Assembly: GCA_018268315.1 (NCBI GenBank)
Contig: JAFDWU010000001.1
Span: 349,280 to 413,279, forward strand
Length of the DNA: 64,000 bases
From: Armatimonadota bacterium
Lineage (GTDB): Bacteria; Armatimonadota; Fimbriimonadia; Fimbriimonadales; Fimbriimonadaceae
Direction of reading: 5' to 3'
Below the pieces are notes generated by a model, which worked only from the letters and a program-made list of their open reading frames with translations, searched no databases and was not told where the DNA came from. The translations under genes and the position numbers were made by a program. Shown in pieces: positions 1-64,000 of this stretch. How positions within the stretch are numbered: the stretch's first letter is position 1; every line of letters begins with the position of its first letter.

Positions 1-139
1 CGGGGGGCTCGGTGCGGCCGTTCTCGTAGTTTGCAATGAGATCGCGGGAGACGCCAAGCGCCGAGGCCAGCTCGGCTTGGGACATTTTGGGCCGTCGGCT
101 TAGGCGCGATTTTCGCAATTTTGCATGGACGCTCAACAT
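1..139 (-). CDS. Xre/Cro-CI family HTH repressor, N-terminal part
   Basis: Reading leftward from the ATG at 139, 46 codons are visible before the window ends. The residues MSQAELASALGVSRDLIANY are a helix-turn-helix of the Cro/CI (HTH_3) family, followed by the usual ENGRTEP segment. A second in-frame ATG (residue 19) could be the true start. The gene diverges from the one at 218, and the 78-nt gap between them carries an operator-like palindrome whose core recurs at the promoter of the phage late module. I infer a phage-type or toxin-antitoxin-type repressor. Family is fairly certain; its targets are inference. Confidence 0.8.
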   Translation of the reverse strand, partial: MLSVHAKLRKSRLSRRPKMSQAELASALGVSRDLIANYENGRTEPP

Positions 140-152
140 GTGTAATTCTTGT

Positions 153-186
153 GTATACTGAAATTAGATTACTAGACGTATGTCTG
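153..186. promoter_or_regulatory. Operator-like palindrome between the Xre gene and the 218 gene
   Basis: GTATACT stands at 153-159 and the imperfect palindrome TAGACGTATGTCTG at 173-186 (arms AGAC/GTCT around GTAT). The same pieces recur at 3194-3220: TAGAC, TAT, GTATACT and a following AATTAGAT. TATACT also resembles a -10 element. I infer a binding site for the adjacent Xre repressor; no binding is shown. Confidence 0.5.
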
Positions 187-217
187 TAATTCTATCACAC
201 TTTCCAGGATAAACGAA

Positions 218-832
218 ATGGTTTCAGAGACACTTATTCCTTCCCCGCAGATCAATCGCCTCACCCGAAAAGTTGCCGAGAAATGGCTGCTTGGCTGGGG
301 AGCGGTGGAGCGCGAGCGCCTTGTTACCGGCGACCCTTCGGCGGTGCCGTTTGGCGGCTGGGAGGTGAAGGGCGGCAAGCGCGGCTCGCCTTCCGATTTG
401 CCGGGCGTGCTGGAAGTGTGGACCGACGTGGAGATCACGCTTGGGCAGAAACGTCCGATGCTGCGGCTGGCTCTGCTGCACAAGTATCGCGATGGGGTTC
501 AGGAGCGGCTACTGGATGTTTCATATGAGCTTCCGGATGGCACATGGACGGAGCCCCGCTCGCCTGAGGAGCCCGTACCCGCCAACTTCGTTTCCTGCAA
601 GCCGACCTTCGAGCGAGTTCGCACTTATTCGTTCAGCTCGGCGGAGTTTCGGGCGATGGTCGGCGAGGAGCGGTGGGCAGTTTGCACGATGGCGATGCGA
701 GGCAGCGGTCGGGGCGCGAAGTGGCTGTTCGAGAAACTTTGTCGGGACTTTGAGACGGAGCTTGCGGTGGCGAGGGGTTTGGATCAGATTGCGAAGGGGT
801 ATGCGTCAAGAGGCCTAGACCCACTGGCATAA
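218..832 (+). CDS. Hypothetical protein, 204 aa
   Basis: I do not recognise a family. The 204-residue product has no signal peptide or membrane segment and reads as one soluble mixed alpha/beta domain rich in W, R and E, with a basic helical C-terminus. The ATG has an AGGAT about nine bases upstream. It diverges from the partial Xre repressor gene and is followed after 33 bases by rtcB, so the two are probably co-transcribed. Its position behind an operator-like site makes a phage or stress-regulon role plausible, but nothing in the protein shows a function. Confidence 0.6.
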   Translation: MVSETLIPSPQINRLTRKVAEKWLLGWGAVERERLVTGDPSAVPFGGWEVKGGKRGSPSDLPGVLEVWTDVEITLGQKRPMLRLALLHKYRDGVQERLLDVSYELPDGTWTEPRSPEEPVPANFVSCKPTFERVRTYSFSSAEFRAMVGEERWAVCTMAMRGSGRGAKWLFEKLCRDFETELAVARGLDQIAKGYASRGLDPLA

Positions 833-865
833 CGTCGGGGCCATAGGTCACAATAGCCGTCCATT

Positions 866-2059
866 TTGAAACTATTCGGCGATATCCCGGTATGCGGTGA
901 TCCTATTGATCAAGGCGCGTTGAAGCAGATCCAGCGAACCCGCGCCGTTTGCGACCGGGCGGCGCTGATGGCCGACCACCACAAGGGGTACGGCGTTCCG
1001 ATTGGCGGCGTGATGGCTTGCCGCGAGCATATTTCGCCGACTGCGGTGGGATACGACATCGCCTGCGGGAATAAGGCGGTGCTGACCGACGCCCTGGCCT
1101 CGGATGTGAAGTCGGGCATTGGCCGGATCATGGACGATATCGCCAAGCAGATCAGCTTCGGATTGGGGCGGATTAGCGGCTGGGATATCGACCACCCGAT
1201 GTTCGATTCCCCGCTTTGGGCCGACATGGAGGCTCTCCAGCAGACCGGCAAGGGCGGGCGTCCGCTGAAGGATGCCGCGCGCCGGCAGCTTGGGACGGTC
1301 GGATCGGGCAACCACTATGTGGACCTGTTCGTGGATGAGCAGGAGCGGGTTTGGATTGGGGTCCACTTCGGCTCCCGCGGGCTTGGGCACAAGATCGCCA
1401 CGTTCTTCCTGGAGGCGGCGAACGCCGGGAAAGGCATGGAGGCGGACCCTGCTCTGCTGTCTATTAGCTCTTCAATAGGTGAGGATTACTTGCAGTGCAT
1501 GGAGCTTGCCGGGCAGTACGCCTACGCGGGCCGCGATGCCGTGTGCTCAAAGGTGCTGGAAATCCTCGGCGCGCGCTCGGTGCAAGAGGTTCATAACCAT
1601 CATAATTTCGCCTGGCGCGAGACTCATGGCGGCGTGGATTATTGGGTGATGCGCAAGGGCGCAACGCCCGCGTTTCCGGGTCAGAAGGGGTTTGTGGGCG
1701 GCTCGATGGGAGACAACTCGGTGATCCTGCAAGGAGTCGAGTCGAAAGAATCGAAGGAGCTTTTGTATTCAACGGTGCATGGCGCGGGTCGTGTGATGTC
1801 TCGTACGAAGGCGCATGGGAAGAACTACAAGGGCAAGCAGATGTTCAAGCCAGGAATCAGCCGTGAGGAGATGATGGCTTGGGTTCGCCGGAGCGGGGTT
1901 GAGTTGCGCGGGGCAGATGTGGACGAGGCGCCGCAGGCGTACAAGCGGCTGCACGAAGTGCTGCCGGCGCAGGGTCCGACGATCAAGGTGCTGCACACGT
2001 TGCGTCCGATCGGGGTGGCGATGGCGGGCTCGGACGTGGAGGATCCTTACAAGGATTAA
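866..2059 (+). CDS. rtcB: RtcB-family RNA-splicing ligase
   Basis: RtcB joins RNA 2',3'-cyclic phosphate (or 3'-phosphate) ends to 5'-OH ends using GTP and Mn2+, and repairs cleaved tRNA or rRNA. The 397-aa length matches the E. coli enzyme. Visible motifs in order are DIACGN (Asp64 and Cys67, metal binding), GSGNHYVDL, HFGSRGLGH, VHNHHNFAW, RKGATPA, GSMGDN and VHGAGR, whose His is the guanylylated residue in known RtcB. Translation appears to start at TTG 866. No RtcA or RtcR gene is near. It follows the 204-aa gene by 33 bases, and its stop codon lies inside the 5' arm of the structured RNA before the EamA gene. Family assignment is firm; linkage to the phage module is only suggestive. Confidence 0.95.
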   Translation: MKLFGDIPVCGDPIDQGALKQIQRTRAVCDRAALMADHHKGYGVPIGGVMACREHISPTAVGYDIACGNKAVLTDALASDVKSGIGRIMDDIAKQISFGLGRISGWDIDHPMFDSPLWADMEALQQTGKGGRPLKDAARRQLGTVGSGNHYVDLFVDEQERVWIGVHFGSRGLGHKIATFFLEAANAGKGMEADPALLSISSSIGEDYLQCMELAGQYAYAGRDAVCSKVLEILGARSVQEVHNHHNFAWRETHGGVDYWVMRKGATPAFPGQKGFVGGSMGDNSVILQGVESKESKELLYSTVHGAGRVMSRTKAHGKNYKGKQMFKPGISREEMMAWVRRSGVELRGADVDEAPQAYKRLHEVLPAQGPTIKVLHTLRPIGVAMAGSDVEDPYKD

Positions 2060-2196
2060 CCCTTCATTTTGTGCGAGATACAGATCGGGGCGAGAACCGG
2101 GGCGAACTGAGCGCGGCAACCCGCATGTTCCTGACGTTAGGAAGCTGAAGGGTTGTAAAAGAGGTTTCTTGGTCCGAAAAGGGCCAGAATCCCTTC
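2058..2196 (+). promoter_or_regulatory. Structured leader RNA candidate upstream of the EamA gene
   Basis: A perfect 9-bp stem AACCCTTCA (2058-2066) / TGAAGGGTT (2146-2154) closes a 79-nt region. Inside are GTGCG (2071-2075)/CGCAT (2122-2126), GCGG-CAAC-CCGC (2113-2124) and TTCCT/AGGAA (2128-2143). A second CCCTTC at 2191-2196 could pair with the same GAAGGG, giving two exclusive folds, as in a riboswitch or attenuator. I could not match it to a known riboswitch class. The 9-bp pairing is seen; the function is inference. Confidence 0.4.
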
Positions 2197-2222
2197 CTCC
2201 AAAGTCCGTAGAGTAGACCAAT

Positions 2223-3146
2223 ATGCCGCAAGCTCCCGCCTGGAAGATCGCCGCCGCCTTTGCCGCCGTTTACATTTTGTGGGGCAGCACCTACTTGGCC
2301 ATCCGGTATGCGGTAGTCAGCGTTCCCCCGCTTGCGATGGCAAGCATGCGGTTCCTGCTGGCGGGCTCGATTCTTCTTCTCTTCAGCAAGCTGAAGGGCG
2401 ATGTCCGCGCAACGAAGCTGGAGTGGAGAAACTCGGCAATTGTGGGCACGCTGATGCTGCTGGGCGGAAATGGAATTGTGTGCTGGTCGGAGCAAAGAGT
2501 ATCGTCCGGCATTGCCGCCCTGATGGTGGCGAGCGTTTCTCTTTGGCTTGTGGTGTTGAACTGGCTGATAGGCAAGAACCGGCCGACGGTTTCCCAGACG
2601 GCTGGCCTCTTCGCAGGCCTTTCGGGAGTGGCGCTTCTGGTTTCCGATTCACTTGCAAGCAAAGCGGGGCAAGGCGCCTTCGTGGGCACGCTGATGCTGG
2701 TGCTTGGCTCGCTGTTTTGGGCGGCAGGAACGTTGTTCTCTCGCTACAACCCGATGCCAAGTTCGGGCGTTCAAAGCAGCGGCATGCAGATGGTGACCGG
2801 TGGGATTAGTCTGGCCACCTTCTCGCTTCTGACCGGCGAGGGGCCGCGTCTGATGCAGGCACAGCCGAATGCGGCAGCCTTGTTCTCTTTCGGCTACTTG
2901 GTCATCTTTGGTTCGGTCGTTGCCTTTTCCGCATACAACTGGTTGAACGGAGTGACGACGCCGGCTCGCTTGGGAACTTACGCCTTCGTGAATCCCGCGG
3001 TGGCGGTGCTCATGGGAAGCCTTGTCGCCCATGAGGCGGTGACGGTTCGCGAGCTGATCGCGATGATCGTGATTCTTGGCGCGGTGATGCTTCTGAGCGT
3101 GAAGAAGGCTCCCGCCCCCGCGAAGTTAGCGCAGGCCACTTCGTGA
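2223..3146 (+). CDS. EamA-family (DMT) transporter
   Basis: The 307-aa product has about ten hydrophobic segments arranged as two repeats of the EamA/DMT fold. The N-terminus contains LWGSTYLAIRYAV, typical of the first helix, and the second half has GSLFWAAGTLFSR and TPARLGTYAFVNPAVAVLMGS, the usual last-helix motifs of RhaT/YdcZ-type exporters. It would sit in the inner membrane and export a metabolite or drug; substrate cannot be read from sequence. The gene lies 163 bases after rtcB, and the intervening segment can fold into alternative hairpins that might control it. Confidence 0.92.
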   Translation: MPQAPAWKIAAAFAAVYILWGSTYLAIRYAVVSVPPLAMASMRFLLAGSILLLFSKLKGDVRATKLEWRNSAIVGTLMLLGGNGIVCWSEQRVSSGIAALMVASVSLWLVVLNWLIGKNRPTVSQTAGLFAGLSGVALLVSDSLASKAGQGAFVGTLMLVLGSLFWAAGTLFSRYNPMPSSGVQSSGMQMVTGGISLATFSLLTGEGPRLMQAQPNAAALFSFGYLVIFGSVVAFSAYNWLNGVTTPARLGTYAFVNPAVAVLMGSLVAHEAVTVRELIAMIVILGAVMLLSVKKAPAPAKLAQATS

Positions 3147-3183
3147 AGGGCAAGTAAAACTACCAGTAATTGGCCAGCGCCCT

Positions 3184-3211
3184 TGCACTGACTAGTAGAC
3201 TTATGTATACT
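3184..3211 (+). promoter_or_regulatory. Promoter with overlapping operator for the phage late module
   Basis: TTGCAC (3184-3189) and TATACT (3206-3211) are separated by 16 bases, a good sigma-70-type pair. The palindrome AGTAGAC-TTAT-GTATACT (3194-3211, 6 of 7 arm positions matched) overlaps the -10 and shares its core with 153-186. A repressor bound there would block transcription of everything downstream. Seen in sequence; role inferred. Confidence 0.6.
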
Positions 3212-3340
3212 AATAATTAGATGGGGCGAATTGCGCCCGAAATTCGCGCCAGTAACACGATTTAGCTGACCGCAAAACTAAGGAATCCGCGAAGAGATTC
3301 CGTTTCTTCAAACCCTCAATACGAGCAGGCGCGAGCCGAG

Positions 3341-3397
3341 CCGGCGACCCGGGCATTCCTTTTCCTCCTTCCTAGCCCGGTCGCCGGTTTCTTTTTG
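3341..3397 (+). terminator. Intrinsic terminator in the late-module leader
   Basis: CCGGCGACCCGGGC (3341-3354) pairs with GCCCGGTCGCCGG (3376-3388) with one bulge, followed by TTTCTTTTTG. It lies after the 3184 promoter and 21 bases before the endolysin ATG, so it either ends EamA transcription or attenuates the late module. A smaller hairpin, GGAATC/GATTCC, lies upstream near 3282-3301. Confidence 0.8.
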
Positions 3398-3417
3398 CCC
3401 GCCCATCAAGCAGCTTT

Positions 3418-3897
3418 ATGAGCGAAATCGACCGAAACCCCGAGCACCTCTTCCCTGCTTTTCGCGAGAAGATCGTTCAGATCATCGCGGATATGGACGC
3501 CTGGACCGCGATCCATCTGCCCAGCTACAAGGCCGCGATGGCGGAAGGATTCCGCACCACCGCCCGCCAAAAGGAGCTTTACGCTCAGGGGCGGGATAAG
3601 GATGGCGCGGTCACCGACAGAAAGAAGACCGTCACCTACAAGAACGGAACGACGAACCCAAGCAACCACCAAAGCGGCCTTGCCGCCGACATTGCCTTTG
3701 AACGCGATGGCGAACTGACCTGGGATGTGCCGGATGTGGCGTGGGCTTACCTGCGCCACTTGGCGCATGTTCAGGGTCTGGTAAGCGGCTCCGATTGGCA
3801 GACCTTCAAGGACGAGCCGCATATCGAGTGGCCGACGAGCGACAAGGCGACTTATCAAGCCGCTGCGAAGTGGCGGAAGCAGGTGGGAATCGTCTGA
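3418..3897 (+). CDS. Phage endolysin, M15-family peptidase
   Basis: This 159-aa protein carries the M15 (VanY / L-alanoyl-D-glutamate peptidase) zinc site: SNHQSGLAAD with His84 and Asp91, and EPHIEW with His135. An Arg-rich helix GFRTTARQKELYAQG precedes it, as in phage endolysins such as Ply500. It should cut cell-wall peptides to release particles. No signal peptide is present, so export would need a holin, and the next gene encodes a small membrane protein whose ATG overlaps this stop by one base. The ATG start gives the normal family length. No strong ribosome-binding site is seen. Confidence 0.9.
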   Translation: MSEIDRNPEHLFPAFREKIVQIIADMDAWTAIHLPSYKAAMAEGFRTTARQKELYAQGRDKDGAVTDRKKTVTYKNGTTNPSNHQSGLAADIAFERDGELTWDVPDVAWAYLRHLAHVQGLVSGSDWQTFKDEPHIEWPTSDKATYQAAAKWRKQVGIV

Positions 3898-4163
3898 TGG
3901 AAATCCGCGATATATCGACCCTGTTCGTGTATTACGCAATCGCGTTTGCCGCCTGGTGCGTGCGGGTGGAGATGCGGCTGAGCCGCGAGCGCCAGAACGC
4001 CGCCGGGCTTCAGTCCTCGGCCGATGAGCTGAAGACGAGCCTGAAAGAGCTTGCGGAAGAATCTCGCCACCACGGGGAAGCCTTGGCGGCGATCAATGCC
4101 TCGATGGACCATCTGTCCAAGGGGCTTCACGACCTTAACCTTCGCCTTGAGAGGCGAAGCTGA
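3897..4163 (+). CDS. Small membrane/coiled-coil protein, possible holin-type lysis accessory
   Basis: The 88-aa product has one N-terminal hydrophobic segment (about residues 8-22, LFVYYAIAFAAWCV) followed by a charged helix likely to form a coiled coil (about 26-85). It starts at ATG 3897 overlapping the endolysin stop, implying coupled translation. Size and position suit a holin, spanin-like or XhlA-like protein, but no diagnostic motif is present. Confidence 0.65.
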   Translation: MEIRDISTLFVYYAIAFAAWCVRVEMRLSRERQNAAGLQSSADELKTSLKELAEESRHHGEALAAINASMDHLSKGLHDLNLRLERRS

Positions 4164-4184
4164 CCCTCTTTGAAAGGAGAGCCT

Positions 4185-4442
4185 ATGCAATCACTCATCA
4201 AATTCATCCTCGATCATCTCGGCGTGGAAGCCTTCGAGCAAGTGCTGCTGCCGATGGAGATTAACAATCTGCTGAGCGCGGAAAAGCCGACCGTTCAGCG
4301 GCTTTTCACGTTGCCGGATGCGCTGGTGCAGCAGATCTGCCACCACACCGGCGCATCGGTCGAGAAAGCAGAGGCGCTTCGTGATAAGGCGGCAGAAGCA
4401 TTCGCCGATTTCATCGCCAGCCTTGCCGCACCAGCCGCGTGA
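4185..4442 (+). CDS. Small helical hypothetical phage protein
   Basis: An 85-aa mostly helical protein without membrane segments or recognised motifs. I chose ATG 4185 over the upstream in-frame TTG at 4170 because AAAGGAG lies just before it. Its stop overlaps the GTG start of the next gene, so it belongs to the lysis/packaging operon. Function unknown. Confidence 0.65.
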   Translation: MQSLIKFILDHLGVEAFEQVLLPMEINNLLSAEKPTVQRLFTLPDALVQQICHHTGASVEKAEALRDKAAEAFADFIASLAAPAA

Positions 4443-4756
4443 AGCTGCGGCAACGATCTCGACCTCAGAGTTCCTCCGAACCCGGTTCGGTCTTCGATGC
4501 GACTACGCGCAATGCCCGGGTGAATAGCCACTGGCACGCGCTATGCCAAATCGTCTCGGCTCGAGGCGCCGCTTATGCGGACCTTGGGCCGGGGGCCGAC
4601 ACCGGCCTGCTGGTTCCCGATCGCAACGGGAAGCTGGAGCTGGATACCGCCGTTCTGCGGGAGTTGCGAGAACTGGAAGCGATTGCCGAAGGCAACGCGC
4701 CCGTCGCCGGATTAGGCGGACAAGTTTTGATCCTGCTGCCTGAAAATGAGCGCTAA
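4439..4756 (+). CDS. Possible terminase small subunit-like protein
   Basis: A 105-aa protein starting at GTG 4439, overlapping the previous stop and running 11 bases into the terminase large-subunit gene. The C-terminal stretch LDTAVLRELRELEAIAEG resembles the end of some phage small terminases, but no DNA-binding helix-turn-helix is evident and the protein is short. Position immediately before terL is the main support. The DNA-recognition role is inferred, not shown. Confidence 0.5.
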   Translation: MKLRQRSRPQSSSEPGSVFDATTRNARVNSHWHALCQIVSARGAAYADLGPGADTGLLVPDRNGKLELDTAVLRELRELEAIAEGNAPVAGLGGQVLILLPENER

Positions 4757-6113
4757 AGACCTTATTGTTCGCCCTCAGCCAGGGCCGCAAACCCAGTTTC
4801 TATCCTCCTCGGCGGATATCGCCGTGTACGGCGGGGCGGCAGGCGGCGGCAAGACATTTGCCTTGCTGCTGGAGCCGCTCCGCCACATTCGGAATGGCGA
4901 GTTTCGGGGAGTGGTGTTTCGTCGCACGATGGAGCAGGTCCGTAACGAAGGCGGACTCTGGCACGAAAGCCTGAACCTGTACCCGCTCGTCGGCGGCACG
5001 CCGAAGGAATCGACGCTGGAGTGGCGATTCCCCTCCGGCGCAACCATACGATTTGAGCATTTGAACTACGAGAAGGACAAGCTGCAATATCAGGGAGCGC
5101 AGATCGCGTTTATGGGCTTTGATGAGCTGACCCACTTTAGCGAATCGCAGTTCTTCTACATGCTCTCTCGCAACCGCTCGACCAGCGGCGTGAAGCCGTA
5201 TGTACGATGTACTACCAACCCTGATTCGACAAGCTGGGTGAAGCGATTTCTTGCGCCGTGGCTTCAAGGTCCCGTGGAAAGCCGCGCCAAGAGCGGAGAA
5301 ACAAGGCGGTTTGTGCGCGATGGCGGCCAAATTCGTTGGGTAACCGGCGACGAGGAGCACGCGAAAACGGTGACGCTGGTGAAGGCGAACATCTTTGATA
5401 ACCCCGCGTTGCTGGATAAGGACCCCGGCTACCTTTCCAACCTGATGGCGCTGCCGATGATCGACCGCAAGCGGCTGCTGGAAGGGGATTGGGACATTGT
5501 GGAGGAAGGCTCGCTGTTTCGGCGAGACTGGTTTGAGATTGTTGAGCTTGAACCGGAGTGCGAGCGCACAGTTCGCTTTTGGGACCTTGCCAGCACCTCG
5601 GTGACTCCCGGCAGCGATCCGGACTGGACGGTAGGCGCGCTGATGGGACGCCAAGGCTCGAAGCATTTCGTGCTCGATGTCCAGCGGCTGCGCGGAACTC
5701 CCGCCGAGGTGGAACGGCTGATTCGCCAAACCGCCCAGGCAGATGCCGCGCGCTATCCGCGGACGATCATCCGCATGGAGCAGGAGCCGGGATCGAGCGG
5801 CGTCTCGCTGATTGACCACTACCTGCGCACGGTGCTTCCCGGCTTTGACTTTGCCGGGGTGAAGCCGATAGGCGGCAAAGCCGAGCGGGCGAGGCCACTC
5901 TCGGCGATGTGCGAGGCAGGCCATGTGAAGCTGGTGCGGGCCGCGTGGAACCTGGATTACCTAAACGAATTGAGCCTGTTCCCGATGCCGGGGGCGCACG
6001 ACGACCAGCTTGACGCCACCGTTGGGGCGTTTGGCGCGCTCACCCAGCCGACCGCATTTCATGCCGCTTTTGGCGGTCAGAAGCCGATTTTTGAGGATTA
6101 CACACCGCGATGA
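4746..6113 (+). CDS. terL: Phage terminase large subunit
   Basis: A 455-aa packaging motor. The N-terminal ATPase has Walker A GGAAGGGKT (residues 29-37) and Walker B FMGFDE (122-127). The C-terminal nuclease shows acidic positions in TVRFWDLAS and HDDQLDA. It pumps DNA into the prohead and cuts it. Length is normal for the Terminase_6 group. The ATG lies within the end of the preceding gene and the stop overlaps the portal start by four bases. Nothing looks broken. Whether packaging is headful or site-specific cannot be told here. Confidence 0.95.
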   Translation: MSAKDLIVRPQPGPQTQFLSSSADIAVYGGAAGGGKTFALLLEPLRHIRNGEFRGVVFRRTMEQVRNEGGLWHESLNLYPLVGGTPKESTLEWRFPSGATIRFEHLNYEKDKLQYQGAQIAFMGFDELTHFSESQFFYMLSRNRSTSGVKPYVRCTTNPDSTSWVKRFLAPWLQGPVESRAKSGETRRFVRDGGQIRWVTGDEEHAKTVTLVKANIFDNPALLDKDPGYLSNLMALPMIDRKRLLEGDWDIVEEGSLFRRDWFEIVELEPECERTVRFWDLASTSVTPGSDPDWTVGALMGRQGSKHFVLDVQRLRGTPAEVERLIRQTAQADAARYPRTIIRMEQEPGSSGVSLIDHYLRTVLPGFDFAGVKPIGGKAERARPLSAMCEAGHVKLVRAAWNLDYLNELSLFPMPGAHDDQLDATVGAFGALTQPTAFHAAFGGQKPIFEDYTPR

Positions 6114-7417
6114 GAAAGACGAAATTAGCCGCCACCAACCCGGAAGCCGAACTGACCTTGCACGCCCTTCGGGCGGCGCTACGGGAATCGCTTTCCGGCA
6201 GCGCGGACTTCCCTTATCTTCAGATTCAGCGCGCGTTGCCGCGGTACGTGGACGACGCGGAGCGGGATTTCGGGCTTGGCCTGTACCGACGCATGATGCG
6301 CGATCCGGTGCTCTCCTCGAGCGTAGAGCTTTTGAAGATGCGGGTGCTGGAGGATGGCATCAACTTCCAGGCCGCCGATGAGAGCCCGGAGGCGCAAGAG
6401 ATTCTGGCGTTCGTTCGGGCCAACTTGGACCGCTTGCACCAGCCTTTGGAGGAGACGGTTTACGATTTGCTGGAGGCGATTGTATACGGCCACCGGCTGG
6501 CGGAGCTGGTTTATGAGCTTCGCGACGGCCTGCTGGAATTGAAGGCGATTAAGCCAAAGCCACGCGATAACTACGCCTTCGTGACCGACAGTTATGAGAA
6601 CGTTGCCGGCGTGGTGGGCATTGTGCCGGGCAAAGGGCTTTCCATTCCTCAAGGGGCGGTGCCAGAGCCGAACAAGCTGCCGAACTTTGTGCGGCGCGAT
6701 AAGTTCGCAGTGCTTACCGTGAACTCGCGGGAAGGCGATATTCGCGGGCAAAGCTGGCTGCGGCCGGCTTACAACGCCTGGTGGCTGAAGCAGCAGACCT
6801 GGCCTCAGCTTTTAAAGTTTCTGACCCAGTTCGCGGGGCCGTCGCTTATCGGCTACACGCCGGAAGGCTCGGCGGTACCGGCGGGCACGGCGATGAGCCC
6901 AGAGGATTTGATGCTGGCGGCGCTGAAGGGCTTTCAGAACGGCTCGATCGTGGCGCTGCGCGGCGGCTCGAAGGTCGATGTGCTGAAGGCGGATGGCGAA
7001 GGGGCGGCATTCTTGCAATCGATCGAGCTTTACAATCGGGAAATGACGCAGGCGGTGCTGCGGCAGACCCGCGCCACTTTAGAGGCGCGGCACGGCTCGC
7101 GAGCGGATTCCGATTCGGCCACAGACATCCTGGACTCGGTGGTGTTTTGGCTTCGCGGTCTGGTTGCGCGGATGCTGCGCACGCAGGTCTTGCGGCCCTT
7201 GGTGGCTTACAATTTCGGGCCGCTTGCGGGGCGGACGTTGGTTCCGCAGCCGGTGCTGGCGGCGGTGGCGAAGACAGACTTTGCAAGCGTGGCGACGGCG
7301 GTTGCGGCGCTCTTCCGAGCGGGGTATCTGGCGGAAGCGCAGCTTCCGGAGATCGACGCGATGATCGGCTTACCAGCGCGCAAGGTCGGGGATTTAACTG
7401 ACACCGTTAAGTATTGA
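6110..7417 (+). CDS. Portal protein, DUF935 (Mu gp29)-like
   Basis: This 435-aa protein forms the dodecameric ring through which DNA enters the head. Features of the DUF935 group are visible: YLQIQRALPRYVDDAE near the N-terminus, a conserved RDPVLSSSVELLKMRVLE helix, GWLRPAYNAWW-like text (here RGQSWLRPAYNAWWLKQQ), KFLTQFAGPSLIG, and the SDSATDILDSVVFWLR helix near the C-terminus. It overlaps terL by four bases. Downstream, where head-morphogenesis genes would be expected, two accessory genes and a toxin-antitoxin group intervene before the protease/scaffold gene. Confidence 0.88.
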   Translation: MRKTKLAATNPEAELTLHALRAALRESLSGSADFPYLQIQRALPRYVDDAERDFGLGLYRRMMRDPVLSSSVELLKMRVLEDGINFQAADESPEAQEILAFVRANLDRLHQPLEETVYDLLEAIVYGHRLAELVYELRDGLLELKAIKPKPRDNYAFVTDSYENVAGVVGIVPGKGLSIPQGAVPEPNKLPNFVRRDKFAVLTVNSREGDIRGQSWLRPAYNAWWLKQQTWPQLLKFLTQFAGPSLIGYTPEGSAVPAGTAMSPEDLMLAALKGFQNGSIVALRGGSKVDVLKADGEGAAFLQSIELYNREMTQAVLRQTRATLEARHGSRADSDSATDILDSVVFWLRGLVARMLRTQVLRPLVAYNFGPLAGRTLVPQPVLAAVAKTDFASVATAVAALFRAGYLAEAQLPEIDAMIGLPARKVGDLTDTVKY

Positions 7418-7458
7418 CAGCCTAAGTACTTGACAATTACACGGTGAGAAGTGATAAC
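7408..7458 (+). promoter_or_regulatory. Promoter with direct repeats for the 7487 gene
   Basis: TTGACA (7430-7435) and GATAAC (7453-7458) are spaced by 17 bases. Two near-identical direct repeats, TAAGTATTGACA (7408-7419) and TAAGTACTTGACA (7423-7435), overlap the -35. This gives the accessory gene its own transcription, independent of the late operon, as in classical morons. Confidence 0.65.
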
Positions 7459-7486
7459 GTAGCCACTCACGCAACACAGGTGCAAA

Positions 7487-8029
7487 ATGAATCGGCTACT
7501 CGCTTCCACAGTGTCTCTCATCGCCTTATCGGCAATGATCTTCCCAGCATCGGGAACCCCACCTAAAGAAGGGGAAGCGGAGAAGCAGTCCACTGTTAAG
7601 CGAACCATCAAGAAGAAGCACAGTCAGAGGCGTCAGGGCTCCAAACGTGACATTCTTTCTGGCGGACCGATCCCAATAACGACGTCCGTCGATGTTAGCC
7701 GAAAAGAGTGGCCCGCGAATAAGCCAATCGACTTAGAATTTGAGAAGGCGGTCGGACCTCTTTCCGTTAACCAAGTTGACGTGAAAGTTCAGTGGCAACA
7801 GGTCACGAGCAATGCGATGCCCGACATCACGAAATTCAAATTAGCTCGTAACGGCCACAAAGGTATTTACACTGTTCCAGCGGTCAATAACCAATTCAAC
7901 TTTTCCATACAACCCAGCGAGTATGGAGCAGTCATTGGCGGCCCTGCACCCGGACACTACTGGCTCATGATCACGTACACGGAAGGAGCAAAGGGGAACT
8001 CGTTGCTCCTATATGTGACTGTCAAGTAA
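7487..8029 (+). CDS. Secreted hypothetical protein in a phage accessory slot
   Basis: The 180-aa product starts with a clear signal peptide (MNRLLASTVSLIALSAMIFPASG), then a Lys/Arg-rich linker (about 30-55) and a beta-rich domain (about 60-180) that could be immunoglobulin-like. I do not recognise the family. It lies between the portal and protease genes, has its own promoter, and its DNA looks more A+T-rich than the structural genes. A cell-surface role during lysogeny is possible but unproven. Confidence 0.65.
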   Translation: MNRLLASTVSLIALSAMIFPASGTPPKEGEAEKQSTVKRTIKKKHSQRRQGSKRDILSGGPIPITTSVDVSRKEWPANKPIDLEFEKAVGPLSVNQVDVKVQWQQVTSNAMPDITKFKLARNGHKGIYTVPAVNNQFNFSIQPSEYGAVIGGPAPGHYWLMITYTEGAKGNSLLLYVTVK

Positions 8030-8033
8030 GCAG

Positions 8034-8153
8034 ATGACAGGCTCGCCATCTAAAGCCTCGTCCATCTTGTACGCCAGTTCAAATGCGGCCGAACTCTTGT
8101 GTACGGTCGGCACCAACAGGAATATTGTGTACGGCCTCTACATGCCATATTGA
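8034..8153 (+). pseudogene. Relic of the C-terminus of a beta-propeller-repeat protein
   Basis: The 39 codons from ATG 8034 to TGA 8151 align without gaps to the last 39 residues of the 8251-10575 product; I count 22 identities, including YASS, TVxTN, NIVYG and the terminal PY before the stop. It has no upstream body, so it is a leftover of a second copy lost by recombination or replacement. It could be an expressed micropeptide, but that is less likely. Confidence 0.75.
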
Positions 8154-8250
8154 GACTGGCATCGGGCGGCAGTAGGCACTGAGTCCGACACTCCACCGAC
8201 CGACATGTGCAGGGTATTGATTTTCGTCGAATCTCCTGTATAGTAATTAG

Positions 8251-10575
8251 GTGCTTTTTACCTTGCGAGAATATCGTCGGCTGACCCGATCCGCGCTCTT
8301 CGCCTGTTGCTTCATCGCGACTGGCATCGCCCAAGCTGCGAATTGGTATGTATCCCCGACCGGAAACGATAGCAATTTGGGGACGTCGGGCTCTCCGTTC
8401 AAGTCGATTCAGAAAGGAGTCACCGTCGCGGGTTCTGGCGACACCATTTTTCTGCTGCCAGGAACGTATAGCGGCAGCGATAACCGTGGCATCACAATAG
8501 CGACATCGAACCTGACGATCGCTTCGACGGGCGGCAGCGCAACCACCATCATTGATGGTAGCAACCTCTCGAACGGCTCGTTCATTGTAAACGCCCCCGG
8601 ATGCCAATTTTCTGGGTTAACACTGCAAAACGATCTGACGGGCATCCAGTTCAACACCACCGGAAGCACCGTCACGAACTGCGTCATCAAGGGTTCCGGC
8701 CTGTCCACCCTACAGGGCACGCTAACGTTGACAAATTCGAGCTATGTCCAGAATTCTTCAGCCCTGGCTGTGGGCGGAGGCACGTGCACGCTCTCGAATT
8801 GTTTGCTTGATGGGAATACCAATGGCGCAGTCAACGTCCAGGCCGGAGGCGCTCTAAACGCTGCCAGCTGCGTGTTTACGAACAATATTAGTGGCAATGG
8901 TGGAGCAATCCGGAGCGCCAGCAACAGCGGGATATCGCTGACCGATTGCAAGTTCTACTATAACTCCGGGAGTTCGGGGGGCGGCGCCGTCTACATCAGC
9001 GGATCGGGGACGAGCAGTGTCACCCGCTGCGAATTCAACAACAACGCCTCCTCGGGCGATGGCGGCGCCATGAACAGCGCCTCTATCTGCACCATTCAGC
9101 AAAGCAAATTCAAGGGAAACACCGCCGTAAACGGTGGCGCGATTAGCGCAAACGGGGGCCCGCTCACCGTTACGGGAAGCTATTTTGGTTACAACAGCAG
9201 CACCAGCGTTACTGGCGGCGGCGGCGCGATCAAGGCATACGCCGGGAGCCTAACCTTCCAGAACTGCCAGTTCATCGGCAATGCTTCCAATAACTTTGGC
9301 GGCGCGATCGACGACGGGACTACGAGACTGGAAGTCGACAGCTCGACGTTTACTGCAAATTACGCTGCGATTGGCGGCGGAGCCATTTTCAAAGAGCCCT
9401 TCGCTTCAACGCACTGCTATCTGACCAACGACATCCTTTGGGGAGACCGGGTTGGGCAAACCAACAAGGAAATCGACGTAAGCGATTCCACGCAGATGCA
9501 AATCCAGTACTGCGATCTCTATCTCGGCTGGGTTGGAACCGGAAACTTGAACGTTGACCCGCGATTCTTAAACACGGCAAACGGGGACTATCACCTGATG
9601 CCCGGTACCCCTTGCTTCGGCGCCGGAACCCCATTCAATGGAATTGTCACCGACTATGACGGCAACCAGCGGCACGCCAACCCCACGATGGGCGCCTATG
9701 AAGCGCTCAGCGGCGGCGGCAACTGGGCGCCGATCGATGCCGCGGTTGGCGCGGATGGCCAAGACCGCGTGCTGTGGCAGGGGATCAACGGCTTGGCGGG
9801 CTATACATTACTGTATCGAGTTGCCAATCCTGGCGGCCCGACCTACCATGTGTACTCAACGCCTGGTTACGTGCCGATTAAGATAGCGAGCGGACCCAAC
9901 GGCCACGACCGAATGCTGCTGTTGAACTCCACGAACGGCACGGTTCTGCTTTACGACATCGCGAGCGATTTCTCGATCACGAACTATAAAACCTACGGGC
10001 CATTCACCGGGTGGACGCCCTGGCTGATGAGCGTGGATGCGAACAACAACGCAATCATCACCTGGCGAAACGCTAACGGCCAGGTATCGGTCTGGTCTGT
10101 TGCCACGAACGGCGTTTTAACCTACAACTCCTACGGCCCGTTCAATGACGGCTCTGGCAATCTGCTGTGGTCGGTGGTGGGGACGTCCATCACCGCTGGC
10201 GGCACGGACATCTTGTGGCAGGGCCAGAATGGCGTCGCGGGCTATACGCTTCTTTGGCGAAATGCTGGCGCTTCGTACAACGCATACGGCCCGTTTGCGA
10301 ACTGGAACAGCGCCTTGTTTGCGGTTGGCCCTAATGGCGACGAGCGGGTTCTTTTTAATGATGGCGCCCACGACATCGCGCTGTGGGATGTGGCTTCGAA
10401 CTACGGCGTGAACTACGCGTCGTACGGCCCGTTTGCCACCTGGACACCGATGGCGATGAGCGTGGATTCCAACAACGCCGCGCACATCATGTACGCGAGT
10501 TCAAGCGGAGCGGTGCTGCTGTGGACGGTGAGCACGAACGGGAACATTGTGTACGGCGTCTACGGACCGTATTAG
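8251..10575 (+). CDS. Secreted parallel beta-helix protein with C-terminal propeller-like repeats
   Basis: A 774-aa exported protein starting at GTG 8251, with a signal peptide ending near AQA. Residues about 30-490 begin with NWYVSPTGNDSNLGTSGSPF and continue as right-handed parallel beta-helix turns rich in N, G and S with repeated GGAI/GGGA rungs, similar to polymorphic outer-membrane and pectate-lyase-like proteins. Residues about 495-774 hold roughly five 55-60-aa repeats marked by YGPF..W and DRVLxQ, likely a beta-propeller. A surface adhesin or carbohydrate-binding role is inferred. A 39-codon relic of a paralogue lies just upstream. It is unusual cargo between phage head genes. Confidence 0.85.
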   Translation: MLFTLREYRRLTRSALFACCFIATGIAQAANWYVSPTGNDSNLGTSGSPFKSIQKGVTVAGSGDTIFLLPGTYSGSDNRGITIATSNLTIASTGGSATTIIDGSNLSNGSFIVNAPGCQFSGLTLQNDLTGIQFNTTGSTVTNCVIKGSGLSTLQGTLTLTNSSYVQNSSALAVGGGTCTLSNCLLDGNTNGAVNVQAGGALNAASCVFTNNISGNGGAIRSASNSGISLTDCKFYYNSGSSGGGAVYISGSGTSSVTRCEFNNNASSGDGGAMNSASICTIQQSKFKGNTAVNGGAISANGGPLTVTGSYFGYNSSTSVTGGGGAIKAYAGSLTFQNCQFIGNASNNFGGAIDDGTTRLEVDSSTFTANYAAIGGGAIFKEPFASTHCYLTNDILWGDRVGQTNKEIDVSDSTQMQIQYCDLYLGWVGTGNLNVDPRFLNTANGDYHLMPGTPCFGAGTPFNGIVTDYDGNQRHANPTMGAYEALSGGGNWAPIDAAVGADGQDRVLWQGINGLAGYTLLYRVANPGGPTYHVYSTPGYVPIKIASGPNGHDRMLLLNSTNGTVLLYDIASDFSITNYKTYGPFTGWTPWLMSVDANNNAIITWRNANGQVSVWSVATNGVLTYNSYGPFNDGSGNLLWSVVGTSITAGGTDILWQGQNGVAGYTLLWRNAGASYNAYGPFANWNSALFAVGPNGDERVLFNDGAHDIALWDVASNYGVNYASYGPFATWTPMAMSVDSNNAAHIMYASSSGAVLLWTVSTNGNIVYGVYGPY

Positions 10576-10711
10576 GGTCAGCCCGGATTTCGGCAGAAGT
10601 GGGACCATTAATTCTCGACCGGTCGAACCTGTTTTAAATCGTTGCTGTTTCTGCAAAAATACTGATATTCTAATGAAAATATGAGTCTTGCCCCTGACTC
10701 CTGGCAGACAT

Positions 10712-10733
10712 GTGCCACCATATATAGTGGCAC
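10712..10733 (+). promoter_or_regulatory. HicB-type operator before hicA
   Basis: A perfect inverted repeat GTGCCAC (10712-10718) / GTGGCAC (10727-10733) flanks CATATATA. It ends nine bases before the hicA ATG and overlaps a possible TATATA -10. Type II antitoxins with ribbon-helix-helix domains bind such sites to autorepress. A separate 12-bp palindrome TCGACCGGTCGA lies at 10615-10626. Confidence 0.6.
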
Positions 10734-10742
10734 GGAGTATGA

Positions 10743-11066
10743 ATGAGTGCCAATAAGGACACCCCAAAGTGGTGCTTGAATGAGTCGGCGAAAGACGTTA
10801 CTTACGCAGAAGCAAAGGTAGCCCTTGAGAAGGCGGGCTTTGAGCTTGTTCGCGAAACAAACCATACCTACAGATGGAGGCACGATCTCCTGACTCAGAG
10901 CGGAGAAGCGGTGGATTGGATTCAATTTGGCGTACCGCACAGCAAGGGGAAGAAGTCCTGCCTGTACAGTAGCACTGTACGAACGATTTGCAAGGCGATA
11001 GATTTGGTGACGGAAAAGGAGAAAGAAATTGGCGAAACAGAAAGCGAACGCAATACAGGAAAATGA
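10743..11066 (+). CDS. hicA: HicA-like mRNA interferase toxin
   Basis: The 107-aa protein matches the HicA dsRNA-binding fold: an N-terminal helix (TYAEAKVALEKAGFELVRE), the strand with the conserved histidine (TNHTYRWRH, His41 by family alignment), a VPHSKGKK strand, and a C-terminal STVRTICKAIDL helix. HicA cleaves mRNA to arrest growth. It is longer than typical 60-80-aa HicA because of an N-terminal extension and a charged tail. The ATG follows CGGAG by a few bases. It overlaps hicB by 38 bases and is followed by a SecB-like gene, forming a candidate toxin-antitoxin-chaperone unit inside the phage module. Confidence 0.8.
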   Translation: MSANKDTPKWCLNESAKDVTYAEAKVALEKAGFELVRETNHTYRWRHDLLTQSGEAVDWIQFGVPHSKGKKSCLYSSTVRTICKAIDLVTEKEKEIGETESERNTGK

Positions 11067-11511
11067 AGCAAGCCGATACACGGTTCTCTTGCGCCCATGT
11101 TGCGAAGATGGGGAGCTTTTGTATGAGGCAACTTTCAGGGAACTTGGCGATAGCCTCGTTGTTGTCGGGGAGGATCCTGCCAAGACCGTCGAAGAGTTGT
11201 TCCGACAAGGGCGAGAGGCTATCTCGGAGATGATCCAAGAAGGGCAAGCTGTACCCCAACCTCGCACAGTCGAGCCTTGGGAACATTGCAGCGGCAAGTT
11301 GACCCTACGTATCACAAAGCAACTGCACTACAAATTGAGAACGATTGCAGACGATCAGGATGTCTCACTGAACTCTTTGGTTGCGCAAATGCTTGCTGAG
11401 GCTGCAACGAGGGCAACTGCGCCACGCCTTGCACTTGTGGAACAGTCCGTGATTTACAAGTTCCAGCATGCCCCGCAGTTCTTATCGTCGGCGCAAATGA
11501 ATATAGGTTGA
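11029..11511 (+). CDS. hicB: HicB-like antitoxin with C-terminal extension
   Basis: The 160-aa protein has the partial RNase H-like HicB fold (about residues 16-80; RYTVLLRP, LGDSLVVVGEDPAKTVEELF) and a ribbon-helix-helix-type DNA-binding segment (about 88-125; GKLTLRITKQLHYKLRTIAD). It should neutralise HicA and repress the promoter. The TTG start at 11029 is supported by AAAAGGAG a few bases upstream. The last roughly 35 residues, including SVIYKFQHAPQFLSSA, extend beyond the DNA-binding domain. In known chaperone-controlled systems such a tail is the SecB-dependent addiction sequence, so this tail is the obvious candidate here. Confidence 0.82.
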   Translation: MAKQKANAIQENEASRYTVLLRPCCEDGELLYEATFRELGDSLVVVGEDPAKTVEELFRQGREAISEMIQEGQAVPQPRTVEPWEHCSGKLTLRITKQLHYKLRTIADDQDVSLNSLVAQMLAEAATRATAPRLALVEQSVIYKFQHAPQFLSSAQMNIG

Positions 11512-12020
11512 AGGCGAGCGGAGTGAAGAAAACGACCGATAAGGGAAACAATCAGGATGATGTTAAGGCCACCGTACCAGTCGCCGAATATAACGAATTC
11601 CTTTCCGGGCTGATTCTCACAGGCATAGGCTTAGATTCGGTTCTAACCCAGGTTAGGAATCGGCAAGGCATCCAAAGTGCCGAGACGCTGATTCCACAGA
11701 TTGCAGCAAAGGCGCAGTACGAGAGCCACGAACATCATGGGAAGCATTACGCTGCCGTCTTTCACGAGTTCACCGTCGTAATCCCGGTTAACGATGAACC
11801 AGCTTTCTTCTTGCAATTCACATTTCAGTTCGACTACGAAACGAAGAAGCCGTTCACCCCTGAGCTTTTTGAGATATTCAAGCAGATGGTGCTGCCGATA
11901 CAAGCGTCGCCCTTCATTCGCGAATTCATTCACAACATGATGTCCAGAATGGCGGTACCGCCGATGGTGCTCCCGCTAATTAAGAGCCCGCACCTAGGGG
12001 ATGGCCCAGGGCCATCTTAG
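11508..12020 (+). CDS. SecB-like chaperone of a toxin-antitoxin-chaperone system
   Basis: A 170-aa protein whose middle is beta-rich (about 65-112) and whose C-terminal half has SPFIREFIHNMMSRMAVPPMVL (about 134-155, two helices and a proline-rich turn). This is the signature of SecB and of SecB-like proteins such as M. tuberculosis Rv1957, where YIRE, GRLALPP and L are in the same order. The TTG start at 11508 overlaps the hicB stop by four bases; GTG 11523 is an alternative. Coupling to hicAB fits a chaperone that protects HicB. General SecB is unlikely given the context. Assignment rests on motif and context. Confidence 0.72.
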   Translation: MKASGVKKTTDKGNNQDDVKATVPVAEYNEFLSGLILTGIGLDSVLTQVRNRQGIQSAETLIPQIAAKAQYESHEHHGKHYAAVFHEFTVVIPVNDEPAFFLQFTFQFDYETKKPFTPELFEIFKQMVLPIQASPFIREFIHNMMSRMAVPPMVLPLIKSPHLGDGPGPS

Positions 12021-12148
12021 CCCAACAAATTGCGGCGCCGCAACAGGCATTGACCCAGCCATTTCGGAATCCAACTGGAACCGAAACTTCCACGCGAAGG
12101 ACATTTAGCCCACTCAGATTTTGAGGGCGACGCCCTCAGCTCTCCACT
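12001..12148. repeat. Cluster of palindromes after the SecB-like gene
   Basis: Three GC-rich inverted repeats occur in a row: ATGGCCC-A-GGGCCAT (12001-12015), TTGCGGCGCCGCAA (12030-12043) and GAGGGC-GAC-GCCCTC (12122-12136). None has a T-run, so they are not clear terminators. They mark the junction between accessory cargo and the next head gene and may be recombination or RNA-processing sites. Confidence 0.45.
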
Positions 12149-13006
12149 ATGCAAAACCACCCCGACGAGCCGGTGGTGCTCCGCGGGAAGGTGTTCGAGC
12201 TTGGTAATTACCCTGACCGCGGAATCTCGCTAAGCGAGCAAGAGGCGGACCAGGCGATTTCCGAGTTTGCGCCTTTGCCCCTTGACCTTGAGCACACCGG
12301 CATCACCCAAATCCTCGGCCACTCGTTCGGCTTCCTGAACCGCCTTTGGCGGCAGGGGCGGAACGTGCTGGGCGAGCTGACCATTCCCCGCTGGCTGGCG
12401 CAGCTCCTTGGCGGAGCGGTGCACGTTTCGCTGGCCTTTAACCGCGCAAAGCAAGTGGTGGGCGGCGCGCTCACCCTTCAGCCGCGCATTAAAGATGCGC
12501 GCGTCGCCACCTTCTCGACCCCGCCGATGGCGCTTGCGCCGCTTGAACCCGAACCCATGAAAACCACACTTGAACACCGCATTCGAGCCTGGCTCGAGCG
12601 AAGACAAACCCAAGATCAACCCGAGCAGGACGAGGCCCGCGCAGCGGAATCCGTCGAGCAGGCGTCCGCCACGTTCGCAAGCGAAGCGGTGGAGGCGCGC
12701 AAGTTCCTTCCCTTTGAGCGAGCGAACCTGCAAGCCCTCTTTGCAGAAGCCCTGATGGCGGATTGCGGCGGGCTTGCCACATTCAACGCCGACGGAAGCC
12801 TGATCGAAGGTCCCGTTTGCCAGGCGCTACGCACGATGGTGGATCAGCGCCCGGCGCACGATCTAGCTGCTGAGCGCATCGAGACCCGCGAGACGGAAGC
12901 CACCTTCGCCATCGAAGGCGTGCCGACCAAGCGGCGGGACGATCTGCTGAAGAAGACCGATTTGGGTCGTGAGGCCCTTAAGCGCAAGGAGCAAAAGCAC
13001 CTATGA
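12149..13006 (+). CDS. Phage capsid maturation protease/scaffold
   Basis: The 285-aa protein occupies the place of Mu gpI-like protease-scaffolds between portal and decoration genes. The N-terminal half (1-130) contains LPLDLEHTG and TQILGHSFGFLNRL, consistent with a Mu-I-type head protease. The rest is charged, helical and Gln/Glu-rich, as expected for scaffold. An in-frame ATG at 12557 (residue 137) begins exactly at this scaffold-like part and could make a separate scaffold, as in lambda C/Nu3; its ribosome-binding site is weak. The stop overlaps the next start by four bases. Confidence 0.7.
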   Translation: MQNHPDEPVVLRGKVFELGNYPDRGISLSEQEADQAISEFAPLPLDLEHTGITQILGHSFGFLNRLWRQGRNVLGELTIPRWLAQLLGGAVHVSLAFNRAKQVVGGALTLQPRIKDARVATFSTPPMALAPLEPEPMKTTLEHRIRAWLERRQTQDQPEQDEARAAESVEQASATFASEAVEARKFLPFERANLQALFAEALMADCGGLATFNADGSLIEGPVCQALRTMVDQRPAHDLAAERIETRETEATFAIEGVPTKRRDDLLKKTDLGREALKRKEQKHL

Positions 13007-13719
13007 AACAACCCAGCATCACCTACTCGGGGGCCAAGCTGGACCCCCTCTATCCTATTGATGGCGCATCGCTTGCGGCTCCTTTCGCCGCGAACTTAAC
13101 GGTTCCGATGGGCACCGTCGTCGGCCAGGTGTCCTCCGCGAATGCGGATGAGAAGCAGTCGCTATCCCTAACCGGATCGCCTACTGGACTTGGCTTTACG
13201 CTGATGTTCAACGGCCAAAGCACGTCTCGGCTAGGCTTTACCGCGACCGCGTCTCAGGTTCAAGCGGCGTTGCAGGCGCTTACCACGATTGGCGTTGGCA
13301 ACGTGACTTGCACGGGTGGCCCGATTAACAGCAGCTCGATCACCATCGAGTTCACCGGCGATTGCGGCAACAACGCCCAGCCGCTGATTGTGGCAATTCC
13401 CTCGACCTTCAGCGAGAACTACACAATTGCGGTCTCGCGGATTCAAGCGGGCGTGGCGAACAGCAAGTGGGCGCCCTATGTTGCTTCCAACACCGACGGC
13501 ACTCAGATTGCGAAGGGCATCTTGGCGATCGACGTCCAGACGGATCAGTTCGGCAAGAACCAATATGCGGGCGGGCTTCATCCCATGCCCAGCGTTCCGG
13601 TGTATTACGCCGGCTGCTTCCACACCACCTCGCTTTTCGGGCTGGATTCGGGCGCGGTCTCGCAACTTGGCCGGTTGATTAGCGGAGTGCTGGCCGACGG
13701 CATTCTCAAGCTTTCTTAA
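13003..13719 (+). CDS. Head decoration protein with an inserted beta domain
   Basis: A 238-aa protein. Residues 1-50 and 150-238 resemble the lambda gpD-type head decoration family (SNTDGTQIAKGILAIDVQT, YYAGCF). Between them, about 52-150, sits a domain with SLTGSPTG, FTLMFNGQSTSRLGF, AALQALTTIGVGNVT and ITIEFTG. The same domain occurs in the tail-tube gene at 16429. It should bind the outside of the capsid and display the inserted domain. It overlaps the protease gene by four bases and precedes the capsid gene by nine. Confidence 0.75.
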   Translation: MKQPSITYSGAKLDPLYPIDGASLAAPFAANLTVPMGTVVGQVSSANADEKQSLSLTGSPTGLGFTLMFNGQSTSRLGFTATASQVQAALQALTTIGVGNVTCTGGPINSSSITIEFTGDCGNNAQPLIVAIPSTFSENYTIAVSRIQAGVANSKWAPYVASNTDGTQIAKGILAIDVQTDQFGKNQYAGGLHPMPSVPVYYAGCFHTTSLFGLDSGAVSQLGRLISGVLADGILKLS

Positions 13720-13728
13720 AGGAGTTTC

Positions 13729-14745
13729 ATGTCCAATTACACGTATCCAAGCAATGCCGAGCTAACGCTCATCATGCAAGAAAAACTCCCCGTTCGTACA
13801 ATGGACGACTCGGTGTTTAACATCATGCCGTTGGAGGATGATGACGCCGCGCTAGTCCTATGGGAACAGGAGGACAACTACACCGGGCTCATGAATCTGC
13901 GCGGGCTGGAAGGCCAGCCGGGGCGCGTCAGCCGGGTGGGGATGAAGCAGTACATGATGCAGCCGGGAACCTACGGCGACTTCATTTCACTCGATGAGAC
14001 GGAGATCACCATCAGCCGCGCGCCGGGCTCGGTTGCGCTGCCGATTAACCTGGAGCAGACGATTCTGAAGCGCCAGGACCAGCTGATGAACCGGGCCATT
14101 GATCGGCTGCGGTACATCGGCTGGAGCCTGGTTTCGAACGGCCAATTCACGGTTCCGACCCCGAGCGGCGACCTGACCCACTCCGATTCTTTCAACCTGC
14201 AGACCTATGTGGCGGGTACGCCTTGGTCCACCAGCGCCACCGCGACTCCGCTTGCGGACTTCCGCAACGTGAAGCTGTTGGGGCGGGGGAAGGGCGTGAA
14301 TTTCGGGCAGGTTGCCACCGCCTACATGAACCAGGTGACCTTCAACAACATGGTGAGCAACACGAACACCGCCGACCTTGCCGGACGACGCGTGGCGGAG
14401 CTATTCGCGCCGCTGAACCTGGACGAGATTAACCGTGTGCTGCTTGGCGAGCAATTGCCGCAGATCGAGATTTACGACGACGGCTATCTGGATGACAGCG
14501 GCACGTTCCAATCGTTCATTCCCGATAACCGGGTAATTGTGGTTGGCAAGCGGCCCGGCGGACAGAAGGTTGCCAGCTTTAAGATGACTCGCAACGCGAA
14601 TAACGTGGATTCCGGCCCTGGCATGTACACGAAGGTTATCGACAAGGGTGAATTGCAGGTTCCGCGGACCATCGAGGTCCACGTTGGCTTTAACGGTGGG
14701 CCGGTTGTTTACTACCCGAGCGCCATCGTTCGGATGTCGGTGTAA
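13729..14745 (+). CDS. Major capsid protein, lambda gpE-like (Phage_cap_E)
   Basis: A 338-aa HK97-fold capsid protein of the lambda E family. Typical pieces are QEKLPVRTMDDSVFNIMPLED near the start, INLEQTILKRQDQLMNRAIDRL in the spine helix region, and the C-terminal GGPVVYYPSAIVRMSV. GGAGTTT lies just upstream of the ATG. It forms the icosahedral shell with the decoration protein encoded next to it. Length and gene order are normal. Confidence 0.88.
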   Translation: MSNYTYPSNAELTLIMQEKLPVRTMDDSVFNIMPLEDDDAALVLWEQEDNYTGLMNLRGLEGQPGRVSRVGMKQYMMQPGTYGDFISLDETEITISRAPGSVALPINLEQTILKRQDQLMNRAIDRLRYIGWSLVSNGQFTVPTPSGDLTHSDSFNLQTYVAGTPWSTSATATPLADFRNVKLLGRGKGVNFGQVATAYMNQVTFNNMVSNTNTADLAGRRVAELFAPLNLDEINRVLLGEQLPQIEIYDDGYLDDSGTFQSFIPDNRVIVVGKRPGGQKVASFKMTRNANNVDSGPGMYTKVIDKGELQVPRTIEVHVGFNGGPVVYYPSAIVRMSV

Positions 14746-14748
14746 GCG

Positions 14749-14919
14749 ATGCAGCTTTACCTTTCCAAAGTATTTATCAACCTGGATGGCCGCCTGGTTT
14801 CGCCGGGCGAAATGCTTTCTGACCGCGAAATGGATGCCGCTTACGAGCGGCTCCTGAGCCTTGAGGCGGTTGAGCGGCTATTTAGCGAGGGCGAGCCCGC
14901 AAAGGAGAGTTCCGCTTGA
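14749..14919 (+). CDS. Small hypothetical phage protein, 56 aa
   Basis: A short gene starting at ATG 14749, three bases after the capsid stop, and ending in TGA that overlaps the TTG start of the connector gene. The product MQLYLSKVFINLDGRLVSPG followed by an acidic helix has no recognised family. Tight spacing on both sides and codon use like its neighbours argue that it is real. Confidence 0.65.
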   Translation: MQLYLSKVFINLDGRLVSPGEMLSDREMDAAYERLLSLEAVERLFSEGEPAKESSA

Positions 14920-15281
14920 GCTTTGATCCTTCTCTGCCCTCGTTACGGGACCATTTACGGCTTGCGCTTGGCGATACCGACTCGGTCTCGCCTTTGCTTG
15001 CCGATGAGACGATTGACGCCAAGCTGGCGGCGGTTGGGTACTTGGAGGCGCTTGCCCAGCTTGCCGAAGCATTGGCGGTTGAGGCGGCGCAGGATCCGAG
15101 CCGGTATGCCGAGGACTCCTCGGGCATGAACATCCAGTGGGGCGAGCGGGTTGCCGCTTGGCGTCAGCTTGCGTTGGATGCCCGCGCAGGGCGCATTGCT
15201 TCGCCCTCGGGCGAGGTTGTGCCGCCGGTGGTTGCTGGTCAGCTTGACGGGATCGACAAGCGCGACTTCAGGAGCGATTAA
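14916..15281 (+). CDS. Head-tail connector (gp6-like adaptor)
   Basis: The 121-aa, mostly helical product starts at TTG 14916 after AAAGGAG. The beginning LPSLRDHLRLALGDTD and LLADETIDAKLAAVGYLEAL fit the HK97 gp6/SPP1 gp15-type adaptors that sit under the portal. It follows the capsid and precedes three other completion proteins, which is the conserved order. The call rests on both sequence style and position. Confidence 0.68.
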   Translation: MSFDPSLPSLRDHLRLALGDTDSVSPLLADETIDAKLAAVGYLEALAQLAEALAVEAAQDPSRYAEDSSGMNIQWGERVAAWRQLALDARAGRIASPSGEVVPPVVAGQLDGIDKRDFRSD

Positions 15282-15646
15282 TGGGCTTTCTCAGTTCCGC
15301 GAGTTTGCGGCGGGTTGCGCTGCTTCGCGCACGTCTGTTTCGCACGCCGGTGACGGTGCTTAGGTGCTCGGTTTCTTCCAATGGCGCCGGTGGTTCTTCG
15401 GAGACCTGGGTGGATGTGCTTACAACGTACGGACAACTGCGGAAACCACGCCGGATGAGCTATCTCAGCATTCAGGGTGAGCAATGGCAGGCGTTCTCGA
15501 CGTGGGATGTCTTGCTTGATCCGGGTTTGGACGTGCGTCCCCACGACCGCCTAAGCATGGCGGGTTTGACTCTGCACGTTCTTGGCGTTGATGCTGGACG
15601 CGCTGACCCTCTGTGCTTGGTGGTGCAATGCCAGAGCGTGAATTAG
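15281..15646 (+). CDS. Head-tail joining (stopper-like) protein
   Basis: A 121-aa small beta-barrel-like protein (TPVTVLRC, DVLTTYGQLRKP, DVRPHDRLSMAGLTLHVLGV) of the kind found between adaptor and gp10 genes. The ATG overlaps the connector stop by one base, and its end overlaps the next gene. By order and size it should be the stopper that closes the portal after packaging. No diagnostic motif is certain. Confidence 0.6.
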   Translation: MGFLSSASLRRVALLRARLFRTPVTVLRCSVSSNGAGGSSETWVDVLTTYGQLRKPRRMSYLSIQGEQWQAFSTWDVLLDPGLDVRPHDRLSMAGLTLHVLGVDAGRADPLCLVVQCQSVN

Positions 15647-15975
15647 CCGCGCTTGGCCGTTTCTGCGCTTCTTTGACTCAGTTCGGGCCGGAACTTTTGG
15701 CGAATCAGCTTAAGGATGAGGTGATGGGGGCTTTGCAGCAAACGGGTCGGCGGAGCCGACCCGGCGAAGCCCCCGACGACGGCCACGGGACCCTTGCGGC
15801 TTCGATATCAGTGGCCAGCCAAGGCGGTTCGGCCCAGCTGATGGTGAACGCGCCGTTTGCCACTTACCTTGAGTTTGGGACGGTGCGAATGCTTCCCCGC
15901 CCGTTCCTTGGTCCGGCAGTCGAGAAGGTCAGCGCCGAGGCGGCACAGGTTTTGGCTGAGCGATTCCGCTTCTAG
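15628..15975 (+). CDS. HK97 gp10-like tail-completion protein
   Basis: The 115-aa protein has the gp10 signature NAPFATYLEFGT followed by MLPRPFLGPAVEK. I use ATG 15628 rather than the upstream TTG because it gives the usual family length. It overlaps the joining-protein gene by 19 bases. It takes part in head-tail joining; its partner, the tail terminator, follows. Confidence 0.82.
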   Translation: MPERELAALGRFCASLTQFGPELLANQLKDEVMGALQQTGRRSRPGEAPDDGHGTLAASISVASQGGSAQLMVNAPFATYLEFGTVRMLPRPFLGPAVEKVSAEAAQVLAERFRF

Positions 15976-15984
15976 GAGGTTTGT

Positions 15985-16407
15985 TTGCCTGTAGAGACGT
16001 TGGCTGCCGCGCGGTGGCTTTACAATGTACTTACTACCGATTCACAGCTGGCCGCTCTTTGCGGTAGCCGCGTGTTTCAGTATCGCGTCCCTGCTTCAGA
16101 GGCTTTCCCTGTGGTCGTGTTTCAAATGCAGGCGGCGAGCCTGGACCTACGGGCGGATAACCGCAGGGTGGCAAGCAAGGCTTCTTACGCCTGCAAGGCA
16201 ATTCGTAAGGGGAATGACTTTGTAAGCCTTGCCCCCATTGCCCGGCGGATTGATGCGCTGCTGGAAATGCAGAGCGGCACGAACCAGGACGGCGTGGTGG
16301 CTACCTGCACACGAGACTTTCCGCTGGAGTACCTGGAGCGGACCGACGAGGGCGACGATTACGCCCACCTTGGCGGTGTGTATCGCCTGCTGATTGTTGG
16401 AGCCTAG
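15985..16407 (+). CDS. Tail terminator/completion protein, DUF3168-like
   Basis: A 140-aa alpha/beta protein. AARWLYNVLTTDSQLAALCG and AFPVVVFQMQ are typical of the DUF3168/gpU-like tail-terminator family that caps the tail tube. AGGAGGT lies nine bases before the TTG start at 15985. Position between gp10 and the tail-tube gene supports the call. Confidence 0.75.
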   Translation: MPVETLAAARWLYNVLTTDSQLAALCGSRVFQYRVPASEAFPVVVFQMQAASLDLRADNRRVASKASYACKAIRKGNDFVSLAPIARRIDALLEMQSGTNQDGVVATCTRDFPLEYLERTDEGDDYAHLGGVYRLLIVGA

Positions 16408-16428
16408 CGGCTCCGAAGGAGATTTTGA

Positions 16429-17742
16429 ATGAGCGATCGATTTTCCGTATCTCTGGTAACCCAGATTGGCAAGGAGACCACGAAGGGCTCTCCCGCCGCC
16501 GCAAGCCTGCGGCTAAGGTCAGTCGGCGCGCAGCCGGCGATCAAGGCGAACTTTGAAACTCGCCGGACGGAGGGCGATAAGCGCCCCTCGCTGAGCCTTG
16601 CGACAAAGGAGTGGACGGAGTGCGCCCTGACGGGCATCGCCACCTATAACGAGCTTGGCTATTTGCTCTCTTCTTTGATTTCAAAACCCACTTCCTCGGC
16701 TTTGGGCGGCGGGGTGTATCAGCACACGTTTGAATCTGCGCGGCAGCTGCCGGACGACCTGCAGTCGTTCACGGTCGAAGTCGGCTCCAGCACCGCTTGC
16801 GAGCGGTTTAGTTACGGCATGGTCTCCGAGCAGGATTTCAAGCTGAATCGGGATCAGGTGAGCCTGCGCGGCTCGATGTACGGTCAGGGCTTGCAGGATT
16901 CCCATAACGACAGCATCAGCCTAACCGCCGGTCCGAACGAAGTGCAGACGGTGACGCTTAGCGGCACGGGTTTGGGCGGAACTTTCACCTTGTCGTATCA
17001 CGGCGCAACCACCGGAGGCTTAGCGGCGAATGCCAGCGCGAGCGCGGTTCAGACTGCTTTGCAGGGGCTGAGCACGATTGGTAGCGGCAATGCTGGCGTT
17101 ACCGGCTCCGCCGGAGGTCCGTACACCGTAACCTTCATTGGCGCGCTCGCGGGTCGAGGTCTTCCATTGCTGGTGGCGGATGGCTCTTCCCTTACCGGCA
17201 CCGACGCCGCCGTGAGCGTGACGGAGGCGACAAGGGGCGGCATGGCGGAGCTTCCGATGATCCCGATCATGCCGGGCGACATCTCGTTGTATCTTGCGAA
17301 CTCTTACGCAGGCTTAACCGATTCCGCCAACAAGCTGGCGCGTTCATTCGATACCGAATTGAATCTGGGCGACCGCACCAAGCCGTTTTGGATTCAGGAT
17401 TCGGCGGTGGGCTCGTTCGCGGGTCACGCGGAGGGTCAGCCAAAGGAGACGTTGCAGCTTATGCTCGGCGCGGACGACACCGCAATGGCGCTACGCGCAG
17501 CCTATCGAAGCGGAGCTTCGCTTTATTTCCGCCTCGACGCCCAGTCCCAGCAGTTCGCAATCAATGGCGGCTCGACCAAGCATCGGTTCTTGTTCGATGC
17601 CTCAGTGAAGGTGTCGGCGGTGAAGGAGTTTAAGGATGAGCAGGGGTTGTACGCGCTTGGCTTTGAGCTTACGCTGATGGATGACGCCGCCTGGGGGCGC
17701 AGCTACGTCGCGACGCTGGTGAACGGGGTGGCGGCTTACTGA
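16429..17742 (+). CDS. Major tail-tube protein with inserted beta domain
   Basis: A 437-aa tail-tube subunit (family style: VTQIGKETTKGSPAAA near the start; FSYGMVSEQDFKLNRDQVSL; KEFKDEQGLYALGFELTLMDD near the end). Residues about 171-270 hold an extra domain (VTLSGTGLGGTFTLSY, VQTALQGLSTIGSGNAGVTG, YTVTFIGALAG) homologous to the insert in the decoration protein at 13003. Such domains decorate tails and may bind host surfaces. GAAGGAG lies before the ATG, and the stop overlaps the next ATG by one base. Confidence 0.82.
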   Translation: MSDRFSVSLVTQIGKETTKGSPAAASLRLRSVGAQPAIKANFETRRTEGDKRPSLSLATKEWTECALTGIATYNELGYLLSSLISKPTSSALGGGVYQHTFESARQLPDDLQSFTVEVGSSTACERFSYGMVSEQDFKLNRDQVSLRGSMYGQGLQDSHNDSISLTAGPNEVQTVTLSGTGLGGTFTLSYHGATTGGLAANASASAVQTALQGLSTIGSGNAGVTGSAGGPYTVTFIGALAGRGLPLLVADGSSLTGTDAAVSVTEATRGGMAELPMIPIMPGDISLYLANSYAGLTDSANKLARSFDTELNLGDRTKPFWIQDSAVGSFAGHAEGQPKETLQLMLGADDTAMALRAAYRSGASLYFRLDAQSQQFAINGGSTKHRFLFDASVKVSAVKEFKDEQGLYALGFELTLMDDAAWGRSYVATLVNGVAAY

Positions 17743-18080
17743 TGCGTCTGCAGGACTTTAACAAGGAAACGCGGGAACTGGTGGTCGCCCTGCCGGAAGG
17801 GGCTTTGCGGCTGACGTATCGCGCCAAGACCTACACCGCCCGCTACGAGCAGGCGGTTTTGGAGCTTGAGCAGTGCGATCAGCCGGCGTCTCAGTTGGTT
17901 TCATTGCTGGCGCAGATTCTGGTGGATTGGGACGTAACCGATGCTGAGGGCGCCTCGGTGGCGCCGTCGGTCGAGGTGCTTTCGGAGTTGCCGATCGAGA
18001 CCGTCTCGTTCATTCTGAAGGCGATTCGGGAGGACTCTCTCCCAAACCTGGCGAGCGGCGAGCTCTCCGCCGCTGGCTAG
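17742..18080 (+). CDS. Tail assembly chaperone, G-type (zero-frame product)
   Basis: The 112-aa zero-frame product ends at TAG 18078. It is the equivalent of lambda gpG: acidic, helical, encoded between the tail tube and tape measure. Near its end the ribosome meets CCCAAAC (18041-18047) in the correct frame for -1 slippage, which would extend it into a G-T fusion ending at 18274. Most ribosomes should make the short form, a minority the fusion. The ATG overlaps the tail-tube stop. Confidence 0.85.
   Translation: MRLQDFNKETRELVVALPEGALRLTYRAKTYTARYEQAVLELEQCDQPASQLVSLLAQILVDWDVTDAEGASVAPSVEVLSELPIETVSFILKAIREDSLPNLASGELSAAG
18041..18074 (+). promoter_or_regulatory. Programmed -1 frameshift cassette
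   Basis: Slippery heptamer C CCA AAC at 18041-18047 in the zero frame, a 6-base spacer, then a perfect 7-bp hairpin AGCGGCG (18054-18060) / CGCCGCT (18068-18074) with a 7-base loop. All three parts match the requirements for -1 slippage. Confidence 0.88.
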
Positions 18081-18274
18081 CCACCGAGGGCCGGGTTGGC
18101 GAGGCGCCAGCCTGGTATCCGCTCGTTCGCGCGGCGCGGTATCTGGGGGTTTCGCCGTGGGAGCTGCTTGAGCAGCCAGCTTGCTGGATGCAGATTGGGC
18201 TTGATGCGGAGTGGGCGGAGGGTAAGGCTGCGGAAGATGGGCCCAGGAGCAGCTTCGCAGCGAAGTCTGAGTAG
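18041..18274 (+). CDS. Tail chaperone T-type extension made by -1 frameshift
   Basis: In the -1 frame the sequence is open from the slippery site to TAG 18272. It encodes about 76 residues, including EAPAWYPLVRAARYLGVSPW and ELLEQPACWMQIG, a typical second-component tail chaperone. It has no good start of its own, so it is expected only as a fusion to the upstream G-type protein. The fusion would recruit tail-tube subunits to the tape measure, as lambda gpGT does. Confidence 0.85.
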   Translation, partial: PKPGERRALRRWLATEGRVGEAPAWYPLVRAARYLGVSPWELLEQPACWMQIGLDAEWAEGKAAEDGPRSSFAAKSE

Positions 18275-18519
18275 GAACGTCCGCCGCTACTCAGGTATGG
18301 CCCTCTTGGTTCGCCCCATCTCGCAATTAATCGGTGAGATACTCTTCGTTCGGAAAAGTTGCCATGTTTTGCCTCACCCGGTTCTGGTAGTACCCCCTGC
18401 CAATCGTGTACAAGGTCCAAGCTGTTGAACCTAAACCGTTCTGCACTCGTCTACCCAATAAGACTTATTACTGATTCCAATTGACGACGGGCAGTAGTTA
18501 ACGGTACTCTGTATACAGA
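18275..18519 (+). promoter_or_regulatory. Intergenic accessory promoter region with palindromes
   Basis: No convincing gene lies here. Two perfect palindromes occur: AATAAG-A-CTTATT (18457-18469) and ACTCTGTATACAGAGT (18506-18521). A TTGACG at 18481 could serve as -35 to TACTCT (18505-18510, 18-base spacing). The second palindrome overlaps the GTG of the next gene, as an autorepressor site would. The DNA becomes visibly more A+T-rich here. Confidence 0.45.
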
Positions 18520-18759
18520 GTGGGGAATAATGCAGGTGACACAGATCGACCCCCATGGCTGGTCTTGGCGGTCTATCTCCCGGGAGTTGGGCTTTGTGCT
18601 CTCGAGATTGTCTACAATACAGCATGGGCAAGCGTTCCCACCCTGTTCATCGTGTGGCTAATCACCAATAAAGTTAGTGGAGCTGAAGCCGCAAAGATTT
18701 CTTGGGCCAGAAACGTTCTTTCACAGGAAGCTGGTCAAACAGATGGAGACGGAACGTAA
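18520..18759 (+). CDS. Small two-helix membrane protein in a phage accessory slot
   Basis: A 79-aa product from GTG 18520 with two hydrophobic segments (about 13-34, WLVLAVYLPGVGLCALEIVY; about 36-50, ASVPTLFIVWLI) and a polar tail. The start coincides with a palindrome and may give a nearly leaderless message. It precedes another membrane protein by four bases. I do not recognise a family; superinfection exclusion or membrane-stress roles are possible guesses only. Confidence 0.5.
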   Translation: MGNNAGDTDRPPWLVLAVYLPGVGLCALEIVYNTAWASVPTLFIVWLITNKVSGAEAAKISWARNVLSQEAGQTDGDGT

Positions 18760-18763
18760 CATA

Positions 18764-19318
18764 ATGAACAACATGCAGCAGATCGCTTGGGCCCTGGTGC
18801 TCGTGTCACCATTGTTCTTTTGGCCCTTGCTTGCTAGGCGGTCGAAGATTCTCAGCACTCTAGCAGAATTTAAGAGCTTAGTCGCCTCAATTGATCAACG
18901 AATCCGTGAATGTGAGCTTCATGCACTCCCGACCGACGAACTATATCAAGAGAGGAAGTTTGTGTTAAGGATGGCAGAAGATGTTCCCCAAATAGGATCT
19001 GGTGGGGGAAGTTTTGGCCTTTACGGAATGCGAACCTCTGGCCGCATGACCTATTCTAGTACAGATGATGAGACGGCCGTGACCAAGGCACCTTCCACTA
19101 CATATGGCTTTGCTGAATCTGCAGCATGTCTCACGTGTTTGCTAAGTTTTTTCGGTCAACCTGAGAGAATATCGAAGTGGCGAACAAGCGTTATCGCCGC
19201 CCAGGCGCTGAGATATCGACGTTCTGACGGGTCGTTGCCCGTTGAAGAAGAAGCGGTAAGGAAGCTGATGAGACTATTGGCCACACGAGCTAACCACGAG
19301 GCCACCGAAACGGCCTAA
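18764..19318 (+). CDS. Membrane-anchored hypothetical protein in a phage accessory slot
   Basis: A 184-aa protein from ATG 18764 (in-frame alternatives at GTG 18677 and ATG 18743). One N-terminal membrane segment (IAWALVLVSPLFFWPLLA) is followed by a charged helical region and a cytoplasmic domain with a Gly/Ser-rich stretch (IGSGGGSFGLYGMRTSGRM). No family recognised. It forms a pair with the small membrane protein upstream, and both are A+T-richer than the flanking tail genes. The layout of two membrane proteins with a private promoter suits a moron. Confidence 0.6.
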   Translation: MNNMQQIAWALVLVSPLFFWPLLARRSKILSTLAEFKSLVASIDQRIRECELHALPTDELYQERKFVLRMAEDVPQIGSGGGSFGLYGMRTSGRMTYSSTDDETAVTKAPSTTYGFAESAACLTCLLSFFGQPERISKWRTSVIAAQALRYRRSDGSLPVEEEAVRKLMRLLATRANHEATETA

Positions 19319-19395
19319 AGACAGTGGTTAAGTCGAATCATCTTGAAGTGCCATTTGAGGCTACGCGTCTCTAGCAAAGGTATTCTCGTATCACT

Positions 19396-19797
19396 TTGAC
19401 TCTTGACTTTGGCCTTATTGCAGACTTCGCCTCGGTTGACGCCTCCGCCAAAATGACGGTGGTCGGCATCTTCGGGCAGCTTAATTGCCGCGAGCTACCG
19501 GTGACCTCGCCGCAGCTTTCCATCGCCGCGCAATTCACCATGCAGCGCGCCGAGCTTGGCAAGAACCACACGCTGGAGATCGTGTTGGTGCAGCCGGATG
19601 GAACCGACGGATTCAAGATTGGCCCCGCGCCATTCACGGTCGGCGCAAACTCCGCGCCTGTCGATGAAGCCCAGGTCCCGATGGTGTTCAACGTGCGTGA
19701 TCTCAAGCTTGAGAAAGAGGGCGTTTACCATTGGTCGGTCCGCATCGACAACAACGAAATCGGAAAGATCAAAATGGGCGTAAGAAAAGTCGCCTAA
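19396..19797 (+). CDS. DUF6941-like protein
   Basis: The 133-aa product begins with FGLIADFASVDASAKMTVVG then IFGQL, the N-terminal signature of the DUF6941 family (ADxA....GKLxIxGIF), and continues as a beta-rich domain. Function of the family is unknown. The TTG at 19396 is the best start; AAAGG stands about 15 bases before it. Codon use is like the GC-rich structural genes rather than the preceding A+T-rich pair. It is followed by an intrinsic terminator. Confidence 0.7.
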   Translation: MTLDFGLIADFASVDASAKMTVVGIFGQLNCRELPVTSPQLSIAAQFTMQRAELGKNHTLEIVLVQPDGTDGFKIGPAPFTVGANSAPVDEAQVPMVFNVRDLKLEKEGVYHWSVRIDNNEIGKIKMGVRKVA

Positions 19798-19824
19798 CCG
19801 GCCCCGACAACCGAATTGAACCAG

Positions 19825-19856
19825 CCTTCCGCGAATCGCGGAAGGCTTTTTGCTTT
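19825..19856 (+). terminator. Intrinsic terminator directly before the tape-measure gene
   Basis: CCTTCCGCG (19825-19833), AAT, CGCGGAAGG (19837-19845), then CTTTTTGCTTT. The stem is perfect (9 bp). The tape-measure ATG begins at the next base, 19857, so late transcripts must read through this terminator or a promoter must lie within it. Confidence 0.88.
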
Positions 19857-21347
19857 ATGACCATCGCAGAACTCAATATTCAAATAACCGGAGACGACAC
19901 CAGCGCGCAAGAGGCGATCCGCCGCACCACCGTTGCCCTGCGCCAGGCGCAGAAGGCAAGCGACGAACTTGCGACCGCGCTCAGCAACACCATGAAGGCG
20001 CAAGCCCTTGGCCCGGAGGTTAGCCGCCAAATGGCGGCCTACTACGGCGCAGAGCTTTCCACCCTCAAGGAGCTAGCGACTCAGAAATCGAAGGACGTGC
20101 AACTGCTGGAGCGGCAGCTTACGCTGCTTCAGCAGGCCAAGGAGATAGCAAAAGGCGAGGACGCCGCCATGCACCAGGCCAAGCTGAAGAATCTGCTGGC
20201 GCAGGCAGGTGGCCCGCTCGACGTGGAATCCATCAAGCTGTACGGCAAGATGTTCGATGACCTCGCGCCGAGGTCGCAGGAGTTCATCAGGCAGCTTCAA
20301 GCAATCAACGATGAAACCGCGCGGCTGGCAATCGCCGGGCCACCCGCTTGGGTCACCGCGGTCACCCAAGCCTACGCCGCCGCCAAGCAGCTCATCGCCC
20401 AGAAGGCTTCCGATCTGCGACAGCAAGTTGCCACCGACTTCGCCGCTTTTCAAGCGGCGTTAAACCCGCCTCAGCGGCTCAGCAATATGGCCCAAATCAA
20501 CCAGCAGTTAAAAGGCTCCCTTCAAGGCGTCGATCCCATGATCGCCGCGATTCTGCGCGCGCAAGCTAAGCAGGTCGATGAGCTTCAGAATCCGGGCGGA
20601 GAGTTCGCGGGCGTGGGAAGCGGCATCTTCAGCGCCTACACCAAGCAGATTCAGGATGGCGAACTTGCCACCAACAAACTGAAAGCCAGCCTAGCAAACC
20701 TAAAGCAAGGCATCGCCCAAACGCTAGGCGTTGCCGCGCCGTGGGATTCCATCATTCAAAGCCTGGGGGTCGATACCGGAAAGCTGACCGACGAGCAGAA
20801 GAAGCTGCTGAACGAGATTGCGCGCACCGCCGAGATCAAGCAGCAGGTCGAACTCCTCACCAAGTCATTAAGAGACGGCATCGGTAGCACCCTCAGCCAG
20901 CTTTACCAAACTGGATTCAAACATTTCTTCGCCAGCGTGCTTGGCGGCTTCGAGCAGATGCTGCGCAAGATGAGCCAGGAATGGCTTCAAAGCGTCCTGA
21001 TGACCTCGATCATGAAGGGGCTCGGCGGTCTGTTCGGCAACATCTTCTCAACCGGCGGCGATTCCGGCTGGCACGCGCCGATGACGTTGCCCGGCAGAGC
21101 CGCAGGTGGCGCCGTCGATGCAGGCGCAGCCTACTGGGTCGGCGAAAGGGGACCAGAGCTCTTCTTCCCCAAGACCTCCGGTTACGTGGCAAGCGCCCAG
21201 ACTTCTCATAGCCTCATAGGCGGGACCACCATTCACAACCACTTCAACATCGCCACTCCCAACGCGGATAGCTTCCGCCGCAGCCTCGGGCAAATTGCCG
21301 CCGAGACCGGGATCGCGATCCAGCGCGGCCTTCAAAGGAACGGTTAA
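19857..21347 (+). CDS. Tail tape-measure protein
   Basis: A 496-aa tape-measure protein. The N-terminus (MTIAELNIQITGDDTSAQEAI) and long Ala/Gln/Lys helices (to about 390) are typical. The C-terminus has a hydrophobic patch (MTSIMKGLGGLFGNIF) and the diagnostic GGAVDAGAAYWVGERGPELF ending in phage tape measures. An open frame extends upstream to 19731 but would cross the terminator, so I prefer ATG 19857. At this length it predicts a fairly short tail (known relation of about 0.15 nm per residue gives roughly 75 nm). Confidence 0.87.
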   Translation: MTIAELNIQITGDDTSAQEAIRRTTVALRQAQKASDELATALSNTMKAQALGPEVSRQMAAYYGAELSTLKELATQKSKDVQLLERQLTLLQQAKEIAKGEDAAMHQAKLKNLLAQAGGPLDVESIKLYGKMFDDLAPRSQEFIRQLQAINDETARLAIAGPPAWVTAVTQAYAAAKQLIAQKASDLRQQVATDFAAFQAALNPPQRLSNMAQINQQLKGSLQGVDPMIAAILRAQAKQVDELQNPGGEFAGVGSGIFSAYTKQIQDGELATNKLKASLANLKQGIAQTLGVAAPWDSIIQSLGVDTGKLTDEQKKLLNEIARTAEIKQQVELLTKSLRDGIGSTLSQLYQTGFKHFFASVLGGFEQMLRKMSQEWLQSVLMTSIMKGLGGLFGNIFSTGGDSGWHAPMTLPGRAAGGAVDAGAAYWVGERGPELFFPKTSGYVASAQTSHSLIGGTTIHNHFNIATPNADSFRRSLGQIAAETGIAIQRGLQRNG

Positions 21348-21350
21348 GCC

Positions 21351-21941
21351 ATGGTTGATCCAATCGTCTTTCCCACCGATATCAGCGCGGGCAGCCGGGG
21401 CGGGCCCCGATATTCCACCACCGTAGTCACCAGCCTTTCCGGCGCGGAGCAGCGGATTCAAAACTGGCCCGCCTCGCGCGGCAAGTGGAATGTGGCGTTC
21501 GGGGTGAAGACCCTTGCCCAGCTTCAAGAATTGCAGGCGTTCTTCCATGCCCGCGCGGGGATGGCACGCGGCTTTCTGTTTTGGGACCATCGCGACAACA
21601 CCGCGGTCAGCGAGCAGATCGGCGTTGGGGATGGAACCACCCAGGTATTCCAGCTTAAACGAACCTATTCCAGCGGCGGCATCCATCGCGTAAGGAAGAT
21701 CACGCGGCCGGAAAGCAGTTCGGTAACCGTTTTTGTGAACGGCATCGCCGCATCTGGATGGGGCGTGGACGCCACCACCGGCATCGTCTCCTTCACCACC
21801 GCGCCGACCACCGGCGCGATCATCACCGCGAGCTTCCAGTTCTACGTCCCCGCTCGCTTTGCCAGCGATGAAATGAATGTTTCGCTTGAGGGCATCATCG
21901 GCGGCTGGGAATCGATCCAGATTGAAGAGATATTCGAATAG
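21351..21941 (+). CDS. Distal tail protein, DUF2460 (GTA gp12-like)
   Basis: A 196-aa protein of the DUF2460/TIGR02217 family: VFPTDISAGSRGGPRYSTTV near the start, GVKTLAQLQELQAFFHARAG, RGFLFWDHRD and a C-terminal PARFASDEMNVSLE. In gene transfer agents and related siphoviruses it is the distal tail protein linking tube and hub. It follows the tape measure by three bases. Confidence 0.88.
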   Translation: MVDPIVFPTDISAGSRGGPRYSTTVVTSLSGAEQRIQNWPASRGKWNVAFGVKTLAQLQELQAFFHARAGMARGFLFWDHRDNTAVSEQIGVGDGTTQVFQLKRTYSSGGIHRVRKITRPESSSVTVFVNGIAASGWGVDATTGIVSFTTAPTTGAIITASFQFYVPARFASDEMNVSLEGIIGGWESIQIEEIFE

Positions 21942-21977
21942 GGAAACCATCATGCCGCCAAAAGACTTCTAAGTTGT

Positions 21978-22481
21978 ATGAAGATAACAACAACGGCGGC
22001 GCTGCTGGTCACAATGGCCTACGCGGGCGCGCAGAAAGCGCCCGACCTTGCCCAGGGGCAGTGGTTCAACACTGCAAAGCCCATCACCAAGGCTGACCTC
22101 AAGGACCACGTCGCGGTTGTCTTCTTCTGGACCTTCGATTGCATCAACTGCAAGCGCAGCCTGCCAGCCATGAACCGCATGTACGAACGCTTTGCAAAGC
22201 AAGGCGTGAAGTTCGTCGGCATCCACACGCCAGAGACCCAAACCGAGCGAAAGCCCGCAAATGTACGGGCAGCACTCACCAAAGAGGGCATAAAATTCCC
22301 GGTTTTGATCGATAATGACGCGAAAAATTGGTATTCCTGGCACCAAACCGCGTGGCCGACTGTTTACTTAATCGACAGGCACGGAAACATTCGATTTTCA
22401 GTGGTCGGCGAATTAAACTTCAACGGCCAAAACGACGAAGCGAAGTTAGACACAGAGATTGAAAAGCTAAAGCAAAGATAG
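21978..22481 (+). CDS. Exported thioredoxin-like protein in a phage accessory slot
   Basis: The 167-aa product has a short signal peptide (about 1-18) and a TlpA/DipZ-like thioredoxin fold: VVFFWTFDCINCKRSLPAMN contains a CINC active site, and WPTVYLIDRHGNI holds the cis-Pro loop. It should act on disulfides outside the cytoplasm. It is inserted between two distal-tail genes, is richer in A+T, and has its own terminator at 22508. It may help fold the cysteine-rich DUF2163 protein encoded next, or may simply be a moron. Confidence 0.82.
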   Translation: MKITTTAALLVTMAYAGAQKAPDLAQGQWFNTAKPITKADLKDHVAVVFFWTFDCINCKRSLPAMNRMYERFAKQGVKFVGIHTPETQTERKPANVRAALTKEGIKFPVLIDNDAKNWYSWHQTAWPTVYLIDRHGNIRFSVVGELNFNGQNDEAKLDTEIEKLKQR

Positions 22482-22507
22482 CAAGAACCCCTCCTCCCGA
22501 TTGATCA

Positions 22508-22541
22508 GGAGCCTTGGAAAACCAAGGCTCCTTTTTCTTTT
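22508..22541 (+). terminator. Intrinsic terminator after the thioredoxin-like gene
   Basis: GGAGCCTTGG (22508-22517), AAAA, CCAAGGCTCC (22522-22531), then TTTTTCTTTTG. The 10-bp stem is perfect. The next structural gene starts only eight bases beyond, so this is the third terminator placed immediately ahead of a phage gene. Confidence 0.88.
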
Positions 22542-22548
22542 GCCAACT

Positions 22549-23412
22549 ATGCCTAGAACCATTTCTTCCGCCCTGCTTGCCCACCTGCATGAACCCGTTC
22601 TCACCGTCGCGCTTTGCGCGCGTTTGACCCGTACTGACGGCCTCCAGCTCGGCTTCACCTCCGCGAACCTGCCCATCGTGTTCGATGGCCTAACCTACCA
22701 GCCCTCGGATGGGCTGTCGCTCTCCACCCTTCAGCATGCTTCCGGCACTGGTGTCGATAACTTCGAGGCGACCGGCATCCTCAGCGATGAACGCATCAGC
22801 GAAGCCGACCTGATGGCGGGCAAATACGCGGGCGCGGAGCTATTGCTTCAGCTCGTGAATTACGAGGACCTCTCGATGGGGGCCGTGATTCTTTCGAGAG
22901 GGTTCTTTGGCGAGATCCAGGTCAGCGATGGCAATTTCCATGTCGAAATCCGCGGGCTCACCTACCGGCTGAAGCAAAGCAGCGGCGAAATCACTTCCCC
23001 GCTCTGCCGATGCCGCCGGTTAGGCGACGCACGCTGCACCGTGAACCTAACCCCTTACACGTTCACCGCCAGCGTTATCGGCGTGAACACCGATGGCTCG
23101 ATTACATTCGGGCCGTGCAGCCAGGCAACCGGCTACTTCGATTGCGGCTTGGTTAAGTTTACCAGCGGGCAGAATAGCGGGCTTGAAGGCGAGATCAAAA
23201 GCCACACGCTGAGCGGCGGCAACGCGGTGATCTTCCTTCGGCTGCCCATGCCGTTACTCGTTGCGCCTGGCGATGCAGTTACACTCACCGCAGGTTGCGA
23301 CCGAAGGCTGACGACCTGCCAGACCAAGTTCAGCAACGGCGTGAACTTCATCGGCGAGCCGTATCTGCCGGGCAACGACCAGATTTGGACGACCGGAAGG
23401 CCGCCACAGTGA
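22549..23412 (+). CDS. Tail hub protein, DUF2163 (GTA gp13-like)
   Basis: A 287-aa protein of the DUF2163/TIGR02218 family. Visible: an N-terminal domain with LTVALCARLTRTDGLQLGFT and TYQPSDGLSLSTLQ; the cysteine cluster SPLCRCRRLGDARC; and the C-terminal CDRRLTTCQTKF..N..NFIGEPYLPGND motif. In gene transfer agents this is a hub component with an iron-sulfur or metal-binding cysteine set. I use ATG 22549 rather than the upstream in-frame start at 22501, which lies before the terminator. Confidence 0.87.
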   Translation: MPRTISSALLAHLHEPVLTVALCARLTRTDGLQLGFTSANLPIVFDGLTYQPSDGLSLSTLQHASGTGVDNFEATGILSDERISEADLMAGKYAGAELLLQLVNYEDLSMGAVILSRGFFGEIQVSDGNFHVEIRGLTYRLKQSSGEITSPLCRCRRLGDARCTVNLTPYTFTASVIGVNTDGSITFGPCSQATGYFDCGLVKFTSGQNSGLEGEIKSHTLSGGNAVIFLRLPMPLLVAPGDAVTLTAGCDRRLTTCQTKFSNGVNFIGEPYLPGNDQIWTTGRPPQ

Positions 23413-23840
23413 GCGATTGGCCCACACAAATTCTGCGCGAAGCGCGCAAGCTCATCGGCACGCCCTATCATCACGCCGGGCGGCTGCCCGGCATCGGCAT
23501 CGACTGCTGGGGCGTTATCGCCTGCACATTTCGGGCGCTTGGCGTCGAGATTGGCGATGAGTGCGCCTACCCGTTGGGCGATCATCATGAGCGCGCCGTC
23601 CAACGCTTGAATGAGTTCTGCACGGAAGCGGGCGAAGCACAAGCGGGCGACATCCTCATCTTCCGGGCCACAAGGTTTCCCCTGCACTGCGGCTTTGATA
23701 ATGGCGCGGGCGGGCTGATTCATGTCTTCAACGGCGGACGCCTTAACCGCGTAGCCGAAACCCCGATGCCCGCGCTGCTGGCAAGCGCCCTCACCCATCG
23801 ATTTCGATACGAAGGAGGCTTATGGCAACCATCATCTTAG
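23409..23840 (+). CDS. NlpC/P60-type tail peptidase (GTA gp14-like)
   Basis: The 143-aa protein starts at GTG 23409, overlapping the previous stop. IGTPYHHAGRLPGIGIDCWG holds the catalytic Cys, and FPLHCGF the catalytic His, of the NlpC/P60 fold (TIGR02219 group). It cleaves cell-wall peptides during DNA entry. Overlap with the next gene by 19 bases indicates tight coupling with the tail-tip protein. Confidence 0.85.
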   Translation: MSDWPTQILREARKLIGTPYHHAGRLPGIGIDCWGVIACTFRALGVEIGDECAYPLGDHHERAVQRLNEFCTEAGEAQAGDILIFRATRFPLHCGFDNGAGGLIHVFNGGRLNRVAETPMPALLASALTHRFRYEGGLWQPSS

Positions 23841-26800
23841 GCGCGATCGGCGCGGCAATTGGCTCCGCCGCCGGACCCGACGGCGCTTGGCGAGGTTTCC
23901 AAATCGGCGCAGCCCTTGGCGGGCTAGTAGATGCCACCAATAACGGGAGCGTCGCTGCCGGTCGGCTTTCCGACCTGAAGGCTTCCGGCTCCAGCTATGG
24001 CGTATCGATTCCACGCATGTGGGGTAACGCTCGGCTGGGCGGCAACATCATCTGGGTCGCTACTGATTCAAATGGCAACAGCCTGGTGGAGCACACCAGC
24101 AGCAGTGGAGGCGGCAAGAAAGGCGGCCCGACGGTTAGCCAGTACACCTACCGCGCCACCTTCGCGGTCGCCTTCTGCGCAGGAACCCACGCGATGCCAG
24201 ATAACACGTTAGTCGAGCGGCCCGTCTCCCTGCTCCGCCTTTGGGCGGACGATAAGCTGCTGTACGATTCCACCGCGACCACGAATACCGCCGTCATAAC
24301 ATGGTATTCCGGAACCGCGAGCCAGGCGGTGGACCCCACTATTTCCGCCCACGAGGGCGCGAACGCGCCCGCTTTCCACGGAACCGCCTATGCCGTCCTC
24401 AGCGATCTTGACCTCAGCGATTTCGGCAACCGCATCCCCAACCTTTCCGCCGAGCTAAGCACGGGCACAACCACACTGGGCGTCCTTGCGTCTGATTTAT
24501 GCCGTTTGGCGGGCTTAGCTACAAGTGATTTGGACGTCAGCCTTGCGGGCGTTGCGGTTCCCGGATACGCCGTCGATACCGGCTCGTCAACCCAAGATCA
24601 GCTTGATCCCCTGCTGCAATGCTACGGCTTCGATGCCGTAGAAGTTGATGGTGTCCTACGCTTCTTGCCACGTGGAGGCGGCGCGGTCGCCGAAATCACG
24701 CAGGGCGCGATGGGCGCCTCCAGCCAGGATAACAAGCCTAAGACCACGGTCAAGACACTGTCCGACCGAACCGATCTTCCTGGTCGGCTCGATCTGGTTT
24801 ACAACGACCCCACCCGGAGCTACCAGCAAACCACCCAGACCGAAATCCGCCAATCGGCGAACATCCATAACTCCATCAAGATCAGTACCGGCCTCAGCCT
24901 TTCAGCCGACGATGCGCGGCGAATGGTCGGGCGGTTGCTGGACACCGCCTGGGTGGAAAGCGAAAGCGCTGAGCTTTATCTGCCGATGAGCTTCCTGAAA
25001 GTCGCCGCCGGCGATCCCGTGCTGGTGGACAGCAACACCGGGCCGCTTCGCGCCCGCGTGACCGAAGTAGTCCTCGCCCCGCTGGGCGAGCTAAGAATGA
25101 AGGCGGTGCGCGACGATGTTGGCGTGCTGACCCAAGACGAGACCGGTGACGCCGGTTCGGGAACCGCGCCCGCCAGCACCAAGCAGCTTAAGGCAGAGCC
25201 GACGGACTTCCTGGTTTGGTCGGGGGCAGAGCTTGCCGATGCCGATCAGACCGCGCCCGGGTTTTACGTGGCCGCCAACGGCGGCGAGAATTGGGCGGGC
25301 GGCAGCATCTACTACTCGGTAGATGGCGGAACCAGCTATCAGTTCGGCGCGGGAATCTCCGGCCGCAGCACGTTCGGCACGTCAAGCGGAACGCTTGCCA
25401 CGTTCGGCAGCGCGGGATCGTGGGACAACACGAACTCCGTTGGCGTCAGCCTAACCTACGGCAGCCTGACTTCATCGCCCGACGCCCAGGTTCAAAGCGG
25501 GCAGAATTGGGCGGTACTGGGCTCGGAAGTGCTTGGTATCGGGACCGCCACCCTCACCTCCAGCCTGCATTACACGCTTTCCCATTTGCTTCGCGGGTTG
25601 CGATCAAGCTCGATGACCGGACACGGATCGGGCGAGTTGTTCGTGCTTGTAAGCAAGGCGATCGCGCGAGTCAGCGTGGATAGTTCGCTATCGGGGCAGA
25701 CCTTGCTCGTCAAGGTGGTCTCCAAATTCCAGACCCTTGCCGATGTCACCGCGAAATCCGTAACCATCCAGGCACGAACCAAGCTTCCCGTTGAGACCGA
25801 TCTTGCCGCCCACGAGGCGACGAAGGCAAGCGCAAGCGTGCTCGGCCACATCAAGGTCGGCTCCGGGCTCAGCATTGCCACCGATGGCACCCTCAGCGCG
25901 AGCGGAGGTTCCAGCGGAACCGTAAGTTCGGTTGGCCTTTCCATGCCCGCCCAGTTCTCGGTGTCCGGCTCGCCGGTAACGAGTTCTGGAACGCTTGCGG
26001 TGGGGTGGAGCAGCCAGAGTGCGAACCTGGTGCTTGCCGGTCCGAACGGCGGGAGCGCCGCCGCACCAACCTTCCGGGCGTTAGCGCCCGCGGATTTGCC
26101 TTCAAACACGGTGAGTCAGGCGGGGATCGTGAGCCAAGCGCCAAACAGCGCCGCGCAGTTTTGGCGTGGCGATGCAAGCTGGGCGGCGCTGCCATCCAAC
26201 ACCACCTCGCAGGCGGGAATCGTTAGCCAAGCGCCGAACGATAACACCAAGTTCTGGCGAGGCGACGCCAGTTGGGCAACGCCCACCGCGGTGGTCCCCT
26301 TCCCGACTTGGAGCAACACGACCCCCTACACCACCGGCCAAGTGGTGATGTGCAACGACGCCAACTACTACCGCGCGCTGGGCAACAACACCGGATACGA
26401 CCCCACCACCGATAATGGCTTCTTCTGGGAGCTTTTCAAGGTGTCTTCGAGCTTGACCTTGAACGTATCGACGGCGGGAGGCGCGCGCTTCAGCGATCCT
26501 CAGAAGGCGTTCAACTTTGCCAAGAACGCGGTGATTTCGCCCTCGGCGACGGTGACGATCAGCGTCGCGGATGGAACGTACACGATGTCGGCCAGCCTTA
26601 CCCTTTCCGGGCCGTACCTGAACCGGTTCGTGTTCGTTGGGAATACCACCACGCCCTCGAACTGCATCCTTGGCTTCTCGGGGATGAATGGGGTGGTGGT
26701 CCGCGGCGATACCGGCGCGGTTTCGATTCTTGCCAGCTTCAACGGGTTTAAGCTTAGCGGCTCTGGCGGCGCTCAGCGCGGGTTCGATTTCACCGGCGCA

Positions 26801-27124
26801 AGCGGGTTCATCGGGGCGAATATGGTCGTCACCGGGTTTGCGAACGGGATATGGGCGAACGCGGCCGCGTTCGTTCAGTTTTCGGGGACGGTTCAGTCGT
26901 GCACGCAGGGCGTGAGCGTAAATGGCATGTCAAGCATTCTGCTGTTTTCAGCCACCGTATCTTCGAATACGATCGGTGCCCTTCTTGTACAAGCATCCCG
27001 GTTATACGTCAATGGCGCCGCGTTCTCCGGCAACACAACTGATGTTAGCCTCGATGGTTCAACGGGAACGCTCAGCGCTAAATCGAACACTCTTGGGAGT
27101 AAGGGGAGCTATGTTTCAAATTAG
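23822..27124 (+). CDS. Tail tip/host-specificity protein (GTA megatron-like) with fibre C-terminus
   Basis: This 1100-aa protein begins with a Gly/Ala-rich membrane-active segment (ATIILGAIGAAIGSAAGP) and the conserved ATNNGSVAAGRLSDLK region, then the phage tail tip domains (GVSIPRMWGNARLGGNIIW; DLCRLAGL..SDLDVS; LVYNDPTRSYQQTTQTEIRQ). From about residue 640 it becomes fibre-like, with two 31-aa repeats (760-821) and a C-terminal right-handed beta-helix (about 880-1100). It combines the hub/tip of gene transfer agents with a receptor-binding fibre. Its stop abuts the convergent acyltransferase gene with no gap. Confidence 0.85.
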   Translation: MATIILGAIGAAIGSAAGPDGAWRGFQIGAALGGLVDATNNGSVAAGRLSDLKASGSSYGVSIPRMWGNARLGGNIIWVATDSNGNSLVEHTSSSGGGKKGGPTVSQYTYRATFAVAFCAGTHAMPDNTLVERPVSLLRLWADDKLLYDSTATTNTAVITWYSGTASQAVDPTISAHEGANAPAFHGTAYAVLSDLDLSDFGNRIPNLSAELSTGTTTLGVLASDLCRLAGLATSDLDVSLAGVAVPGYAVDTGSSTQDQLDPLLQCYGFDAVEVDGVLRFLPRGGGAVAEITQGAMGASSQDNKPKTTVKTLSDRTDLPGRLDLVYNDPTRSYQQTTQTEIRQSANIHNSIKISTGLSLSADDARRMVGRLLDTAWVESESAELYLPMSFLKVAAGDPVLVDSNTGPLRARVTEVVLAPLGELRMKAVRDDVGVLTQDETGDAGSGTAPASTKQLKAEPTDFLVWSGAELADADQTAPGFYVAANGGENWAGGSIYYSVDGGTSYQFGAGISGRSTFGTSSGTLATFGSAGSWDNTNSVGVSLTYGSLTSSPDAQVQSGQNWAVLGSEVLGIGTATLTSSLHYTLSHLLRGLRSSSMTGHGSGELFVLVSKAIARVSVDSSLSGQTLLVKVVSKFQTLADVTAKSVTIQARTKLPVETDLAAHEATKASASVLGHIKVGSGLSIATDGTLSASGGSSGTVSSVGLSMPAQFSVSGSPVTSSGTLAVGWSSQSANLVLAGPNGGSAAAPTFRALAPADLPSNTVSQAGIVSQAPNSAAQFWRGDASWAALPSNTTSQAGIVSQAPNDNTKFWRGDASWATPTAVVPFPTWSNTTPYTTGQVVMCNDANYYRALGNNTGYDPTTDNGFFWELFKVSSSLTLNVSTAGGARFSDPQKAFNFAKNAVISPSATVTISVADGTYTMSASLTLSGPYLNRFVFVGNTTTPSNCILGFSGMNGVVVRGDTGAVSILASFNGFKLSGSGGAQRGFDFTGASGFIGANMVVTGFANGIWANAAAFVQFSGTVQSCTQGVSVNGMSSILLFSATVSSNTIGALLVQASRLYVNGAAFSGNTTDVSLDGSTGTLSAKSNTLGSKGSYVSN
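26099..26284 (+). repeat. Tandem 93-bp coding repeat in the tail-tip gene
   Basis: Two 31-codon units (26099-26191, 26192-26284) share PSNT.SQAGIVSQAPN and FWRGDASWA. The motif is common in phage fibres. Such repeats can change copy number by slippage and alter fibre length. Confidence 0.8.
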
Positions 27125-28072
27125 CTATGAGGTCACCTTCGAGAAACTGACGGATTCGGATTCCGGACTTCCAGTGGAGAGTTCCTTCTGTCCGGGCTTT
27201 ACCTTGCCTGCAAATCGAGACTTGAGCGACAGGGCCGGAGCCTCGACCAGATACCAACTCGCCAATGAGATCGTCAGTGCAGATCCAAGCACTGTAAACG
27301 CCATCGGATAGCCCGAAAACCCTCGAGCCAGACAGTAGGTCATAACCGGGTAGTGATAGACGTATATGCCGTAGCTAAGGTCAGGAATCCTGATTCTTGC
27401 TTGCGGCATCTGATGGAGTGCCATCACGACAAAAGCACACGCGAAGGGGCTTGCAGGAATCCACAGATCCGTTATCTGGAGGACATACACCGAAACTAGA
27501 CCAAGGGCCACTGCGGCCAACGGCTGCCACTTCCACGTGTGCCACCTATTCCTGGTCAAATAGAGGAGATTTCCGGCAAAGAAAGACTCAACAGCCGCGA
27601 AGTGTTCCAGGTTCGCGAACGGGTGCCACCACATAAGTGGGAAAGTCAATACGGCTAATGTTCCGAGAACCGGGATGCTAAAGAACCGGCGGGTCAAAGC
27701 ATGAAAGGCGTACAGAATCTCTTCGACCATCAAAGACCACAGAGGTCCGTTGTATTGGGCAGAAATTGCACCTGCGGTCAGATAGGTCAGGAATGTTGGC
27801 CACAACGCGGGAGTTCCAAATAGAGCGTAAACCAGAATCAGCGAGACTAGGAACGCTGGCATTACGCGCAGCGCTCTTTTAGCAGCAAAATGCCCGTATG
27901 ATCGTGACGCCTCGAAAGAGGCCGGAATCAAATAGCCAGAGAGACAGACAAAAGCTGGGACTGGAAGCAATGCAAACACCGCGAATCCGTGAAACCGATT
28001 AGCGCAATGCCCCCAGAGCACTTCAAGGGCTACGAACAGTCGGAGTAGATCGAAATTCGGGGTGCGGCGCAT
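27125..28072 (-). CDS. Membrane acyltransferase (acyltransferase-3 family)
   Basis: A 315-aa protein with about nine membrane segments. RRTPNFDLLRLFVALEVLWGH is the typical start, with the catalytic His in the first helix, and LPVPAFVCLSGYLI, RALRVMPAFL and GPLWSLMVEEILYAF are the conserved loops of the OatA/Oac group. It probably adds acyl groups to surface polysaccharide. It starts two bases after the glycosyltransferase gene, so they form one operon. It abuts the phage tail-tip gene, the position of serotype-conversion genes in some prophages, but the operon with GT9 suggests a host gene. Confidence 0.85.
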   Translation of the reverse strand: MRRTPNFDLLRLFVALEVLWGHCANRFHGFAVFALLPVPAFVCLSGYLIPASFEASRSYGHFAAKRALRVMPAFLVSLILVYALFGTPALWPTFLTYLTAGAISAQYNGPLWSLMVEEILYAFHALTRRFFSIPVLGTLAVLTFPLMWWHPFANLEHFAAVESFFAGNLLYLTRNRWHTWKWQPLAAVALGLVSVYVLQITDLWIPASPFACAFVVMALHQMPQARIRIPDLSYGIYVYHYPVMTYCLARGFSGYPMAFTVLGSALTISLASWYLVEAPALSLKSRFAGKVKPGQKELSTGSPESESVSFSKVTS

Positions 28073-28074
28073 TC

Positions 28075-29256
28075 TTACTCTGGTTCTTCGTCCGCTACGA
28101 GATTCAGGATTAGGCTCTTCCCTTCCGTCTGGCGCTTAATATCTTCCCTATCCTGCTCCTTCTTGAGCCAACGTAACCGTTGCGCATGGGCTTCTTTGAT
28201 TCTCTGTTCCTCGTCCATCGCCTGAGGTGATATTGCCTGCGCATTCCCTTGAATTCGTTTTTGAACCGCGGACCAAACTGATTCTACGCCGATTTCCCCA
28301 ACCGCGCCATCCGGCGCGGCATGGATGACGGTCAGACTCGGAGCAGGCGGCGCCCAGAGTCGATGAATGCCGTACCGGAACAACCCAACCGTAGGCGGCT
28401 GAGCCGCGCACGCCAGATGCAGAATCCCGTTATCCAGGGTCAGCACCAGCTTCGCCTGCGCCAACGCCCCCACGACCTGCGGAAGTGAGAGGCGGCCCCG
28501 AAGGTCCTGCGTTAGGCCGGAATCCACCAGGCGATCCTCATCGCCCGCGCCTTTCCAAAACTCCTTTTGTGCCTTTGGCGGCGCGCCAAGCAGCCCGACG
28601 CTGAGCCCCTCCCCCTGAAACTTCTTCAGTATCGCCATCCAGCTTTCCAGCGGCCACAGCTTCTCAGGCAGGCTGGCGCTGGTGGCGATCAGCACTTCGG
28701 GAATCGGTATCTCCGGCATCGCCATCGGCACGCGGTACGGCGGCACATCCCCTTTCAGGTAGGCCAGCCGGCAGAATATCTCCCCGATGAACGGCGATTT
28801 CAGAGACGGATACCGCTGGCACAGGTCCTCGGCGATCCACTTAGGGTCCATGGCAAGCCGCCCAGCCTCATCATCCGGATACGGCATTTCCTGCCTCTTT
28901 TGCGCATCCCACACCGGCCCCACCACCTGCGTTCCTTCGCCGCACAGGCTGGCGGCGAACTGCATGGCGAACGGCGTGCTCTCGTTGTTGACGACGAGGT
29001 CGAATTCTTGTTGTAGCGCGAACTTGGCGGCTTCCCGCATTGGCGAACCGTGCAGCGGATATTGCTTCTCGAATAGATCGCTTGCGGTTTGCAGTTCCAA
29101 CGTGCGCGTGCCCCCGAAGTAGGTGATCGAGGCTGGTTCGAGCTCGGTGCGCAGGAGCTGCAGCAGCGGAGTCGCGACGACGAAGTTGCCGATGGCGTCG
29201 TTGCTGACTACGGCGATGCGCCCGCCCTTCTTTAAGCCGCCCTGATACCGGATCAC
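28075..29256 (-). CDS. Glycosyltransferase family 9 (heptosyltransferase-like)
   Basis: A 393-aa enzyme of the ADP-heptose:LPS heptosyltransferase superfamily. The N-terminal half has IAVVSNDAIGNFVVATPLLQ, the donor-binding half has LVLTLDNGILHLACAAQPPTVGLF, the family's conserved DxGxxHLA loop. A charged C-terminal helix of about 60 residues is extra. It would build the lipopolysaccharide or other envelope glycan. The acyltransferase gene follows in the same operon. Confidence 0.85.
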   Translation of the reverse strand: MIRYQGGLKKGGRIAVVSNDAIGNFVVATPLLQLLRTELEPASITYFGGTRTLELQTASDLFEKQYPLHGSPMREAAKFALQQEFDLVVNNESTPFAMQFAASLCGEGTQVVGPVWDAQKRQEMPYPDDEAGRLAMDPKWIAEDLCQRYPSLKSPFIGEIFCRLAYLKGDVPPYRVPMAMPEIPIPEVLIATSASLPEKLWPLESWMAILKKFQGEGLSVGLLGAPPKAQKEFWKGAGDEDRLVDSGLTQDLRGRLSLPQVVGALAQAKLVLTLDNGILHLACAAQPPTVGLFRYGIHRLWAPPAPSLTVIHAAPDGAVGEIGVESVWSAVQKRIQGNAQAISPQAMDEEQRIKEAHAQRLRWLKKEQDREDIKRQTEGKSLILNLVADEEPE

Positions 29257-29342
29257 GTTTGAAGTTTAGCTAACTTGGCGGAGAACTGGAGGCTCCCTGG
29301 TTGCGGAGTCGGCGTTCATCTGGGAACTAGTGAGCCTGCTAG

Positions 29343-29371
29343 TTGCGTTTATAGCGAATAGAGCCTATAAT
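29343..29371 (+). promoter_or_regulatory. Promoter of the PIN toxin-antitoxin pair
   Basis: TTGCGT (29343-29348), 17-base spacer, TATAAT (29366-29371). The antitoxin ATG is at 29378, about where transcription should begin, so the message is probably leaderless. Confidence 0.75.
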
Positions 29372-29377
29372 AAAACC

Positions 29378-29848
29378 ATGAGCACCTACGTCGAAAACCG
29401 ATTCGGACCTTCGGACCTAGCACCAGAGGAGCAGTCGCGAATTGAAAGCCTTGTCCTTCGGGAGGTCCGGCCCGTGCTTCTCACGAAGGGCGGAGATGTT
29501 TTGGAACTACCGAAGGCGCTCAACGATCTTTTTGTGGCCGTTGTAGAAGCGATGAAGCGCAAGGAAGCCGTCTTCCTGATGCACGAAAACGAGACATTCA
29601 CAACGCAGGCAGCCGCGAACTTCCTCGGTGTATCCCGGCAGTACATCGTTCGTCTCCTAGAGAAGGGAACGATTCCCTTCCACCACGCTGGAACGCACCG
29701 ACGCGTCTTCTTCAAGGATTTGGTGCGATATCAACAAGAGCGAAGCAAGGCGCGCAAAGCTGTTCTCGACGCGATGACCGACGAAGCGGTGAAGGCAGGC
29801 GTCTACGACCGATACGTCCCGCTGGAGCGAGACGGATCGGAGAAGTAA
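29378..29848 (+). CDS. Excisionase-type HTH antitoxin
   Basis: The 156-aa protein contains a MerR/excisionase-like helix-turn-helix (about residues 70-115: FTTQAAANFLGVSRQYIVRL then KGTIPFHHAGTHRRV). It lies three bases upstream of a PIN-domain gene; this HTH-PIN pairing is a known toxin-antitoxin layout, with the first protein as antitoxin and repressor. I chose ATG 29378 because it sits directly behind a strong promoter. Confidence 0.82.
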   Translation: MSTYVENRFGPSDLAPEEQSRIESLVLREVRPVLLTKGGDVLELPKALNDLFVAVVEAMKRKEAVFLMHENETFTTQAAANFLGVSRQYIVRLLEKGTIPFHHAGTHRRVFFKDLVRYQQERSKARKAVLDAMTDEAVKAGVYDRYVPLERDGSEK

Positions 29849-29851
29849 TCG

Positions 29852-30442
29852 TTGCGGGCCGACTTCCCCGTCGTCCTCGACGCCTGCGTCTTAGCTGAAG
29901 CAGCGGTCTCAGATTTGTTCTTACGGCTTTCGGAAGAGCCACGACTGTTGCTTCCCAAGTGGTCAGAAACAATCTGGCTCGAGACTCGCCGGACATGGAT
30001 CAACCGGCTCCAGTGGAACCAAGAGATAGCGGACTCTCGGATGAGAGCCGCTATCGAAGCCTTCCCTGAGGCCATGATCACTGGCTATGAACATGTCATA
30101 CCGGTATGCACTAACCATCCCGATGATCGGCATGTCTTGGCCGCAGCCATCCACGCCAAGGTAGAGACGATCATCAGTTTCAATGTAAAAGACTACGCAC
30201 TGGACTCTCTAGAACCTTGGGGCATCACGGTCGCTCATCCAGGCGACTATTTGAAGGTGCTGTATGACCACGACCCAGCGGCTGTAACGACAGCTCTACA
30301 TGCCATGGCCGATCGTGCGGGTCGTCCATTGCCGGCCATGCTGTCAAGGCTCGCGTGGTACGTTCGACCGTTCTCCGAATACGTGGCCTCAGCACTGGCA
30401 GTCGAGCTTGCAGATATCAAACCGGCCGATTGGCGGCGGTAA
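29852..30442 (+). CDS. PIN-domain ribonuclease toxin
   Basis: A 196-aa PIN nuclease. Acidic active-site residues are visible: Asp10 in FPVVLDACVL, Glu39 or Glu44 in the second motif, Asp91/Asp92 in HPDDRHVLAAAI and Asp114 in ISFNVKDY. It is longer than VapC (about 130 aa) because of a C-terminal helical region, as in the COG1569/PIN_3 group. TTG start, three bases after the antitoxin stop. It should cleave RNA when the antitoxin is lost. Confidence 0.83.
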   Translation: MRADFPVVLDACVLAEAAVSDLFLRLSEEPRLLLPKWSETIWLETRRTWINRLQWNQEIADSRMRAAIEAFPEAMITGYEHVIPVCTNHPDDRHVLAAAIHAKVETIISFNVKDYALDSLEPWGITVAHPGDYLKVLYDHDPAAVTTALHAMADRAGRPLPAMLSRLAWYVRPFSEYVASALAVELADIKPADWRR

Positions 30443-30498
30443 CCCTTCGTCCACCGTGACTTTGGAGCTCAGTCACTCAGGCGGGTACCCTCACCCGA

Positions 30499-31071
30499 GT
30501 GGAATGGATGCGGCAGCTTGACCTTGAGTGGTTTCGCCAAATCCATATCGGCCTGCATCACGACTGGCTCGACCCCTTCTTCCTCCTCCTAAGCTACACC
30601 GGCCTTGGCCAGGTTCAAGCGATCGCCATCCTCTGCCTGTGGGCAAAGCAGGAAACCAAGCGATTCGTGGTCCCGCTGCTGCTCAGCGAGGCAGTCTCCG
30701 GCCTCCTCATCAGCCCGTTTCTAAAGAATTTAGTCGATCGCCCCCGCCCCAGCAACCTGCCATGGGCGCATCCTCAGGAGGCGTTCCTAGAGCACTCCTT
30801 CCCCAGCGGTCACACCATCACCTCATTCGCCATCGCCACCACCGCCTGCCTGATGCTGTGGGCCACCAAATACCGCAAGCTGAGCATGCTGCTGTTCATT
30901 TGGCCCGTTCTGGTTGGAGTCAGCCGCATCTATCGCGGCGTGCACTGGCCAAGCGATGTGGTTGGCAGCCTGTTTGGCGGCGTGATCGCGGGAATAGTCG
31001 TGTATCTGGCGCTGCCGGACTCAGACAATGCCGCTGCGCAGCAGGTCCTTGAGCATAACGAGGCCAACTAG
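30499..31071 (+). CDS. PAP2-family membrane phosphatase
   Basis: A 190-aa membrane protein with the three PAP2 motifs: KNLVDRPRP, PSGH and SRIYRGVHWPSDV. It probably dephosphorylates undecaprenyl diphosphate or phosphatidyl substrates at the outer face of the inner membrane. GTG start at 30499. The last 51 bases overlap the convergent kpsF gene. Confidence 0.9.
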   Translation: MEWMRQLDLEWFRQIHIGLHHDWLDPFFLLLSYTGLGQVQAIAILCLWAKQETKRFVVPLLLSEAVSGLLISPFLKNLVDRPRPSNLPWAHPQEAFLEHSFPSGHTITSFAIATTACLMLWATKYRKLSMLLFIWPVLVGVSRIYRGVHWPSDVVGSLFGGVIAGIVVYLALPDSDNAAAQQVLEHNEAN

Positions 31072-31992
31072 CTTCTGATCCTTCCCCACCACCGGCATCT
31101 CGCCGATTCTCTTCGAAAGATTCTGGAAAACCTCCAGCGCCTCGACCGCCATCATTTCTGATGAGATCGTGGATGGCGAGGTGGTCATCAGGTCCGCCGC
31201 CGTCCCCTCAAGCGGTGATTTTGAAGAGAGAAAATGGCGGCGCAAATCCCCGTCGCTAATCAATCCCACCAAATCTCCGTTTTCCACCACGCAGGCCGCG
31301 CCAACCCCGGCCTTCGAAATCGCGTGCATCAGCTCCACCACCGGCGTATCCCGCTTCACCACCGCGATCTCGTCCAGCGGACGCATGACGTCACTAACGG
31401 ACAGCAGCAGGCGCTTGCCAAGCGCCCCGCTTGGGTGGAAGCGCGCGAAATCTTCCTTCGAGAAGCCACGCCGCTCCATCACTGATAGAGCCAGCGCATC
31501 GCTTAGCGCCAGCATCACCACCGTGCTCGTGGTCGGGGCGAGGTTCAGGCCGCAGGCTTCCTCGGTTACGTAGGTAGGCAGGACCAGGTCGGCCAGCCGC
31601 CCCGCACTGGAATCCTCTTTGCCGGAAATCAATATCGTTTTCGCCCCCGCTGCGCGGAAGGATGGGAAAAGCCGCACAACCTCGTCGGTCTCGCCGCTTT
31701 GGCTGTAGGCAATGAGGATATCGGCGCCGGTCACTGCGCCAAGGTCGCCATGCATAGCCTCGGCGGCATGAAGGAACAGGCTGGGAGTGCCGGTGCTGCT
31801 GAGGGTTCCCGCCGTTTTTCGCGCGATGTGCCCGGATTTGCCGATGCCGCAGGTAATCACGCGGCCCTTGCAGGAGTGAATCCACCCCACCGCAGTTTCG
31901 AAATTGCCGTCAAGCCTTTCACAAAGGCGTAGAACCGCCTCTGCTTCTTGTTTCAGAACTTCGCGGGCGCGATTGAGACTCATGCCGCGCAA
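31021..31992 (-). CDS. kpsF: Arabinose-5-phosphate isomerase, KpsF/GutQ
   Basis: A 323-aa enzyme with an N-terminal SIS domain (about 30-170: GRVITCGIGKSGHIARKTAG; SQSGETDEVV) and two CBS domains (about 205-323). It interconverts ribulose-5-phosphate and arabinose-5-phosphate for Kdo synthesis, indicating a lipopolysaccharide-bearing envelope. Length and motifs are normal. It lies 16 bases after the arginase gene on the same strand. Confidence 0.93.
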   Translation of the reverse strand: MRGMSLNRAREVLKQEAEAVLRLCERLDGNFETAVGWIHSCKGRVITCGIGKSGHIARKTAGTLSSTGTPSLFLHAAEAMHGDLGAVTGADILIAYSQSGETDEVVRLFPSFRAAGAKTILISGKEDSSAGRLADLVLPTYVTEEACGLNLAPTTSTVVMLALSDALALSVMERRGFSKEDFARFHPSGALGKRLLLSVSDVMRPLDEIAVVKRDTPVVELMHAISKAGVGAACVVENGDLVGLISDGDLRRHFLSSKSPLEGTAADLMTTSPSTISSEMMAVEALEVFQNLSKRIGEMPVVGKDQKLVGLVMLKDLLRSGIV

Positions 31993-32008
31993 GAGTCTAC
32001 CGGAGGGG

Positions 32009-32992
32009 TTAGCGGCTCTTGCCGGTGCCGGAGTTAATGATTCGCTTACCCATCAGCGAGCTGAGCCATTGAACCGCAAGCTGCGCGGTCTGGTTGTTGT
32101 TGTCCTGCAGCGGGTTATCTTCCACGATGTCCACCCCGCACAGCTTGTACGGGCAGACCGGGGAGTGAAGGAATTCAAACAGCATTTCCGCGCACAGATG
32201 CGCCTCGCGATAGGTCAGACCACCGTGGCTGGGAGTGCCAGTGCCGGGCGCATAAACGGGGTCGAGAGCATCGACGTCAAAGCTGATCCAAAGATTCTTG
32301 CAGCCGGTGAGCTCAAGCCAAGCGTTCAGGCCATCCATCACCCTCGGCATGCCGAGGCGGTCGACTTCCTGCATCGTGATGCGATAAGCGTTCGGCGTTT
32401 CGACAAGGAAATCTCGCTCAAACGGGTCGAGGTCTCGCAGACCGATCCAGGCGATGTTCTGCCTTCGCAAACGGATTGGAAATAGGCTGCTCAGTTGCTT
32501 CCACTGTTCATCGGCAAGCCCTTCCACACCGCTAGGCCGGCCCGTCAGGACGCCGAGCGACATGCCGTGCAGGTTGCCAGAGGCTGAGCTGGCCACCGTG
32601 TTAAGGTCGGCGTGGGCGTCAATCCAAAGAACCGCAAGATCGCCTTGCGTGTGCTTCAAGGCTGCGCCAACGCTTGCGATCGCGATGCTATGATCGCCAC
32701 CGAAGATGATCGGGCATTGATCTAAATCTAAAGCTGCTTCTACCGACTCGCTCAGTTTGCGGGCCATCGCCATGAACGGAGCAAAATTGCGAAGACCGCC
32801 TTCTTCGCTGATCTCTGGCCCAATCGGAAGGTCATTCGCATCTTCAAACTGAACGCCGGTGGAAGTCAGATCTTCATGCAGGCCGGCAAGGCGAATCGCC
32901 GCCGGGCCAAGCCGACTTCCGTAAACTCGTCCACAATAGTCAAACGGGACGCCAATCAGCTTCAAGGGCCGCTGTCGAGAAGGAAGCATCAT
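32009..32992 (-). CDS. Arginase/agmatinase-family enzyme
   Basis: A 327-aa ureohydrolase. Manganese ligands are in GGDHS, WIDAHADLN and ISFDVDALDP, with the SNH-type substrate loop replaced by SGNLHGMSLG, which is the arginase form. The start LIGVPFDYCGRVYGSRLGPAAIR also fits arginase (RocF). It hydrolyses arginine to ornithine and urea; agmatinase or formiminoglutamase activity cannot be fully excluded. Confidence 0.9.
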   Translation of the reverse strand: MMLPSRQRPLKLIGVPFDYCGRVYGSRLGPAAIRLAGLHEDLTSTGVQFEDANDLPIGPEISEEGGLRNFAPFMAMARKLSESVEAALDLDQCPIIFGGDHSIAIASVGAALKHTQGDLAVLWIDAHADLNTVASSASGNLHGMSLGVLTGRPSGVEGLADEQWKQLSSLFPIRLRRQNIAWIGLRDLDPFERDFLVETPNAYRITMQEVDRLGMPRVMDGLNAWLELTGCKNLWISFDVDALDPVYAPGTGTPSHGGLTYREAHLCAEMLFEFLHSPVCPYKLCGVDIVEDNPLQDNNNQTAQLAVQWLSSLMGKRIINSGTGKSR

Positions 32993-33071
32993 CGCTAAGT
33001 TTTATTATGGCTTTTGCGGCCCCGAACGGGATGATTAGGGCCAAATCCTCGTTGAATTACTCTTAGAGCCA

Positions 33072-34277
33072 ATGATTGCGCGCAACCTGATTACCGCCCT
33101 CAAGAGCCTGCGCGAGCAGGGCGGGCGCGCTTTCCTTTCCATGCTCGGCGTGATGGTGGGCTGCCTTGCCATCATCCTGCTCATCAGCATCGCAGCAGGC
33201 GTGCAGCGAGACGTTCGCACTCAGGTTGAGGACCTTGGCGTGAACGTGCTGGTGGTCATCCCCGGCCGCCTCAGCGATACCTCGCTGTTCTCCCCTAACT
33301 TGGCTGGCCTAAGCTACCTAAAGGAAGATTTTGTGGAGCCCGTACGCGCGGTTCACGGAGTGAAGGCCGCAGCGCCGCTCCTGTTTATGGGTGGCGGCAT
33401 CCATTCGGGCAAGAAAGAAAGCCCAACCACGTTCGTGATCGCGGCGGGACCCGATTGGTTTAAGATCCACGCCAGCCGCCTCGCCCAAGGTCGCTTCTTT
33501 TCCGCCAACGACGAGGACCAGCCGGTGTGCGTCATCGGTTCCCTCGCCCGCGACAACCTATTTGGGCCAAACGCCAGCGCCCTTGGCAAGCAGGTCGTGA
33601 TTAACGGCAACCCCTACAAGGTGGTGGGGGTGACGCAGGACAAGAAGAGCGAAAGCAGCCTATTCAGCATGGGCAGCTTTGAGAACATGGCGTACGTTCC
33701 CTTCGCTTACGTGAGGGACCTGACGAACTCCTCGACAATCCACCGAATCATGATCCAGACCGACCCCGATGTTGAACCCAAAGCGCTCGTTCAATCGGTA
33801 GAGGGTGTGCTTGGGCAGCGGCTTGATCACGACCAGTTCTCCGTGCTTACGCAGGAAGATCTGTTGAAGCTGGTGTTCAAGATCATGGGAATCCTCACGT
33901 GGCTGCTAACGGGGCTGACTTCCATCGCCCTGTTCGTTGGCGGCGTCGGCATCATGACGGTCATGCTGATGGCGGTCTCAGAGCGCTCGCGCGAGATTGG
34001 AATAAGAAAGACATGCGGTGCCCGCTCGTTTGATATCTTCTGGCAGTTTCTGTTCGAGGCGGGAATCATTTCCCTGCTGGGAGGACTGGTCGGCCTCGCA
34101 ATCAGCTATGTCGCCTGCCTGGCGCTGCAAACCTACACGCCGGTAAAGCCGTGGGTGAACGTGAACATCGTGAGCTTAGGAATGGGCGCCAGCTTGCTGG
34201 TTGGCGCGGTTTTCGGCCTCATACCCGCACTAAACGCAGCTCGAAAGGATCCGGTTGAAGCCCTTAGAAGGGAGTAG
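33072..34277 (+). CDS. ABC transporter permease, MacB/FtsX family
   Basis: A 401-aa permease: N-terminal membrane helix (about 20-45), a large periplasmic MacB-type domain (about 50-270), then three C-terminal helices with VGGVGIMTVMLMAVSERSRE and IGIRKTCGARSFDI, the MacB/LolC signature. It would work with an ATPase that is not adjacent here, in lipoprotein, toxin or macrolide export. It ends exactly where the convergent pseudopilin gene ends. Confidence 0.9.
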   Translation: MIARNLITALKSLREQGGRAFLSMLGVMVGCLAIILLISIAAGVQRDVRTQVEDLGVNVLVVIPGRLSDTSLFSPNLAGLSYLKEDFVEPVRAVHGVKAAAPLLFMGGGIHSGKKESPTTFVIAAGPDWFKIHASRLAQGRFFSANDEDQPVCVIGSLARDNLFGPNASALGKQVVINGNPYKVVGVTQDKKSESSLFSMGSFENMAYVPFAYVRDLTNSSTIHRIMIQTDPDVEPKALVQSVEGVLGQRLDHDQFSVLTQEDLLKLVFKIMGILTWLLTGLTSIALFVGGVGIMTVMLMAVSERSREIGIRKTCGARSFDIFWQFLFEAGIISLLGGLVGLAISYVACLALQTYTPVKPWVNVNIVSLGMGASLLVGAVFGLIPALNAARKDPVEALRRE

Positions 34278-34616
34278 CTACGGCAGCACATGGTTTGCGA
34301 CCGTGCAGGTCACATTTGTGCCGATCGGATTGATGGCATAAGCGCCACCGGCTGGACAGCTCGGGAAGGAAGACCTTAAGAACAGTGGAGCCAGGTCGGT
34401 TTGCAGAACAACCGCGCCGTTGCCCAAGCCATTTGCCATCGCAAATTGATCCTTCGCGTCTTCAATCTTATGCAGATTGCTGACACAGGCGTTCGTACGG
34501 GAAGTCGTCCGTGCATTCACCCACTGCGGGATCGCAATGCTTAGAAGCACACCCATTATCAAGACCACGATCATGATCTCAACCAGTGTAAAAGCGCGAC
34601 GTACCGACATGTTCAA
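34278..34616 (-). CDS. Type IV pilin-like/pseudopilin protein
   Basis: A 112-aa protein with a class-III prepilin leader: short positive MNMSVRRA, then FTLVEIMIVVLIMGVLLSIA, the hydrophobic helix with Glu5. The remainder is a small domain with three cysteines. It would be cleaved by PilD and assembled into a pilus or type II secretion pseudopilus. It is a lone gene here. Confidence 0.87.
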   Translation of the reverse strand: MNMSVRRAFTLVEIMIVVLIMGVLLSIAIPQWVNARTTSRTNACVSNLHKIEDAKDQFAMANGLGNGAVVLQTDLAPLFLRSSFPSCPAGGAYAINPIGTNVTCTVANHVLP

Positions 34617-34665
34617 ATTGATGTTCCCTGTTGAAACATCGGCATAGCAAGGTGGAATAACCAGG

Positions 34666-35259
34666 TTAAACTTCGCGCCGATACTCCAGCGCGCTTAAAA
34701 GCGTGGCGGAATCTGCGTAATCCAGTTCCCCGCCGACCGGCATACCGTGGGCCAGGCGGGTGACTTTGCAACCCAAGGGTTTCAACAAACGAGCGAGATA
34801 AAGCGAGGTCGCGTCGCCCTCGATCGTCGGGTTCAGAGCGAGGATCACTTCCTCCAGCTGACTGTCAAAACGAGCCAGCAATTCCTTGATCTTGAGCTGA
34901 TCCGGCCCAATTCCATCCATCGGCGACATCAGCCCGTGGAGCACGTGATACAGGCCGTGGTATTCATTGATGCGCTCGAGCGCCTGAATATCCTTCGGCT
35001 CGGCTACAACGCAAATCTTGGAAGGATCTCGCTTCGGGTCAGAGCAGATTGGGCATAGCTGGTGCTCGCTAATGTTCTGGCACCTTTCGCAAAAGCGCAA
35101 GGCCGACTTTGCGGCCTTGATCGAATCTGCGAGGCGCTCGGCTTCGGCGTTGGGTACCCGCAATAGGTGGTAGGCAAGCCGCTGAGCGGACTTGGGACCT
35201 ACGCCGGGAAGCCGTTCTAGCTCGGCAATTAGCTCCGCCAGAGGCCGAGCATAATTCAT
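34666..35259 (-). CDS. recR: Recombination mediator RecR
   Basis: The 197-aa protein shows the N-terminal helix-hairpin-helix (LERLPGVGPKSAQRLAYHLL), the Cys4 zinc finger (CERCQNISEHQLCPIC), the Toprim domain (ICVVAEPKDIQALE) and the C-terminal Walker-B-like region. It loads RecA at gaps together with RecO/RecF. It lies three bases after ybaB in the dnaX-ybaB-recR cluster seen across bacteria. Confidence 0.97.
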   Translation of the reverse strand: MNYARPLAELIAELERLPGVGPKSAQRLAYHLLRVPNAEAERLADSIKAAKSALRFCERCQNISEHQLCPICSDPKRDPSKICVVAEPKDIQALERINEYHGLYHVLHGLMSPMDGIGPDQLKIKELLARFDSQLEEVILALNPTIEGDATSLYLARLLKPLGCKVTRLAHGMPVGGELDYADSATLLSALEYRREV

Positions 35260-35262
35260 GCC

Positions 35263-35586
35263 TTAGCCGAGTTCGGGAACGTGCGGCAGGATTTCCTGGA
35301 CCTTGTTGTTGCGAAGCTCAACCGACTGATTAAAGCCGTCGCGAACCACGCCAACGATCAGGTCTTCCAGTGCTTCCACGTCTTCAGGATCAACAATGTT
35401 CTTGTCGATCTTCAAGCCGAGGAGTTCGCCGGTGCCGGCGAAGACCGCCTTGATCGGGCCCTTGTCAACCGCGATACGCTCGTTTGCGAGTTCAGCCTCT
35501 AGGGACTGTGCTCGTGCCATGGCGCCCTGCATTTCCTGCATAACAGCGCCGAATCCTTTACCGCCAAAGCCTTTGGGAAGTTTCAT
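35263..35586 (-). CDS. ybaB: YbaB/EbfC nucleoid-associated protein
   Basis: A 107-aa protein with an N-terminal coiled helix (QEMQGAMARAQSLEAELANE) and the GELLGLKIDKNIVDPEDVEALEDL segment of the YbaB family. It binds DNA as a dimer. It is encoded between dnaX and recR, as in most bacteria. Confidence 0.95.
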   Translation of the reverse strand: MKLPKGFGGKGFGAVMQEMQGAMARAQSLEAELANERIAVDKGPIKAVFAGTGELLGLKIDKNIVDPEDVEALEDLIVGVVRDGFNQSVELRNNKVQEILPHVPELG

Positions 35587-35670
35587 GGGTGATTTACCTT
35601 TACTTGTGAATCCCCGGCCAGTCTGGCCAGTCGGGACATTTTACCGCCTCTATTCAAATCTCGTGCCAAT

Positions 35671-37269
35671 TCAATCGTCGCTGCCGAAAACTCGCCGCGC
35701 AATTTGATCAAGCGCCTGTCCTTGGCTGGATGCCTCCGCCGGGGTTCCGTTGCTTTCTATCTTCGGCGCGGCAGCGCCGATGAGATATTGAACCTCGACT
35801 TCCTCTCCGCCCAATTTCTTCACGGTTTCCAGCACCGCCGCCTTTCGCTTAGCGCCCTGCATCAGCCAATCGTAATCGATTGCCCTCTCGAATTCGACCG
35901 TCAGCACGTTCTTTTCCAGTTTGACTGCCTTTGTCGAAGCGAGTTTCATCTTCATCAGGTTGGAAGCCTCAGAAAGACTTTCCACTACTCGATGCCACAG
36001 TGCTTCCGCCGGGGTCGCGTTCGTTGGCGCGGGCTTTTCAACCGGTTTTGGCGCTTCCTTTTCTGCAACGGGCGTCGGCTCTGCCGGCTTTGGCGCAACA
36101 ACTGGCTTCGCAGGCGCCGGCTTTTCAACTACCGGTTTTGGCGTTGGCGTAGCAATCACGGCCTTTGCGGGCGTTGTCTGGGTTTCGGCCTGTTGAGGCG
36201 TTGCCAATGCAATCAGCATTGACTCCAGCCAGATTCTCGGCAAGGTGACGTCTCTGATTTCGTGATGCAGTTCGGCGATCCTGGTTCTCACCTTCAGCAT
36301 GAACTCCTGGCCCAGTTGAACTGAAAGCTCATGGAGGGACGCCTCGCGAGTCTTGTCTTGGCCCGCCTCCAGTCCGTAGGAAATCCGAGTGACGTCTGCC
36401 AGGCGATGCATCACGGAATCGAGCAACGAACGGGCATCGCGCCCATCGCGGAAGATCAAATCGATGTCTTGAATGATTTGCGACGGCGCGTTGTGCCGAA
36501 TCGCCATCAGTAAGCGATCAACCTGCGCCTCGGGCACGAATCCTAATTGGTCGTACACCAGGTCAAGCGTGATCACCTCTTCCGTGGTGACGAACATCTG
36601 CTCAAGCAAGGTGAGAGCATCGCGATAACCGCCATCCGCCATTCGAGCAATTGCCGTAATGGCAGGCGCTTCCGCCTCGCGGCCTTCAGCTGCCAGCACT
36701 TTATTCAGCAAGCTTTCCAGTTCCGAAATCGTGGCCCGGTGGAATTCAAATTTTTGGCATCGAGAACGAATCGTGGCGGGGACCTTCGCATACTCCGTCG
36801 TCGCGAGGATGAAGATGACGTGGGGTGGCGGTTCCTCGATGGTCTTCAACAAGGCGTCGAAGGCCTTCGCGCTTAGATCATGGACTTCATCAATGATGTA
36901 AACCTTGTAACGCGCCATTGCGGGCTGGTACTCGGTTGAGGCGATGATCTCTTCGCGCACGGAATCCACGCCGCTCTCGCTTGCCGCATCCATCTCAGCC
37001 ACATCAAGGCACGAGCCGTTGGTGATGCCCACGCAGATTGCGCACTCGTTGCAAGGCTCGGCAATCGGGCCCTTCTCGCAGCACAGGGCCTTCGCAAGAA
37101 GGCGGGCGGTGCTGGTTTTGCCGGTTCCACGGGGGCCAGTGAACAGGAACGCCTGCGCCACCCTGCCAGTGGAAAGGCTGTTTTGGAGCGTTCGCACAAT
37201 GCCTTCTTGCCCGATTAGCTCGGAGAAGGTTTGGCTTCGATATTTACGGTAGAGAGAAAGGTAGGCCAA
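35671..37269 (-). CDS. dnaX: DNA polymerase III subunit gamma/tau
   Basis: A 532-aa clamp-loader ATPase: Walker A GPRGTGKTS, zinc module (CCEKGPIAEPCNECAIC), Walker B with DEVH, sensor SRC near RSRCQKF, then a Pro/Ala/Lys-rich linker (about 370-430) and a C-terminal tau-like domain. I see no obvious A-rich slippery site to make a short gamma form. It follows the SRP RNA gene and leads the ybaB-recR cluster; an 84-base gap separates it from ybaB. Confidence 0.95.
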   Translation of the reverse strand: MAYLSLYRKYRSQTFSELIGQEGIVRTLQNSLSTGRVAQAFLFTGPRGTGKTSTARLLAKALCCEKGPIAEPCNECAICVGITNGSCLDVAEMDAASESGVDSVREEIIASTEYQPAMARYKVYIIDEVHDLSAKAFDALLKTIEEPPPHVIFILATTEYAKVPATIRSRCQKFEFHRATISELESLLNKVLAAEGREAEAPAITAIARMADGGYRDALTLLEQMFVTTEEVITLDLVYDQLGFVPEAQVDRLLMAIRHNAPSQIIQDIDLIFRDGRDARSLLDSVMHRLADVTRISYGLEAGQDKTREASLHELSVQLGQEFMLKVRTRIAELHHEIRDVTLPRIWLESMLIALATPQQAETQTTPAKAVIATPTPKPVVEKPAPAKPVVAPKPAEPTPVAEKEAPKPVEKPAPTNATPAEALWHRVVESLSEASNLMKMKLASTKAVKLEKNVLTVEFERAIDYDWLMQGAKRKAAVLETVKKLGGEEVEVQYLIGAAAPKIESNGTPAEASSQGQALDQIARRVFGSDD

Positions 37270-37290
37270 CGGACCAAAAGCTCCTTAAAA

Positions 37291-37384
37291 GCCGGGAAGA
37301 GTGCATCGCGCAGAGAATCAGTTTACCGTTGCTGCCTTCCGGCCCTGGCGGGATTCGCCAACCTACTGCCGCGCAGTTCCCGGC
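37291..37384 (-). ncRNA. ffs: Signal recognition particle RNA, small bacterial type
   Basis: On the minus strand CCAGGGCCGGAAGGCAGCAA is the universal SRP domain-IV loop. The ends pair perfectly, GCCGGGAA (37291-37298) with TTCCCGGC (37377-37384), giving about 94 nt, close to the 4.5S-type size. It lies just upstream of dnaX, a common arrangement. Exact ends are approximate. A neighbouring hairpin, GGCGGGG with CCCCGCC (about 37382-37405), overlaps the 5' arm and could compete with it before processing. Confidence 0.93.
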
Positions 37385-37433
37385 GGGGTACCTATTGTGA
37401 CACCCCGCCGAGCACTTTTTCCGGTCCGCTTGC

Positions 37434-38804
37434 CTAACCTTTCTTATCGTTTCGCAAAGAAGGAACGAGAATGACGTCGTCCTTCTCTTTCAACGTCTCA
37501 TTTGGATCAACGTAGTTTGGAGTCTGGACTGTCGGCACTTTGCTTGCCCACTCGCCCAACCGCAAGATCTGGTCACGAGTCAGCGTGAAGCTCGTGTAGA
37601 TCACTCGCTGCCCCTGTCTTGCCTGCAAATTGAGGTAATTCTTATCCGTCATACCCTCGCCGAGAAATCCGAGCTTGTCCTGCATGAAGCCCGCCGCACT
37701 TCGCGGGTTCCAGTAGAACTCCAGAACGTATTTGTCCTTTGTGAAGGGGTACATCGTCTGGTCGCGGGTCATGTCGATCTTCCTCATGCCGTGGCGATTC
37801 TTGATATAGATCGCTTCCTGCATCCAGGTCATATCCTTGGGTGGATCAAGTTTGACGCCTGTCTCGCGATCCCAGTCCTGATCGGCAAACTTTGCAGTCG
37901 GATAGTCTGCATCGCGCAGGATGCAGCGAATTCGAGTACCGGCAGGAAGGATGTTCCAGTTGCAGTCAACCTTTAGAATGCCAGGGCCCACCACCGCGGC
38001 CTTAGCTGCGAATCCAACGTCGAATGGCGGATAAAGATCGTAGTTCTGAATGCCCTCGCCACGCTTCTGCGCAAAATATCCTCGCTGGGCCATACGAACG
38101 ATCAGCGTGTCGAGGTTGTTTTCTGCGGTATCGCGTTGTTGCTTAGGAATCATATCCCCGGTGTCACGCCAATTCTTGTCCTGTAAGTCCCATTGGCTGT
38201 ACCAGTGGTCGAGCGATTTATCGATCTGACCCGTTCGCTGGTAGGCAACGCTCAGCAAGTTCTTTCGGGCAGCAAGCATGTCTTCCCGCTTTTCTGCCTC
38301 TTCAAAGTTCTTTACCGCCTGGTCGTAATCGTCATCTACCTTGTTGAACCACAGCCAACCGGTTTCAAAGAACGGCTCGTAGGTATCCGGATTGTTTCGC
38401 TGGGCTTCCTTACCAAGCGCGATCGCATACGGCACGTAACGTCGGTCGGAGCGGTTGCCTTCATCGGTGAAGTTGTAGGCAATGTGCCACATACCCACTG
38501 AGAAGATATCGAGCTGCTTTGGGTCAAGGATCGTGCAGAGCCGGATCAGCGGCAGCATCGCATCGTAGTTGCCGTCATCAAAGAAGCTATCGGCACGCAC
38601 CCATAGGATGCCCGCCACCATTTCTCGGAAACCGCCAAGAGCAAAGAGCATTTGATCCGGCGAAAGGCCGGAGCCCGCGAAGATGTCGCCCTTGGGAGCA
38701 AACTCCTTTTGCCACTTGGGCAGCACAACGGCATTACTGAAGATGCCTTGAGCCACGAAAAGCCCAAATGCCCAGACTAAGAATCGACTGCTTTTGCTCT
38801 TCAA
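37434..38804 (-). CDS. Membrane-anchored TPR-like protein of an ABC-export operon
   Basis: A 456-aa protein with an N-terminal membrane anchor (about 8-28) and helical repeats of TPR type (about 100-230; GWLWFNKVDDDYDQAVKNFE, AARKNLLSVAYQRTGQIDKS), then a beta-rich C-terminal part. I recognise no specific family. It begins four bases after the permease gene, so it is the third gene of an ATPase-permease-TPR operon, probably helping an exporter or envelope process. Confidence 0.7.
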   Translation of the reverse strand: MKSKSSRFLVWAFGLFVAQGIFSNAVVLPKWQKEFAPKGDIFAGSGLSPDQMLFALGGFREMVAGILWVRADSFFDDGNYDAMLPLIRLCTILDPKQLDIFSVGMWHIAYNFTDEGNRSDRRYVPYAIALGKEAQRNNPDTYEPFFETGWLWFNKVDDDYDQAVKNFEEAEKREDMLAARKNLLSVAYQRTGQIDKSLDHWYSQWDLQDKNWRDTGDMIPKQQRDTAENNLDTLIVRMAQRGYFAQKRGEGIQNYDLYPPFDVGFAAKAAVVGPGILKVDCNWNILPAGTRIRCILRDADYPTAKFADQDWDRETGVKLDPPKDMTWMQEAIYIKNRHGMRKIDMTRDQTMYPFTKDKYVLEFYWNPRSAAGFMQDKLGFLGEGMTDKNYLNLQARQGQRVIYTSFTLTRDQILRLGEWASKVPTVQTPNYVDPNETLKEKDDVILVPSLRNDKKG

Positions 38805-38808
38805 CGGT

Positions 38809-39597
38809 TTAAACCTCGCGGTGATCGAACATGTAGTGTCCGATGAACAAGAGCAACGAAATGTACATCAACCCGTAACCCGTTGCGAATAGGTAATGGC
38901 TCATCGGATTTTGAATCGTCGATGAGGGATTGATTAAGGGGTTCTGCACATTGTAGTAGCTGAAATTCGGCAGGAACGTTGTCATCGCCCACGTCACCGT
39001 CTTCGAGAACTGACTCGTGTTCTGCTGCTTCGAGAGGCTATCAAACATCGGCGCAAAAAGCGAGCCCGCAAGATAGATGCCTCCCGAAAGGAAGAAGTTA
39101 ACCAGCGGCGTTACGAACGTTGAGAAGCACACGGCGACCGCCGCGAGCAAACTCATCTGGACGAAGAACATCATCGTTGCCTGGGCTAGCGTTACCGCTC
39201 TTCCAAAGTCGCCGTTTTGCATTCCCGTGAAGACGGCAATCATGACGATGGTCATGAAAAGCATCATCAGGGCTAGGGCGCCAACGGCTCCTAGGTACTT
39301 GCCAAGCAAGAATTGCCAGCGCTGCACCGGCTTGCTAAGAATGGTGTAGATCGTCCTGCGCTCGATTTCGTTCGGGATCATGTAGACCGTCAGAACGATT
39401 GCGATCACCGCGCTTGTCAGCTGGATGATGCCAAGCATCGTCGCGCGGAGAATCGTGGTTTCTGAACGGGCAGAAAGAGCGCCAAGACTAGGCGCAACGA
39501 TCAAGAAGACGAGTCCTACCAGGAGGATAACAAGAAGAACTTTGCGGCGAATCGCTTCGCCAATGGTCGTGCCTGCAATAGCTATGATTTGCTTCAT
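38809..39597 (-). CDS. ABC-2 type transporter permease
   Basis: A 262-aa protein with six membrane segments (first: VLLVILLVGLVFLIVAPSLG) and the ABC-2 hallmark NEIERRTIYTILSKPVQRWQ between helices 2 and 3. Its ATG overlaps the ATPase stop (TAATG). With the ATPase it forms an exporter of the NosY/GldF-like kind; substrate unknown. Confidence 0.88.
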   Translation of the reverse strand: MKQIIAIAGTTIGEAIRRKVLLVILLVGLVFLIVAPSLGALSARSETTILRATMLGIIQLTSAVIAIVLTVYMIPNEIERRTIYTILSKPVQRWQFLLGKYLGAVGALALMMLFMTIVMIAVFTGMQNGDFGRAVTLAQATMMFFVQMSLLAAVAVCFSTFVTPLVNFFLSGGIYLAGSLFAPMFDSLSKQQNTSQFSKTVTWAMTTFLPNFSYYNVQNPLINPSSTIQNPMSHYLFATGYGLMYISLLLFIGHYMFDHREV

Positions 39598-40541
39598 TAC
39601 GCTTCCACCCCACCTTCTGCCATTGAAACTCGGCTGCTGTCTCGAACCGTCTCAACGAACAGGTCCTCAAGTCTCTTTCGGCGAGGGATAACCGAAGTTA
39701 CAGAGCCCTTGCTGCTTCGGATGCCATCGAGCAGACTGTTTACATCCGCTTCCTCCGGCATGTCCACGATCAGCCGCCCGTCCTTGAGGGAAATGATCGC
39801 GCCCTCAATCTTAATTGAGTCCTCGAATTCCTTCGTTATGCCTTCCGCTTCAACCTCAACACGGCCGCCCTTAAGCAACTCGGTGAGCTTGCCCTGCCGT
39901 CGGATAACGCCGCGGTGAATGATAGCGACGCGGTCGCATATTCGCTCGACTTCGCTGAGCTCGTGGCTCGAAATGAAGACTGTCCGGCCCTCTTCTCGGA
40001 AGTTGAGAATCAGGTCTCGAATTTCGGTGTGGGCGATCGGGTCGAGACCGCCGGTCGGTTCGTCAAGGAACAGCAGTTTGGGATCGTTTAGAAGGCTCTG
40101 CGCGAGGCCAACTCTCTGCTGCATACCCTTCGAGTATTGAGAAATTGTTTTCGTCGCATCGGCGGCAAGATTCACCCGCTCAAGCAGGCGCTGCACTTTT
40201 GCCGGATCGTTGTTACCGAACAGGGAATCGTAAAACCGAAGCAACTCCGTTCCCGTCATGTGCTCGTAGTAGTACGGCCGCTCCGGGAGGTAGGAGATGA
40301 TCTTGTGGACATCCATGTCCCCGATTTCCTTGCCGAGGACGTAGCCCTCGCCGGAAGTCGGATAGATAATCCCAAGCAGCATTTTAATCGTGGTGGTCTT
40401 TCCGGCTCCGTTCGGACCAAGGAAGCCGAATATCTCGCCCTCCTCCACGTAAAGATCAAGATTGTCAACAACGTTGACAATCCCGAGTTGCTTAGACTTA
40501 TAACTCTTTGTTAGCTTCTGTGTTTCAATGGCGGCGGCCAA
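39597..40541 (-). CDS. ABC transporter ATP-binding protein
   Basis: A 314-aa ABC ATPase: Walker A LGPNGAGKTTT, Q-loop, signature YSKGMQQRVGLAQSLL, Walker B LLFLDEPTGGLDP, switch His in ISSHELSEVE. The last roughly 90 residues form the DUF4162-like regulatory tail common in drug/NatA-type ABC-2 exporters. First gene of the three-gene operon reading left. Confidence 0.92.
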   Translation of the reverse strand: MAAAIETQKLTKSYKSKQLGIVNVVDNLDLYVEEGEIFGFLGPNGAGKTTTIKMLLGIIYPTSGEGYVLGKEIGDMDVHKIISYLPERPYYYEHMTGTELLRFYDSLFGNNDPAKVQRLLERVNLAADATKTISQYSKGMQQRVGLAQSLLNDPKLLFLDEPTGGLDPIAHTEIRDLILNFREEGRTVFISSHELSEVERICDRVAIIHRGVIRRQGKLTELLKGGRVEVEAEGITKEFEDSIKIEGAIISLKDGRLIVDMPEEADVNSLLDGIRSSKGSVTSVIPRRKRLEDLFVETVRDSSRVSMAEGGVEA

Positions 40542-40857
40542 GGGTCGCGCACCTCCCTGCTTCGAATTGAGCCGGAGTATACCAGCCGAGGCTCGCGCCC
40601 CTTTTTAAGGGGTGAGCCACACCTTGGCTATCGACAATTTGAAATCACAAAAGGTTTCCAAAACCTGTTATATTTAGAAAATTGCTCTCCAAAGCGCAAT
40701 AATCAACATCATACTGAGGCGCTAATTCACCGTATAGTTCAGCACGGCCAAGAACCAAAGTTCTCCGCTGCTCAGCAGCGACATGAAGAGCAAGGCCTTG
40801 GTGGAAGCAATCTTGCGGGGGTGTACTTTGCTCTCCTTTCAGCGCCCCCGCATTTTT
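40542..40857. other. 316-base gene-free region with repeats and terminator
   Basis: No conserved gene is visible. It holds a palindrome AGGTTT-CCA-AAACCT (about 40653-40667), a direct repeat TTGCTCTCC (40682-40690 and 40828-40836), and a plus-strand terminator at 40815-40859. A 34-codon minus-strand frame (40826-40722) encodes a hydrophobic peptide behind AAAGGAG but lacks ATG, GTG or TTG near that site. A small plus-strand RNA ending at the terminator is possible. Confidence 0.4.
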
Positions 40858-40859
40858 TT
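40815..40859 (+). terminator. Strong intrinsic terminator, plus strand
   Basis: GCGGGGG (40815-40821) and CCCCCGC (40845-40851) with a 23-base loop, followed by ATTTTTTT. It points toward the convergent trpF end. No annotated plus-strand gene feeds into it, which hints at an unannotated plus-strand transcript. On the minus strand its loop carries AAAGGAG. Confidence 0.75.
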
Positions 40860-41430
40860 AAGCATTCTTTGCAGCAAGAATGAACTCGCGTAGCTTTACG
40901 GGGTCCTTTACACCTTTGCCCGCTTCAGTGCCGGAAGCCACGTCGACCGCGTAGGGCTGGACCTTTCTAATCGCGTCCTGCACATTGTCAGGAGTGAGCC
41001 CCCCGGCTAAGATGACCGGCCGCTTTGCAAGTCTTACAAGCTCTGCGGCTTCGTCCCAATCCGCGAGCAACCCGGTGCCCCCAAATACGCCATCCTTTGC
41101 GGCATCCACAAGTAGCGCCGCCCAGTGCCCCTCGGCAACCCTGAGCTCCGTCGGGTGGCCCGTAAGAATCCGCCGTGTCTGATCGCCAAGTGGGAAGCTC
41201 GTTCCCTGTAGCAGGCCAGGCCAATCCGATTCGACGATGCAATTCAACTGAACCAAAACGGGAGTGGCAAACGGCAAGGCCAGCAACGCCAGTTCCCGAG
41301 CGCGTGCTAACGTGACAGCCCGAGGACTTGTTGGCTCGATCACAAACCCGACCGCGTCGGCGCCGAGTTCGCAAGCCAACTCGACATCGGCTTCGCGCGT
41401 AAGCCCGCAAATCTTTACTCGGACGCCCAG
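40858..41430 (-). CDS. trpF: Phosphoribosylanthranilate isomerase
   Basis: TrpF isomerises N-(5'-phosphoribosyl)anthranilate in tryptophan synthesis. The first strand VKICGLTREADVE, then GADAVGFV, and LAGGLTPDNVQDAI plus VDVASGTEAGKGVKD, are all family motifs, so the protein must begin before VKICG. However, no ATG, GTG or TTG exists between an in-frame TAA and that motif. The best candidate is CTG at 41430-41428, behind AGGTGAT, giving 190 aa and a 16-base overlap with trpC. A start at the internal TTG 41379 would delete the catalytic Cys strand. Confidence 0.85.
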   Translation of the reverse strand: MGVRVKICGLTREADVELACELGADAVGFVIEPTSPRAVTLARARELALLALPFATPVLVQLNCIVESDWPGLLQGTSFPLGDQTRRILTGHPTELRVAEGHWAALLVDAAKDGVFGGTGLLADWDEAAELVRLAKRPVILAGGLTPDNVQDAIRKVQPYAVDVASGTEAGKGVKDPVKLREFILAAKNA

Positions 41431-42209
41431 CCCATCACCTCGCGAACCTTAGCGCCGATGTCCTCCGCTTCGCAAAACGTCGTGCCAATGAGGACGCCCT
41501 TCGCGCCTGCCACCTTCACTCGCTCCAAGTCCTTCCTTGTCTTAAGCGCGCTCTCGCTGACCCCAAAAGCCTCCTTAGGCAGCTTGGGAAGCAGCCGCTC
41601 GGAAACCGCGATGTCGGTCTGAAAATCAACCAGGTTCCGGTTGTTAATTCCGATCAACCGCGCGCTTACCTCCATCGCTTTATCCAGCTCTCGCTCGTCG
41701 TGGATCTCCACCAAAGAATCCAGCCCGAGCTCGGCAGCCAGCGCCTGCAAGTCCGCGAGCTGAGAGATTTCAAGGAACGCGGTAATCAGCAGCACCGCGT
41801 CCGCGCCCCACGCGCGGGCCTCGTAAATCTGATACTCCACTTCCAGGAAATCCTTTCGCAGAATCGGCAAATTTGAAATTCGTCTCGCTGCCTCAAGGTT
41901 CTTCTTTGAGCCCTTGAAGAACCGCTCATCCGTAAGTACGCTGAGCGCGTGAACACCGGCTTCCTCGTAAGCGATCGCGACGCGCTCGGGATCGATATCT
42001 GGTCGAATGTCGCCCGCGCTCGGACTTGCCGCCTTTACTTCGGCTATCAGTGAAAGGTCGTCTTTTCTTCCTTCCTCTAAAGCCGCCAAGAACCCCTTCG
42101 TTGCGGCCATCTCTGAAATCTGAGACTTAAGATCACTCAGGGTGACCCTTCGCTTCGCGTCAGCAACTTCCTCGCGCTTTGTCTCAAAAATCTGCTGAAG
42201 GATGTTCAC
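41415..42209 (-). CDS. trpC: Indole-3-glycerol phosphate synthase
   Basis: A 264-aa TIM-barrel enzyme for the ring-closing step of tryptophan synthesis. Motifs: SLIAEVKAASPSAGDIRPDID, ALSVLTDERFFKGS, ILRKDFLEVEYQIYEARAWG, IGINNRNL and VSESALKTRKDL. I chose GTG 42209, which overlaps the trpD stop (GTGA), rather than the longer upstream frame that only shadows trpD. Confidence 0.95.
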   Translation of the reverse strand: MNILQQIFETKREEVADAKRRVTLSDLKSQISEMAATKGFLAALEEGRKDDLSLIAEVKAASPSAGDIRPDIDPERVAIAYEEAGVHALSVLTDERFFKGSKKNLEAARRISNLPILRKDFLEVEYQIYEARAWGADAVLLITAFLEISQLADLQALAAELGLDSLVEIHDERELDKAMEVSARLIGINNRNLVDFQTDIAVSERLLPKLPKEAFGVSESALKTRKDLERVKVAGAKGVLIGTTFCEAEDIGAKVREVMGWASE

Positions 42210-43225
42210 GCCCGGTTGCTTTCCTCCACGAACTCTTCCATCTTCGCCTTCGCTTTGCCCTCGGCAACGGTTTGGCGAGCCATCTCGGTGGCTTGCAGGC
42301 GGTCCCTCGCCTTGCCGGCAATCCAAAGGGCACAGGCCGCGCTGGGCAAAACCGCAGTGCAAAGCTCGGAATCCACGTCGGTGACAGCTTTGCGAAGCAG
42401 GGCTGCATTCTGCTCGAGGTTATCGCCCGGCAAGATGATCTTTGGATCAAGCGCGGGGATTCCAAAACCCTGAGGGGTCAAGATGCCATCGCTGATTTCC
42501 CCATCCCATAGCAGCGCATAACGGGTCGGTGCTACCGGCGACACTTCGTCGAGGCCATCCATACCGTGCGCAATCAGCGCTCGGCGAGTGCCTAGCCGTC
42601 CGAGCGCTTCCGCCATCGGCCTAACCAGGCGCTCGTCATACACGCCAATAAGTTGAAACTGCGCGCCAGCCGGGTTCGCGAGGGGACCAAGCTGATTGAA
42701 AACCGTGCGGAAACCAAGCTCACGTCTTGCCTTGCCAACATGCTGCAAAGCCGGGTGGTGAGCGGGAGCGTAAAGGAACCCGAGCCCGGTGGTCTGCAGC
42801 ATCCGCTTCAGCACATCCCAACTTGTCTGAATCTTTGCGCCGAGCGCTTCAAGCACGTCCGCGCTGCCGCATTTGCTGCTAACGCCTCGATTGCCGTGTT
42901 TGGCGATGCTGACTCCCGCCGCCGCCGAAATAAAGGCCGCCGCAGTGGAGATATTGAAACTGGGAATTCCACCCCCCGTCCCGCAGGTGTCGACAAAGTC
43001 GTTCAGGTCGTCGAATTTCGGACCCACTGATTCCTTGCGAAGCACGGTCGCAAAGGCGGCAAGTTCGCTGGCGGCGGCGCCTTTCACCCTCAGCATTCCC
43101 ATCACCGCCCCCGCTTGAGCGTCGGTCGCATGCCCGGCGGTCAGGTACTCCATTAGCTCTCGGGCCTGGGTGTCCGAGAGGTTTTGAGATTCAAGCAAGG
43201 GAGCAATAAGCTGAGGAAAATCCAT
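42206..43225 (-). CDS. trpD: Anthranilate phosphoribosyltransferase
   Basis: A 339-aa enzyme that adds phosphoribose to anthranilate. Motifs: VDTCGTGGGIPSFNIST (PRPP loop), KHGNRGVSSKCGSADVLEALG, LYAPAHHPA and HGMDGLDEVS. It heads a trpD-trpC-trpF run with overlapping genes. trpE, trpG, trpB and trpA are not in this window. It diverges from trxB. Confidence 0.95.
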   Translation of the reverse strand: MDFPQLIAPLLESQNLSDTQARELMEYLTAGHATDAQAGAVMGMLRVKGAAASELAAFATVLRKESVGPKFDDLNDFVDTCGTGGGIPSFNISTAAAFISAAAGVSIAKHGNRGVSSKCGSADVLEALGAKIQTSWDVLKRMLQTTGLGFLYAPAHHPALQHVGKARRELGFRTVFNQLGPLANPAGAQFQLIGVYDERLVRPMAEALGRLGTRRALIAHGMDGLDEVSPVAPTRYALLWDGEISDGILTPQGFGIPALDPKIILPGDNLEQNAALLRKAVTDVDSELCTAVLPSAACALWIAGKARDRLQATEMARQTVAEGKAKAKMEEFVEESNRA

Positions 43226-43311
43226 CTGCCACCAAGTTTAACAGGTTCCGATTGAAGGGCAGAATCCTGGGTCCATGATTCTGCGCGCGGGAACGCGGAC
43301 GTAGGAACTTG

Positions 43312-44283
43312 ATGGGTAATCTTGGCCCTTCACTTCCTATGCAGAACGCCCCCCATAACGTCGTCATCATCGGATCCGGCCCTGCCGGTTACACCGCCGC
43401 CCTTTATGCCGCCCGCGCCGATTTAAACCCTGTCATGTACCGCGGCTTCCAGCCCGGCGGACAGTTGATGATCACGACCGACGTAGAGAACTACCCCGGC
43501 TTTCCGCATGGCGTCATGGGGCCGGAGATGATGCAGCTTTTCCAGGAACAGGCCGAACGCTTCGGAACGACGATCATCGACGAGACGATCACCAAGGTCG
43601 ATTTCAGCCAACGGCCGTTCAAGCTGTGGGCGGGGGACCAGATGGTGGAAGCCAAGAGCGTCATCATCGCAACCGGCGCAAGCGCAAAGTGGCTTGGGCT
43701 CCCCACTGAGACAGAGTTCGGCGGCTATGGCGTATCCGCCTGCGCCACGTGCGATGGTTTCTTCTTCCGCAATAAGCCGGTCATCGTGGTCGGCGGCGGA
43801 GATACTGCTATGGAAGAGGCTAACTACCTTACCAAGCATGTGTCGAAGGTCATTCTGGTCCACCGCCGCGATCAGTTCCGCGCCAGCAAAATCATGCAGG
43901 ACCGTGTGCTTGCCAACCCGAAGGTCGAAGTGCTTTACAACACCGCAGTGGACGAAATCCTTGGCCAGCGCGAGCCGGTACGCAAAGTAACCGGGGCAAG
44001 ATTGAAGAACGTTGAAACCGGCGCTACCAGTGAAGTGGAGGTCAACGGTATTTTCATCGCTATTGGCCACAAACCTAACAGCGATCTGTTCGTAAATATC
44101 TTAGAGATGGACGCAGTCGGATACCTCAAGACCCAACCAGGCTCAACGCGCACCAATATCCCCGGCGTGTTCGCATGCGGCGACGTTGCCGACGCGGTTT
44201 ACCGCCAGGCGGTGACCGCCGCCGGAACCGGATGCATGGCGGCAATCGATGCCGAACGATTCTTGGAGTCTGAGGGCCACTAG
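43312..44283 (+). CDS. trxB: Thioredoxin reductase
   Basis: A 323-aa flavoenzyme: FAD motif IIGSGPAGYTAALYAARA, redox CATCDGFFF, NADPH motif VVGGGDTAMEEANYL, and C-terminal GVFACGDV. It reduces thioredoxin with NADPH. I chose ATG 43312 (TAGGA five bases upstream) over the adjacent TTG. The next gene starts at the base after the stop. Confidence 0.95.
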   Translation: MGNLGPSLPMQNAPHNVVIIGSGPAGYTAALYAARADLNPVMYRGFQPGGQLMITTDVENYPGFPHGVMGPEMMQLFQEQAERFGTTIIDETITKVDFSQRPFKLWAGDQMVEAKSVIIATGASAKWLGLPTETEFGGYGVSACATCDGFFFRNKPVIVVGGGDTAMEEANYLTKHVSKVILVHRRDQFRASKIMQDRVLANPKVEVLYNTAVDEILGQREPVRKVTGARLKNVETGATSEVEVNGIFIAIGHKPNSDLFVNILEMDAVGYLKTQPGSTRTNIPGVFACGDVADAVYRQAVTAAGTGCMAAIDAERFLESEGH

Positions 44284-45348
44284 TTGCTTCGCCCGGCCCT
44301 ACTGCTTCTGCTCCTGAGTCAAGGGGTTGAGATTCGGGATGAGTTGCCGGCCATGGTCAAGGCCTCACCGCGCGTGGTGCTCATCACCAATCCCGCGCCG
44401 ATGGCCCAGCCCCGACTCTCGCCAAAGCAGAATTGGTCGTTCAGTTATCTGACCACCGCCGATTTCATGCCCGAGGGTGAAGAGCCCTCTCGACGCCTAA
44501 ACGTCTTCGCGCAAACCGACAAGGCCCCCTCGAAAGATGTCGCGCGCCTAACGATGAGGCTCTGGGAAATGAACCGCCGCATTCTGGGCATCGACCACGC
44601 GGAGAAGTATGAAAACCGCCAGGTTGATATCTACCTCTGCGACCAAGGCTCCGCGGGGGGCGAACAAGTTTTTGAGCACGACGGACGGAACCACGAGTTC
44701 AACTCGATCTACATTTACGACATCCAGAATTTTGGCTCCAACGTGGAACTTGCCCGCGAAGTGTGCCACGAGTACGGCCACGCAACGCTTCCCCCCATCG
44801 GCGGCTACACCTCACCCGAATATTGGGCGAACGGCCTGATGGGCGAAAAGCTTTACATGCGCTGGTTGCGCGATCAACTGGACGCTGGCCTGCTAAAGCC
44901 AAGCGATACGTGTGGCGCAGATATCGTATCCCTTCGCCAGTTCGTACGAGACGAGGTTGATCCCCTGATCTTGCGGGCGGCCTCCGCTCCGCAGAAAGAG
45001 GAAGCATTGAAGCCGGGTAGCCAGACGACGATGGACAATTTCCTTGGCCTGATGCTCGAGGCCTACTCCGTACTTCCCAACAAGGTGTTTGGCCGAACGT
45101 TTGCTCTGATTGGCAACGGGCAACCTGCCGACTATCCCAAAGCAATCAGAGATTCGGTGGTGGAGGCGGGCAACGGAAAATTCCATGTCCCCGATCTCTT
45201 GAAGAAAGCGCCGTTTTGGTTCCCTTTCGGCGAGAAGGTCCGTTTCGAAGGAAACATCAAGATTCTTGAGCAGGACGGAATTTGGACCAAGGTCCAAGTC
45301 ATCGGCCCTGGGCCCTATCTGATCAACGTCGGCGCAAGCGGAAGTTGA
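44284..45348 (+). CDS. Secreted HExxH metallopeptidase-like protein
   Basis: The 354-aa product (TTG start) has a signal peptide (LLLLLLSQG), a middle domain with VCHEYGHATLPPIGGYTSPE, a HExxH zinc motif with a following Glu (SPEYWANG), and a small beta-rich C-terminal domain. No named family is certain; gluzincin-like peptidase is the best description. It is co-transcribed with trxB, which could be coincidental. Confidence 0.7.
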   Translation: MLRPALLLLLLSQGVEIRDELPAMVKASPRVVLITNPAPMAQPRLSPKQNWSFSYLTTADFMPEGEEPSRRLNVFAQTDKAPSKDVARLTMRLWEMNRRILGIDHAEKYENRQVDIYLCDQGSAGGEQVFEHDGRNHEFNSIYIYDIQNFGSNVELAREVCHEYGHATLPPIGGYTSPEYWANGLMGEKLYMRWLRDQLDAGLLKPSDTCGADIVSLRQFVRDEVDPLILRAASAPQKEEALKPGSQTTMDNFLGLMLEAYSVLPNKVFGRTFALIGNGQPADYPKAIRDSVVEAGNGKFHVPDLLKKAPFWFPFGEKVRFEGNIKILEQDGIWTKVQVIGPGPYLINVGASGS

Positions 45349-45366
45349 CAGCGTAGAATAGCGTGT

Positions 45367-46752
45367 ATGTCCACCCTTTTCAGCAAGGTTTGGGATGCCC
45401 ATAAGGTCACCGATTTGCCCGGTGGGGGCGCGCTCCTTTACATCGACCGCCATCTGATCCACGAGGTCACCTCGCCGCAGGCGTTTGATGGACTGCGCGA
45501 GCATGGTCGCAAGGTTCGTCGACCCGATCTCACCTTTGCTACGGTTGACCACAACGTTCCCACCGATGGGCGAGACATTGACGAGAGCACAATTAGCGGC
45601 AAGCAACTTGCCGCCCTCAGCAAGAATTGCAAGGAATTCGGCGTTCCCCTATTTGGCTACCGCGAACCAGGCCAGGGCATCGTCCACGTCATCGGCCCCG
45701 AGCTAGGCATCACGCTTCCCGGGCTCACCATTGTCTGCGGCGATAGCCACACCTCAACCCATGGCGCGTTCGGCGCGCTGGCGTTTGGCATCGGCACTAC
45801 GGAAGTGGAGCACGTGCTCGCAACCCAAACGCTCAGGCAAAGCGCGAAGCCGAAATCGCTTGGAATTCGCATTGATGGCAAGCCGGGCGAGGGTGTCGGC
45901 GCGAAAGACATCATCCTCGCCATCATCGGCAAGCTTGGCGCGGGCGGCGGCACCGGCTACGTGGCCGAATACTTTGGCGATATGATTTCCAGCCTCGGCA
46001 TGAGTGGCCGAATGACGATTTGCAACATGTCCATCGAAATGGGCGCTCGAGCGGGCATGATTGCCCCCGATGACACCACGATGGCCTTCATCACCGCCCA
46101 GGATCGCCCGTACGCGCCGAAGGGTGCGAAGCTGCAAGAACTTGCCGATTACTGCAAGACCCTGCGAACAGACAGCCCATCCGACTTCGACCGACTGGAG
46201 CACTTGGACGTCTCTACGCTCAATCCCCAGATCACGTGGGGCACTACCCCCGCGATGACGGTTGGCGTGGATGGTGTGGTTCCTGCGCCGAAGGACGCCG
46301 GCGAAGAAAGGGCTCAGAAGTATATGGGTCTGACTCCCGGCACCGCTATTTCAGAAGTTGCGGTTAACACCGTGTTCATCGGTTCCTGCACGAATTCGCG
46401 CATTGAAGATTTGCGAGACGCCGCCCGCATTATCAAGAACCGCAAGGTTGCCCCCGGAGTCCACGCAATGGTGGTTCCCGGCAGCGCCGCCGTTCGCGCG
46501 CAGGCCGAGAAAGAAGGGCTCAAGGAAATCTTTGAAGCCGCAGGTTTTGAGTGGCGTTTTTCGGGCTGCTCGATGTGCCTCGGGATGAATGGCGATCTTC
46601 TGCGTCCACAGGAGCGGAGCGCAAGCACCAGCAATCGGCCATATGAAGGACGGCAAGGACCCGGCTCCCGCACCCACCTAACCAGTCCGATGACCGCCGC
46701 CGCTACCGCGATTAAAGGTCACTTTGCCGACCCACGAGAGTTCTTAAACTAG
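45367..46752 (+). CDS. leuC: 3-isopropylmalate dehydratase large subunit
   Basis: A 461-aa aconitase-family enzyme of leucine synthesis. [4Fe-4S] ligands appear in IGSCTNSR and the [11 protein letters not shown] loop; [20 protein letters not shown] and [15 protein letters not shown] are conserved. It needs the small subunit LeuD, whose gene is not adjacent or elsewhere in this window. Confidence 0.95.
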
Positions 46753-46796
46753 TCGCCCAGGGGCAAGACCAAAGCGTTCGGTAAAATGGGAGCCAC

Positions 46797-48632
46797 ATGA
46801 AGCTCGCCGTTCTTCCGTTCAATGCTGCCTCGGGCACTAAAGATTCCCTTGCCCGACAGATTCCAAACTTCGCAACCGATGTCGTCCGCGCGCATACGGG
46901 AGCGGAGATTCACTCAGTGAGCTACCTCCAACAGTTCGAGGATGAGGGCGTTCGAAGGGCTGCCTTCGTCAACATGGCTGACACCCTTCTTGAGCGCGAA
47001 TGGCTTGAAGACCTCTTCAAACAGGGCAATGTCGAGAACATTATCGATGGCCTCTTAACCGTCGATGCCGACCTTGAGAACTTCGAGCTACGGGTTCGAT
47101 GCCACTCCAAGGATGAGACCGCCCCCGTTTGGGACGAACACTGGAAATTCCCGGTTAGCGAATTCTTCGAGCACATGCGCAAGCTCATCGTTTTGATCAC
47201 TAAAGAGTCGATCGACGAGCCGGTGCCGGATGCCCTCAAAGAGCTTCAGTTCGGCACAGAGCTTCCAAAGACGTTCCTCAAGTTCCTTGATGGCTACGAC
47301 ACCCTGATGTACCTGAACAGTTCCCAGGGCGCCGTCGTACGAGGCTTCGACCCCTCGCCTGCAATGGACATGCTTATCGACGCCGTTCAAGAAGACCTGG
47401 AGTTTGTCGCGCCCTATGACGTGCTCATCCAGCTTTGCCGAGCCTGCGCCGGCTTCCGCCTTGGAACCTTTGAGAAGGTTAAAGAGGTGCTGGACAAGCT
47501 GAAGTCCATCGTGCCGGACGACTTCAAGGCCTACTTTGCGATGGGCGAAATCTACGCGGGAGTCGGACTCCACAATGAAGCCATCGACGAATTTGAAAAG
47601 GCGGTCGCTTTGGATGAAAAGGAACCCGCTCTACTAACCCGCCTTGGCGCGGAACAGATGCAGGCGGGGATGCCGGTTAACGCCGAGCGCAACTTCCGCA
47701 AAGCGCTGGAAATGGAAGGCGACGAGAAGCCGAGCGCTGAATATCTTGCCCAAGTATTGGCGCAAACGAATCGCGTTCATGAAATTCCTGACCTGTGGAA
47801 GTCAATCTGGCAGGCGAACCCGCAGAACGCTTATGCCCGTGCGCGCCACGCCTTGGCGCTCAACGAGGCGGGTCTCGTCCATGAGTCAGAGAAGGCATTT
47901 GAAACGGCTCTTGAGGAACTTGACGAGAACTTGGTGGTCAAGCGCTATTACGCGCCAATGCTGGCGCAGAAGGGCGATCTTGATCGGGCAATGGATTTCT
48001 ATGAGGACTGCCTTGAAACCAATGGGAACGATATCCCGACCCTTTGGGAGTACGCGCAGACCCTCGCCCAGGCAAATCGAACCTTTGAAATTCCCGAAGT
48101 CCTCCGGGCAGTGCTGAACAGCAATCCGGATCCCAACATGCGCGCGTATGCCACGGCATGGCTGATTGAATTGGAACAGCCCAAGCGAGTGGAAGGGCTG
48201 GAAAATGCAAGGCAAAAGCTTGAGGCAGGCGACGTGGAGACTGCGGTTCGCGATATTAAAGCCATGCGCAACTGGCTGAGCGATTACTGGAAGCTATGGG
48301 CTCTCTTGTGCAGCGGCCAGAACACGCTCGGAGAATTCGCGGATGCAGAGGAATCGGCCAAGAAGCTGCTTACCATCTTCCCTGGCTGCGAGCCGGGCTA
48401 TCGAGAACTCATGCACGCGATCAGCATGCAAGAGGGCCGACAGCAAGAGGCTTACGACATCATGCGCGTTGCCGCGATGAATAACCCGAGTTCGATCATG
48501 ATTCACATGAGCCTTGCCCTTGCTGCTCAGAGAGCGGGCGATGTGGAGCAGGCGCGAAACATCAAGACGCAGATTCTTGGAGCTGTCGGAGAAAACCCGG
48601 ACGTCGTTCATGGGCTAGCCGAAATAAACTAG
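46797..48632 (+). CDS. Large TPR-repeat protein
   Basis: A 611-aa cytoplasmic protein. Residues 1-130 form an alpha/beta domain (KLAVLPFNAASGTKDSLARQ) resembling the N-terminus of FlgO/TolB-like signalling proteins. From about 210 on there are at least eight tetratricopeptide repeats (FKAYFAMGEIYAGVGLHNEA; AIDEFEKAVALDEKEP). Likely a scaffold; no enzyme motif is visible. A TAAAAT about 13 bases before the ATG could be its -10. Confidence 0.75.
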   Translation: MKLAVLPFNAASGTKDSLARQIPNFATDVVRAHTGAEIHSVSYLQQFEDEGVRRAAFVNMADTLLEREWLEDLFKQGNVENIIDGLLTVDADLENFELRVRCHSKDETAPVWDEHWKFPVSEFFEHMRKLIVLITKESIDEPVPDALKELQFGTELPKTFLKFLDGYDTLMYLNSSQGAVVRGFDPSPAMDMLIDAVQEDLEFVAPYDVLIQLCRACAGFRLGTFEKVKEVLDKLKSIVPDDFKAYFAMGEIYAGVGLHNEAIDEFEKAVALDEKEPALLTRLGAEQMQAGMPVNAERNFRKALEMEGDEKPSAEYLAQVLAQTNRVHEIPDLWKSIWQANPQNAYARARHALALNEAGLVHESEKAFETALEELDENLVVKRYYAPMLAQKGDLDRAMDFYEDCLETNGNDIPTLWEYAQTLAQANRTFEIPEVLRAVLNSNPDPNMRAYATAWLIELEQPKRVEGLENARQKLEAGDVETAVRDIKAMRNWLSDYWKLWALLCSGQNTLGEFADAEESAKKLLTIFPGCEPGYRELMHAISMQEGRQQEAYDIMRVAAMNNPSSIMIHMSLALAAQRAGDVEQARNIKTQILGAVGENPDVVHGLAEIN

Positions 48633-48647
48633 CGCACTGGCTAGGAA

Positions 48648-49253
48648 GTGAGCAAAACGAGCGAAGGTACGGTTTCTGTCTGGGTCAAGCTTTTCGTTGG
48701 CTTCCACCTACTGGCCATCGTTGCATGGAGCGCCCCAAGGCCACAAGACGACGTAGGTCGTACCTTTGCGAGCGCCAAGGGCACCGCTAAGCTTCTCGTA
48801 ATCACTGATCGCCTCCGCGAGACTCCCCTCAAGTACTACCTGCTCTGCACTGGCCTGTGGCAGTACTGGGATATGTTCGCGCCTAACCCAGCAAATACCA
48901 ACGACTGGGCTTACGCAAATGTAACCTACTCCGATGGGCACTGGGAGCATATTCCGTACCCGCGAATCGAGACCCTGCCGATACCCCAGAAGTTCATAAT
49001 GGAGCGGTATCGCAAGTTCTTCGAGCGAGTCGGCGAAGCAAACGAGCCGATTAGGAGGCGTTTTGCGGAACGGATGGCGCTCATAGCTGGAAGGAGGGGT
49101 GATGCCTTTCCCTTCATCATCGAAGTTATCCATCACGTGGACGAAATCCAACCGCCTCCAAATGACCAGGTGATCAGCCGCGACGAAGTTCTTATAAGGA
49201 TCAAGTTGACCGAGGAGCAATACCATCAGTTGGAGAGTGCGCCGGGTGCGTAA
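48648..49253 (+). CDS. Membrane-associated partner of an HTTM protein
   Basis: A 201-aa protein with an N-terminal membrane segment (VKLFVGFHLLAIVAWSAP) and a soluble part with QYWDMFAPNP and YANVTYSDGHWEHIPYPR. This resembles small partner proteins (DUF5819-like) encoded beside HTTM-domain proteins. GTG start. It overlaps the HTTM gene by 17 bases, so the two probably act together. Confidence 0.65.
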   Translation: MSKTSEGTVSVWVKLFVGFHLLAIVAWSAPRPQDDVGRTFASAKGTAKLLVITDRLRETPLKYYLLCTGLWQYWDMFAPNPANTNDWAYANVTYSDGHWEHIPYPRIETLPIPQKFIMERYRKFFERVGEANEPIRRRFAERMALIAGRRGDAFPFIIEVIHHVDEIQPPPNDQVISRDEVLIRIKLTEEQYHQLESAPGA

Positions 49254-50424
49254 ATTCCTTTCCGGTGTCGACCGGTATTGGTTCGGCTATGGCAGCGCCG
49301 AAGCAATCGGCCTTTTTCGCATCTTGATAGGATTCCTTTCGTTGGTAAGCGGATGGATGATGTTCATCCAGCGCGAGGATTGGTACTCGGAACGCGGATT
49401 TGTGCCTTTGGCCACCCAGCGGACCTGGTCACCACCGCTTGCGCGCGGAAACGACATCTTTGGCCAGCACTTTAACATTCCCTTTTCCCCTCCCCGCATC
49501 AATTTGCTTGCTGGCGTCACGAACCCAACCGCGATCGATGTCTTTCTGCTACTCGTTTTGCTCGCCGCGCTGCTGACCATGCTAGGTCTGTGGACAAGAG
49601 CCGCGACAATTGCGCTTGCGTTAGGAACGATTAGCATTCACCACCGCAACCCAATTGTCCTACACGGCGGAGACTCGGTCCTACGGCTCGCTTGTATCTA
49701 TCTGGCGCTCGCGCCAAGCGGAGCAGCCTGCTCGCTTGATCGCCTCATCGGCTTGGCAAAGGGACGATTATCGGCGGAGCCAAAGCTTGTCTCCCTATGG
49801 CCGCAGCGGCTTATTCAAATCAACATTGCGATTGTTTATTTCACCACCGTCTGGATCAAGTGGTATGGCGATGATTGGCGCAACGGGCTCGCAACGTGGT
49901 ACCCAAACCGGCTCGGCGAATTTAAACGCTTCTGGGTTCCAGACTTCTTAATCCATCCGCCGTTCGTTCAAATCACAACCTACGGCACCCTGCTTACGGA
50001 ACTTGCCCTTGCCACCCTCGTCTTCGCCAAGCCCTATAGAAAGTGGGTGCTCCTTGGCGGAATCCTCATGCACGGCTACATCGACTACTCGATGAACATT
50101 CCCCTATTCTCCTACCTCATGTGCAGCTACTACATTTGCTTCTACGAAGGTAGCGAGATTCGGGGTTGGGCGGCGCGAGTGGGCAAAAAGCTTAAGTCAA
50201 TTCCTTACAAACCAGGAAAGGAAGAAACTGATGAGCAAAAGGCGGCCATCAAAGCCGCGGATCCGTTTGGGCGTCTACGGGTGGATCGAACCTCGGGCAG
50301 CAACCTAGTTCAAGCGCTTTGGAAAGCAAACCCAGTGGCCGCGCTGCTGGCGCCATTTTGGCTCGGAAAGTCGGTGCGTACCGCTGGAACGACGGCGTCT
50401 AACACTAATGAGGCCAGTGCATGA
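49237..50424 (+). CDS. HTTM-domain membrane protein (gamma-carboxylase-like)
   Basis: A 395-aa protein with several membrane helices and HTTM hallmarks: AIGLFRILIGFLSLV, the IHHRNPIVLHGGDSVLRL loop, and WIKWYGDDWRNGLATWY. HTTM is the fold of vitamin-K-dependent gamma-glutamyl carboxylase; bacterial relatives are mostly of unknown substrate. The C-terminal roughly 90 residues are soluble and charged. GTG start within the partner gene; the stop overlaps the next ATG. Confidence 0.85.
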   Translation: MRRVRKFLSGVDRYWFGYGSAEAIGLFRILIGFLSLVSGWMMFIQREDWYSERGFVPLATQRTWSPPLARGNDIFGQHFNIPFSPPRINLLAGVTNPTAIDVFLLLVLLAALLTMLGLWTRAATIALALGTISIHHRNPIVLHGGDSVLRLACIYLALAPSGAACSLDRLIGLAKGRLSAEPKLVSLWPQRLIQINIAIVYFTTVWIKWYGDDWRNGLATWYPNRLGEFKRFWVPDFLIHPPFVQITTYGTLLTELALATLVFAKPYRKWVLLGGILMHGYIDYSMNIPLFSYLMCSYYICFYEGSEIRGWAARVGKKLKSIPYKPGKEETDEQKAAIKAADPFGRLRVDRTSGSNLVQALWKANPVAALLAPFWLGKSVRTAGTTASNTNEASA

Positions 50425-51311
50425 AGCTGCCAAGAATTGGCAAACCCAAGAGTCCCAACTTCGGAATCAGCAGCCACTACTACCTAAGTGTTCTTAGCTC
50501 ACGGCCAACGCTACCACCCATCCTGGTGGTGATCAACCCGAAGGGCGAAGGAGGCGCGGTTCCTGGCTTCGGCGTTCCACTAGCTGGCTCTCAGGGCAAG
50601 GAAGCGCTCGCCGCCCCCATGGTCCGCGGCATCTACGGCATGGCCGCCGTTGATCGCAAAACCGTATTACGTGTGCGGGTATTCAACATGGAGGAGGCCG
50701 GCTACAACCCAGAGCCGTATCTCGCCAGCCCCCTTGGCAAGCAGGCAGGGCCTGAAATGGCCGCGCGCATGCGCGGAACCTGGATGATGCTCCAGTTCAC
50801 GTTCGAGTCGCATGATCCCGCGGTCTTCCCCGCCCTGGAATTCCTATTTCAACTCGTACGCCGCGTTGGTGAGCTCACCGAAGGCGTCATCGCCGACCCC
50901 ATCAGCCAGCGATACTTGCTTCCCGATCAGATCGCCAGGCCAGGCATACCCATCAACGCGAACGATCTTGTGCAGATTCATTGGCGCTCAAGGCCGGATG
51001 GCATTCACTGCTATACGCTGGGGCTAACGAAACTTGCACTGCCCGAATTCGAAATCGTCGGGATCGACCCCGGTGATGAGCCTGTCGCGGCCGAGTTCTT
51101 GATGGCGCTCGTTCAGGAAACGCTATTAGGCCAGCAATTTTTCCCGGGCGATCAGGTAGGCGCCACCGGGTATACCTTTGAGATTCAACCGGGCGGACTT
51201 GATCGCGGCTTGTGGGAAGGCATACCCGTCCTGGAATTACTCTCGCCGACACAATTTCGAACCTCAGAAGCCTTGCATCGCTGGAAAGAAGAGACAGAAG
51301 CCCTCTCTTGA
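50421..51311 (+). CDS. Hypothetical protein of the HTTM operon
   Basis: A 296-aa soluble protein. The middle MRGTWMMLQFTFESHDP and FLFQLVRRVGELTEGVIADP recalls DUF4261-type domains, which often serve as uncharacterised bacterial suppressor-of-fused-like or toxin-immunity relatives, but I am unsure. It overlaps the HTTM gene by four bases, so it is the third gene of that operon. Confidence 0.55.
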   Translation: MKLPRIGKPKSPNFGISSHYYLSVLSSRPTLPPILVVINPKGEGGAVPGFGVPLAGSQGKEALAAPMVRGIYGMAAVDRKTVLRVRVFNMEEAGYNPEPYLASPLGKQAGPEMAARMRGTWMMLQFTFESHDPAVFPALEFLFQLVRRVGELTEGVIADPISQRYLLPDQIARPGIPINANDLVQIHWRSRPDGIHCYTLGLTKLALPEFEIVGIDPGDEPVAAEFLMALVQETLLGQQFFPGDQVGATGYTFEIQPGGLDRGLWEGIPVLELLSPTQFRTSEALHRWKEETEALS

Positions 51312-51357
51312 GAACGTTTGGCTCGTAGGAATGGTTTAGAAAAGATAACTCGACGCA

Positions 51358-53259
51358 ATGGACAGCAACTTCAAATTCCTCGCCCAAGTCACGAACCCGC
51401 TCGATCTTCACAAGTTCAGCGATAAGGAACTGCACGAAGTTGCCCGCGAAGTGCGCGAGGCGATCCTCAAGTACGTCAGCCAAACCGGTGGCCATTTCAG
51501 CAGCAACTTGGGCACAGTTGAACTTACGGTCGCGCTTTACGCCGCTTACTCGATTCCCCCTGATAAGGTTGTATGGGACACCGGCCACCAGGCCTACCCC
51601 CACAAGATGCTGACCGGCCGCCTTGACCGCTTTCCCACCCTTCGCAAGCACAAGGGCCTCAGCGGTTTCCTCAAGCGCGATGAGAGCGAATTTGATGTCT
51701 TTGGCGCGGGCCATGCGGGCACCGCAATCTCCGCCGCGCTAGGCTTTGCTGCCGCCCGCGACCAGCTCGGCACGAAGGAGAAGATCGTCGCCATCACCGG
51801 TGACGCCGCTATCTGCTCCGGGATGTCCTGGGAGGCGCTGAACCACGCCGGAGACCTTGGCACTGACCTGACCGTCGTGCTGAACGACAACCGCATGTCA
51901 ATCGCCCCGAACGTCGGCGCGATGAAGAACTACCTTGCCCGCCTTCGCTCCCGCCCATCCCTGCAGCACCTGGCGCAGAGCGCCAAGCACGCGGTTGAGA
52001 AGTTGCCTGATCCGGTTACGCGCGTAGCGGCGGGTATCCGTCACGGAATTACCCACTACCTCGCCCCCGAAGAAACGGGAACCATCTTCGAGGAAATGGG
52101 CCTCGAATACATCGGCCCGGTGGATGGCCACGATCTTGACGTCCTGCTCGACGTCTTCCGCAACGTGCGCGAGCTTTCTGGCCCCGTGTTCGTTCACGCC
52201 CTCACGGTTAAAGGCAAGGGTTACGATGCGAGTGAGGAAGACAGCCGCAAGTGGCACGGCGTCGCCCCGTTTGATCTTGAAGCAGCCGAGCTGACGAAGA
52301 GCCCTGGCGCGATCACCTACACCCAAGCGTTTGGCAACGCCGCCGAGGAGTGCGCCGCCGCCGATGATAAAGTCGTGGCGATCACCGCCGCAATGCCGGA
52401 CGGAACCGGTCTCAACGGCTTCGCCAAGAAATTCCCGGATCGCTATTACGATGTGGGCATCGCTGAGCAGCACGCCGTCACCTTCGCCGCCGGCCTTGCC
52501 GCCGGGGGCATCAAGCCCTTCTGTGCCATCTACTCCACGTTCCTACAGCGCGGCTTCGACCAGGTGCTGCACGACGTTTGCATCCAGAACCTGCCGGTGA
52601 GGTTCTTTATGGACCGCGCAGGGCTCGTTGGCGACGATGGCCCAACCCATCACGGCGCGTTCGACATCAGCTTCCTCTCATTCATCCCGAACATGGTGCT
52701 CATCGCTCCGCGCGATACCACCGAGCTGGCCGAGATGACCCGCTTCATGAAGGATTACGACGCGCATCCGATTGCCATGCGCTATCCGCGCGGCACTGGC
52801 GACGACCGCCTCCCCGAATCTCGCAGCGCCATACAATTTCCGCGCGCTGAAATCCTGAGGGAAGGAACGGATGTCCTGCTGGCCGCCGTAGGCTCGATGG
52901 TCAGCCCCGCGTTTGAGGCAGCGGCCCTACTCGAGAAGCAAGGCATTAGCGCCGCCGTGATGAACGCGCGCTTCTTGAAGCCGATAGACACCGAAACCAC
53001 CGTGAACTGGGCCAAGGCAGTGAAGCTTGTGCTTACCGTTGAAGAAAACGTCCAACGAGGCGGCTACGGCGAAGCAGTGCGCGACGCCCTAACAGAAGCC
53101 GGCGTGAAGACCCCCGTCGATATCGCCTGCATTCCGGATGCTTTCATCGAGCATGGCGCCCAACCAATCATTCGCGATCAAATCGGCTTAAGCGCAGCAA
53201 AGCTGGCTGAGCGGGTGCTCAACAAGCTTGGCAAACGCGCAGTCGTCGATCTTAACTAG
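51358..53259 (+). CDS. dxs: 1-deoxy-D-xylulose-5-phosphate synthase
   Basis: A 633-aa thiamine-diphosphate enzyme that starts the MEP isoprenoid pathway. Seen: DTGHQAYPHKMLTGR, the ThDP motif beginning GDAAICSGMSWEALNHAG and ending NDNRMSIAPNVG, and the pyrimidine-domain DVGIAEQHAVTFAAGLA and DRAGLVGDDGPTHHG. Length is normal. It ends exactly where the convergent cyclophilin gene ends. Confidence 0.96.
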   Translation: MDSNFKFLAQVTNPLDLHKFSDKELHEVAREVREAILKYVSQTGGHFSSNLGTVELTVALYAAYSIPPDKVVWDTGHQAYPHKMLTGRLDRFPTLRKHKGLSGFLKRDESEFDVFGAGHAGTAISAALGFAAARDQLGTKEKIVAITGDAAICSGMSWEALNHAGDLGTDLTVVLNDNRMSIAPNVGAMKNYLARLRSRPSLQHLAQSAKHAVEKLPDPVTRVAAGIRHGITHYLAPEETGTIFEEMGLEYIGPVDGHDLDVLLDVFRNVRELSGPVFVHALTVKGKGYDASEEDSRKWHGVAPFDLEAAELTKSPGAITYTQAFGNAAEECAAADDKVVAITAAMPDGTGLNGFAKKFPDRYYDVGIAEQHAVTFAAGLAAGGIKPFCAIYSTFLQRGFDQVLHDVCIQNLPVRFFMDRAGLVGDDGPTHHGAFDISFLSFIPNMVLIAPRDTTELAEMTRFMKDYDAHPIAMRYPRGTGDDRLPESRSAIQFPRAEILREGTDVLLAAVGSMVSPAFEAAALLEKQGISAAVMNARFLKPIDTETTVNWAKAVKLVLTVEENVQRGGYGEAVRDALTEAGVKTPVDIACIPDAFIEHGAQPIIRDQIGLSAAKLAERVLNKLGKRAVVDLN

Positions 53260-53841
53260 CTACTTCTTCTTGCCCTTAACCGCTTCGCCCTGCACCACCG
53301 CAGAAATGATTCGGTCGCCACGCCGGATGCCGCCCACCACGTCCATGCCGCTCACAACTTTGCCAAGCGCGGCATAAGAGAAGTCAAGCCGACGAGCATC
53401 TTGGCGCAAGATGAATATTTGCGAGTCGCCGCCTTTCTGCAAGCCCTCAGAGGCAATACCGACTACGCCGCGCACAAACTCGACTTCGCTTCGCTCAAAC
53501 GGAACTGACTTGCCGGAGCCGCCATCGCCGATCTTCTCGTTCAGCATCATCTTGCCGTCCGGACCCTTCACGTCAAGGTCTTCGTACTTGCTTGCCGGCG
53601 CGCCGAACTGGGTGACCCACCACTCAACTCGGTGGACTCGCTGGCCGTTATAGAACCCGCGGCGAACCAGATCAAGGATATGCGCGGTGGTCAACGGGGA
53701 ATTCACGGGGTCGGTTGCGATAACAAACTGGCTTCCGCCCTTCATCGTGAAAACGATCTTCGGGCCGGACGGATTGTATTCACCCACCATCTGATGAGCG
53801 GGGTCTGCGAGAGTCATCATAGCGAGGATTGTTGCGATCAT
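53260..53841 (-). CDS. Cyclophilin-type peptidyl-prolyl isomerase
   Basis: A 193-aa exported protein with a short signal segment (MIATILAMMTLADP). GSQFVIATDPVNSPLTTAHI, LVRRGFYNGQRVHRV (with the catalytic Arg) and DSQIFILRQDARRLDFSYAALGKV are cyclophilin motifs, somewhat diverged from GSQFFI. It should speed proline isomerisation in the periplasm. It diverges from the M50 protease gene. Confidence 0.87.
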   Translation of the reverse strand: MIATILAMMTLADPAHQMVGEYNPSGPKIVFTMKGGSQFVIATDPVNSPLTTAHILDLVRRGFYNGQRVHRVEWWVTQFGAPASKYEDLDVKGPDGKMMLNEKIGDGGSGKSVPFERSEVEFVRGVVGIASEGLQKGGDSQIFILRQDARRLDFSYAALGKVVSGMDVVGGIRRGDRIISAVVQGEAVKGKKK

Positions 53842-53902
53842 ATTGCTATGACGGGTTTCGCCGACGGCTTAGATCATTGTCTGCGAGTAAAGTAGTGATG
53901 AG

Positions 53903-55012
53903 ATGGGCAGACCAGGCAACGAGCGGCAAACTGTAAACCTGCTTTCGTTTCAAATTGCCAGCGTCGACGGCATCCCGATCCGAATTCATTTCACGCTCTG
54001 GCTTCTACTCATTTGGCTTGGCGCAGCCTCCCATAGTTCGGGCCTCACCATTGTCCTTCTTGCCGTCTCCATCCTTGCCTGCATCGTGTTGCATGAGCTT
54101 GGCCACGCCTTGGTTGCCCGACACTTCGGCATCATTACGCGAGACATCACGGTTTATCCCATCGGAGGTGTTGCCAGCCTCAGCGGGCGGCGTCCTAAGC
54201 CTCACGAAGAGTTTTGGATTGCGCTTGCTGGCCCAGCAGTGAATTTTCTCATCGCTGGGCTCCTCGCGCCAATCGTCCTGGCATCCTCCCATAAGTTTCC
54301 TTTCCTCAACGCCCCTCTGGGTTCACTCAGCTTCATCGACGCCGTCTTTGTCGCGAACCTGTGGCTACCCATCTTCAACCTGATTCCGGCATTTCCGATG
54401 GATGGTGGTCGAATTCTGCGCAGCGTTCTCGCCATGCGGATGCCGGTTCCGAAGGCAACCCGAATTGCCGCCGGTGTGGGACAGCTTTTCGCCATCCTGA
54501 TGGCGATCTTTGGGATGCTTAGTGGCAACGGCTTCCTCATTCTCATCGCCTTCCTCGTCTTCATTGGCGCGAGCCAAGAAATCACTACCGCCGAAGGGTT
54601 TAGCCTGGTTGAGAACCATACCGCCGGGGAGGCGATGCTGCGCGAACTCAAAACAGTCGAAAGTGGAGCGTCCCTTGGCGAGGTCGCCAAAATACTCCTC
54701 GAAGGCAGTCAGCAGGATTTCCCGGTCGTCGTTGGTACCCACACGGTGGGAATCCTAACTCGCAGCGACATCATCACCGGGATCGCGACGGAAGGCGAAA
54801 GCGCCTGGGTTTCTTCCTACATGCGCCGGAACTTCAACCAGATAGAGCCAAACGCGCCACTTGCGCGGGCGCTAGAAGCCTTGTCTTCGGGTGACCGCTC
54901 CCCCATTCTCGTAATTGAGAACGAAGAGCTGGTGGGGATGCTCACGTCAGAGAACATTGTTGAGTTCATGAGCCTGGAGCACGCCAGAAGGCACTCCAAA
55001 GCCCGAACCTAA
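53903..55012 (+). CDS. Site-2-type membrane protease with CBS domains
   Basis: A 369-aa M50 metalloprotease: HELGHALVARHFGI in a membrane helix holds the zinc histidines, and NLIPAFPMDGGRILRS gives the third ligand Asp. Six hydrophobic segments are followed by two CBS domains (about 235-365), as in the SpoIVFB/Rv2625c-like group. It cuts membrane-bound regulators; CBS domains may sense nucleotides. It overlaps the convergent proteasome gene by four bases. Confidence 0.9.
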   Translation: MGRPGNERQTVNLLSFQIASVDGIPIRIHFTLWLLLIWLGAASHSSGLTIVLLAVSILACIVLHELGHALVARHFGIITRDITVYPIGGVASLSGRRPKPHEEFWIALAGPAVNFLIAGLLAPIVLASSHKFPFLNAPLGSLSFIDAVFVANLWLPIFNLIPAFPMDGGRILRSVLAMRMPVPKATRIAAGVGQLFAILMAIFGMLSGNGFLILIAFLVFIGASQEITTAEGFSLVENHTAGEAMLRELKTVESGASLGEVAKILLEGSQQDFPVVVGTHTVGILTRSDIITGIATEGESAWVSSYMRRNFNQIEPNAPLARALEALSSGDRSPILVIENEELVGMLTSENIVEFMSLEHARRHSKART

Positions 55013-55683
55013 ACCGTAGACCGCTCGATCGTGATAAACCGGTTCTCACGCGCGCCAGAGCGGCTTAATAGCACTGCCTCAACTGCGGGCTTCTCAACCA
55101 CTTCGTCTTGATCGTCAAACGCGGCGTCCCACGCCTGGCTTAACACTGGCAGTGCCGTCTTGACCGTCGCTTTCGGCTTTAAGGTCTTCAGTGCGTTGAG
55201 TGTCTGGTCGACCGCCTGCTCGCTGCCTGCAATCACCGCCTTGTCGCGACGCACCCGAAAGTCGCCATCGAAGTCCAGCACGTAAAAGCCGTCATCTTCC
55301 TGCTTCTCATTCACTTCCGCAAAGAGAGTTCGGGCTACAAACGGCACCATTGCAAAATCGGCAAATGCCCGCTTGATCGGATCGCTCAGGCCGCTGACAA
55401 TCCGCTGGATCGACACGTCTTCCTCGCTCCGCGAATAGCCTTCCCGATGGGCAAACTCGACCGCCGAAGTGCGGAGTGCATCCACATCGGACTGCTGGCC
55501 GATTGCGCCCATGATGAGCCGGTCATAAACTTCGAAGATCTTGCGAGCGCCACGGCTTCGCGTGTAAACCAAAATGCCTTCCTCAAGCGAAACGGCGATT
55601 ACGGGAGAGCCCTGGGCAAGCCGCGCTTCGATATATTGCGCACGGTTCCCAATCCCCTCCTGCCAATCATAGGGAGTGATCAT
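55009..55683 (-). CDS. prcA: Proteasome alpha-type subunit
   Basis: A 224-aa protein with the proteasome alpha fold signature: N-terminal helix YDWQEGIGNRAQYIEARLAQ, then the core strand GSPVIAVSLEEGILVYT, KIFEVYDRLIMGAIGQQSD and AVEFAHREGYSRSEEDVS. It resembles actinobacterial PrcA and lacks the catalytic N-terminal Thr of beta subunits. The C-terminus is longer and acidic. No prcB, mpa, pup or dop gene is adjacent. It is third in an operon after the M28 peptidase gene (3-base gap). Confidence 0.78.
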   Translation of the reverse strand: MITPYDWQEGIGNRAQYIEARLAQGSPVIAVSLEEGILVYTRSRGARKIFEVYDRLIMGAIGQQSDVDALRTSAVEFAHREGYSRSEEDVSIQRIVSGLSDPIKRAFADFAMVPFVARTLFAEVNEKQEDDGFYVLDFDGDFRVRRDKAVIAGSEQAVDQTLNALKTLKPKATVKTALPVLSQAWDAAFDDQDEVVEKPAVEAVLLSRSGARENRFITIERSTV

Positions 55684-55686
55684 TGT

Positions 55687-56712
55687 TCAATTCCTACGCG
55701 CCAATTGGGTCAGCGGATTCGGCTTTGTGTACTTGCCGAACCGAAGCCAATTCTCCATCGCATGACCGATGATCTTCAGCGATGCCTCGCTGCAGTTCTC
55801 AGGCGTGTCCTTTGTGGTGTGCCAAGGCTTGTAATCGAAGCTGATTAAATCAATGCAGGGCACCCCTGCCTCGTTGATCTTAATGTGATCGTCGATGATG
55901 CGATAGCCCACCTTCTGGGGGAAGTAAAGCCCGAGTCCCGCCGAAGCCATTTGGTCGTAAAACGCCTTTGTTAACTCTGGGCAGAACACGTTGCTGTTGT
56001 CTTCGATTGGGAAGCTGACCGGATTCCCGCCCACCATGTCCAGCAGGATTCCGTAATCGGGCTTCGGACCGCCCGCAAAGTCTTTCGCGTAGGCGACGGC
56101 GCCCAAATACATCTCGTCATCGTCCGGCCCGAGGTCTTCGCCATCCACAAACAGATAGAGCACGCCGACATCCTTCGGCAAATGATCTTTCATGATACGC
56201 ATTAGCTCAAGCTGAACTGCAACACCGCTCGCGCCATCGTTCGCACCGAGAATCGGCTTGTTCCTAAGGGTCGGCTCTTCCTCTTGGTCGGCAAACGGCC
56301 GGCTGTCGTAGTGGGTGAGGATCAAGATTCGATGGGCTGCGGTGCGATAATTCTGCTCCGCGATCACATTCCACATCTTCAAATTGCTTCGGGTGACGGT
56401 CCAGTTATGCTCGAACGGCTGCAATCGCACATTCTCGCCCCACTGTTGGGCTTGCTGAAGAATGTAGTCGCGGCACTGAACCTGGGCGTCGGTACCCGGA
56501 ACGCGAGGGCCAAACGAGCACTGCTTCAAAAGGCTTGCCCAAGCAAGCGAGGAGTCGAAACGATACTCGGTGTCAGGCGGAGTTTGGGAAGCGGGAAGAC
56601 AGCCTAAAAGGACTGCAAGACCCAACGAGGCGAGGACTCGACGAAAGCCTTGCCCTTCAGGGTGTCGCCGCAGTTCTTGCTTGCCGTTCGATCGATCTTC
56701 TTTTTGTCCCAT
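55687..56712 (-). CDS. M28-family peptidase/glutaminyl cyclase-like lipoprotein
   Basis: A 341-aa lipoprotein candidate (lipobox LAVLLGC). Zinc ligands appear in ILTHYDSRPF, GANDGASGVAV, VDGEDLG, ILLDMVGG and PWHTTKDTPENCS, the layout of glutaminyl-peptide cyclotransferase-like M28 enzymes. Its start region overlaps the end of the upstream gene by 109 bases; no later start keeps the signal peptide, so the long overlap looks genuine. Activity could be aminopeptidase or cyclase. Confidence 0.87.
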   Translation of the reverse strand: MGQKEDRSNGKQELRRHPEGQGFRRVLASLGLAVLLGCLPASQTPPDTEYRFDSSLAWASLLKQCSFGPRVPGTDAQVQCRDYILQQAQQWGENVRLQPFEHNWTVTRSNLKMWNVIAEQNYRTAAHRILILTHYDSRPFADQEEEPTLRNKPILGANDGASGVAVQLELMRIMKDHLPKDVGVLYLFVDGEDLGPDDDEMYLGAVAYAKDFAGGPKPDYGILLDMVGGNPVSFPIEDNSNVFCPELTKAFYDQMASAGLGLYFPQKVGYRIIDDHIKINEAGVPCIDLISFDYKPWHTTKDTPENCSEASLKIIGHAMENWLRFGKYTKPNPLTQLARRN

Positions 56713-57179
56713 AGCCTAAAATATCCAAGTCCTCCGCGAGCGAGCGATGATGGCATTGCCACCTCGTAAACCCGGTCGTTCTGCAGTCCGGCGCCGCTCA
56801 CCAAAATCGAGCTAATCTTCGCGCCGCCAATCGGTGCAGAGAACGTTACCTCCATTCCCGACAATTGCAAGAAGCTTGGGTTTGGCTGGGGATATAGAGA
56901 TAGCGAGCGCTCGATGGCTTGGCGAACAACCAAGCCCGTAATCTTCAGAACGACTAAGTCGTCCGTTGGATACTGCAGCATCGAAGAAAGATCGTTCTTC
57001 TGATAAACGTCGCGAATTAGGCCCGCGGGCAGGAAAGCGATCTCCGCGCCTGCCGCTGAGCGAAGCTGATCCGCCGCTGCTTGCGCAGGAATGCTGGCCC
57101 CGGTTTCCGCCTGCTGCATGTCGGCGGCCACCGCTAGAAGCGGCGTCAGCACGAGTATCAAAGCCAGGCGAGGCAACAT
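56604..57179 (-). CDS. Exported stand-alone 5'-nucleotidase C-terminal domain
   Basis: A 191-aa exported protein (signal MLPRLALILVLTPLLAVAAD). The rest, including ADQLRSAAGAEIAFLPAGLI, YPTDDLVVLKITGLVVRQAI and the C-terminal strand series, matches the substrate-binding C-domain of UshA-type 5'-nucleotidases (5_nucleotid_C), without the metallophosphatase N-domain. Catalysis alone is therefore unlikely. It overlaps the M28 gene by 109 bases. Confidence 0.8.
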   Translation of the reverse strand: MLPRLALILVLTPLLAVAADMQQAETGASIPAQAAADQLRSAAGAEIAFLPAGLIRDVYQKNDLSSMLQYPTDDLVVLKITGLVVRQAIERSLSLYPQPNPSFLQLSGMEVTFSAPIGGAKISSILVSGAGLQNDRVYEVAMPSSLARGGLGYFRLWDKKKIDRTASKNCGDTLKGKAFVESSPRWVLQSF

Positions 57180-57270
57180 GTTCTATCTCTTAGGCGAGAA
57201 TTGTATCAGAGGAGGTTCGGCCAATAAGACGAATTCCCCACTGCACAGTTACGTACAATTATCGGCAGGG

Positions 57271-57696
57271 ATGACCAAACTAGAAGAGTTGATTTGCGAT
57301 ATTGAGGCAATTGCTGATCGGCGTGAGAGAATTGAAGCCCTAATATCCATCGGCGATCAGTTTGTAAACGAGCCGTCAGCCATCGTTCCACGCACGGAAG
57401 AGAACCGGGTGAAGGGGTGCGAATCCGAAGTCTTTATCACCGCCGAGCCTGGACCTACCCTTAATTTGCACTTTGCGGTGGACAACCCGCAGGGCATCTC
57501 CGCGATGGCGTTCGCGCAGATCCTCAAAGAATGTCTGAACGGACAGCCGACGTCCGAAGCTGAATTCCTGAATGAAGAAATGGTATATCGAGTGTTCGGC
57601 ACTGAGCTTTCCATGGGCAAAACCGCCGGGCTCACCGGCATGATTCAACGCGTGAAATCGCTTGCCCAGCTAAACTCACAGGGTCGCCCGACGTAA
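57271..57696 (+). CDS. sufE: Cysteine desulfurase sulfur acceptor SufE
   Basis: A 141-aa SufE: catalytic Cys50 in RVKGCESEVF, preceded by the LEELICDIEAIADRRERIE helices. It takes sulfur from SufS for Fe-S cluster assembly. ATG 57271 follows GGCAGGG; the longer upstream frame is not needed for the family length. sodA follows 37 bases later. Confidence 0.93.
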   Translation: MTKLEELICDIEAIADRRERIEALISIGDQFVNEPSAIVPRTEENRVKGCESEVFITAEPGPTLNLHFAVDNPQGISAMAFAQILKECLNGQPTSEAEFLNEEMVYRVFGTELSMGKTAGLTGMIQRVKSLAQLNSQGRPT

Positions 57697-57733
57697 GAAT
57701 GGGTAGGCTTATTTGCCTCGAGGAGATCAATAA

Positions 57734-58345
57734 ATGAAGCTTGTACATGTTCCAGAAGAGATTCCCGCTAAGGTTTTCACCACCGAGAAGCACGGCATTT
57801 CGAAAGCGACGCACACCAACCACCTGACCCTTTGGCAGGGCTATGCCAAGAAGACCAACGAGATTCGCCAGGCGCTTGCTGAAATCGATCTTGATCCGGC
57901 GAAGGCAAACCAGATTTACAGCCAGATGCGCGCATTGAAGGCCAACTACGCCTTCGCTTATGGCGGCTACATCAACCACAACGTTTACTTCGAGACTATG
58001 GGCGGCGATGGCGGCCCTGCCACCGGCGATGTGGCCACTCTTATCAACGAATCCTACGGTTCTTTCGAGCACTGGGCAGCCGACTGGAAGGCAACCGGTA
58101 TCGCGGGCCGCGGATGGGCTTACCTGGGCTATGACCACGAAGAGCAGCGAGTACACACCTATTTGGGCGATGCGCAGGACACGTTCCCCGCTTGGAACAA
58201 CACGCTCTTACTCGCGATGGACGTATACGAGCACGCCTATTTCCTGGACTTCCAAACCGCCAGGGCAAAGTACATCGATGCCTACATGCAGTGCATCGAC
58301 TGGAACTCCGTAAACGCTCGCCTGAAGCGAGCCCTCGGCAAGTAG
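57734..58345 (+). CDS. Iron/manganese superoxide dismutase
   Basis: A 203-aa SOD. Metal ligand candidates: His27 in KATHTNHLTLW, His82 in GGYINHNVYF, and the DVYEHAYFLDF motif (Asp and His). It removes superoxide in the cytoplasm. GAGGAGAT precedes the ATG. Metal type cannot be settled by eye. A perfect 9-bp hairpin follows. Confidence 0.93.
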   Translation: MKLVHVPEEIPAKVFTTEKHGISKATHTNHLTLWQGYAKKTNEIRQALAEIDLDPAKANQIYSQMRALKANYAFAYGGYINHNVYFETMGGDGGPATGDVATLINESYGSFEHWAADWKATGIAGRGWAYLGYDHEEQRVHTYLGDAQDTFPAWNNTLLLAMDVYEHAYFLDFQTARAKYIDAYMQCIDWNSVNARLKRALGK

Positions 58346-58354
58346 ATTGTTTCT

Positions 58355-58386
58355 GAACGGGTTGAGGCGCTTGCCTTAACCCGTTC
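58355..58386 (+). terminator. Terminator-like hairpin after the superoxide dismutase gene
   Basis: GAACGGGTT (58355-58363) pairs perfectly with AACCCGTTC (58378-58386), loop 14 bases, followed by the weak tract TTCACCC. Probably a modest terminator. Confidence 0.5.
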
Positions 58387-58418
58387 TTCACCCGCCTCTG
58401 TTACAATAACAATTCAAG

Positions 58419-59873
58419 ATGGTAGGCACACGCGAACACGCGGGTCTGAATTTATTACGTCAGGTCAGTGCCTTGACTAAGGACGAAGCTGCCAAGCGCC
58501 GCTGGTGGTTTATTCTCGTAGCCCTTCTCTTTGCCCTGAACATCGCTCTCGGACAGAAATATATTTGGGCTCACGAAGAAATGTGGAGCGGTATGCAGAA
58601 TGGAGACACGCGCTCCATCATTGCAAAATTCACTCGCGATCACAACTATTTGCAGTACCTGACCAGCGATTGGGCGTTAATGAACAACTTCTACCGCCCG
58701 CTTCCCACTTACGCATTTCTTCTTGACTATTACCTGTACCGTGGGGACATCCACATGTACAAGTGGTTCGATGTCGTTAATTGCTCTCTCGTAGCCGTGG
58801 TAGTTGCCTTTCTTCTGAGGGCGCTCACCGAGTCCCGACGATTAGCGATATCGTGCGCCTTGCTTTTTACGGCGTGGCAAACGGATATCTTGCTTAATGT
58901 GCCACTCGTCGGCATCTTTCACTCCCTGTCGGCAGCCTTCTTCGTATCAGTGCTAATCCTAAGCCCCAAGCATTGGAAGATCGCATTACTCGCCGGACTT
59001 GCTATCTGGTATCTCGGCGACGAACTAATATTCGATGCTGCGCGTTATGACCGAGAGTCGCAAACTTTTGGGTATCGCACGATGGGTTGGCCGCCAGGGC
59101 GAACCGCCACAATCTTTACTCTCTTTGGGCTCTCTTCGCTGCTCTGCTATATCCGCTACATCAAAACGGGCGCGTTCAAGTTTGAGATAGGAGTCTTGAT
59201 ATTCCTTGTCTTATCCTTAATGTCTTATGAGCAAGCGGTAACCCTGCCAGCCGCACTGATCATCACTGCCTTCTACCTTCGCGCACAGAAATATAAAGTG
59301 TCTTTCGCATGGCTCGGATTCCCAATCGCCCTCGTGGCCGCGTATTGGTATTGGCACACTAAGGAGTTCCCCATAGGCAACTCGGTCTATCAGCAACAGC
59401 GGCTTAAGAGCAAAGAATCTGGCGTCGATGAGCTCCTAGGTTTCATATTTCCTGCCTCGCGATTTAACAGACCGCTTAAAGATATGTTTAACCCCGCCAT
59501 GATTCCATGGTTTGTGTTTAACCAATCCTACTGGGACGCCTTGATGGACACCGTCGCGAACATCAGCATCTTCCTTATTCTAAAGCGTTACTGGAAGATT
59601 GGAGCGATGTCCTACCTAATTTGCGTTGTCGCCTACATACCGATGGCTTTCGTCAGCCCGCTTGTGCACTATATGTATTTTTCTGCCCCATTCCGGGCCA
59701 TATTTGTTGCCGCACTTGTCTTCGCGATTCGCGATTACGCCGCGCCCGCGTACGATGCTATTCAAGCCAAGCTACGGGCAAAAGTGAAGTTTCTTCAGCC
59801 CCTTCCGAAACCCATTCAGCCTGCGTACGCAGGCGATTCGGATGCATCGAGCCGTGATATGAGCAACTTGTGA
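58419..59873 (+). CDS. Polytopic membrane protein, possibly GT-C glycosyltransferase-like
   Basis: A 484-aa protein with about ten membrane segments, a large first extracytoplasmic loop after helix 1 (KYIWAHEEMWSGMQNGDTRS) and a charged tail. The layout resembles GT-C-type mannosyl/glucosyl transferases but the catalytic acidic pair is not clear. Its 3' end overlaps the convergent corC gene by 58 bases. Function uncertain. Confidence 0.6.
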   Translation: MVGTREHAGLNLLRQVSALTKDEAAKRRWWFILVALLFALNIALGQKYIWAHEEMWSGMQNGDTRSIIAKFTRDHNYLQYLTSDWALMNNFYRPLPTYAFLLDYYLYRGDIHMYKWFDVVNCSLVAVVVAFLLRALTESRRLAISCALLFTAWQTDILLNVPLVGIFHSLSAAFFVSVLILSPKHWKIALLAGLAIWYLGDELIFDAARYDRESQTFGYRTMGWPPGRTATIFTLFGLSSLLCYIRYIKTGAFKFEIGVLIFLVLSLMSYEQAVTLPAALIITAFYLRAQKYKVSFAWLGFPIALVAAYWYWHTKEFPIGNSVYQQQRLKSKESGVDELLGFIFPASRFNRPLKDMFNPAMIPWFVFNQSYWDALMDTVANISIFLILKRYWKIGAMSYLICVVAYIPMAFVSPLVHYMYFSAPFRAIFVAALVFAIRDYAAPAYDAIQAKLRAKVKFLQPLPKPIQPAYAGDSDASSRDMSNL

Positions 59874-61291
59874 ACGCGGCGGCCGTCGGTCTCCACCACT
59901 TGGAACCGGTAGCCGGCGTCGGATATCTCCTCGCCTTCCTTCGGCTGTCTGCCAAATAAACCGAATACATATCCGCCCACGCTATCGAACTCCTCACTTT
60001 CAAACGAGGACCCCAGCGCATGATTCACATCGTCCAGGTTCATCTTGGCGTCAACCAGGTAGCCGCTGGCGCTTGGCACAATCTCCGGCTCCTCAACATC
60101 GTATTCGTCCACGATGTCGCCCACCAGCTCTTCCACAATGTCCTCAATCGTCACGATGCCGCTCGTTCCGCCGTACTCGTCCTGAACCACCGCCAGGTGG
60201 CTTCGGCGTGCCTTCATTTCGGCCAGCAGCTCGTTCAGAGGCTTATTTTCCGGAACGAAGAATGCCGGGCGCATCAGGCGCCGCAGGTCTAGGGTCTTGC
60301 CTTCCAGCATCGCCATCAGCAGATCCTTGGCGTGGATGATGCCGATAATCTGGTCGTCGGTGTCTTCGTACAAAGGAATGCGGCTATGGCCGGTGCTCTG
60401 TATCAGCGCCATCACTTCCGAGGCATCTGATCGCACCGGGGCGGAATCAACGTCTACTCGCGGGGTCATCACCTCGCGGGCGACGGTATCGCTGAATTCA
60501 AACACCGAGTGCAGCAGTTCCTTCTCACCGCTCTCAATCTCGCCGGTTTCTTCAGCGGTTTCAACCAGCGTCTTAATCTCTTCCTCCGCTTGGTTTGCGA
60601 TCTCGAAGGACACCCGGCCGCCAAAGCGGGAGGTCACCAAGCCCGCGATCCAGGTCGTCAACGCCGCTGGCGCCGAGAACAGGACTGCGGCAAGGAGTAT
60701 CAGCCACCGCAACCTCAAAGAAGTATTGATCGGGTGCAGGCATGCGTAACTCTTGGGCACGAGGTCGACTACGATGAGGCTGACTACCACCACCGGCGCC
60801 GCAATGATGATGCCGCTCGTTAGCAACGTGCCGTAGCCCCCATGCCAACCGAGGTTTGTCTGCAGAAGCCTCGCAAGACTCGGCGCGTAATAAAGCGCGC
60901 AGAAGACGATGGCAAGCTGCGAGGCCTGAGACCCGAATGCGCAGGCGGCGATGTAGCGCGAGCGATGCTCGTAGATCGCTTCCAGCTTGGCGCCCTTACT
61001 CGGCTCAGTGTCCTTCATGTGGCGCACGTGCATCGGCTTCAGAACCTCAACTCCCGACATCGCCGCCATGAACAAGGCGGCCAAAATCAGGAAGAAGAGC
61101 ATTCCCATCGCAACCACACCTGCATTCGAAAGCTCCACGTACTCAATCTGCAATTGAGTTAGGCCATCGTCGGGCCGGGTGTGCCCGCTAAGCAGCCAGC
61201 ACAGCGATAGGAACATCGCTAGCATCATGCCCAGACTGGTTTCAATTCGCTTCGGGCCAAAATCCCGCCGGTGTTTAGGAGGTTCTTTCAT
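59816..61291 (-). CDS. CNNM/CorC-family membrane protein with CBS domains
   Basis: A 491-aa protein: DUF21 membrane domain (about 60-220), two CBS domains (about 270-390; VMTPRVDVDSAPVRSD, DLLMAMLEGKTLDLRR) and the CorC_HlyC C-terminal domain (about 400-480; HLAVVQDEYGGTSGIVTIED and MNLDDVNHALGSSF). The family is linked to magnesium or cobalt efflux. Its ATG overlaps the dgkA-type stop, making it the last gene of the ybeY operon. Confidence 0.9.
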   Translation of the reverse strand: MKEPPKHRRDFGPKRIETSLGMMLAMFLSLCWLLSGHTRPDDGLTQLQIEYVELSNAGVVAMGMLFFLILAALFMAAMSGVEVLKPMHVRHMKDTEPSKGAKLEAIYEHRSRYIAACAFGSQASQLAIVFCALYYAPSLARLLQTNLGWHGGYGTLLTSGIIIAAPVVVVSLIVVDLVPKSYACLHPINTSLRLRWLILLAAVLFSAPAALTTWIAGLVTSRFGGRVSFEIANQAEEEIKTLVETAEETGEIESGEKELLHSVFEFSDTVAREVMTPRVDVDSAPVRSDASEVMALIQSTGHSRIPLYEDTDDQIIGIIHAKDLLMAMLEGKTLDLRRLMRPAFFVPENKPLNELLAEMKARRSHLAVVQDEYGGTSGIVTIEDIVEELVGDIVDEYDVEEPEIVPSASGYLVDAKMNLDDVNHALGSSFESEEFDSVGGYVFGLFGRQPKEGEEISDAGYRFQVVETDGRRVHKLLISRLDASESPAYAG

Positions 61292-62001
61292 TTTGGCAAG
61301 AGAGCAAACAGGAACAGCCCGATCAACACCCCGACGGTCGCACCTAAACAGAGTTCAAGAATCGTATGGAACTTGGCTTCCCAGCGGCTTTGCGCGATAA
61401 TGAGCGCAAGCAGCACGCAGATGCACGCCACCACCATATTGCTACTCAGCAGCACCGCCGTTGTGGCAAAGAACGCGCCGAACGCCGCGTGGCCGCTCAC
61501 CAATCCGCCTTGAAGGACGCGGCCATGCTTGCCGAGCCCCTTTCCGATAACCACCATCAGGAAAACCAGAAATACACCGACCGCCACACGAGGCCCAACC
61601 GCCATCCCCGGCTCGGTGGAGAGGTTGATCTTGATCGCCTCCCAGCGGCTATCACCCAGAATCAGCAGCGCGCCGATAACAAGCGCGATCATCGTTGTGA
61701 TCAGCACTGCGCCGGCGGCAATGTCTTTGGCGAACTTCGCCAGGGGGTGATAATTTGGCTGCGCAAGATCGACCGTGGCCTCGATCGCGCTGTTGAACAT
61801 CTCCGCCACCATGACCAGCGAGGCGGTAAAGAGCAGCACCATCACTTCGCGTAGCGCGAACTGCATGTAAACGCCCAGCATCAGCACCACCGCCACCGTG
61901 TAGATGTGGAAGCGCATGTGGCGCTGGGTTTTGAAAGTGAAAACGAGGCCGCCAAGCGCCTTCTGGAACGGCTCGATAATATCAGCCGGACGGAACGCCA
62001 T
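61288..62001 (-). CDS. Fusion of diacylglycerol/undecaprenol kinase with a PAP2-like domain
   Basis: A 237-aa protein. Residues 1-125 are a DgkA-type kinase (FQKALGGLVFTFKTQRHMRFH, EMFNSAIEATVDL, AKDIAAGAVLI). Residues about 140-237 are a PAP2-like membrane domain (GGLVSGHAAFGAFFA, EAKFHTILELCLGATVGV). The fusion could both phosphorylate and dephosphorylate lipid carriers. ATG 62001 overlaps the ybeY stop (TAATG); the longer frame upstream is within ybeY. Confidence 0.85.
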   Translation of the reverse strand: MAFRPADIIEPFQKALGGLVFTFKTQRHMRFHIYTVAVVLMLGVYMQFALREVMVLLFTASLVMVAEMFNSAIEATVDLAQPNYHPLAKFAKDIAAGAVLITTMIALVIGALLILGDSRWEAIKINLSTEPGMAVGPRVAVGVFLVFLMVVIGKGLGKHGRVLQGGLVSGHAAFGAFFATTAVLLSSNMVVACICVLLALIIAQSRWEAKFHTILELCLGATVGVLIGLFLFALLPK

Positions 62002-62480
62002 TAAGCCTGTACCTCCGCGTGAAGCAGACTGGACCACTCCGGATCGCCCGGAATTCCCACCAACGCCGCGACTCGGTTCATTTCGGCAACCATCGCGGCG
62101 CGGTCCTCCGGCTCACGGTCATCGAATCCAGCCAGGTGCAGCGCTCCATGTATCGCTAGAAACGCCACTTCGTGCCGCAAGCTAACCCCGCGGGCAGCCG
62201 CTTGGCGCTCGGCATAAGGTAGTGAAATCGCAATGTCGCCAATTAGGGAATCCGGCGCGCCGTAATCGAAGGTCAGCACATCGGTCGGCTCGTCGATAGA
62301 GCGGTACTGGCGGTTGAGGCTGCGCACCTCTTCGTCGTCGGTGATCAGCACCGTCACCTGCTCGATGGGCAATTCGTGATCGGCAAGCGCGACCGACACG
62401 CACTTGATGAGCAGCGCATCATCAAGCGTAGCGGTTACACGGGTGAGGATTTCGACGGGGCTGTTACTGGGAGGTTCCAT
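62001..62480 (-). CDS. ybeY: Endoribonuclease YbeY (rRNA maturation)
   Basis: A 159-aa YbeY: LNRQYRSIDEPTDVLTFDYG and the metal site HGALHLAGFDD. In known YbeY the motif is H-x3-H-x5-H; here the third position is Asp (codon GAC) rather than His. Asp can ligate zinc, so activity may persist, but it departs from the family. ATG 62480 is preferred over GTG 62495. It is followed by dgkA-PAP2 and corC, a conserved neighbourhood. Confidence 0.92.
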   Translation of the reverse strand: MEPPSNSPVEILTRVTATLDDALLIKCVSVALADHELPIEQVTVLITDDEEVRSLNRQYRSIDEPTDVLTFDYGAPDSLIGDIAISLPYAERQAAARGVSLRHEVAFLAIHGALHLAGFDDREPEDRAAMVAEMNRVAALVGIPGDPEWSSLLHAEVQA

Positions 62481-62530
62481 AGATAACCAGACCACTAGGC
62501 GGCAGTGCCACGGTGAACTAGCTGCGTGGA

Positions 62531-62608
62531 ATGAAACTCCAAGGTTCGCAGTGACGCCTCATCGTCTGCTCGGAACCAAGGCTGATTTTCCCTAGCGGGG
62601 AGTTTCAT
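62531..62608. repeat. Long-range inverted repeat between rpsU and ybeY
   Basis: ATGAAACTCC (62531-62540) pairs perfectly with GGAGTTTCAT (62599-62608), and inside it GGTTC (62544-62548) pairs with GAACC. A separate hairpin GCACCT-AAA-AGGTGC (about 62630-62644) follows the rpsU stop. The nested pairing suggests an RNA structure or processing site. Confidence 0.4.
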
Positions 62609-62652
62609 TTGGAAAATAAGACCGGACGAAGCACCTAAAAGGTGCGCCAAGA

Positions 62653-62823
62653 TCAGCGGCTGGGAAGGCGGCGACGCTTCATGCGACGGCGCTTCTCGCT
62701 CGGCTTTTCGTAATGTGCGTGTTCCTTCACATCTCGGAGCAGTCCGCTCTGCTGCAGCTTCATATTGAAGCGCTTCAGGGCGCTGTCAATCGATTCATTA
62801 GGTTGCACGTGTACGTAAATCAA
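62653..62823 (-). CDS. rpsU: Ribosomal protein S21
   Basis: A 56-aa S21 on the minus strand. IYVHVQPNESIDSALKRF and the Arg/Lys-rich tail (EKRRRMKRRRLPSR) are typical. The TTG start at 62823 follows GGAGGACT by about 11 bases; an in-frame stop excludes any earlier start. It heads the run toward ybeY. Confidence 0.95.
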   Translation of the reverse strand: MIYVHVQPNESIDSALKRFNMKLQQSGLLRDVKEHAHYEKPSEKRRRMKRRRLPSR

Positions 62824-62912
62824 GGCGATTCGTTAGTCCTCCAGAAACTTCATTATGGCTGGTTGCGCGGCATTTCGCAATCCCTAGATTCAAAACGGGT
62901 AGTTTATCAATC

Positions 62913-63512
62913 GTGCGGCGGTTTCTCCCCTTCCTTTTCCTGGTATTAGTCGGCTGCAATTCCCATCCGCAAGAGCCTTCCGCAACTTCGGCGCCGCCTG
63001 CCGGGAGCCAGCCCGCTGCCTCGTCTGGCAAGACCGACTTAGCAACTCCTTACGAGGCTCTTCGCTCCAGCAATCTTCAGTTCAGCCAGGCGATGGATGC
63101 CATTGAAGAGGCGATGAAGGAGGCGAAGGACCTTGGCGCAAAGGCTTCGAAGAAGGAGATTAAACAGGCGTTCAGCGACGCCGTCGACCAGATGGATAGC
63201 TCTGCTGCGAGCATTGAGGATTACGACGTCGATCCGCCCACTGAGGAGGAGTTCAAGAAGACCGCCGCTACTTGGGATACCGCTCGCAAGAAGCGATGCG
63301 ACGACTGCAACGACGCCCTCACCGATGCTCGCGAGGCGATGGGAATGCTGGACGATTTGGCTTCCAGTCTGCCGCCAAGCATGCAGAACCCACTAGAGGA
63401 CGTCACCGGCCATCTTGAAGAGGCGATCGAGGCGCTAAAGGGCGCCCTCGCCACCCTCGGCGGGGTGGATGAGGGCGATAACGAGGCGGACGATAAAGGC
63501 GCGAAGCCTTAA
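62913..63512 (+). CDS. Hypothetical lipoprotein
   Basis: A 199-aa protein with lipoprotein signal (FLPFLFLVLVGC), a Pro/Ser/Ala linker (about 18-45), then an acidic, mostly helical domain with two cysteines close together (RCDDC). No family recognised. GTG start. It would sit in the envelope. Confidence 0.65.
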   Translation: MRRFLPFLFLVLVGCNSHPQEPSATSAPPAGSQPAASSGKTDLATPYEALRSSNLQFSQAMDAIEEAMKEAKDLGAKASKKEIKQAFSDAVDQMDSSAASIEDYDVDPPTEEEFKKTAATWDTARKKRCDDCNDALTDAREAMGMLDDLASSLPPSMQNPLEDVTGHLEEAIEALKGALATLGGVDEGDNEADDKGAKP

Positions 63513-63530
63513 ACTCATGCGAAGGCGTTG

Positions 63531-63562
63531 TATACTCTAGTTCAACTGTTGAACTGTTCAAC
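63531..63562 (+). promoter_or_regulatory. Promoter/operator of the AbrB-type antitoxin gene
   Basis: TATACT (63531-63536) is followed by three half-sites spaced by one base: GTTCAAC (63540-63546), GTTGAAC (63548-63554) and GTTCAAC (63556-63562). This is a typical antitoxin autoregulation site. Confidence 0.75.
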
Positions 63563-63585
63563 TTTTGCCGACGTATAAGGAAGAA

Positions 63586-63855
63586 ATGGAACTCGTCACC
63601 GTCAAGAACAAATTTCAGATTGTCATCCCGCAAAGCATCCGCGAACTAGCGCACATCGGGGTAGGCGACTTGCTCGAAGCGTCGATTGAGAACGGCAAGA
63701 TCACCTTCACGCCCAAGACAGTCATCGACCGCCACCTTTCTGAGGCGTTGCAGGACGTAAAGGATGGGCGCACCCACGGTCCTTACGGCAATGCGAGCGA
63801 CGCGATCACCGCGCTTGAGGCCCGCACCGCCATACGCAAGACTTCGGGCGAATGA
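63586..63855 (+). CDS. AbrB/MazE-type antitoxin
   Basis: An 89-aa protein with a swapped-hairpin DNA-binding domain (VTVKNKFQIVIPQSIRELAH then IGVGDLLE) and a helical tail that should bind the toxin. I chose ATG 63586 (AAGGAAG upstream) over TTG 63565. Its stop overlaps the toxin ATG. Confidence 0.88.
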   Translation: MELVTVKNKFQIVIPQSIRELAHIGVGDLLEASIENGKITFTPKTVIDRHLSEALQDVKDGRTHGPYGNASDAITALEARTAIRKTSGE

Positions 63856-64000
63856 AACTTCGGTTTACGGAACATGCCGAAAAAGACTATGCAAGCCTTC
63901 AGAAACCGATTCGTAAGGCTTTTGCCAAGCAGCTCGGCTTCTTGCTTGAGAACCTGCAACACCCTTCTCTGAACGCCAAGAAATACAGCGAGGCTGAGGG
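63852..64000 (+). CDS. RelE/ParE-type toxin, partial
   Basis: The 49 visible codons (KLRFTEHAEKDYASLQKPIR then KAFAKQLGFLLENLQHPSLN) match the N-terminus of RelE/ParE toxins, ending in the usual AKKYSEAEG. It overlaps the antitoxin by four bases and is cut by the window end. Confidence 0.82.
   Translation, partial: MKLRFTEHAEKDYASLQKPIRKAFAKQLGFLLENLQHPSLNAKKYSEAE

What the first reader, a model, noticed from the sequence alone, without database searches (positions are those of the whole stretch)
18041..18274. Complete -1 frameshift cassette for the tail chaperones
C CCA AAC in the zero frame, a 6-base spacer and a perfect 7-bp hairpin precede a -1 frame that is open for about 77 codons and encodes a typical T-type chaperone ending. 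Lambda uses the same strategy with GGGAAAG. The zero-frame gene finder view would miss the T part entirely.
Basis: seen in the sequence. Interest (0 to 1): 0.75.

Follow-up and report, generated by a model that had tools for sequence, protein, structure and literature searches.

The report
Frameshift signal joining phage tail chaperones
A prophage in a bacterium that appears to belong to the Fimbriimonadaceae (Armatimonadota) almost certainly makes its longer tail-assembly chaperone by letting some ribosomes slip back one base at CCCAAAC; this is the known phage lambda G/GT trick in a new, sequence-distant family, supported here by more than 80 related loci.

Summary
CCCAAAC lies at 18041-18047, in phase C CCA AAC with gene G (17742-18080). 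A perfect 7-bp hairpin (18054-18074) follows a 6-nt spacer. The -1 frame is open for 77 codons, to 18274, without a usable start. In this one sequence that is not beyond chance; related loci decide it. In 40 of 54 dereplicated loci encoding a T relative, a canonical XXXYYYZ heptamer lies in the -1 phase of an overlapping G-type frame (codon-shuffle mean 10, maximum 21). In a second set it is 21 of 33. Nearly all others carry a relaxed site in the same phase, mainly CCCGGAA or GGGGGAA. T is constrained as protein, and the major tail protein gene sits directly upstream. The G model resembles HK97's tail chaperone, and downstream RNA structure exceeds coding expectation. This is a lambda-type G/GT -1 programmed frameshift: a new member of a known kind. 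The mild novelty is comparative: canonical and relaxed slippery sites replace one another within one chaperone family. Relaxed sites tend to have stronger downstream structure, which replicated only partly. No translation was measured.

The parts
16429..17742 (+). major tail protein gene, directly upstream of G
   Evidence: PHROG major tail protein phrog_10909, E 2.3e-12; homologous ORF upstream of G in 39 of the 54 loci including the window
17742..18080 (+). gene G, zero-frame tail assembly chaperone, 112 aa
   Evidence: translation; AlphaFold2 pLDDT 88; 2ob9 HK97 tail chaperone Z 5.1; BFVD tail assembly chaperones
18028..18034 (+). GGGAGGA, possible Shine-Dalgarno-like stimulator upstream of the slip site (tentative)
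   Evidence: sequence; SD-like 4-mers at this distance in 23 of 54 loci against 64 of 324 control positions, but confounded by conserved codons of G
18041..18047 (+). slippery heptamer C CCA AAC
   Evidence: in phase with G; canonical heptamer in the same phase in 40 of 54 and 21 of 33 related loci
18054..18074 (+). stimulatory hairpin, 7-bp stem and 7-nt loop, 6 nt after the heptamer
   Evidence: fold; same stem and spacing in close relatives, two pairs with changes on both sides
18041..18274 (+). T part in the -1 frame, 77 codons; with G it gives a 177-aa GT fusion
   Evidence: translation; 66-68% identical in G019; substitutions by T codon position 11/8/25; AlphaFold2 pLDDT 91
19857..21347 (+). 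tape measure protein gene, 496 aa; start inferred from the G019 homologue
   Evidence: PHROG tape measure phrog_8892, E 2.9e-9; tblastn in G019 12527-14143

Best explanation
This is a -1 programmed ribosomal frameshift of the phage lambda G/GT type. Most ribosomes read G to its TAG (18078-18080) and make the 112-aa chaperone. A minority, with CCA and AAC decoded in the P and A sites, slip back one base so that both tRNAs re-pair with CCC AAA, helped by the hairpin that begins 6 nt downstream and perhaps by an upstream GGGAGGA. They then read on to the TAG at 18272-18274 and make a 177-aa GT fusion. By analogy with lambda, G coats the tape measure protein and T recruits the major tail protein. 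Shown by comparison: the frame arrangement, the conserved slip site, T as a protein, excess RNA structure downstream, and synteny. Inferred: that slippage occurs, its efficiency, the roles of G and GT, and that this prophage still expresses them.
For: Canonical heptamer in the -1 phase in 40 of 54 dereplicated loci against 10.0 (sd 2.9, maximum 21 of 2000) after codon shuffling, and 9 and 6 loci in the other phases; 21 of 33 in a second set against 4 and 3. T in the -1 frame relative to G in 52 of the 54 loci by the automatic call and in all 54 on inspection. T-frame codon-position constraint 11/8/25. Downstream structure beyond coding, z -0.91 against -0.17 in a control, replicated. Major tail protein gene upstream, long ORF at the T stop in most relatives. 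G fold like tail chaperones. The general mechanism is described in PMC5009743.
Against: No expression data. In this locus alone neither the heptamer nor the hairpin exceeds chance. The tape measure gene is 1.6 kb away and short, and no tyrosine integrase gene lies in the window, so the prophage may be defective. No Pfam match for G or T. Three relatives lack any recognised slip motif.
Confidence: 0.95

Rival explanations
1. T is a separate protein, started by re-initiation or translational coupling near the G stop, without frameshifting.
For: Some relatives have an in-frame ATG, GTG or TTG close to the G stop, for example ATGA in L057 and GTGA in L064, L076, L088 and L095.
Against: The window and 32 other loci of 54 have no common start codon in the T frame before slip + 20 codons. 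Loci with such starts still carry slip motifs in the -1 phase. The strong phase bias of heptamers would have no cause.
Confidence: 0.03
2. The frame break is a sequencing error or a degenerate single gene; the locus encodes one continuous G-T protein or a pseudogene.
For: The prophage may be decayed: no tyrosine integrase in the window and accessory genes inserted in the tail module.
Against: The same -1 arrangement is found in more than 80 independently assembled loci with a short overlap and a slip motif.
Confidence: 0.01
3. The fusion arises by transcriptional slippage rather than ribosomal frameshifting.
For: Some relatives have seven A in a row at the site, such as L054, L056, L063, L211 and L264.
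Against: The window and most relatives have CCCAAAC or CCCAAAA, short for polymerase slippage (general knowledge). The strict codon phase and the downstream RNA structure fit ribosomal slippage.
Confidence: 0.01

Closest known systems
Phage lambda G/GT -1 frameshift (Levin 1993; Xu, Hendrix and Duda 2004; reviewed in PMC5009743)
   Same: Gene position after the major tail protein, -1 direction, XXXYYYZ site at the end of G, T without its own start, fusion shares the N-terminal chaperone.
   Different: CCCAAAC instead of lambda's heptamer; no detectable sequence relation; a hairpin 6 nt downstream; the tape measure gene is separated from T by 1.6 kb.
HK97 tail assembly chaperone (PDB 2ob9)
   Same: Similar fold of G over 91 residues (Z 5.1, rmsd 4.7) and similar size.
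   Different: 18% identity; the structural match is only middling.
Relaxed slippery motifs fivetwo (GGGGGAA) and threetwotwo (CCCGGAA) of PRFect (PMC10885494) and the GGGGGAA site proposed in corynephage phi16 (PMC5506516)
   Same: Exactly these heptamers replace CCCAAAx in relatives of this locus, in the same phase.
   Different: The window itself has a canonical site; the relatives found here are from metagenome viruses and have no match among named phage records.

Membership tests
Lambda-type G/GT tail chaperone -1 frameshift | Two overlapping frames, the second at -1, between the major tail protein and tape measure genes | tested here: met
   the tape measure gene follows after a 1.6 kb insertion
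Lambda-type G/GT tail chaperone -1 frameshift | Slippery site in the correct phase near the end of G, conserved in relatives | tested here: met
Lambda-type G/GT tail chaperone -1 frameshift | T is a conserved protein without its own start | tested here: met
Lambda-type G/GT tail chaperone -1 frameshift | G has the fold of a tail assembly chaperone | tested here: inconclusive
   2ob9 Z 5.1 and 3fgx Z 5.8 as the best two of 328 chains; BFVD named tail assembly chaperone at E 2.9e-3. Supportive, but Z is below 8.
Lambda-type G/GT tail chaperone -1 frameshift | G and GT both made, in an unequal ratio needed for tail assembly | not testable with these tools
   needs reporter, mass spectrometry and genetics
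Annotated tail chaperone families (Pfam, PHROGs) | HMM match of G or T | tested here: inconclusive
   Window G and T: no Pfam match, G only phrog_9046 at E 0.054. Of 52 G relatives 7 match phrog_9046 (unknown function) and 1 matches phrog_313 Tail assembly chaperone; T matches no PHROG.

The most novel reading that the evidence does not exclude
Within one homologous phage chaperone family, canonical XXXYYYZ slip sites and relaxed sites (CCCGGAA, GGGGGAA, also CCCTTCC and CCCCCAA) are interchangeable ways to make the same G/GT pair, and weaker sites are offset by stronger downstream RNA structure. The family would then be a natural experiment on what makes a bacterial -1 slip site work.
Probability: 0.45. 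Interest if true: 0.5.

Novelty: new member of a known kind. Interest (0 to 1): 0.35.

Why it matters
It adds a sizeable family of tail chaperones without Pfam or named-phage matches, with hosts in Armatimonadota and Chloroflexota, to the known frameshifting G/GT genes, and it defines a conserved T domain that start-based gene finders do not call. The family also supplies homologous swaps between canonical and relaxed slippery sites. PRFect could only propose the relaxed motifs from annotation; here they can be tested against homologues with the same protein products.

Tried and rejected
tblastn of G and T against 50,697 named phage records gave no match. A viral-contig scan with G alone found no relative. 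The eight-member T alignment was too diverse for a scan, so closer sets were used. Weak T hits were inspected; most have no overlapping G frame and were dropped. L093, L210 and L216 had no readable G frame and were left out. Single-locus hairpin strength is not significant and was not used as evidence. The claim that relaxed sites have stronger structure was strong in the first set (p 1.5e-4, 5.8e-4, 7.8e-5 at 48, 60, 72 nt), but in the second set only p 0.03 at 60 nt and not significant at 48 and 72 nt, so it is only suggestive. The Shine-Dalgarno-like element is confounded by conserved codons of G. T had no convincing PDB match.

Full report
Observation. Gene G runs from 17742 to 18080 (112 aa). 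CCCAAAC lies at 18041-18047 with codons CCA and AAC in frame, a correct X XXY YYZ site. Six bases later a 7-bp stem with a 7-nt loop begins (18054-18074). The -1 frame is open from 17948 to 18274 with no common start codon before about 18188, so an ORF list based on starts misses it. Taken alone this is weak: in this window 23 canonical heptamers fall in phase in the last 30 codons of 215 open frames, several with a long -1 frame, and the local fold is ordinary for its composition (z -0.32).

Relatives. T was searched in the same phylum, then in GTDB contigs and IMG/VR. The closest relative is G019, whose 77,075-base contig has the same length and match as a MAG labelled Fimbriimonas ginsengisoli; T is 66-68% and G 37% identical. 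Because G019 is in the same family as the window's genome, a Fimbriimonadaceae host is inferred. Other records are labelled Chthonomonadaceae and Chloroflexota. The scan patterns were T peptides well downstream of the slip site, so they do not select for the heptamer.

Slip site. After dereplication 54 loci remain. Forty have a canonical heptamer in the -1 phase inside the G/T overlap, against 9 and 6 loci in the other two phases and 10.0 (sd 2.9, maximum 21 of 2000) after shuffling the zero-frame codons. CCCAAAA (14) and CCCAAAC (13) dominate; CCCAAAG, AAAAAAA, AAAAAAC, GGGAAAA, GGGAAAC, CCCTTTA, CCCTTTC, CCCGGGG and AAACCCT also occur. In a second set of 33 loci not used before, 21 have it in the -1 phase against 4 and 3 in the others.

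Loci without a canonical heptamer. Of 14 such loci in the first set, 12 have XXXXXYY, XXXYYZZ or GGGGAAA in the -1 phase; motifs of the XXXYYZZ/XXXXXYY kind fall 13 times in that phase and 0 and 1 times in the others. In the second set all 11 relaxed sites are CCCGGAA (6) or GGGGGAA (5). Pooled, these two heptamers occur 20 times in the -1 phase of the overlap against 1 and 2 in the other phases, and 5 times in 6,930 codons of upstream G. PRFect (PMC10885494) picked out the same two heptamers in the SEA-PHAGES annotations and suggested G:U re-pairing; corynephage phi16 was annotated with GGGGGAA (PMC5506516). L044, L077 and L255 have no recognised motif; L044 has CCCTTCT at the homologous codon.

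T is a protein. Between the window and G019, beyond the overlap, substitutions at T codon positions 1, 2 and 3 number 11, 8 and 25. AlphaFold2 gives T four helices at pLDDT 91 and G an alpha/beta fold at pLDDT 88. In the G model the last helix ends at residue 99, just before slip codons 101 and 102. G matches 3fgx (Z 5.8) and the HK97 tail chaperone 2ob9 (Z 5.1) as its two best rows, and BFVD matches include named tail assembly chaperones, the best at E 2.9e-3. These fold matches are supportive, not decisive.

RNA structure. Against shuffles that keep the T protein, the 48 nt after the slip site fold better than expected: mean z -0.91, sem 0.17, against -0.17, sem 0.14, in a control region. 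The second set agrees, with its control near zero. In 12 close relatives 89% of the cells of the window's stem are standard pairs, against 29-66% when the partner is slid, and two pairs change on both sides. The clearest is G-C to C-G at third positions of Arg codons of T. Loci with relaxed sites show stronger structure in the first set (z about -1.9 against -0.4 at 60 nt, p 6e-4); in the second set the direction is the same but only the 60-nt window reaches p 0.03. Over both sets dereplicated at 60% T identity p is 7e-5, at 50% it is 0.003. This is exploratory and controls phylogeny only roughly.

Context. The major tail protein gene is upstream of G in most loci, and a long ORF, recognisable as tape measure in some, usually starts within about 30 nt of the T stop. 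The window departs from this: 1.6 kb with two accessory ORFs separates T from a short tape measure gene (496 aa). In G005 and G162 the tape measure gene lies upstream of the major tail protein gene while the G/T pair stays with the latter. The downstream tail module (DUF2460, Gp84/BR0599, NlpC/P60, Rcc01698-like) is of the kind seen in RcGTA-like tails.

Mechanism and membership. The best reading is the lambda G/GT strategy, described for tailed phages in general (PMC5009743, citing Xu, Hendrix and Duda 2004). Frame, slip site, T conservation and synteny were tested and met. Product, ratio and function were not testable. The result is therefore a new member of a known kind. Slippage itself, its efficiency and the activity of this prophage remain inferred.

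Noticed in passing
window 18275-19856: Two accessory ORFs (18677-19318, no family; 19396-19797, DUF6941) lie between T and the tape measure gene, where G019 and most relatives have almost no gap.
   Followed up: partly
L266 2356-10158 and L269 1660-17614: In G005 and G162 the tape measure gene lies upstream of the major tail protein gene, and in G005 the T frame abuts DUF2460 directly: the G/T pair stays with the major tail protein gene while the tape measure gene has moved.
   Followed up: partly
window 3418-27124: The element has a peptidase-like lysis gene (from its sequence), terminase, Mu-type portal, capsid E and an RcGTA-like tail module, but no tyrosine integrase in the window: a defective prophage, or possibly a GTA-like element.
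   Followed up: partly
window 8251-10575 and 21978-22481: Host-like genes sit inside the structural module: a beta-helix/DUF1565-type protein with an apparent signal peptide after the portal gene, and an AhpC/TSA-type thioredoxin-like protein between DUF2460 and the hub protein gene.
   Followed up: no
window 27125-28072: An acyltransferase-like gene on the minus strand right after the tail tip gene has a 40% identical homologue near the same place in G019; it may be a phage-borne surface-modification gene.
   Followed up: no
L042 1414-1707: A more distant tail gene pair in G101 overlaps at a TTTTTTC run in the -1 phase, a possible further frameshift site of another family.
   Followed up: no
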